64,000 nt of DNA from Oncomelania hupensis (taxonomy: Eukaryota > Mollusca > Gastropoda > Littorinimorpha > Pomatiopsidae). A program made the position numbers and the translations under genes. The notes under the pieces were generated by a model that was not told where the DNA came from, made no database searches, and saw only the letters and a program-made list of their open reading frames with translations. Below, in pieces: positions 1-64,000 of this stretch (within the stretch, counting starts at the first letter, position 1; the number at the start of each line of letters is the position of its first letter). Location: NCBI GenBank assembly GCA_036898135.1, contig CM072527.1, forward strand, positions 1,894,373-1,958,372, read 5' to 3'.

Positions 1-3715
<3,715 letters not shown>

Positions 3716-4089
3716 TTTCAGGAATCGGCCGAAATATTACCGGCAATTCAGCCACGTACCGTCTGAAAGTCTGCCAGCGGAAGTACCGGAAGTAGTGATA
3801 TGGAACAGCCGTCATGTTATTTATAAGAAATTGAAAGTTATTCTATTGTTTTCTTTATTTTACACAATTTGACATTTTAAAAAATCGTATATTAAAAACG
3901 AGTAATTTAAAAATTGAATAACTACGCTAATATTCAACTTTACAATAAGTCCTGAAAGCAAATTTATTTTTAAACATAATTTTACTGGGGAGTGAATGTA
4001 GCAGACGGCATCGCTGCCACGTACGCAAGCACGTCCGATTAGCATCGTTATTTCTCGGAAATCGTCGGAAACTACCGTAAACATACAAG
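3716..4089. promoter_or_regulatory. Shared divergent promoter of SURF4 and TADA1
   Basis: Only 374 bp separate the start codons of the divergent SURF4 (minus) and TADA1 (plus) genes, so this must contain both promoters and both 5' UTRs. Two ETS/GABP-type cores are visible: GCGGAAGT at 3777-3784 and ACCGGAAGT at 3785-3793. The TADA1 start lies in CAAGATGGCTGCGCC (4087-4101), which fits the YY1 consensus AAGATGGCGGC. No TATA box is obvious near either start. ETS plus YY1 without TATA is typical of bidirectional housekeeping promoters; binding is inferred. Confidence 0.65.
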
Positions 4090-4396
4090 ATGGCTGCGCC
4101 CTTGGAGCTAAATGCAGCTCGTAAGAGTTTGACTGATGAGCTTGGAGAATCATCCACAATGTAAGAATTTGCTGTGCTATTTTGGCACGTAAATAAGTTT
4201 CCTACACAATATTTACGATTATGAAAACTTTTTAAATGGAAATGTGTCGTATTTGCAGTGTATAAAGCGGCCGGCATCATATAAATGATATCATAATATA
4301 ATTATAATTATTATTAATTAAACTCACACTCATTTTTTAGTGAGTTAGTCATTATTTTGTCTACAAATTGTACTTGTACAGTTGTATTACAATTCA

Positions 4397-4454
<58 letters not shown>

Positions 4455-6879
4455 TGGACAACACTCCAAATGTTTCCATCGAAGAAGAAAGATTGAAGTT
4501 CAGTTCAATTAGGACTTGTGTAAGCCTAATGGCTTTTTAGTGTCCCATTCAATTTCGACAACTGTAAATATTTTATGGGTTGCATTACAGTTGCTTGGGA
4601 AGTTTTAAATCAAAGTGAATACAGTAGATCACTCATCATATATGAATTTTGTATCTTTTAAGAATTTTACCTGTTTAAGGAGGTTCTTAAATTCATTAAG
4701 TAGTAGCAGTAGTAAATAGAGGCATAATTCCATGCATCTTCATTCAATGTGCAAGAGACACGATAGTGCATTTTTGGAAAAAATATAATAACAATCGTCA
4801 TATTTTTTAAACTTAGCTATGAGTATAAATTTAGAATTGTTGTCCAGAAGGTTTTTAAAAGCTTTGACATTTTTTGCAAATTTTGTGTTAACTGGGAGAT
4901 AATTCAATTTTTTTACGACCCTGTTTGCATAAGAAAACTTTCAAATATTTGTTCAGTTATAATTTACCAACAATTTACCTTGCTGATTTCTAGTCTGGTT
5001 GTTGTTTGTCTGAATATAGCGGTTGAAAACTAACTTGGTCTGTCCGGTGAAATACAGTAAAACCTCCGTTTTGAGACCATATCTTAAACGACTTCCTCCA
5101 ACATACGACCGGAAAAAAATTCACCGATGGTTTGTACTATATAAACGACCTCTCTTAATCGACTACCTCTAAAACGCGATTGCGACCTTCAAATAATTAA
5201 ATGTTATGACCTAGCATCTGAAAAATTCCTATTCCAAAGCCATACTATCTGTGCTCTTGAAGAAAACAGTTTTGTTTACAACTTTTAACAGCAGACGATG
5301 CATTAAAACAGCTTGAAATACTCTAAGGAGCTGACCAGATTTGCCCTGAGCAGGGGCCTGTCAGATATTGCAGACACCATGTCTGGTGTTCAAAGTGACA
5401 TACTAAGAGAACATGCATGGGTGGGGTGGGGGGGGTGGGTGTTGATGGGTGATGCAAACAAACAGAAATAACTGCTTTCTTTAAAAAAAAAAAAAAATAA
5501 AGAACTATTCAATGATTGAATAAAAATAATTACAACAATATTAAAGGGTTTTTCTTATAAATAATTATTACTCCAAACATGCACTCAGCACTTACATACA
5601 CTTTTAAACAACTATCATACCAACATTGATTTTTTATTTTGTAAATAATGAGGAACAGGAAGATATTGACTGTATTGGTTGTGAGACAGAGTTTAATCTA
5701 TATTTCTGAAAGATGGTAGATGTTCCCTATACTTAATGGTATGTGTACTTTTGGTACATGTATTTATTTTACTTAATTAATTTTCTTAATGTCTTTTTCG
5801 AAAATGTCCTACCTCTTTTTTAAGACCCCTCCAATTTACGACCTCATTTTAATGGCAATTTAAAGGTTGTAAAACGGAGGTTTTACTGTATTTTGTATAA
5901 CTGAATAAAATCTCCTCTTAACCTTCTTCCCTTAATCGTTGGCAAGTTTAAATGCTTTAACCTTTTGGTGTATGTCATGTTTGCGCATCATTCATAATAT
6001 TATTAGTGGTTTTAACATGTGCTGATAGTTTGTTCCCAAAGGGTGCAATTCTATTACTGAAAAGATTATTAAGTTGTTTTTTTTTTTACTTATTGAAAAC
6101 TTTAATCATGAATTGAAGGATATTCAAATTGTCTTGTCTTATCTTTTCGTAGTCGCTCACAGTCATACTTGTTGATTACACTGGCACTTTAAAAGGGGTT
6201 TGAGCATGTTTTGCTGACAACCATTCAGCAAGTTCATTTAAAAAACAGCTCAAGTTACTGAAAGCGGGGGAAGGGAAGATTGTAGCGGTGATAATGATGA
6301 ATCTGGGCAGTGGGAGACCCTTGACACAAACGTGTCAATAGTTTTGGTCTGTACTGCCTCCTGGGGAAGATCATTCCAGTCTATTGGATGGCCCAATGGA
6401 TGGCTTTTTGTTTGAATAAATAATAATAATAATAATGGAAACTGGAATTACAGTTATGAACATTTTTGTCTGCAATTCCTTTTCCCCAGATATTTCCAGA
6501 ATTTGGCATCTTGGTTCAAGAAAAAGGTATGATTAGAGTATTTTACTATTTACCATAAGACATTTATTTATCTTTGTTAATTTTTTTTCTTTCTTTTTAC
6601 TGTAGCTTACTCCAAAATGTAAAGTTGTTGCTGGTACTGATGGGGCAGTGTTGGCGTTGTATGATGGATTATCTTTTTTAATTTTTTTAAAAAAATCTGT
6701 TCACATTTCTATTAAAGACAAGGCAAGGGCTTGATTTGGTATTAATTGGAATTGAAAATGGTGCATAAATTATGCAAATAAATCAATTGATGGTGGAATA
6801 AAAAATAAAATTAAAACATGTTGTAATCTCTTTGTATGACTTAGCATTATAGAAGTGTTAATTTTTTTTGATGATATTG

Positions 6880-6929
<50 letters not shown>

Positions 6930-9900
6930 TCAAACTGCTTTTGCCTCAGCAAATGATAGTTTTTTTTTTCTTTAACACAGACATCCAAAGAGGATTTTGA
7001 TGTGGAAGCAAGGAGGTTACTAAAAGCAGACTCAGGTTCGTAATCATATGCAAAAATGCTGCCATTCCATTGCCAAGCATTGTTTAATTAATTAATTAAA
7101 ATAATTAATTCAGATCTGTATTAACAATTATTATATATTAATTATATATACCATGGAGTTGTTCTTGGTTTGAGAATGTATAACTATAAACAATTCATTC
7201 AATCAAATGTTCTACTTTGTTGTGAAAGAATTGCAAAAGTCTGAAATTTGACATAGATAATATAACTCAGCTGATATCTGTGGATCCTGATTTCCATCAG
7301 CACTTTGAACAGTTCTTGGAGCTAGTATCTTGCACTATTCATTATAGTTTTGGTGAACTTTCAATTGTTTAATAATAATCATGACTGTTAGAGTGATAAT
7401 ATACAAAGCATTTAACCTAATAAAATAGAACTCTGCTATAATTCACAAAACACCACACATATCTATATCAAATGAACATGAACAGTATATAAATAAAGTA
7501 TGCTTTAATGTATGTGTGTTGCTGTATGTATGTATGTGTGCTAATCATATTTTTGTGTGCACCTGGGTGTGTATGTGCTCACATCTGTGTGTGTATGCTA
7601 TGTGTGTGTTCGTGCTAATCATGTTTGTGGATACAACTTGATAGTAGTAAACAATTTTAAAAGTCAAATCAGTCAGTATCTGTTTGTTGTTTCAGTGCAC
7701 CTTCACAATGAATTTCTGCTGGCAATCATTGCCAAGTGTCAGAGTGTCAGCTCTTCCATGGGTGGGTTCTTATCTCCCTTCATTACAATAAAACTAAAAG
7801 TTTTAAAAAATCATTGTAATTTGTATACATTCTTGGCAGTGTGTTAAAATGTTAAGCATACAAGCCTTGTTAGTACTTGGAAGGGTGACAACCAGATACT
7901 GAGGCAGAGAAAAATTAAAATTTACCCGCCAAGAAGTCTGAATGATGAACACGCTTTGCAAAAAGGCCTCAAGGGCTTCAGGATTACTACAGTCTAGATA
8001 AAGACATAGTACCTGGGTTATCTTTGAGAATCGAGGAGAAGATAAAGAAGTGAGGGGAAAAGTAAAGTGAGCACTATCCTCATAATGCTGGCCCTGAGAA
8101 AAGGAAGGTCCTCTGAGCCTCTCCTATTTGAAACGTTACAGGGAAAAGTTTTACTGACTTGAAGGACGTTTACAGTTTTATCAAATGCGCTGGAAGCGAG
8201 TCTTGCTGCTGTTGACAGATGGTTTGAAAAGTAATTCTCTATTGAAAATTGCTTATCACCGTACAGCTAGTAGTACTGCATTTGCATGGAATAACAAGGT
8301 GTTGCAATCCTTACAGTGGTACAATTCAATTGCTGATTTCATCTCGCAGCAGTGAGAGCAGACCATGACAGCTCATTGCCTGACCCTTGTTCTTACCTCA
8401 GCCCAAGCTCGCTCACACAGTGTCTGGCCTCTGGCAATTATTGGCAGCCCTCGTCACTGCGAGATGAAACCGGAGATCAGCAGGAAATTCTAACCCTTGT
8501 AAGGATCACAACACCTTTCGCTGTGTGCCAATGCAGGACTTTTTACGCAAGTTGTCGGCAGATTTTAATAGGGAGGTCCTTTCCAGCCATCCTTTCATAA
8601 TGACGGTGGTGCTGACAATGGACACGCACGTTTGTTGTAGTGTTGTCCAAGGAAGCAGCGCTGCAGTCGGCAGGTTCCATGTCCCCCACCAAGCTGCACC
8701 GCAGCAGTAGCAGCAGCAACAGCAGCAGCAGCAGTAAGCTGAAACGCAAACATTCTGGCAGCACAAGCCATCGCGCCAGTATGCAGGTAAGAAAAACAAA
8801 ACTTGACGGAAGATGGAGGATGAGTTGTTCTTTTATAGTGCACTTACCAGCAGGATGCATCAGCCAGCCAAGGGCCAACTTGCAGCATGTCAAAGGCCCC
8901 AGCACCACTAAGCCTCCTGATTGACATAATTATGTGTATGCGTGTTGCTATGACCGTTAGCCTTTGGAGAAGTTGAGTGAAAGTTGATCATAAAGCAATT
9001 CACGAGTAAAACGTTTTTAAAATGTCTTGTGTTTGGCTCATCATCAACATCACAGCTTGTAGTGCCTGGTAAGAGAGAGGGCACTGACAAGAAGCGATTT
9101 GGGGCCAGTTCGTTCAGAAATGCTGCGCCTACCCTCTGGAATACGATTCTGGAGGATATTAAATCTGCAACAGATGTGCCCTCTTTTTGCCGGAAGCCCA
9201 AGACCTACCTCTTTTCACCACAGCAACTGGCACATTTTCCCCTGCACCCTAAGCATGTCTGTGACATGGAGTTGGGCACTATACTAATGGACATTGGATG
9301 AGATTGCAGACTTGCCTACTCTCCCGCTTTTGGTGGGAGACTCACGCTTTTGACATGTCACGAAATACATATTATTCAATCTTTATTGTTTGCAAACACG
9401 TCCTGCTTAACGCTAATGCCATGTCCCATTGTTATTATATAATGTCTCCCGCTTTTACTCTGAGGGGGGTAGGCAGGTCTGAGATTGGATTGGTAAGAGA
9501 AGATCCTCGATACCTAAAAATTGCTCTCCAATGTTTCGGTGTTATGCTTTCTTCAGGGTGCGAAGGATAGGTGGAATTTGTAGGGAGTTAAAATAATAAG
9601 AGAGCTGAGTACAAATCACGCTGGACAGCATGGCTGATTTATTTAACACGCTGCTGAGGCTACACAAGGGATCAAATAAAATTGAAAAAAAAAAAGGTTT
9701 ATAACTTTAAAGAATCTTTACATAAAAATGCTTCTTCCAACGGAACTTTTGTTTTTGTTGTTGTGTTGTTGTTATTATTATTATTATTTTACTATTATTA
9801 TAAAAATTATTACTACCACTATTATTTTTGCTACTACTACTACTATTACTTCTGTAATTATTATTATTGTTAGAAAGTAGTAGTAGAATTATTATTATAA

Positions 9901-12900
9901 TTAATATTTATTATTATTACAATTAATATGTATTATTAATAATAATATTTATTTCTTTTAAGTTTCACTGTCTTGTTTTCAGCAACGGTTCACGCCAGCC
10001 AACCCGCTGGACTTTGCTCCCAAGATCAGTTCCAGGCCAGTGGAAGAAGGCACCAATTCTTTAGGTAGGTCTGAGTGAGAGTTCCGTCTTCATGTTGTGG
10101 TGGAAACTATTTGTATTGGTGGATTAGTTATCCTCTGGTGTGGGAAACTCAATGGGCTGTTTTGGGGACTAGCAGGGTGCTAAAAGCCAGACGTTTCACT
10201 CACCTGCCAGATCAGTCAACACAACACAATATATACAGTGGAGTCCGGGTATAACGAATCTCAAGGGGGGGAATTTCGGGGTCGTTACAAGCGGGATTCA
10301 CTGTAGAGATTTGTACTGTAAACCGAAGTACACACCGGTGATGAGTACACATCACAACATACAGTACGTAGATCGATCTAGGCCTACAAAGTTTATCAAC
10401 AATGAATTCATTCAAGGCTTTTTATAGCAGCCAATGATAGTTATGACTTCAAGGCCTGGTTGACCTATGTACGAACTGGCATGCTTCTGCTGCTGTTCAC
10501 TATTGGCGATGAGCCAATTGAGGCAAAGTAGGCCAAGGGAATACACAAAGGGTTCGTTACAAGCGGAGATTCGTTATTTGCCTAGCTGAATTTGTTCGTT
10601 ATAGGAAGGGATTAAATAGTAAGACAAAGAAGGGAGTGTGTCGGGAAATGGATGGTAGTACGCTAATCGCGGGTGTTTGTTATTCCAAGGTTCGTTATAG
10701 GTGGACTCCACTGTATTATGTTTTGTTGATTTTGGATATCAGGTACTTCCAGTCATTCAGCGGCACTAGCAGTCTGGTTGCCGGTCGGTCCATCACTCTA
10801 AATTTTCGCTTTTATTTCATAAAACACTTTTTAAAGTACCGTCGATAAACCAGTGATCATGTTGCTGTAGAAGGCTGAGATTCTCAGTCGTTCCGAACAT
10901 CAGAGTACGAGCATCGTCGTCCGCACCTGAATCTCACAGGAGAAAATGAGTCCCTCTTCTAGATTTTTGCAGGGGTTCTGGAATGGCAATATCGTTTATC
11001 GACATGACGTTGGCGCATGGAAAATCGTTTATCTTTTTTTGTCGTTCGATCGCTTTCTGTGAAGCCGTATACGATGGCAACATACATGCTGTCTGCAACG
11101 AAATCCCGAGAGTGCTTTGCTGAATTATTTGCCTTGGTCTCTCCACGGTGGTCATTGCTCTTTGATGGATCGCTGCTACGGTCTTCTTCACTTAATTGCG
11201 TTTCGGATCAGGAGCATGGTTATGGTCAGATATCACAGTGCTTGTGTCCTCTGCCATCACTTTATTTCGCCCTTTACAATCACGTTTAAAACATCTCCAC
11301 AATTCACTGCGGTCTGCATTTACTCGGTCTTTTTTATATTGATATCCATCCGTTATGATATGCTCTTTCTCCTTCTGTGACTCGGTCTTCTCCATGGTTA
11401 AACAAGATTACAATTTTGATATTTTTACACAATGATTTGGTATTTATAGTTTTCTTAGCTTATACTGCGTAAATACGCACTTTGATGTCTGCTCACTCGA
11501 AACAGTAATTGGAACTATTAGTTTATTTTTACTATTATGATTACAGTAAATATTAAGTACACACACTTCGATGTGTGCTCACTCGAAGACGTCAGCCTAT
11601 TAATCTGTATGGTAATTAAAAATTAAAAATGATTACACAAATAAATAATTTGATTATATCATATATATTATATAATTTGATTTGCATATTTGTTTTATCG
11701 ATCAAAGTAAAAATTTAATCCAAGTGGAAAATTACTACAGGCTTATTATAGTCTATGCCAGGGTTAGTCTATTGACAGCCATATTTTTCTGCGCGCGCGC
11801 TATTGATGGCGCGCTATTGTCGGCGCGCATTTGTCCTGCACGCTAACAACGGGGTGCCCTTGGGAATATATTCTTGTTCGCCTTACCTTGGAAATAAATT
11901 AACAGAATTTGATTATTTTTGTATGATGCAGATACTTTAACTACTGCTTATCATTTTAGATGGTTGATACGAGGGTGGTCCAATAAGTACTTAGCCTACA
12001 AAAGAAAAACACAAATTTTGAAAAAATTGGCGATTTATTTTTCAATATAGTCTCCTTTTAGTTCGATACACTTGACCCAGCGATGCTCCAACTTCTTTAA
12101 CCTGTCTGAAAAATACGTTTTCTCGATGTCTGCAAAGTAGGCCTCCGTGGCGGCGATGACCTCATTTGACTCAAATTTCTGCCCGGCGAGTGACTTTTTC
12201 AAGTTTGGAAACAAAAAGAAGTCGCACAGGGCCAAATCTGGAGAATACGGTGGATGGGGCAGCAGTTTGTAGCCCTATTTGGCCATGGCGAGGGCGGAGG
12301 TGTGAGCCGGTGCATTATCATGGTGGAAAAGCACTTTTTTTTATAAAATCCGCGGACACACCTGCTTCCACACACAGTCAAAATAAAATTACGAGTTCGA
12401 TTCGGCTGAAATTTCGACAGTAGCCGTCTACGAGAATGTACTACACGATAGTTGCTCTTGCGATACTGGTGCCATCGGGCAGTGAGGCTAAGTACTTATC
12501 GGACTGCCCTCTTATTTGCACTTTGTCAAAGGTCAAAGTTTTTCTGCTTGATAATTTTCTAACAATGTTTTTCGCTGTATCTCAAAATCCACTGAACCGA
12601 TGTTAATAAATTTTGTTGGTTTGCAGAAAGTTGAGATTGTGGCCTATCATCCCATGTTTTCATTTTGTTTCTTTAGTTACACCACTGCCAACAAAATTAA
12701 CACCTTCGAAAATGCTGATTTGTAGCTATTTGCCTGTGTCTGGGTAATACATCTGAATGGCTTGCCACCTTGTTTTGGCTTATAATGTTGGGTTTGTACG
12801 GCATACAAAACCAGTCATCAACAATAATGAAGTGAAATATCAATGATGATTTGAACGTTGTGCGTCAGGATTTGTGACGAGAGACATGCTGCTGCCTGAC

Positions 12901-13200
12901 GCCGCCTTGATCCACGGTCGTGCGTTGGTGTGTGCTTGGGAGATGGGGCTCCAGGACGTTCAGGACAACGTCGTCAAGATTATTATCCATGCCCTGGAGG
13001 TCAGTGTATCTTTATCATCCTCATTATTGTCATCGGTCTCTTCATTGTTGTCATTCTTATCATCGTTCTCATCACCCTCACAATGTGTAGTAAATTCCTT
13101 GTTTGAGTAACAAAGGTGTGTTGCATTGTATTGTATTGTTATCATCATTGACGTGATTGTTACTGTCATCATTATTATTGTCCTGGTCATTGTGGGTTTT

Positions 13201-13259
<59 letters not shown>

Positions 13260-16200
13260 TCTCCTCATCAGTCCTCACCTACTTCAAAAGCTTTGTCATC
13301 ATCATTGATGTGATTGTTGTTGCCATCATGATTATTCTCCTGGTCGTAGTCCCTAACAATTTTTTGTTAGATTTGTTGTTGTGTTATGCAGTGATAAGTT
13401 AAGATCATCTTCGCAATATTACCTCACATTATCACCAATGTTTATTCTGTTATTCTACCAGTCGCATAGCACAACACAGCACATGTTGGTTGTTTTAAGG
13501 CAAAGCCACATCAGCAACAAACATCAGAAAACATTTATGAAATACATGAACATTTTCACGTTTTTACTGTGCAACATGTGTGACCACGTCTGAATCATCT
13601 GAAGCGCAAACGTGTTTAAAATGTTTAATGATTTAGAATGACAAATATTTTTGTTGCACCAGCACAGTAGTAGCCGACTTTCAGGGGTGTGTGCATGTTG
13701 GAGCTAATCAGATCATGTACACTATGAACAGCTCTGATATTGGGTCCAGTTCACTTCGAATCTGACAAGTACGTTCAATCTGATCCACCGCGGTTATGCC
13801 AGTTTGACAGTCAAATACTTACTAAATATTACAATCGCTTTTCCTGATGGCTATCACCTCAGCAAGCACAGAACATGGCCACTTATAACTGACCAGGAGC
13901 AGTCAAGGAACGTAATTCCTTTCAAAACTGTGCTCTTTCATGCAGCTGCAAGTTCTTAACGTGTGACTATGCCAGTGTTGCAACACAACAAATTATGTGG
14001 TTGATTTTAAAATAGTGTTGCAGAAAAGTTGTTCCTCTGACTTCTTTTAGCTTAATTTAATCGTACTGTATACACCACGTCATGTGAAACACAATGTTAC
14101 TACTCATCTGACTTCCCCTTTAGTAAAAGTTCCTTTGCAACAATTCTGTGCCCTCTGTGCTGTACATGCCTTGCACTGAGTCTGCTGCTTGATGTGATTC
14201 ATCATCTGGCTATTTCTGCACGTGAAGTCATCAAAGGAGAAAGTTCCTTCCAGAATTTTCCTGTATAGCTGGTTTTCATTTATTAAATTGATTGTGATCA
14301 TATTTGCACTAGTATACAACATCCCAGTTGGTTTGTGGTTTGACAGATTCAGCTGAAGAAGATTCTGTCAGCGGTGATGCAGAAGCGCAGCGGTTACAAG
14401 GTGAGGGAGGGAAGGCTGCGTTTTGCCATGGGCTCGCAGGTGAAGAACCCCTACCTCCGACAAACTGCCATCACTCAAGACCTGTCCAGCAACAGGTGAG
14501 GAGGTGTCCATTTACCCTAAACAAAATGAAATTTCCAAAAGGATTGTCCAGTTTACCCACACCCAAGCAAAATACTAAAAAAAGTCCGAGTTGAGTTACC
14601 ACCAGCAAAGCGAAATATTCAAAAAGGACGTTTTCACTATCTTCAACCTTCCACTTGGCTCTGTGCAGACTCGAATGGCAAAAGGTCCCTCAAGCATATG
14701 CTGTGAATAGGTGCATGCTTTGTTCAACCATCTTGACAGTCTTTGGGGTCAACATCAAGCTGCCCTAAATGCTTGTGTTCTCTTGTTGCATTCCTTTTTT
14801 TGCCAGGAACCTGCAGCAGTTGGTGTATTAACATAGCATAGAGCAATATACAGCATGAAGGGTCAGTGGTCGCCCTGTACCCTTGACCCAGCTGTGAGTG
14901 TCGAAGAATTTTGAACCTCCACATTAGTGGAATACATAACCCTCTTGAACAGCTGATCTAACGTTTTATTGTGGATGTTAATAATGTGCAGGGCTCAGAA
15001 TGACTAAACTAAAGACTAAATACAGACTCAAGTATATTATGACAAGTAGACAAAGCAGTTTTAGTAGATAGTAGAACGCTGTGTAATGTTTTGTGAATAT
15101 GGTAACACTGCTTCCTGTGAACTTTATATATTTGATATGGCCTGTAATATTCCACATACAACCCTTGCCATTGACTGTGGGTTGTCCAGGACCCAGAGAC
15201 ACTAAAAACCAATGATTTCTCCTAAACTAATGAACAGAAATCAATGATCTTCAAGATATGTGTCAATCTTTTAGGTATGTATCAGTACACAAAAGGGCTT
15301 TAATCTAATCGGAAAGGTATTTAATTAATTAATGTGTTAATTTGATTATAACACTTCCTATGATATTGGTGGAGGACCCATACCTATAAAAGAGTGTCCT
15401 ATGTGCTTATTCCTTTACTGATGGCACGGGTCGTACAAGACCCATGTTGCTCAAATAGGCAGAAAGTTGCTTATTCTTCTCCCGATGATATGTGTCCTCC
15501 AAACTCACACTTTTCATAGAGAACTACAGGCACTGCTGTACAAAGGAATAACTTAGTTTTCAGACTGACCTCTCCTGACCTTACATTATCAAGGCACAGT
15601 CCCATCCCATCGGGGTGGCCTCGTGGCGCAGTGGATAAGTCGCCGGTTTCCTATGCCGAAGGTCGCGGGTTCGATTCTCGCAAGGGGCGAACGTATGTGA
15701 CTTAGGTACGAGACTATTGAGGTCATTGAGGGTTTTCTCAGGGCACTCCGGTTTCCTCCCTCCCTTCAATAATGGTACAAGATGCAGTCAATATAAAAAA
15801 ATTTCAAAAATAAAAATTCGATTTTCTTTCCGTCTTCTAATAGCGATCTCCCTGCCTTTACACCACCTGTTTGAGTGATGGATGTGTGTTTGGTGTTTGT
15901 GAGGGTGGATGAGACAGGTGAGCGTGTATGTTGGTATAGATCGCCGCGATTTGAGCCTGAATGATTTGGGGAAAGGCGCGTATAGCATCCTGTATTATTA
16001 TTATTATTATTATTATTTATCCCACAAAGCCTCATAGTAGCAAGCCTTGCCTTAGCTAAGAGGGCTCTACTGCTGCTCTCACTGGGCTCCACCGAAGAAG
16101 CCAGCAACCCTGACCCTGCTGTCATTAGGCTGTGTACTCTGGCTTGCTGAGGCTAGAATGCATAGGCTAAATCCAGCAGCTCCACCAGATATAGTTGTGC

Positions 16201-19052
16201 CTACAGCAAGTAGCTTCAGATTATCCTAGGTTTTGTGTGTGTGTACACCCCCCCCCCCCCCCCCCACACACCATAGAAAACATGGCAACCCTCTAGTAAC
16301 AACCTACAGCAGAAAACGATTCAACGTTTTGATTATGGCTGCTCAATGCAAGAAGAAATTTTAAAAAAGTGAGTCGCACACTCTCCTTAGGCTGCCATTT
16401 TTGTTGGAAATGTATAATATGACACTCTCTTCCTGTTGTATAGAGTATGGGTCGTGGAAGACCCAAATCATCGGTTGCAGAATAAACAACTCGAGGGCTG
16501 TATTAAACATATGGGTTTTGGAAGACCCATATCATCGGTTGAAGAATAGGGCACTAAAAAACGCATGGGTCATGGAGGACCCACATTGTCGGCTATGCAA
16601 AATGAAATGTGGCGTTGGGCGAAGGTTCAGTGTCAGTTTTTGTTATGCACATGTGATGATGTCTTTCAGTGAAGCGACGGCCATCACCAACAGTGGGTAC
16701 CACACGCCAAGCCTCAAACCCAGCACCGATGTAGCAGAGCAGATGGCCGCTCACGAGCTGGCCCTCTGCAGTCTGACGCCAGTCTACCGACCTCCAATTT
16801 CCATGTTTGAACTTTTGGAGACCTTGCAAGTGGGTATCAGCAAAGCGCTAAAGGGTTCCACGCATGTATCAACCATTGGGTGTTGAAAGCATGTCAATGT
16901 GGGATGGTGGAATGGGATGAGCAATCGACGAGGGTTTAATCACGTTGGGGAAAGAGGTTGCAAAGAAAAATGGTACATGTTCCTATTTTGTGGCTTCGTT
17001 GAAGTAAGCAGACTGGTTAGTGGCGCAGTCGGTCTGAACATACCGCATGTACACAGATACAGTGTACTCTCTCTCTCTCCCCCCATGTTTCACTCTTGCT
17101 GTCCCTTTGCTCTCGCTCACTGCTGGGAGCAGAGGCTTTCTTTCTGACAAGCACACGAAGGGTCCATGTTATACAGCTTGGTTATTTAAGCCCTAAATTA
17201 AACTGTTAAGGGTACGAGTGTACTGCAAAACACAGCTGTTGTGAGGACTTCAAAATAATCATGCCGACACATCAAATCCTTCTTTATTATTACTTGCAGC
17301 GCCATCCCAGCAAAGTCCTCCTGAAAATAATACTCAACAGGTTGAAACCCCAAGCTGAACAAATAATAGCTGAACAACAAGGCGGGATTCAGGGCAGGTA
17401 GATGTGCCACTGAACAGATTTTCAACCTCAGAATAATCTGCGAGAAATACGTACAGCACCAACATCTATGTCATGTGTAGACTTCAAGAAAGCTTTTGAC
17501 AGAGTCTGGCACGCAGCTCTATGGGCAACCATGAGAGTGTACATCAGCCCTAAAATTATTGAAGTCATCAAAAGCCTGTATGACAAGGCTACCAGTGCAG
17601 TCCTCCTCAACAGCGCCATCGGAAACTGGTTCAGAATAACAATCGGTGTGCGTCTAGGATGCCTACTCTCTCCAACACTCTTCAACATCTTCCTAGAGCG
17701 CATCATGTCAGATGCCCTTGCAGGTCATGAAGGCACAGTCAGCATATGGGGTAGAGCAACCTCCAACCTTCGTTTTGCGGATGACACTGATGGATTGGCT
17801 GGAGAGGAACAAGAACAGCTGGTACAGAGGCTTGACACCACCTCCAGAGCTTATGGAATGGAAATAAGTGCAGAGAAGACCAAAATGATGACCAACAACA
17901 CTAATGGCATCAACATGGACATCAAAGTCCAAAGCCAATCCCTCAAGACAGTGCATAGCTTCAAATATTTTGGAGTCGTTGTATCAGACAATGGGTCCCG
18001 ACAGGAAGTCCTCTCCAGGATCGCTCAAACAACTGCTGCCCTGACAAGGTTGAAGCCCATTTAAAAAGACTGGACCATCAGCCTATATTCCAAGGGAAGG
18101 CTGCTGCACTCCCTTGTCATCTCCATCTTCCTATACTCTTGCGAAACATGGACTCTCACAGTAGATGTACAATGAAGAATACAAAGCTTGGAGATGAGGT
18201 GCTACAGAAGACTTCTGGGCATTTCCTATACCCAGCACATCACCAACAACGAAATCCGACAGACCATCACACAAGCCATTGGACAACACGATGACCTGCT
18301 CACAGTGGTGAAAAAACTGACACTCCGATGGCAAGGCCATGTCACCAAAACATCAAGCTGTGCAAAGACCATCCTGCAAGGCACGGTGCAAGGAGGCAGA
18401 AGAAGAGGCAGACTGAAAAAGAGGTGGGGTGGGGTGGGGGGGGGGGGTGGACAATATTTGAGAATGGACTGGCTTGACACTGATCGAAGCCATGAGGGTT
18501 GCTGAGAACAGAGAAAGATGGAGTAATCTGGTTAAACGATCATCTGTGGTGCCCCTACGACCTTCGAGTTACGGGATAGGATAGGATAGGCAGCACCAAG
18601 AGATTTTATAAATAAACATGCATGCAAACACACCTTTTAGTGCTAAAAGTAATAATAAAGGTTAAGCCACATCTGCACGAATTAATTTCTTTTTTTCGTC
18701 TGCACAGCAGTCATACTTGGCTGGTTGTTTGTACCTACATGTACTAGCTACCCTAACACAAACTCAAACTGTAACCCTGTCAATCTCTGTCAGTGCCAAA
18801 GTTTCAATTCAATTAATTTTTTTTTTCAAGTAAAACCATGGACTAATGCTGCAGTTGTGGTGTTTGCAGCTTGACCGCAGCGTAATTCCATCCCACAGTG
18901 TGTATGCGCCAGCAGTGGAGCGGGTGATTCACGGGCTGTGGCACCCAGACCCCGAGGAACCCGATCAGCAAGACCTGTGTACCAACAAACTGTCTGCAGC
19001 TGAACGACCAAAGCCTCAGTCGCATTACAACCTGGCCACTGTCTGGTTGTAA
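4090..19052 (+). CDS. TADA1: TADA1 (ADA1), SAGA core-module histone-fold adapter, complete
   Basis: TADA1 is the histone-fold partner of TAF12 in the SAGA coactivator core. Ten coding exons join in frame: 4090-4160, 6490-6526, 6981-7035, 7696-7761, 8641-8786, 9983-10064, 12869-12999, 14347-14495, 16670-16829, 18870-19052. The total is 1080 nt, 359 residues plus TAA; the human protein is about 335. Diagnostic stretches are NLASWFKKKTSKEDFDVEAR, HNEFLLAIIAKCQ, the histone-fold region DAALIHGRALVCAWEMGLQD, REGRLRFAMGSQVKNPYLRQ, and the C-terminal PPISMFELLETLQ and VERVIHGLWHPDPEE. All introns are GT-AG. Exon 5 encodes a Ser-rich tract from an AGC/CAG repeat that vertebrate TADA1 lacks. The last 20 or so residues lie in a tandem-repeated segment (see 18955-19450). 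Nine introns carry most of the local transposon load. Confidence 0.95.
4399..4454. repeat. (ATT)n microsatellite in TADA1 intron 1
   Basis: An uninterrupted run of about 18 ATT units. The rest of the AT-rich stretch 4161-5050 shows nothing recognisable. Confidence 0.95.
5055..5888. mobile_element. pogo/Tc1-like MITE A, 834 bp
   Basis: Perfect terminal inverted repeats begin CAGTAAAACCTCCGTTTT on the left and end AAACGGAGGTTTTACTG on the right. TA dinucleotides flank both ends (5053-5054 and 5889-5890). No transposase reading frame remains. The CAGT start and TA duplication fit non-autonomous pogo/Tigger-type Tc1-mariner elements; elements at 10236 and 19619 have related ends. Confidence 0.85.
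6883..6930. repeat. (AAT)n microsatellite in TADA1 intron 2
   Basis: About 16 AAT units. The poly-leucine reading it produces on the minus strand is not a gene. Confidence 0.95.
9030..9220 (+). pseudogene. CR1/L2-like LINE ORF2 C-terminal relic
   Basis: The translation LVVPGKREGTDKKRFGASSF, followed by RNAAPTLWNTI and PSFCRKPKTYLF, follows the conserved tail of CR1/L2/Rex-type reverse transcriptases (…F..AAP.LWN.LP….FK..LKTYLF). Only this tail is left, in TADA1 intron 5. Identification rests on motif order alone. Confidence 0.6.
9766..9957. repeat. Imperfect ATT/ACT-rich microsatellite tract
   Basis: Irregular runs of ATT, ACT and AAT triplets close to the acceptor of TADA1 exon 6. The nearest edge is about 25 bp from that exon. 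Confidence 0.85.
10236..10713. mobile_element. pogo/Tc1-like MITE B, 478 bp
   Basis: Ends are CAGTGGAGTCCGGGTATAAC on the left and the near inverse GTTATAGGTGGACTCCACTG on the right, with TA on both flanks (10234-10235, 10714-10715). Internal copies of 'TTCGTTA…AGCGG' recur beside each end. No coding capacity. Related in size and ends to the element at 19619-20095. Confidence 0.85.
10931..11395 (-). pseudogene. FLYWCH-domain fragment, MULE-transposase type, one in-frame stop
   Basis: The minus-strand reading from 11395 has a FLYWCH zinc-finger pattern: DGYQYKKDR, ELWRCFKRDCKGRNK and ending DHNHAPDP (C-x4-C … H-x-H). A TAA at 11194-11192 interrupts the frame. The same frame then stays open for about 85 codons (VKKTVAAIHQRAMTT … SQKAIERQKK), the basic helical region that follows FLYWCH in MULE-type transposases and their host relatives. 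No catalytic domain follows. It is probably a decayed MULE N-terminus in TADA1 intron 6. Confidence 0.6.
11971..12512 (-). mobile_element. Internally deleted mariner element
   Basis: Imperfect terminal inverted repeats (GAGGGTGGTCCAATAAGTAC left; GTACTTATCGGACTGCCCTC right) are flanked by TA. On the minus strand the mariner transposase C-terminal half is readable: HDNAPAHTSALAMAK, an in-frame stop, then PHPPYSPDLALCDFFLFPNL and on to CIELKGDYIEK. The last two catalytic Asp of the D,D34D triad are visible (HDN and SPD). The N-terminal DNA-binding half is deleted, so it cannot move itself. Confidence 0.9.
13201..13268. repeat. (ATC)n microsatellite
   Basis: About 20 perfect ATC units 200 bp after TADA1 exon 7, within a wider degenerate TCATC-rich tract (13005-13340). 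All long reading frames here are triplet-repeat artefacts. Confidence 0.95.
15428..15443. repeat. Isolated GGGTCGTACAAGACCC hairpin motif
   Basis: An inverted repeat GGGTC…GACCC with a 6-base loop, like the three-unit cluster at 16447-16583 about 1 kb downstream in the same TADA1 intron. Confidence 0.6.
15612..16018 (+). mobile_element. tRNA-derived SINE, family 1, copy 1
   Basis: A tRNA-like head carries the Pol III A box (TGGCGCAGTGG, about 15626) and B box (GGGTTCGATTC, 15667-15677). A body of about 330 bp follows, containing GCGATCTCCCTGCC and AAGGCGCGTATAGCATCCTG, ending in (TAT)n. The second copy is inverted at 20561-20959. It lies in TADA1 intron 8. Confidence 0.9.
16247..16265. repeat. 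Poly(C) tract
   Basis: About 19 consecutive C after a short GT run (16235-16244). Such tracts are slippage-prone and often collapse in assemblies. Confidence 0.9.
16447..16583 (+). repeat. Triplicated ATGGGTC-hairpin motif upstream of TADA1 exon 9
   Basis: Three units at 16447, 16511 and 16565 share ATGGGTCGTGGAAGACCCA or a close variant. Each is followed by ATCATCGGTTG or TTGTCGGC and forms a GGGTC/GACCC stem around a TGGA-type loop. Spacing is 64 and 54 bp. The units differ from each other while the stems are mostly kept. They end 87 bp before the exon 9 acceptor. Confidence 0.75.
17300..18592 (+). pseudogene. RTE-type LINE, 5'-truncated (RT to 3' end)
   Basis: The reading includes KVLLKIILNRLKPQAEQIIA, CVDFKKAFDRVWHAALWATM (RT motif with the first catalytic Asp) and RFADDTDGLAGEEQEQLVQR (FADD active site). 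It continues with MEMRCYRRLLGISYTQHITN, LRWQGHVTK and RRRGRLKKRW, the C-terminal pattern of RTE-clade elements. Stops and frame changes at about 17400, 18062 and 18180 disable it. The 3' end is CGAGTTACGGGATAGGATAG, a short-tandem tail typical of RTE. It sits in TADA1 intron 9. Confidence 0.88.
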
Positions 19053-19450
19053 ACTGGAAATAAACTGGGGTAAAAGAAACCACTGGGGAGAAAGGGGTGA
19101 AAGAGTGGGGAAGAGATCCAGGCCTTGAACAACCTGATGGACAAGACTGAGGTACAAACAAGTTGTAGGCAGTTCCAACTACCAAACCCTCAAGGCACGT
19201 TATGATCTTTCCACTGTCTGGTTGTAATTGGAATTGTATAGGGTAAACATATTAGGAGGAGATAAGACTCAGACCGGAACAACCTAATGAACTCTTGTTA
19301 ACAACAATCTGTCGAAGTTGAGCAACCCGAACTCTCGGTGGCATTTTATTCTTTGCTTCTGTGCACGCTTCAAGCATGATGTTGGTGGATTAAGCGCCAT
19401 ACAGGTCTTTTTCATTATCATCATCATCATCCGTTTGGTTGTAACTAGAA
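18955..19450 (+). repeat. Degenerate tandem repeat covering the TADA1 C-terminus and downstream
   Basis: The coding segment from about GAACCCGATCAGCAAG to the stop is echoed downstream. CCACTGTCTGGTTGTAA occurs at 19036-19052 (ending in the TADA1 stop) and again at 19211. GAACAACCTGATGGACAAG, then GTACAAACAAGTTGT and CCAAACCCTCA, mirror the coding GATCAGCAAGAC, GTACCAACAAACTGT and CCAAAGCCTCA. A third weaker unit starts near 19278, with CCGTTTGGTTGTAA at about 19432. The period is about 175 bp for the first pair. Confidence 0.75.
19059..19064 (+). promoter_or_regulatory. Candidate TADA1 polyadenylation signal
   Basis: AATAAA lies 6 bp after the TADA1 stop codon. If used, the 3' UTR would be about 25-30 nt, which is very short. 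A longer UTR using an unseen site is equally possible. Confidence 0.35.
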
Positions 19451-19494
19451 ATGTGTGTTTATGACAGTGCAAAATGAAATATTGGTCTGTTGGT

Positions 19495-19578
19495 TTGTAG
19501 TGGAGCACTTTTCCAGCTCAAGAGCTGCTCAAGGCACTGGCCGATACCCAGTCTAACTGGAGCTGCCCACTTGATGCC
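19495..19578 (-). mobile_element. Fragment of tRNA-SINE family 2 (3' part)
   Basis: Contains TTTTCCAGCTCAAGAGCTGC and GGCACTGGCCGATAC, matching 21287-21340 of the fuller copy. The tRNA head is missing. Confidence 0.7.
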
Positions 19579-19618
19579 TCTGTTGTTGAGGACTTGTTGG
19601 TGTGTGTGGATGTTTGTA

Positions 19619-20095
19619 CAGTGGAACCTCCGGTATAAGACCGTCCAAAATCTGAGAAAAAATGGTCTTATAATAGAGGTGTTCTTATACCGGAAATAGG
19701 GAGGGGAGGGGGGGGGATGAGGTCATGATAAGCTGAATTTGGGTCTTCCCAACATCTAAACTTCTGGCAATAGACAAACCACTCTCCCCCTTTTGACTTC
19801 TTTCAATCACTTTCATTCTTTCTGCCAAACTCAAAACTTTCCTCTTGCGTGACGCCATTTTGACAAGCTAGTGTAGACGAGTAATGTCCCTTACTTGCTA
19901 ACCAGAAATAGCACACAACAGCAGGCTAACATGAGAGAAAAAACGAAAGGTCCGGTCAATAAATTAACTGATATCTCTTTTAAATTGCCTACGACGGTCG
20001 TATAATGGGCTTAAGACATGGTCACTGGTCGCATAAACGAGGTTGTCGCATGTGGGAATCATAAACAAGAGAGACTGATACCAGAGGTTCCACTG
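19619..20095. mobile_element. pogo/Tc1-like MITE C, 477 bp
   Basis: Ends are CAGTGGAACCTCCGGTATAA and the shorter inverse ACCAGAGGTTCCACTG, with TA on both flanks (19617-19618 and 20096-20097). The interior has no transposase frame. Same terminal family and length class as the element at 10236-10713. Confidence 0.85.
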
Positions 20096-20560
20096 TATAA
20101 GTGAATTTTGAGTGTATGTGAATGACTGTGCAAGTACACGTTTCTAAACTGCTTGCATTCATTTTATTAGGGTCCATTCGTGAATACCTGTTTTATTCAG
20201 TCCACTCATGAAGATGTCTTATGTACGTTTTAATGCGTGTGAATTTGCTTTGAATGGGAGTGTTAAATGTTTTCACGAGTGCCTAAAGTCACAGGTGCAT
20301 TGCACAAGTTGGGTGCCTGTAACTGTATAGCATGAGTGGTAGCTTGTGTAAGGCCCTGGTGGTAAACTACAGTCAATTCATTCAGTTCATAATTATATGT
20401 GCATGTATTGTTTGTTAATAAAACGTAATTGCAAGAAATTGAGCTTTTACAAGATAGCGAGCTTTGAAAGTATTTTATTCAGTTTGCCAATTGTAGAAAA
20501 CGTGAATTTTCCAGTTCTTAATAAATATGTCTATTTTTAGAATGTGAGTTATTTTTTTAA

Positions 20561-20959
20561 TATAATAATAATAATAATAATAATACAGGATGCTATGTAC
20601 GCGCCTTTCCCCAAGGCTCAAAGCGCGGCGATCTATACCAACATACATGCTCACCTGTCTCATTTTTACTCTCACACACACCAAATACACATACATCACT
20701 CAAACAGGTGGTGTAAAGGCAGGGAGATCGCTATTAAAATACGGAAGAAAATCGAATTTTTATTTTTGAAATTTTTATATTGACTGCATCCTGCACCATT
20801 ATTGAAGGGAGGGAGGAAACCGGAGTGCCCGGAGAAAACCCTCGGTGACCTCAATAGTCTCGTACCTAAGTCACATACGTTCGCCCCTTGCGGGAATCGA
20901 ACACGCGACCTTCGGCATAGGAAACCGGCGACTTATCCACTGCGCCACGAGGCCACCCC
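20561..20959 (-). mobile_element. tRNA-derived SINE, family 1, copy 2
   Basis: Inverse of the copy at 15612-16018, at high identity over about 400 bp. The head at 20959-20900 retains the A box and a B-box variant reading GTGTTCGATTC. The tail is the (TAT)n run at 20561-20585. It lies between TADA1 and WDR5. Confidence 0.9.
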
Positions 20960-21267
20960 AACATAATATCTTATGTTATTATTCTCATTGGCTAAAATTG
21001 TTGATCCAGTGGAATAATGAATAGCTGGCAGTCAGGGCAAATGGGAACTCACTTGATGTGTGTGCTCCAATGTGTGAGGTTATGTACAGTAAGTGTGTCA
21101 GGCCAGGAAAAAAAAAAGATTTAGAAAGAAAAAAAGAAAAGATTGTAGTGAAAAGTGAAGAGGAAGAAAGCACTGAGAACTTATCAGGTTGTGTACGTTC
21201 GGTTGGATCTTTTCTCTGAAAGTGGATGTATATTGTGCTGTCAAGATTATTTATTATTGTTTTATTT

Positions 21268-21693
21268 AATCGTTCTTGTATAGCGCTTTTCCAGCTCAAG
21301 AGCTGCTCAAGGCGCTGGCCGATACAAGATCTAACTCAAGCTGCCCGAGGCGCCAACTTGCAGCCTTTGGGTGCACCGTAATAACGCTCCAGACAACTGA
21401 GCACAATCCTGGGCAGCCTGGGATGGGGGAGAAGGACCTAAGTGCATGCTTGGTTTGTTCTTATCACGGGCACTCACCCGTCTAGGACATGAGCATCAGG
21501 ATCTTTAAAGTCCGTTATGATGGAATGTATGCGACACACAGACTAGACCTCAGTTTATACTCTCATCTGAAGGAGTAGGAAACGGGAGTAAAGTGTCTTT
21601 CCCAAGGACACAACACAATGCCCCGGCCTGGGCTCGAACCCAGGACCTTCAGATCCGCAAGCCAAAGCTCTACCATTAGGCCACCGTGCCTCC
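21268..21693 (-). mobile_element. tRNA-derived SINE, family 2, near full length
   Basis: On the minus strand the head starts GGAGGCACGGTGGCCTAATG, with B box GGGTTCGAGCCCAGG (around 21628-21643). It continues through TGTCCTTGGGAAAGACACTT, a block shared by many animal tRNA-SINEs, to the 3' end CTTGAGCTGGAAAAGCGCTA. Fragments of the same family lie at 19495, 25578, 32706 and 58985. It is not a tRNA gene: the arms do not fold into a full cloverleaf and a long body follows. Confidence 0.85.
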
Positions 21694-21875
21694 ATTAGAG
21701 GTATTTATAATGTTTTTATGATCGTGAAATGTTGGAGAGGTATATTTTGCCTTGGATTTATTGTGTTGAGAGGTGGTGAGCTGTTGTCCACGAAGATGGA
21801 ATATAATTTTCCTTGATGTAATAATGTTAATTACATGGGGTATAATTATAGAGCAGTAGATAATGTAATATGAAT

Positions 21876-22024
21876 GGAAGGTGCGAGCATGTTGATAGTA
21901 ATTTTCATTCATGAAATAATTATTCCTGAATATGGATAACAGTGTAGGGGAAGGAAAGAAACGATCACATATAGAATGGAATTGGAAAAGTGAAGAAACT
22001 AAGGGAGGTGAGCAAGGATGAAAC
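21876..22024 (+). repeat. 149-bp segment, source-like copy of a local direct repeat
   Basis: Runs from GGAAGGTGCGAGCATGTTGA to GTGAGCAAGGATGAAAC. It recurs at about 97% identity at 22641-22787. No coding content. Confidence 0.9.
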
Positions 22025-22462
22025 GAAGAAGAACAATATGATTATAAAAGCCAGAGCATTGACATGTATATATTTTGTTGTAGCTGCCTACGGGAAGCTG
22101 GTGTTGGCTTCATACACTTGGACACACGACATTGTCTCGGACAACGGAGAAAGGGCGACTTGAGGAACAGCGGCGGTTGGCCGTGCGTCTTGTACCTGAC
22201 CAAGATGCGTTTTCTTCCTCAGACAGATAGGGCAGGTGAGCCCATCTGCCTGTTTACAACATCACTGCTCGTTTAACTGCTTGTTAAATGTTTAGAACAT
22301 CATAGCTCGTTCAACTACCCGTTTACAACATCACTGTTCATCTACCTGCCTGTCTACGAGACTCTGTAGCCTCCTACAATTATAGTCTAAAGGTAACACA
22401 TTTTTGTGCTTATTTTGGCTTGGGACAAGCGATTGCCAGCCGTGATTATCCAAGCTCGATTA

Positions 22463-23095
22463 CATTACATTACATGATTATTGCTTTAGGTTTAGCGGAC
22501 TCTTCCGAGCCAAATCAGGACCGGACAACCCCTGATCCACATAAAAGATCTGCTGAAACAACCCTAGTGGTAAAATTGAAAGCTCTCCACCAGCCAGTCA
22601 CTTTACAATAAAGACATCCCATGCATGAGACGCCGAGGCTGGAAGGTGCGAGCATGTTGATAGTAATTTTCATCCATGAAATAATTATACCTGAATATGG
22701 ATAACAGTGTAGAAGGAAAGAAATGATCACATATAGAATGGAATTGGAAAAAGTGAAGAAACTAAGGGAGGTGAGCAAGGATGAAACAAATCGAACCCCA
22801 GTTTACAAAAACAAAATAGAATACAAACATCATTATAAATAACAACAAAACACATACATATAAAATGCCTACATTGCTAAATAATAACATCATAGGAAGC
22901 TCTAGTGACCACCTGGCAGGAAGCGTCCAATATTCCCAAGCTGATCCAACAGACCTCATACACAAATTAGGAGTCTTGTCCCGGAAGAGTTTTCAAGAAA
23001 AAAGGTAGGTGACTGGTCTAGCAAAGAAGAAGATAGTATAGCAGATTGATAGAAAGAGCAAATGAGAAAGACAGCGACAGTGGGAATTTAAAGCA
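22463..23095 (-). mobile_element. LINE 3'-end copy interrupted by a 147-bp local duplication
   Basis: Two blocks (22463-22640 and 22788-23095) match the uninterrupted copy at 28491-29000. On the minus strand they read a degenerate ORF end (VGSAWEYWTLPARWSLELP … GILYVCVLL) followed by a 3' terminus ending AGAGTCCGCTAAACC. Between them lies the 147-bp repeat of 21876-22024. The terminal block (gtcctgattTGGCTCggaagagtccgctg) resembles the 3' end of the full-length LINE at 63465-63500, so these belong to a related I/Nimb-type LINE. Confidence 0.75.
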
Positions 23096-23099
23096 CTAA

Positions 23100-25570
23100 A
23101 TTTCCAGAAAGTGGGGACACTATACTGAAACTGAATTATTAACCGCACAATTTCTCCATCACTAAATGACTAATGTATTCATTACACACACATACACATG
23201 CATGAGCGCCCACAAACACACTGGAAAATACATCAACACTACTTCTGGCTCAAATTGCTTTTCTGTCACATATTTATTCAGCAAAGTGGGGAAACCATTG
23301 TTTCTTCATGTTTTTTAATATATCAAACTTCTATGTATAAAAAATTGCAGAGATATTTACACATAAATTTCGGGAGTTTTGTAAGAGAGATGGGTTGGGG
23401 AAGCATGGTTTCTTAACATGTTGTACATCAAACTTCTGCACCTTTAGCTCTACAAGATCAGTTTTGTGTGTTGTAGACCCTCAAATGATTTTATTTTTAC
23501 CATCTACAAAAAACTATTATTGTGTTCTTTTTTTTTTTTTTTTTACATGAAAGTGACCTTTGTAATCTTGTAAAACAAGACAAAATAAAATAAAGTTTGA
23601 ATTGAAACTTATGTTTATTCCCTCAAAATAGTGAAGTTTCCCATGTGCCACAACTTGAGAGACCACGCCGATTCGTTGTGCGTGTTGACAGTTTGTACTT
23701 GCTCTCCCTTCCCCATCCACTCTCAACAAATGTTTTTTATAAAAATTAACAAATACAAGTTTTGAAGAGAGGGCAACATCCAAATAGCCCAAAAATGTAA
23801 TCTAGGTGTCTATTTCAGATATTACCCTCACCTCAAATCCCAGGCTTTTAGCACAGGCCATCTTGTTGCTTGCATCAATCAGTCTGATGGTTTCTTGCCA
23901 ATGCACGGTCGGGTGAGCATAACAAAACCTCCTTTCACCCTTGTCCTGGATAGTGCAAATTGCAGCGGCCACCATAATCTTGTTGAGAAAACAGCGCAGT
24001 CTTCTTTTTTAAAACAAAACAAAATGGAAGGTAAAATTTTACCCATTCCATTTGGTGTTAAAACTAAACAAAATCTTCAAACAGAACCACAATTTAAAAT
24101 AAAAATTTAATCAAAATAAACTGAAAACAATATATAAACATAATGTAAAAATAATCCTTGTAAAAATTTAACGTAACATATCAAAATAAATTCAAAATAC
24201 ATAAACATACAAAACTAAAAATAATCCTTGTAAAACAACTCGTTATATCAAAATGAATTGAAAACAATAATCATAAAGTTTAAACAAATACTTCTCATAC
24301 ATTTGAAACAACATTCAACATAAAAGAATAATTACATGGTATTCATGAACACACATAGAAAGAGTTCCAAAAAGACAAAAAACAACGTAAAAACGTTTTT
24401 ACAGCTCAATCAACGCGCACATGCACTTCCCATCATGCTACATTTTTCTACAAGCCATGTTTCCACATTTACTCAATTTCGCTTCCACGCGAAATGTGTC
24501 AAACAAATTAAGAACACCCAAAACAAAACATACAGCATAGCAACTGTATAAACATAAGTTCAAACATTAAAAATACCGTCATCTCAAAATATAACTTAAC
24601 AGGCTTATATATACATTGACGATGGCACCCTACTGACGAAATGTTGACAAATAGCATTAATTCATTTTCTCTTACTTTCATTAGCAAGTAAACAAGACAA
24701 AACATGCTTAAGGGGGTGAAAACGTACAAAAACCACGGTTATATACCTTCTTCTGCCTTTGGCACATTCATGTACAAAAAGTTGCTTACAGAAAAGTTTT
24801 TAAAACCAAGTTCTTTTTGGTTTTTATTGTTAGTAGTTTATTAAACTCTTGGACAAAATTGATGTGCTCGTTCGGCTAAGTCTACCCTATCCTATGTTAA
24901 GTCTGCACTCTTAAAATCTTCAAATCGTTGCTTCCTTGAAGAAGAAATGATGCAACTTGTAGAAAGCGTACATATCAAATGAAAATGAAGAACAACTACA
25001 ACAGTAATAGAGGCAAACAATTATTCTTTATATAGCGTGCTTAGCAGTACAAAGCACTGGTTATCAACATCAAGATCTAACAAAATAGTAGAAACGGTAG
25101 ATTGAACCGATATTGCTCAAGTCTTGGGCCACAGATTACCAACCACCATTTCCACCAAATTATTTCTACTACACAATTTACACAATCCAACTTGATGCAC
25201 AACACTGAGAGTGTCCCCTTTACATCATCAAAACCTCATACACACACCTAAACTGTCAAACCTCGCACTCAAAACAATAATAATCTCGCATCAACAAACC
25301 TCAAACTCAGTGTTCCCATAGGACATTTCCAAATCTTCCACACAAACTAAAACAAAAAACAACTAACCTCACGCACAAACATAAACCGATGGCTGTCAAT
25401 GAAGAAGAATTTTAAACTGTTGATGATGGCCGAATTTGTTGAGAAAAAAGAGTTGTTTTTTTCTGGTGGAGCTGCGACGATAACGAATGCTAAAACGCGA
25501 TAAAACAGGTTGTTCTTGTTATACACAGTTGTGCTTACCAGCCCCCATGATCCAACATGCACAAATAAGG
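23100..25570. other. Unassigned AT-rich intergenic stretch
   Basis: No spliced exon, tRNA, inverted-repeat element or recognisable protein was found on either strand. Phrases such as AAAATAATCCTTGTAAAA recur at 24150 and 24218, and ATCAAAATAAATTCAAAA-like runs recur over 24110-24250. This suggests an old decayed tandem or AT-rich repeat. A SINE-like tail (TTTATATAGCGTGCTTAGC) is at about 25027. Confidence 0.5.
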
Positions 25571-25577
25571 CTTCAAT

Positions 25578-25640
25578 CCATGTGGTGGAAAAACTTCCAG
25601 CTCTCAAAGAGCTGCTCAAGGCACCCCACGACAAACAACA
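25578..25640 (-). mobile_element. Short fragment of tRNA-SINE family 2
   Basis: AAACTTCCAGCTCTCAAAGA followed by GCTGCTCAAGGCACC matches the 3' part of the 21268-21693 SINE with a small insertion. Confidence 0.55.
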
Positions 25641-25941
25641 CTACATAATGTTACTGAAGACCAGCTGGATGGATGGAAACCCAGCTGGAGAAAGACGCAC
25701 CCTTGCTATGACTTTGGGCCACTACCACCACCCCTTAGCACATCAACATGGGAAACATCTGCTTTGGGCACGAAGGCTGCTGCTCAACTTAAAACGTCGC
25801 TCGGCCACAACGTTGATAGTTTCATTGTGACAATCCCATCAAATGTCAATTGGGAAAAAAGAATGAGAGAACAGGGCTAATGCCACACACGTCTGCGGAA
25901 AAGGAGGATGGCAAAGACGGAAAGAGGACCAGTAGGTGCAG

Positions 25942-46157
<20,216 letters not shown>

Positions 46158-46759
46158 GGCTAGCTTTGTTCACCCTCAAAAACACAACTGCAAGCTGGAA
46201 AAAGTTCACAAAACAATACATGTGTTGTGGCAAATCACACCTTGTACATTGCTAAACGGGTGTTGTTTGTTTTGTCCAAAAGATTCAGGAACCTATGTTC
46301 GGGATTGTAGAACCTCAAAAAAAGGTTCGAGTGTTTGTGATTTGTTGGCACCATCCGTTCGAGTTTGAAGTGGACACAAAGGGTAGGAAAGGCGATTTTT
46401 GGAGGTCAGTCGCTCAAACAGAAGTGAGGGAGTAAAACACCTTGTGTGTATAGTATGTAATTGAGGCCTATGAAAGACCAGACTTCGCAGCTTGTGTTAA
46501 GACAGGCCATTTGACTACCAAATACCAGACTTTGGAACAAATTACATGCACATGTTCAAAAAGATAATCGTTTGCAAATAGCCACCATGGCTCAGCAGTT
46601 ATTGTTTCTGTTAATACATCATCTAACATTAGTAACAATCTTAACACATTCAAAAACCTGGAAAAGGTAAGTTTCATACTCATAGCGGAAAGAAAACAAC
46701 TTGTATTTGATGACCAATTCAATTGTCACCCTTTAATTGTAAATTCCCTAAACCAAATA

Positions 46760-49270
46760 ACAGGCAAATGTAACGTAGATGAGAAAAAGAACACTTAATT
46801 CGTTTGGTTGTGTAGATTAACGTCCCCGGACACTTTTGCATAAGACCCTGTCTCAAAAGGTGGCATTGCTAGTGTGTCACAGAGAGTAAAATTTTAAACT
46901 AAGTAATCTTGTGCTTTTTCACTTTTTTGGGAAAGCTTATCCATGGATTAACAACAAATATATATACAAAATAAAGATAGTTGAAGCAGTAGTATGCTTG
47001 CAATATGCATAATTAAATAATTTTTATTTTCGGTCGTATGTTACAGATGACATAACACATAGCTGTTTATCGCTCCTCAGGGCGCGAAATTAACTTTTTT
47101 GAGGGTCCTGTCTGAAATGTGAGGGTCCTAATACATAATAAACAATCGCCCATTGATTGGCCAAAAAGCGTGACTCCGAGCCAATAAAAAAAGACGTACT
47201 TAATATTATTCAAGGGTAATAACTCGAGTGACAAATACCTCGCATCCATAGCAACATATAGCGCGATGGGTACTCGACATCGATTTTTGAAGATTTATTA
47301 TTGCCTTCTACTTTTCACTCAAAAATAATTTTTGCATCGAAGTTTTTTTCCAGTAAAAATGAATTGATTACTCAACTTTGTAACGTAGTTGACATTTTTT
47401 TTGCGGGTAAATCGGGCACGCTAGAAATGAAAAGAGCGGGTCCGAATCAACATTTGAGGGTAATTCGCCCAGGACCCGCCTTAATTTCGCGCCCTGCTCC
47501 TATAAATAGATTAAAAGGTTTCAGATTGTAATGCAGATTAACACTGGTCCTGAGTACCTTAAATCCATAAAAGTAACAGAACTTATCAGAATTCTAGTTT
47601 TGCATACATTAAAAAATTTAACGTCATCGGTAACATCCGACCAAAGCATCAACCTTAAATAATAATAACTCCTCAAACACTCTTCCGCCTTTCAAATTTA
47701 CTTGATGAAATAGTCTCTAGTAACATCATTTACTAATTTAATCATCAAAGTTTAAAAATAAAATAAGAAAACAACAAACAACTGTAATTATGTTATGTCA
47801 TCAGTAACAAACGACCGAACACTTGAGTTCAATTTTTTTTCTTTCCAGATGTTAACACTTTTGTAATGGATTCCAAAAGTTGCCTAAAAAAATAAAACAC
47901 CTTTTTTTTAATTACATGTTAAATAAATTATTTGAAATTTACCATTGTTGTGATTTTTTTTTTAAAATTAGAGAGCATTCATACCCCCATTGTAATTGCC
48001 AAATCTGGATAAATAAAGTTGTTTGAATTGAATTGAGATAAAAATTCCTTAGTTTTAGGTCAAACATTACAGCGACATGGCTGAGCACTGATCGCATGTT
48101 ACAATGACAAGAAAATTTGTACAGCTAAGCAGTGCTTGTTAGATTGTCTTTAATCAGAATGGTTTATTCTTAGAATCCAAACAAAATTATCATAAATTAG
48201 CTCAAACATTAAAGAAAAAAGCGAATAAAACTGAAGGTAAAATGTGGTCGTCTGTTACAAACGATGATGACATTAACAGTAATTCATTTACCACGTTTCT
48301 TTCGCTCCATATTTTCCAACACAAACACTTTCATCACTTCCGGTGGATGAACATGTTATAATACGGACTGAAAAAATGCCGATTAGTCTTTATTTCTTAA
48401 ATTTTTATCTAATTCGATCGCATGTTACAAAATGACGGGAAACCTCTCCCAGAATTTTGAATGCCTTTTTTTAATTCACGCCTTTACTGAACCATATTTC
48501 TTTAGGATATTTAAGGATATTTAGTGTTTCTGGTTGCAACAAAAGTTGGATTGGAAAAATTAAGAAATGATTATGTTACACTCGGTTTGATGATGGTGTT
48601 TTTCTATCAGTATTTGATTCAGCCCCGACGCTTGAATTCCTGATAGGTGTGTAACTCAGATTCGTTTATCCACGCAGCCTGTTCAATCAGCATACAAGTC
48701 ACTGAGTCTTCGTATGAAGTTTTCCACTTTTATTCAGCACACATCAACAACTGCATACAATCGCCTTTTCACTCTCAACTTTTTACTTTCCAACTCACTA
48801 TCAACAATAACACAACAACACACGGAGCATCGAATATATAATTTTTTCTCTCAACTCGAGATGACCTCAGGTCGTTCTAGAAATGACGCATTACAACCAA
48901 TCAGAACTAAAGATCGTCATCACTGTCTTACGTCATACATCTCTCTACACATACCCGGAACGTTCTCTTACTTCGACATCCATCGGGAAATTTCTATCGA
49001 GAGTAAACACGCAGGTCCAGAGAATTCTCCAATAATATCGACTAACGAAAATAATCAACGTTATACGAAGCCTCTCCTAACAACAATGCAAACTCAAATC
49101 AAAGGTAAATAAACTCCATTATTAAATACTTTGCAAAACGAAACGATTAGATCTATCGTGCGCGTTTCAGACATACTACCATTGGCGTTTCAACGTAACA
49201 GATTAAGAGGCGCAAAATAAATTCGAAAATTTACAATTTGATGACAGAAAATGTAACATACGACCACCAA
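46760..49270. repeat. Region with recurrent GGTCGTATGTTACA-like motif upstream of WDR5
   Basis: The motif (either orientation) followed by ATGAC or GATGAT appears at about 47031, 47620, 47793, 48088, 48244, 48413, 48572 and 49246. Examples are CGGTCGTATGTTACAGATGA, GTCATCGGTAACATCCGACC and GTCATCAGTAACAAACGACC. The copy count over 2.2 kb is well above chance. It may be subterminal repeats of an unclassified DNA element. Similar GATTAACGTCCCCGGACAC phrases at 46816 and 49970 bracket the region in direct orientation. Confidence 0.5.
47078..47496. mobile_element. hAT-like MITE, 419 bp
   Basis: Terminal inverted repeats CAGGGCGCGAAATTAA / TTAATTTCGCGCCCTG, with further inverted GAGGGTCCTG…CAGGACCC just inside. 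CTCCT is repeated directly outside both ends, which is shorter than the 8 bp expected. No coding content. Confidence 0.75.
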
Positions 49271-49666
49271 TTTTCTCCATCAAATAAAAAAAAAAAAATG
49301 CTTAAAACCCACCTAAGCAATATTTGCATGATAAACTACGACTATTTGTTCATTTATATCATGCTTTATATAATTAGAATTGCTATTAATAACGTCACAC
49401 ACAGATACATCAACGCACATGGTGTTCTGTGCGACGTTTTGACCCTCAGAAAAATTGCTTTTTTTGCATTCTGCAATCATTTCTGAACATATATATCTTT
49501 GATTTATTTTTGTATTTTTCGCAGGTGTAGAGAAAATCGAGTATAGATAGGGTAGGGGTCAGTGAACGCCACCTTAATTTGAGACAGGGGAAACACTTTA
49601 AAAAAAATTTTAACTGTAGATTATAGTCACACGACACCGAAGCGTATAGGCGACTACTTGTCACAT

Positions 49667-49928
49667 GTAGTAGTAGTAGTAGTAGTAGTACTAGTAGTAT
49701 GGCATGCAGGCTAAAAAGCCTTTGGCCCTCATAACTGATCTTAATGAGGGTCCCAAGACCCCCTCCCCTGGCATCAGTGCCTACCAATTTAGAACATTAT
49801 TCTGACACCAGCGAACCAGTTGATGGTAAGGGGAAAATAATATGGTCACACATTGGCCAATCCGGGATTCGAACCCTGTACCTTTCGGTTACTAGTAAGA
49901 CGCTCTACCAACTGAGCTACCCGGCCCC
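49667..49928 (-). mobile_element. tRNA-derived SINE, family 3
   Basis: On the minus strand the head GGGGCCGGGTAGCTCAGTTG, then GTAGAGCG (A box), and B box GGTTCGAATCC (49865-49875) form a good tRNA-like start. A body of about 190 bp follows (TGTGTGACCATATTATTTTC … AGGGCCAAAGGCTTTTTAGC), ending in an (ACT)n tail at 49667-49700. The long body and simple-repeat tail mark it as a SINE and not a functional tRNA gene. Confidence 0.8.
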
Positions 49929-50762
49929 TCTTTTTTTTTTTTATTAGTTTGTTAGTTCGTTATATAGATTAACGTCCCCGGACACATACGCGTATATGGG
50001 ACGATATATGTTTTTTTTAAATAAAAACGTGGGAAGCTTATATAGTCCCTCTGAAATAAACTAAACCGTAAACGGACCACATTTCTGACCAAAAATTACG
50101 AAAACGGAAAAGTGAATTTTAGTGACATTTTGCAAAGACTGAAAAAGCCTCCATTTCAAGCGCCCCTGTAGTAACAGTGCCACAGATATCCTCTTAATAG
50201 CAATATAGACTACAGAAAATAATAAATTAATAAAGTAAAATAAGCCTAACAATACCTTTAAAACAAAGAATACAAATCTCGTTACTCGCTTGTCGGACTT
50301 CTAAAACTGCGAAAGCATGAGAGTTTCTGAGCATGCGTAATGATATTTCGGAAGTACATAAAAAATGTTCGCGCCAATAACAACTCAAGAAAAATATATA
50401 ATTCTTTTAAAATGTACTTAGATTTGTTGTTTCTAAACAGTGCTAAATCTGAAAGTGTTAAACAAAGCTGCAAAAAATCAGTAGTGACACATTTTGTCTG
50501 TAAAGCGTACCGTGTCACGTGATCGAATAAACCAATCGCCTCAGAAAGCACATTTACAACCACGGGTCGGGGAGAATGTGTCATTTGTTGTCCGGACGTT
50601 GTCGGTGAAACATAGCACAATATATATCCTCTGTGTTTTTAATGGATAGAAACGATTCATAATGTACCAAACTAGGTAGGTAAACCGAAATTTCCAAACA
50701 AATACACACCCAACGATCCTTTTTGCTAAGAAAAACCTCTCCTTTTATCATGTGATTAAACT

Positions 50763-50804
50763 GACCAATCGAAATCGCCGTTTTTGAACGGAAGTTATAA
50801 ATAG
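50763..50804 (+). promoter_or_regulatory. CCAAT and TATA boxes upstream of the 50879 start
   Basis: GACCAATCG at 50762-50770 and TTATAAATAG at 50795-50804, about 75 bp before the ATG at 50879. Spacing suits a TATA promoter with a short 5' UTR. A second CCAAT (AAACCAATCGCC) lies at about 50529. Confidence 0.45.
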
Positions 50805-50878
50805 TGTAGAAAATCGTATGCAGTCGCAAGGGAGGTTTGGAGAAAACTAAATGGTGATGATTAAAATCCACCGCTAAT

Positions 50879-50943
50879 ATGGACCCGAAAGGCCATCCGG
50901 CGCTGCAAGGGTACCAGCAGAATCCTTCGAACTCCGCTGCAGG
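50879..50943 (+). CDS. Candidate first coding exon of an unidentified gene
   Basis: ATG opens MDPKGHPALQGYQQNPSNSA and then A, G, with a donor-like GG|GTATTT. The codon use is GC-richer than the surroundings, and a TATA/CCAAT pair lies upstream. The Pro/Gln/Tyr-rich start resembles the cytosolic leaders of small membrane proteins such as LITAF- or scramblase-like families, but that is weak. No downstream exon was found in the window, which may reflect a long intron full of repeats. It could also be chance. Confidence 0.4.
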
Positions 50944-52845
50944 GTATTTAAATATTATTTTTATTTGATTTTATTTACTTTCCGTGACATTTGCGTCAAA
51001 AAAATCATTGTTCTCAACAGTCGTACCTCGCCGCCATGTCTGGACGGGCGTCTCGCTCTTGGGTGAACAAAATTAGATATTTTAAAACTCTTTTATGTTC
51101 TCATGGAGAGTTTATTGTGTTAAAATTGTTTCTTAAGACTCGAGGAAGTTATTGTGCTATGTTTTAGACAGAATTTGCTTTGCGTTTCTTTCGTATTTGA
51201 TCGGACAGTTGTCGAGACGCATCCGAACAATAAACCCACAACCTTCCACCATTACGTCAGGAAAATATTTGAGAAACTGCGTCGTTGTACAATTACCAAA
51301 TGCTTTAGCGTTAAAAAATAAATGTTATAGGCTACCTCTTGCCCATTGTTTGCTGCTGTACTGTTTTATTTTAGTTTCATTTTTGTGCTTAGTGTGTCTT
51401 TCCTGGGTAGTTCGGGGATAGTTGCTTATCTATTTTGTAGTTCTTTGTCCGCCATTTTCTGTTCGGTCACATGAACAGTGAGTCACACAGCCAGGTCATT
51501 TTTGTCAAAATAGCTAATTTGCTGATAATTTTTCATTGGAATGTTTGTATATTTTGCTTCCTAAAGATCTTGTTTACCAACTGGATGGTGAAGGGATTAT
51601 CTTGTGCTGGATATTTAGATTCAATCGGCTGAGACCAAAACAAAGCGACCAACTTCTCAGTTGAACTTCAAGGTAAGCCGGATCTTGGCGTGAATGTGTG
51701 CAAGCTCTACGTTGTATGTGGACGCCGTGAGTTTAACATTTAGATACTTGATGCTTTCGCCCCTATAACCAGAACCGTAGGCCATTTATATATCGGAGGA
51801 ACACATTTACAAATTCAAATTTGTTTTGGTCATAGCACAGCCTATGGCAGATGTGAAAAAATAGTGTGCACAGATTTGCCCAATTCGAGTGGGTATTCAT
51901 TCGGGTGAGCTAAAATCGGGGCAATTACTTTAGTTTACTTTAATTTTAGAGCTAACCCTATGACTTTCCAATAATCAACTCAATTTACTTGTGGGGTTTT
52001 TCCAAACAATTCTTATGGGAGCGGGGTTGAGGTGGTTTTGGGGTATCTTGGTTTTTTTTTTAAATTATTGTTCCAGTGATGCCCAAGTTGGCAAAAACAG
52101 GGTCAGAGAATTTGTTAGTGCATCAGGTCTGCACATTTGTGTGACTACTAAAAATGCAGAAAATACGGGCTGGGCTTCGCAATTCCAAAGTTCTAATTGG
52201 AATTGTGAAGAGGCACCTGAGTAATTTCTTATAGTATTTCACAAGCTTCATTAGCAATGTGAATTTTATAGAACGGTCATGATTTCTTCTCAATTTTTTT
52301 AACATTGGCTGAGCTCAATTTTGTGTGTGTGTGCTCACCCAAAATAACTAAGAAATTTGTCTGACTTGTGCACACCCTTTTTTTTTGCGCCATTAACTTT
52401 GTTGGAAATGTGCGCAATATAAATCCCATTATTAACGTTTTTTACCTTTAGGACAAACATGCTTTTCCCACTAAATTATTTTAAAATTTTGAAATCAAAA
52501 ACGGGCAAACTTACCTGTGCAGTCTAGTTGTGTTATAAATATGATTTGCACAAGTATTCAGAAAAGTTTAGAGTGTCAGATTGTTTACCAGGTTTGCTGT
52601 GAAATTATCACCTCGTTTCCCAGCATTGTGCATGTCAAATACAAAATTTTTGGTTTTTGAATGTGTAACTCTAGGATTATACAAGCTTTCTTAAAACCAA
52701 ATGTGGCATATGCGAAGTCTGTTTTAAAAAGTGCATGAAAGTATCGGTAATTCAGCATAAAAAAGAACAATAACACATTTCCATTAACCCTTATATTACC
52801 TTGGAGGCTTATGAAACCAGCAGTGTGTGAGCCAAGGCTAACTAA
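50944..52845. other. Unassigned stretch after the 50879 exon
   Basis: AT-rich, with a 42-codon frame at 51036 and a good donor-like AACTTCAAGGTAAGCC at 51665. No protein family or repeat with inverted ends was recognised. If the 50879 exon is real this would be its first intron. Confidence 0.4.
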
Positions 52846-52847
52846 TC

Positions 52848-53655
52848 GTATCCCGTAATTCAAAAGTCGTTATGGAACCACATATGATCGTTTAACCAGT
52901 GTACTCCATCTTTCTATGTCCTCAGCAACCCTCATGTCGAGCCAGTCAATTCTTGAATGTTGTCCTACTACCTCCTTTTCTGTCTCCTTCTTCTGCCTCC
53001 TTGCACCATGCCTTGCATGATGGTCTTTGCAAGACCTGTTGCAATGGTGACATGGCCATTCCATTGGAGTTTTAGTTTCTCCACTGTGAGCATGTCATCG
53101 CGTTGTCCGATGGAGTGAGTGATGGTCTGTCGGACTTGGTCGTTGGTGATGTGCTTGGTTCAGAAAATGCCCATAATTCTTTTATAGCACCTGATCTCTA
53201 TGCTTTGTATTCTTCATTGTAGGTCTGCTGTGAGGGTCCATGTTTCGCAAGCGTATAGGACGATAGAGATCACAAGGGAAGATATCACAAGGGAGTGCAG
53301 CAGCCTTTCCAAATGGGTTTTAACCTTGTCAGGGCAGCAGTTTGTGCGATCCTGGAGAGGACTTCCTGTCGGGACTCGTTGTCTTATAACAATGGCTTCT
53401 AATTATTTGAAGCTATGCACAGTGTTGAGGGATTGGCCTTGGACTTTGATGTCTGTGTTGATGCCATTGGTGGTGTTGGTCATCATTTTGATCTTCTCTG
53501 CTCTTTGCTCTTATTTCCATTCCATAGGCTCTGGAGGTGGTGTCAAGCCTCTGTACCAGCTGTTCAAGTTCTTGTTCTTCTCCAGCCAATCCATCAATGT
53601 CATCGGCAAAAACGGAGGCTGGAGATCCCCTATGCTGACTGCATTTGTGATAGCC
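52848..53655 (-). pseudogene. RTE-type LINE copy, RT C-terminal half to 3' end
   Basis: On the minus strand the reading passes through VFADDIDGLAGEEQELEQLV, QRLDTTSRAYGMEI and the region after the RT active site. It ends AACGATCATATGTGGTTCC, TACGGGATACGATTAG. Frames are broken repeatedly. It matches 17760-18592 in sequence order. Confidence 0.85.
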
Positions 53656-53949
53656 ATGGCTACCAATATTGTACAAAAACTTGCTGTAAAAACCAAGAGT
53701 ACAGCCAGCTGATTTTGAAGTTCATGTGATAGTTGCTAAAATGTCACTGCATAAACATAAATCCAATTAGCTAAGCTTTTTGGTGTTTTTTTTTTTTTTT
53801 GACTCACATTGATAGCAAAGTGAGTATGTACTCCCCACACCCCACCCCATCCCAAACTCCCGCCACCCTTTTGCAAATCTATGCAGGATGAGTCTTAAAC
53901 CTATTAGTATTACATGCTATATGACCGATATATTTGCTATGTGTAAAGC

Positions 53950-54525
53950 TCATGCAGTGACCTTCAAAGGCCAGTGAAGGCATTGTCCGTTCAGTGGCTG
54001 CCACGTGGTTATTTATTTATAGCAAACTTGCGAGACACACACACACAAGATCGCAGTTTCCTGAGGTTTCCAGTGAAATTTGAGAGGCTAAGGGTGGAGT
54101 CAGATACTTGCAGAAGATGGCCCATTTGAAGGATTTTATGGGGCTGATTTGGTGCAGGTGAATGATGGAGAGGAAAATGATTTGGACTTTCACTTTGACG
54201 ATCTTTTTTCCTGGGATTGGAATGAAGAGAGCGACAGCATTTATGAAAAACCTGTGCTGTATTGTGGCAGTGATCATATTGCTGCATGTTGTGCTGTATG
54301 CAAAGTTAACATTCAGTATTTGTTTCCTGTTGCAACACAATATAAAATATGTATGTGTAACAATTATATTTTGAAGAAAAATGTTCTTATGTTCAGTGGA
54401 ACATAATTTTGGGTTGTGTATTTTTAATTTTGTGTGTGTGAATTGTTAGCATTTTGATGGGGTTACTTGCATTGACCTAGGAAATAGAAGCTGATAAGGC
54501 TTAGGCACCTCTGAGAGTTTAAGGG
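53950..54525. mobile_element. piggyBac-like TTAA element, relative of 29745-30440, one clear end
   Basis: Homologous in inverse orientation to 29745-30440. The right end GAGAGTTTAAGGG abuts TTAA (54526-54529). On the plus strand the acidic segment MVQVNDGEENDLDFHFDDLF begins at 54149 and continues to WDWNEESDSIYEKP. The left end near 53950 is not delimited by TTAA, so this copy is truncated or eroded. Confidence 0.6.
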
Positions 54526-55007
54526 TTAAATAGTCAAAAATTACAATGCCACAGTGTGGGTCAACCCACGCCACACGCTCTACATGGGAGCTCGCTGCTG
54601 CCAATATTTTTAGCATTAGCTCATATTCTTTTAGATACCTGGACATGCGCAGTCAGTCACAGAAAGCAGGTCGATTTGCCGCATGCTTTGTGAAATAAAT
54701 CTTTATTTTTTAATGGCGCCAATGATGGCAAAGCTTTTGAGGGGGTTTACTGTCGAAGTGTCAGATTCTTGAGCTAAGAAGGATAAAAAAAAGATGGCAA
54801 AGTGCATCAGGCTATCAGTGACTTACAAAATAAAGTTGGATATTAACATCAACTGCAACAGCCACACCATCACCACCACCACCAAAGTAAACTGGACGCT
54901 TTATTTCAAAATATCCATACAGGAGTGAGATTTAGCGGTCGCCCGAGGCGACTTAAAACCGGCTCGGGCGACCTCACTTTATAATTGAGCCAGCCCGCCT
55001 GGCGACC

Positions 55008-55040
<33 letters not shown>

Positions 55041-55842
55041 ATACTACTTGCAGACTTTTAGAAGCTCGGTCCGAAGCGAGAGCGTTTTAAGGTCATTGTT
55101 CGTCTGTTACGAGTATGAAGCATACGCGAGCGTTATTTCCCTTTGCCTACTTTCCTTTCGCGCCAAGCGCGCTGTCTGCTTTGTTTGTGAAAAAGACACT
55201 CGCTACAGCCCCCACGGGCTCGGCTCCGCGTGCCGGGGGTGGACCCCAAGCCTCTCTCTGGCTGGGTGACCAAGTTGCCTACCCCTTTTTCTTCTCTTTT
55301 ATCTTGTTTCTGTCTTATTGGTCCTTTCACCTATATTCTCTTCACCCGTAAATTCTCCCTGTATACTGTGCAGTTTTGACTCCCTTTCTTCTACCTTACC
55401 GGACTTTCCCTGTCTTCCTTTTCCCCATCATTCCTTCTTTGTCTACCCTTCCTTTTCTCTGTGGCCTTCTCTTGGCCCCCTGCGTTTGCCGTGCAGGGCA
55501 ACCCGTGTCGGGGGAGAAGGGGATCCTGGAGGTTGAGGTCACTGAGGGACTGCGGTCCCTCACACTAACACACCTCTTTGGCCCGGACTTCTCCTAGACG
55601 GGAGGCTGGCGTGGCCCGCGTCAGTCAAGCGGCTGGTCGTGTATTGCCCTAGCTCTGCTAGAAGGCTGCGGCTCATGGGTCAAACTTGAACAATACCGTA
55701 GTGGCAGTGCGGGACTGTCTGGGTGTATATCCCCCCTGTAACCCTGGTGCGTTCCCTTGCTGGATTTTCCGCTTGGACGCATCCCCTTGTTGGACTCCGT
55801 GGTGGGTGGGGGGCAGGGGGGATGAATAAACAATCTTAAAAC

Positions 55843-57260
55843 ATGGCATCCACCAAAAAACAAAAACGTACTTATGACGGACTGGACAAGGATACTGGAC
55901 ATGATTCTGACAGCGACACTGAAACTCGACGCACAGCCAAGGAATCTGGCCTTTTCAAAACATGGCCACGCTTTTTGACCGTTAAGTTGACAAATGAAAG
56001 CCAAAAGATTTCCCCTTTTGTCGTTGAAAAGTGGTTTGAAGGGATATCTCGCCAGATCAAAGATATCAAAAGACAACGGGATGGTAGTTTTTTAGTGGAC
56101 TGCCCCACAGAAAAGACTTCGGACCAATTGATATCTAGAGATGGCACCAAGCTGGAACTCGGTAGCAGAGTGTTTGACGTGAGTGTGACTTGTCACCGCA
56201 CACTCAACTCCTCCAAAGGAGTTGTGCGGTCATCCCAGTTTGATGGTCTGTCTGAGACGGAAATTAAAGATGGCTTGGCTAAGCAGGGAGTGACTGAGGC
56301 TCATAGGGTCATGCGAAAAGACAAGGACGGAAACAGAGTACCCACTAATACTCTGTTTCTGACCTTTTGCACACCTGAAGCACCAAAAAGAGTTATTGTG
56401 TGTTATGAAAGTATTCCTGTTTCCGTGTTTGTACCTTCACCACTGCGTTGTTTTAAATGCCAGAGGTATGGACACGGTAGCACGGCATGCAAAAACACGC
56501 CGACCTGTTTCAAGTGCGGGGGGATTTTCATGGTGAACAGTGCGGTAATGCTCCAAAGTGCTATAATTGCAAGGGAGACCATCCTGCGTCTTCAAAGTCT
56601 TGCCCTGCTTGGATCAGGGAGGCTGAGATCCAAAAAATCAGATCACGAGACAAATGCTCCTTTCCAGAGGCGAGAAAACGGTATGAGCTTCTCAACCCGT
56701 GTGATACAAACAAACCGAGTTTTGCTAAAGTGGCCTCAACACACACTTTGCCAGACATGCTCAAATCCATCTCATCCATGATCTCTGTTGCTAACAATTC
56801 TGATTTAGGATCGCTCCTGAGCTCTCTGAAAACCTTAACACAATCGCTAGAGAAACGCCTGTTGGAGAATGAGAATAAGGAGAGAGTTAAAGTTGCCCCT
56901 AGTAACCAGCAGCGGTCGACCACAAGCAGGCCAACTTCCACTGCGACAGTGCCACCTCCGGCGGCAGTGTCGAAAGCCGTTGCCACACCTCTGCACCCTG
57001 TTCCGCCTTCGGGGCAGGGGCGGACGTCTGGTTCGCGACCTCCCTCCACATCACCCCATCGGGGTCGAACCCATTCGGCTGGGGTCGCACAGCGTTCGTC
57101 GAGCTCAAAGTCCTCTTCAAGGACTGACAATAAGTCAAGACCATTGTCTTCCAAAAAAGACGCTCATTCGAATCGGTTCGCCTCCCTGGAGGTAGAATCA
57201 GTTGACATGGAGGAGTCGCCTTCACAGGAGTCAGCACCTCCATCTACAGCTAAAAAATAA
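55843..57260 (+). pseudogene. LINE ORF1 (gag-like CCHC nucleic-acid-binding protein), one frameshift
   Basis: The protein starts MASTKKQKRTYDGLDKDTGH. A basic region and an RRM-like domain (residues about 45-190) follow, then CCHC knuckles: CFKCQRYGHGSTAC, a second starting CFKCGG, and CYNCKGDHPASSKSC. The frame is lost in the G run at 56518-56523 between the second knuckle's Cys pair and its His; the downstream part reads in the overlapping frame from 56487 to the stop at 57260. The C-terminus is Ser/Pro-rich. ORF1 proteins of this type coat LINE RNA. A one-base loss from the run would explain the break; sequencing error at the homopolymer is possible. Confidence 0.85.
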
Positions 57261-57330
57261 TCTATTATAATTAAGGAGAAACTTATAACTTTGATTGAAA
57301 TGAAACATACTCCTTTTATTTATTTCTACT

Positions 57331-57368
57331 ATGACCTTTTTAATACAGTGGAACATTAGGGGGCTTAA
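57331..57368 (+). pseudogene. Severed N-terminus of LINE ORF2
   Basis: ATG at 57331 opens MTFLIQWNIRGL, the canonical start of the LINE endonuclease, including the conserved WNIRG Asn. It is cut at CTTAAA by the inserted element and continues as KANYEQLLLLSKTRPSLICL at 59715 onwards. Joining at the single TTAA restores the frame exactly. Confidence 0.85.
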
Positions 57369-57675
57369 AGTAGGTAGTCAAAAGCCTCTTAAGTGATTGG
57401 TCCGCTGTCGAGTTTTGACCGAATTTTGCTTGCATTATAACATGCTAATTTATCCTAAAAATGCATCAAAACGAATAAATTTTAAATTAAAATAAAAGAT
57501 TAGTCCCTTATCTTGATGTTTTTTGTTGTATCTATGTTCGTTTTAAGCGTTATTGATTTAATAAAAGTTTTTAAAGATGGGAGCGTGTGGTCTGTTTCGA
57601 CGCAAACCGGAAAAGTGATTTGCATGGCAGGTCGAAGGGTACAGTTTTCAAATGCAAAGTGCTTGGCTCCTACTG

Positions 57676-57705
57676 ATTGGATTGTTATAAATAGACAACC
57701 AATGG
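57676..57705 (+). promoter_or_regulatory. CCAAT/TATA-type promoter inside the TTAA element
   Basis: TGATTGGATTG (inverse CCAAT) at 57674, TTATAAATAG at 57685-57694 and ACCAATGG at 57698. The ATG of the element gene is 300 bp downstream, so either a long 5' UTR or another start point is implied. Confidence 0.4.
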
Positions 57706-57996
57706 AAAGCTCTGTTTCTTAGCTTTCCACTGAGACCAAATGAACCGGAAGTTTTTAAGAATTTCTTTGAATGCGCTTTGTGCAAAGTGTTATCTCAATA
57801 TTTTCGAAACTTTTAACTTGTTCAATCGGTAACCACGACATACTAAAAAAAAGACGAATCTTTCAACAAACTAATGCAATAGTTTGTTTTACTATACGAA
57901 TTTATCGACCCGAGCACTTTTAGAAAGAAAACAGGTTTCTGACGGACTTTTTTTATTACGATCACGGCAACGGCGTGGCTGCGTCAGTGCGCCATC

Positions 57997-59181
57997 ATGG
58001 AAGAAAACATCGCATCTCAGCTTCCAACATTCAATCTGGTCACACTGGTTGGTAAGTGAAATACTTACTAAATTTATACTTTAGAATTACAGATATATAA
58101 TCATTATTATTTACGCATTTTAGTTAGCATCGATCGTCATTAGGCCTACTCATAGTGGTACTACTACATAGGCCTAAACATCGACTTGTGCTTTCAAGAA
58201 CTTAGTAAAAGTAAAGTGGATCGCTAGACTCTAGCCTACTGAAAATGCAATCTCACTCTCAAGTGACAGTCACCATTCGATAATTATTTAAATAATGGTG
58301 TTGTTCCTTAGCTGATTTTGTTTCTGCACCGAAGATAATTATTTTACTTTTTGTTGTTGTAGTACAGGTATCATTTTAATCACACAAACATTAATCAGAG
58401 TAGGCCTACACTGCAAATTCTGAAAGTTTTTATTCCCACGCCCAGCGTTCTCATATATTATTAGTTTCTAGAGCTTTTATTTATGAATTGTTTTGTTTTG
58501 TTTTAGCATACATTCAAAGAATAAGTGTAGCCTAAATTGTAAGAGTTTATTACACTTAATTCTAAGTGTAACTCCAATTTTATTATTATTTTTCAATTGT
58601 TATATTTTGTACTTATGTTTCTCTCACTCTCTGTCTGCAGGTGGTGAAACCTATGATGGCTTAAAGAGATTATTTCTTGCAAGAGGAAAAGGAAGGCCTC
58701 CTGATCCACCACCAGTTTCTTTGACCAACATGGCAACATAGTACTTCTAGTTCTACAGTTGGAGTTGCTCAGACAAGTTGGGAACAAGTCAAGAAATGAT
58801 GTAAGATTTGATTCTTGCTGTATTATAATAGTAAATACAAATAATAATAGCAATTTTATTATTAGTAGGTTATATATACATTCATTCACTGATTTCACAC
58901 ATTCATGAAAGTGCATATTTCTTTTATATCTTCTTGAACGGCTGCCAACCTCAACTTATTGAGGATGCTGCAGCCAAATGCTGGGTATGTTCTTGTTACC
59001 GGCACTCGCCCGTCTAGGACAAGAAGAAGAAGAAGAAGAATGTGTTTGTGCATCAAGTAATTTATGATGAGTAAACATTTGCATATTTTAATTCCATCAT
59101 GTCTTTTCATTTTTTCAGGTTGCTGATTGGTTCACACTACTGTTTCCTGGTGTTGCTTACCCAGCATTGTGTGTTAAATAA
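57997..59181 (+). pseudogene. Small three-exon gene of unknown function in the TTAA element
   Basis: Exon 1 57997-58051: MEENIASQLPTFNLVTLV, donor G|GTAAGTG. Exon 2 58641-58800: acceptor CTGTCTGCAG, then GETYDGLKRLFLARGKGRPP and DPPP. In this frame a TAG ends it at 58741, while the +1 frame (DQHGNIVLLVLQLELLRQVG, NKSRND) stays open to the donor GAT|GTAAG. Exon 3 59119-59181: acceptor TTTTTTCAG, then VADWFTLLFPGVAYPALCVK and stop, with AATAAA overlapping the stop. Splice signals are strong and phases of exons 1-2 and 2-3 agree with a single product of about 95 residues if one base is off between 58702 and 58740. No known family was recognised; no transmembrane segment is clear, but the LLVLQLELL stretch is hydrophobic. 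Function unknown. Confidence 0.5.
58985..59035 (-). mobile_element. tRNA-SINE family 2 scrap inside intron of the element gene
   Basis: TTCTTGTTACCGGCACTCGC followed by CCGTCTAGGAC matches 21450-21487 of SINE family 2; (AGA)n follows. Confidence 0.5.
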
Positions 59182-59692
59182 AAAAAAATTCTTGGGCATA
59201 AAAAAATCTTTTTTTGTTTTCTTTGTTATTGTATGTCTTTGTCTGTTTGTTTTGTAGATCTATTAAAACTGATCACTTTGGTATAAAATATATTGAGATA
59301 GGACAATTTAAAGTGAAGTTATGCCATTTTTACTATTTCGGGCATAATTTTGTACGTAAAGTAAAGATTTTGTCCACTTCGGACACCTGTATAATGGAAA
59401 TTATTATTGTTGTCATCCTAAAAAAAATTGGAGTTGCAATTTGGTATACAAAGACCAGGTACACAAAAAATCAGTCATTTAATGTTAACCATTATGATGG
59501 TATGGATGCTCAAAGTTGGGATTTTTCATAATTTGCCAACGGTGCCAAAATAACGTCAAAATTTACGACCTTGCAGCACCCATTTCTTAAAAACTATTAA
59601 TCCTACATAAATAAAAAAGATACCATTGTGTTCAGAATGAAAAGCTCTTTAAATCTATGTCAGTTTTGTGATGAGGAAATCAATTTTTAAAA

Positions 59693-62600
59693 ATGGCTTT
59701 TGACTACCTACTTAAAGCCAACTACGAACAGTTGCTCCTACTTTCTAAAACCCGACCAAGCTTAATATGTCTACAGGAAACTCTTCTGAGCCCTGATAAA
59801 ATACTCCAGTTATCTGGATACTTTTGCTTGCAGTACAATGTTTCTCGTGGGAACGCTTTATGTGTTCGTTCAGACATTTTATTTAGCCCAGTTACATTGA
59901 ACACACCCCTGGAGGCGATTGCTGCTCGAGTATCTTTCCAAAAAACTGTAACAGTCTGCTCCTTATATTTGTCCCCTTCCAAAACCATTTGCAAAGCTGA
60001 TTTACTAAACTTGATAGACCAACTCCCAACTCCCTTCCTGATTGTTGGGGATCTGAATGGCCACTCCCCCAGATGGGGAAGTGACCATCAGAATCCCCAA
60101 GGCAAAATTTTGGAGAATGTTGTTGATGACCTCAACCTTTGTATTTTGAATTCAGGTTCCCCTACGTATTGTAACCATTTAGGAAAATTTTCTAATTTAG
60201 ACCTGGCCATCTGTGACCCCTCTCTTTTTTTGGACCTGGATTGGAAACCTCATACAAATCTCTGTGGGAGTGATCATTTTCCAATTTTTCTAACGTTTCT
60301 AGAAGATCAATCTGAGGAGCCCCAAAAGCGCTGGAATTTCAAAAAAGCAAATTGGGTCCAATTTGGACACTCCGCAGCTTGTCGAATTACCACTGACATT
60401 CTCAATTCCGAAGATCCAGCTTTGGCTTTTTCTAATATCCTAATAGAATGTGCTTCCGAAAATATACCCAAAACATCTATTAAAAGCAGTGCCCCGAAGA
60501 CCCCTTGGTTTGATGAAGAATGCAAGACTCTTCATCATCAAAGGAAGCAAGCCCAACGGAGTTTCTTTCGAAATCCTACAGCTGAAAATAAACTTATTCA
60601 TCAGAAACTACGAGCTAAAACTAGATATATCTTTAAACAAAAAAGGCGTCTATCATGGAAAACCTTCTGTTCCAAACTTCATACCAAAACCTCTCCCAAA
60701 ACAGTCTGGAAAATTATAAAAAGAATTAAAGGAAAAAACTCCAAAGCTGTGATCCAAGGTCTGAAACAACGTGGTCAGATTATCACTGACAGAAAGCAGG
60801 TGGCTGACTTGTTAGCCTCTACCATCCATCACAATTCTTCATCTGCTCATTATTCCCCCAAATTCCAAAACATCAAAGATAAAAAAGAAAGAGAATCCTG
60901 TTTTTTTGACACCGATAATTGTGAACCATATAACCTCCCATTTTCTATGGAAGAATGGACAGATTCCATCTTGAAATCCAATAACTCTGCTTCTGGCCCT
61001 GATGATATTCATTATCAGTTAATTTCACACCTGCCTAAAGATTCCCTTAGAATTCTCTTGGCTGTGTTTAACCATATCTGGTCTTCTGGTTCCTTTCCCC
61101 CATCTTGGCGAGAAGCCGTAATTGTTCCAATACCTAAACCTGGAAAGGATCACTCTGACCCAAACAACTACAGGCCTATTGCCCTTACAAGTTGTTTGTG
61201 CAAAACTATGGAAAGAATGATCTATGAGCGTTTGATGTGGCAGTTAGAATCCATTAATGCTCTTGATGTCACTCAGTGTGGTTTCCGCAAAAACAGGAGC
61301 ACTTCAGATCATCTCGTTCGATTTGAGTCATTCGTCAGAAACGCGTTGATTAACGGCGAACATGTTGTTTCTGTGTTGTTTGATCTAGAAAAGGCTTATG
61401 ACACGACTTGGAAGTTCGGGATTCTAAAAGATCTAGAACAGCTAGGCTTCTGCGGGAACTTACCCATTTTTATAGAAAATTTTTTAACCGATAGAAAGTT
61501 TCAGATCCGCCTTGGCTCCACTTTATCAGAATCTTTTGAGCAGGAGATGGGTGTCCCTCAGGGTAGCATTTTATCTCCTCTTTTGTTTAATGTTAAGATC
61601 AACAACATCGTTCAAAACGTCAAATATGGCATAGATAAATCCTTGTTTGTTGATGATTTCTCCATCTCGGCTAAGGGTAAAACCTTGGCTGGGGTGGAGC
61701 GTCAACTTCAGCTTTGCATAGATAAAATTCAGGGGTGGGTAGAAGACAACGGCTTTCAATTTTCGCTTTCTAAAACCGAATGCATTCATTTTCATCGCAA
61801 ACAGAATCAGGTTTTGAACCCCTCTCTCCATGTTTATGACCAACCCATCAAAGTTTCTAAACAAGTAAAATTGTTGGGCATTATTTTTGACAGCAAATTT
61901 ACTTTTCTGCCGCATATTAAATACCTGAGGGACAGCTGCCAAAAAGGTCTTAACGTTTTGAAAGTTATCAGCCACACAGACTGGGGAGCAGACAAGCAAA
62001 CTTTGCTCCTCCTCTATCGTTCTCTAGTGCGCTCTAAATTGGATTATGGTAGCATCGTATATGGTTCTGCTAGGAAAGCCTATTTGAAAGCCTTGGATCC
62101 AATCCATCATCAAGGTCTGCGGATCTGTCTGGGGGCGTTTCGCACTTCACCGAAGGAAAGTCTTTACGCTGAGGCTGGCGAACCTCCCTTGGATATCCGC
62201 AGGCTCCAGCTCGCCATGAATTATTTCCTCAAACTTAAAGCAAATCCTGAAAATCCCGCTTATGATTGTGTTTTAAACCCGTTATTTACACTTAAATACT
62301 CCAACAAACCGACAGAAATTCCTCCTTTTGGTATCAGAATACGTCCTCACTTTGACACTGCAGGCATAGATGTTGACTCTGTTAATGATGATCAATTGCT
62401 AACTGTACTTCCACCTTGGAACCTCCTCAACCCCATTATCAACTTTGCTCTTACATCCTTCAAAAAGACCGAAACATCCGAAACTGTTTATAAGCAACTT
62501 TATCTCGAACAATGTTCATTGTATAAAGGATATGAAAAACTTTTTACAGACGGGTCGAAGAAAGGAGACTCAGTTGCTGCTGCGTTGGTCTCTGGGAGAC

Positions 62601-63352
62601 ACCTAGATCAACCTTTGCAACAGCGTTTACCTGATTGTTGTTCTGTTTTTACAGCTGAGCTTAAGGCAATTCATCTAGCTCTGAAACAGGCTTTTCAATC
62701 CAAAAGAACCTCTTTTTTAATCATGTCTGATTCTCTGTCAGCACTTCAAGCTCTTTCCACTAGAAAGATATCGCACCCTTTTCTGGCTGAGATCCATGAC
62801 CTCCACACACAACTTGTTTCTAAGGGTAAAAAGATAGTTTTTATGTGGGTACCTAGTCACATGGGCATCCGCGGCAATATTGCAGTGGACAAAGCGGCTA
62901 AAGAAGCTCTACATCTGGATTTCCCTTCAGAGATTTCCCAGTTTGTTCCATACTCTGACCTGCGTTGTATGACTGGATCCTATTGTAAACGGCTGTGGCA
63001 GACTGAATGGTCTAATCAAATCAATAACAAACTATTTCAAATTCTTCCAGATTTGTCAGCTTCTTTGCCAAACTTTGCATCCACTCGCAAAGAAGAAACT
63101 GTTTTGGCTCGCCTTCATATTGGACATACTTATATCACTCATAATTTCCTTTTAAAAGGAGAAGAACCCCCATGGTGCTTTGCATGTGACAAATCCCTTT
63201 CTGTTCGCCATTTTCTGTCTGAATGTGCTGATTTGGTTTATGAAAGAGAAAGATGTTTTGGTTCAATGCCTTTTAATGAGATTTTTAAAGTATGCAATGG
63301 TCAACACTTGTTCCAGTTTTTACATAATGTGGGTTTGTTTTATCGCATTTAA
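59693..63352 (+). CDS. LINE ORF2: endonuclease, reverse transcriptase, RNase H (N-terminus replaced)
   Basis: 1219 codons without a stop. Endonuclease: CLQETLL, VGDLNGHSPRWGS, SDHFPIFL. Reverse transcriptase: PIPKPGKDHSDPNNYRPIAL, CGFRKNRST, LFDLEKAYDTTWK, GVPQGSILSPLLF and active site SLFVDDFSI. RNase H (about residues 950-1080): KLFTDGSKKGDSVAAALV, FTAELKAIHLAL, IMSDSLSALQAL, WVPSHMGIRGNIAVDKAAKE, i.e. D-E-D and the last His/Asp region. A Cys/His tail WCFACDKSLSVRHFLSEC follows. The first eight codons (MAFDYLLK) are read from the terminal repeat of the inserted element and replace the native MTFLIQWNIRGLK start, so the conserved WNIRG of the endonuclease is lost. The rest looks intact. Confidence 0.92.
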   Translation: MAFDYLLKANYEQLLLLSKTRPSLICLQETLLSPDKILQLSGYFCLQYNVSRGNALCVRSDILFSPVTLNTPLEAIAARVSFQKTVTVCSLYLSPSKTICKADLLNLIDQLPTPFLIVGDLNGHSPRWGSDHQNPQGKILENVVDDLNLCILNSGSPTYCNHLGKFSNLDLAICDPSLFLDLDWKPHTNLCGSDHFPIFLTFLEDQSEEPQKRWNFKKANWVQFGHSAACRITTDILNSEDPALAFSNILIECASENIPKTSIKSSAPKTPWFDEECKTLHHQRKQAQRSFFRNPTAENKLIHQKLRAKTRYIFKQKRRLSWKTFCSKLHTKTSPKTVWKIIKRIKGKNSKAVIQGLKQRGQIITDRKQVADLLASTIHHNSSSAHYSPKFQNIKDKKERESCFFDTDNCEPYNLPFSMEEWTDSILKSNNSASGPDDIHYQLISHLPKDSLRILLAVFNHIWSSGSFPPSWREAVIVPIPKPGKDHSDPNNYRPIALTSCLCKTMERMIYERLMWQLESINALDVTQCGFRKNRSTSDHLVRFESFVRNALINGEHVVSVLFDLEKAYDTTWKFGILKDLEQLGFCGNLPIFIENFLTDRKFQIRLGSTLSESFEQEMGVPQGSILSPLLFNVKINNIVQNVKYGIDKSLFVDDFSISAKGKTLAGVERQLQLCIDKIQGWVEDNGFQFSLSKTECIHFHRKQNQVLNPSLHVYDQPIKVSKQVKLLGIIFDSKFTFLPHIKYLRDSCQKGLNVLKVISHTDWGADKQTLLLLYRSLVRSKLDYGSIVYGSARKAYLKALDPIHHQGLRICLGAFRTSPKESLYAEAGEPPLDIRRLQLAMNYFLKLKANPENPAYDCVLNPLFTLKYSNKPTEIPPFGIRIRPHFDTAGIDVDSVNDDQLLTVLPPWNLLNPIINFALTSFKKTETSETVYKQLYLEQCSLYKGYEKLFTDGSKKGDSVAAALVSGRHLDQPLQQRLPDCCSVFTAELKAIHLALKQAFQSKRTSFLIMSDSLSALQALSTRKISHPFLAEIHDLHTQLVSKGKKIVFMWVPSHMGIRGNIAVDKAAKEALHLDFPSEISQFVPYSDLRCMTGSYCKRLWQTEWSNQINNKLFQILPDLSASLPNFASTRKEETVLARLHIGHTYITHNFLLKGEEPPWCFACDKSLSVRHFLSECADLVYERERCFGSMPFNEIFKVCNGQHLFQFLHNVGLFYRI

Positions 63353-63577
63353 GTCATATCCTCTTATTTGGTATTCTTGGTTGAGTTTAATTAGACTGAT
63401 TTTATTTACATCTTTTGCCATATCTAAATGTTAACAGTTTAATCTGATTTTACCTAATTTTATGTGGTCCTGATTCGGCTCTTGGCAGTCCGCTGGACCC
63501 TATAAGCACTGACTATCTATCTATCACTCGCTACAAATTACGTGTATTGTCAAGGTGACGGTTGTTGATCCGAAAAT

Positions 63578-63844
63578 GTGAAACTTAAATTTCTGGGGTC
63601 AACGAACCCCCCGCCAAAGAAGGTGAAATCTAGTTCGGAGAAGAAAGAGCGTGACAAAGAGTATGAATCGAAGAGTAAAAGAAAGTTTAAGACTGCATGG
63701 CTGAAACTTTCAGATGGCGAAGATCGATCTTGGCTCATTTTCGTTAAAGAAGTTGGTCTAATGCACTGTACACATTGCCGTAAATACGCGATTGTCGGGC
63801 TGCCTAAAAACCATGCGGGCTACCTCACTTTACTTACTAGCTAG
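63578..63844 (+). pseudogene. hAT-type transposase N-terminal remnant
   Basis: A Lys-rich leader (PPPKKVKSSSEKKERDKEYE), then KRKFKTAWLKLSDGEDRSWL and IFVKEVGLMHCTHCRKYAI. This is the [K/R]-F-x-x-x-W … M-x-C-x-x-C arrangement at the front of hAT transposases of the ZNF862/C17orf113 kind. It stops at 63844 just before the element's right terminus. The start is uncertain. Confidence 0.6.
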
Positions 63845-63886
63845 CCCGGCGGGCTAGTTAGTCTCCTGGGTTAAATCTCACCCCTG

Positions 63887-64000
63887 TCCATATATACCTT
63901 ACTCAATTCTACACAAGCGTACAAAATTTCATGCAGATCCATTAACATTTCGATGGCTTAAAACTTTTAAATTTTTTCTTATTTGATAAATTTTACTATG
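63887..64000. other. Flank to window end
   Basis: Ordinary AT-rich sequence; ATGCAGATCCATTAACATTT resembles part of a generic repeat. Nothing is assigned. Confidence 0.4.

Follow-up and report, generated by a model that had tools for sequence, protein, structure and literature searches.

Among the described transposon groups that bear on the element reported here, some hAT subgroups make target-site duplications of 5 to 6 bp, piggyBac ends carry a CCY motif, and PIF/Harbinger elements duplicate a 3-bp TWA. For Hermes, P, Galileo, Kolobok, and Dada, we rely on excerpts of the published literature (PMC3706591, PMC2775673, PMC5753468, PMC9587614, PMC4168063, PMC10368747, and PMC7776569). According to those excerpts, Hermes inserts at nTnnnnAn, and the P superfamily duplicates 7 to 8 bp of its target, with 7 bp being typical of Galileo. 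The P transposase has a coiled coil followed by a catalytic core with an internal insertion. A C/DxxH motif is described for the Kolobok transposase, and Dada combines a 6- to 7-bp duplication with a C/DxxH-type transposase. The Dada families described in the same sources lack terminal inverted repeats and are sited in small-RNA genes.

The window, by which we mean the whole 64,000-nucleotide stretch of DNA analyzed, contains a non-autonomous element of 2,340 bp (el1; 57371..59710, plus strand) that is bounded by inverted ends and by an exact 7-bp duplication. A 7-bp duplication scan placed the CTTAAAG duplicates at 57364..57370 on the left and 59711..59717 on the right. The left terminal inverted repeat (TAGGTAGTCAAAAGCC; 57371..57386, plus strand) and the right one (59695..59710, minus strand) are the same ends that we found at 20 of 25 loci. 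An earlier note on this DNA had described a mobile element without an internal transposase, with perfect 17-bp inverted ends (GTAGGTAGTCAAAAGCC/GGCTTTTGACTACCTAC) that are not of the piggyBac type, and all of this holds. It had also reported an exact TTAAA duplication. TTAAA is indeed present but is only the core of the 7-bp CTTAAAG, and the proposed TTAA type was wrong, as the 20 scored copies duplicate 7 bp that vary in sequence. Taken by itself, el1 is compatible with TAA, TTAAA, and CTTAAAG alike, since its ends are partly palindromic; TTAA, TTAAA, and the 3-bp TAA were each rejected and 7 bp was decided by the other copies.

An end-pair scan of the window gave three 7-bp matches, none at 5, 6, 8, 9, or 10 bp, one at 4 bp, and seven at 3 bp. 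By comparison, 7 such 7-bp pairs arose in total across 100 Markov-1 sequences of equal length. In a first control, 59 permuted ends were tried: one yielded three 7-bp pairs and the remaining 58 yielded none. The two further elements with exact 7-bp duplications came from the same scan, and both have TAGGTA-type ends. The first, el2 (40476..41508, minus strand; duplicate ATGAAAG), is by comparison a 1,033-bp deletion derivative of parent subfamily B and is identical to the larger element L015 at 89% over the first 638 bp, 92% over positions 682 to 971, and 79% over the last 200 bp. The second, el3 (41924..44049; 2,126 bp; duplicate CTTTTAC), has TAGGTAG ends, beyond which its interior does not clearly resemble el1 or the parents. 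We note that el3 contains a further dispersed repeat (42636-42710; GGTTAAACGATCATCTGTGGTGCCCC...) that recurs on both strands of the window, at five or more sites (18511, 30996, 36804, 42636, and 52845). We also note a minus-strand tRNA match at 49854-49926, perhaps a SINE head, that scores 32.4 bits against the Rfam threshold of 29.

The target of el1 is a LINE, and the element sits near the start of ORF2, which encodes an endonuclease, a reverse transcriptase, and an RNase H (59675..63352, plus strand, with the first residues left of el1). Removal of el1 and one duplicate opens the LINE frame again (...IQWNIRGLKANYEQ...). The LINE as a whole spans 55840-63352, and two overlapping frames make up its gag-like ORF1. 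Its frame of 1,225 codons (endonuclease, RVT_1, and RNase H) is open, with el1 interrupting the start, and the copy therefore appears young.

Copies of el1 are dispersed in the 1.45-Gb genome that holds the window, as the search proposed in the earlier note has borne out. The left kilobase of el1 gave 26 matches of at least 833 bp (92 to 100% identical), and the right end gave at least 28 matches of at least 521 bp (95 to 100% identical) plus many short ones, with el1 included in both counts. The right-end matches comprised 951 first-look candidates, 40 of which were scored. We retrieved 25 el1-type loci and scored them for duplications by script. Exact 7-bp duplications were found at 20 of the 25; of these 20, 18 have T as the second base and 18 have A as the sixth, such that the target pattern of the scored copies reads nTnnnAn. 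The script found no duplication at the remaining five: the flanks of L021 differ although both of its ends are present, the right end of L037 is missing, and L040 to L042 have only the left part in common with el1. L040 and L041 are the larger elements L045 and L046, and L042 (L047) is split by a LINE. Mean divergence among copies was 2.4% at the left end (21 sequences) and 1.6% at the right end (23 sequences), and the spread is therefore recent.

Parent elements of 5.9 to 7.6 kb with similar ends and 7-bp duplications occur in the same genome. End pairing recovered L013 (7,608 bp), L014 (6,079 bp), and L015 (6,608 bp), all three flanked by exact 7-bp duplications, and gave no pair at L016, L017, or L019. 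L045 (5,859 bp) is flanked by CTTTGAG and L046 by TTTATAC. All five carry coding sequence for parts of a single long protein, and the predicted five-exon gene of L045 encodes 1,167 residues with no stop and has one GC-AG intron. By eye, the transposase exons of L013 are broken by two insertions of another repeat. Those insertions, at about 2497-3070 and 3840-4645 of the element, have ends like AGAGCTGCCAAC, and a similar start is found in the window near 44145. Between subfamilies (n = 5 comparisons), pS is saturated (0.735 to 0.839) and pN is low (0.157 to 0.312), and the protein was therefore under past selection. L045 and L046 differ by very few changes and are too alike to tell; their dN/dS of 1.37 carries no selection signal. 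At the level of sequence, the open gene of L045 and its near-identical sister suggest recent activity. The conjecture that a transposase of an undescribed group lies elsewhere thus comes close to what was found, but the "accessory gene" paired with it is a remnant of that transposase. The note had itself named the outcome that would undo it, an autonomous copy that reveals the gene as decayed transposase, and the parents are such copies.

El1 is chimeric. Its positions 1 to 1088 are 95.4% identical to L045 and positions 1094 to 2340 are 93 to 96% identical to L013, with the switch in identity at 58458..58464 of the window. The last 540 bp are common to subfamilies A and B, whose transposases are saturated at synonymous sites, and those of L013, L014, and L015 are each 95.6 to 96.7% identical to the corresponding part of el1. 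Nearly shared right ends next to far-apart transposases suggest, on sequence comparison, that ends have been exchanged between lineages.

None of the transposase family models tried matched the parent protein. Structure models of two relatives, P0003 (about 47% identical to L045) and P0021 (about 41%), predict a fold that resembles Hermes across the RNase H core, the helical insertion, and the final acidic residue, at 11 to 13% identity in the structural alignments. The predicted core is RNase H-like and of the DDE type, is split by a large helical insertion, and includes a C/DxxH motif. The models also show a long coiled coil before the core and a C-terminal beta domain. Neither a BED nor a hAT dimerization domain was found in the whole L045 protein (Pfam; three sub-threshold families), in P0003 (five families), in seven L013 frames, or, for 30 members, among the 25 families listed out of 99, a search that divergent forms may escape. 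The family might instead belong to the P superfamily as a Galileo-like member, with 7-bp duplications as in the Galileo excerpts and, as in the P transposase described there, a coiled coil ahead of a predicted core with an insertion. We consider this improbable. The 7-bp duplication falls within the 7 to 8 bp of P; the N-terminal THAP domain was found neither in the whole L045 protein nor in the spliced exons 1 to 3 of el1.

The small spliced gene that drew attention to el1 is real in its parts. Reading by eye confirmed a CCAAT/TATA-like stretch near 57674-57704, three blocks that resemble exons and have good splice signals (57997-58051, 58641-58800, and 59119-59181), and an AATAAA overlapping the last stop. 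The predicted product of about 95 residues does not follow from them: exons 1 and 2 reach a TAG at 58739-58741 after 51 residues, and the frame that is open over the exon 2-exon 3 junction is a different one. Nor is the gene cargo or a captured host gene as had been proposed, since its three exons, all on the plus strand, are those with which the transposase-like gene of the parents begins. Exon 1 is near-identical to exon 1 of L045. Exon 2, aligned to L013 and other copies, contains at 58730..58753 (plus strand, from the copy alignment) an 8-nucleotide insert and a further 6-nucleotide insert, the latter in el1 and its nearest copies. Exon 3 is truncated after about 20 codons by an internal deletion (junction at 59172..59174; L013 element positions 1917 to 7069 absent) and crosses into the parent's 3' region, from which the final stop and the AATAAA derive. 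Of 22 scored copies, 21, among them el1, are thrown out of frame by the 8-nucleotide insert, and the amplified lineage therefore spread without a working three-exon product. L026 is without the insert, and its three exons stay open for 87 residues; L036 has the insert and yet is open through in the shifted frame. A 120-residue minus-strand frame opposite exon 2 was rejected, having only DUF6170 (E 0.15) and DUF5359 (E 9) as matches, far below cutoff.

Truncated P-element proteins act as repressors, and the truncated N-terminal peptide might likewise repress the parent transposase and make the derivative a regulator rather than a passive relic. Exons 1 and 2 are joinable in 22 of 23 copies, and a frame of 49 to 53 residues is kept in 18 of 22 scored. 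The retained piece, however, stops short of the coiled coil in the parent protein, no Pfam domain was recognized in the spliced exons 1 to 3, and frame retention needs no selection because the copies are young, all of which makes a repressor very unlikely. Least likely, and largely refuted, is a captured host or accessory cargo gene that still has a small protein as its product. The splice signals, the promoter-like sequence, the short frame, and L026 speak for it; against it stand the descent of the exons from the start of the parents' gene, the nearly universal 8-nucleotide insert, and the lack of any match to the 51- and 92-residue products among 5.8 billion proteins at the sensitivity of a word-based search.

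We conclude that el1 is very probably a non-autonomous, internally deleted, chimeric copy of a cut-and-paste DNA transposon and that its small gene is a relic of the parent transposase. Judging by the fold, the parent gene would encode a transposase of the DDE type whose core resembles that of Hermes; this enzyme would bind the ends of parents and derivatives and excise them. The excised element would then be inserted at nTnnnAn sites, where the two strands would be cut with a 7-bp stagger. El1 would have retained both ends, the promoter-like region, and frame-shifted exons 1 to 3 but not the catalytic core, and would have spread with a transposase borrowed from a parent; its small gene would have no function of its own. 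The shared ends, the duplications, the open LINE frame at the empty site, and the open parent gene are the direct base of this mechanism. A puzzling cargo-gene element thereby becomes an ordinary deletion derivative, and a transposase-like protein family is brought out whose relatives in molluscs, an annelid, and a nemertean are annotated almost only as uncharacterized in the sources searched.

Among the papers listed by literature searches, no title or abstract opening gave a description of this transposon family. We tentatively propose, at somewhat less than even confidence, that the parents represent an undescribed superfamily or a deep sister of hAT: eukaryotic cut-and-paste transposons of molluscs, an annelid, and a nemertean, with a Hermes-like core, a 7-bp nTnnnAn target, and lineages that swap terminal segments. 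If this is true, a core of the Hermes kind with cuts spaced 7 instead of 8 bp apart would help to test how the stagger depends on the architecture of a transposase, and names could be given to repeats of molluscs and worms that are now unclassified. At least one feature tested speaks against each of P, Kolobok, piggyBac, Harbinger, and Dada. AT-rich targets recall Kolobok and piggyBac, and C/DxxH recalls Kolobok as excerpted, but the 4-bp TTAA duplication of Kolobok and the TTAA duplication and CCY ends of piggyBac are absent, and the derivation from either that the earlier note had allowed for does not fit the parents' target site. The TWA of PIF/Harbinger is likewise absent: TAA would fit el1, but the 20 scored duplicates are 7 bp long and differ in sequence. 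Dada, in the texts consulted, is similar in duplication length and transposase type, but the elements here have inverted ends, and the target of el1 is a LINE rather than a small-RNA gene. The family differs from hAT in duplicating 7 rather than 8 bp, in its TAGG(T/C)A ends, and in its long coiled coil and C-terminal beta domain. We do not file it as hAT, because the 8-bp duplication and recognizable hAT domains are absent, but the predicted core fold, the CxxH motif, the short inverted ends, and a target that resembles the nTnnnnAn given for Hermes in the excerpts suggest that it may work like hAT.
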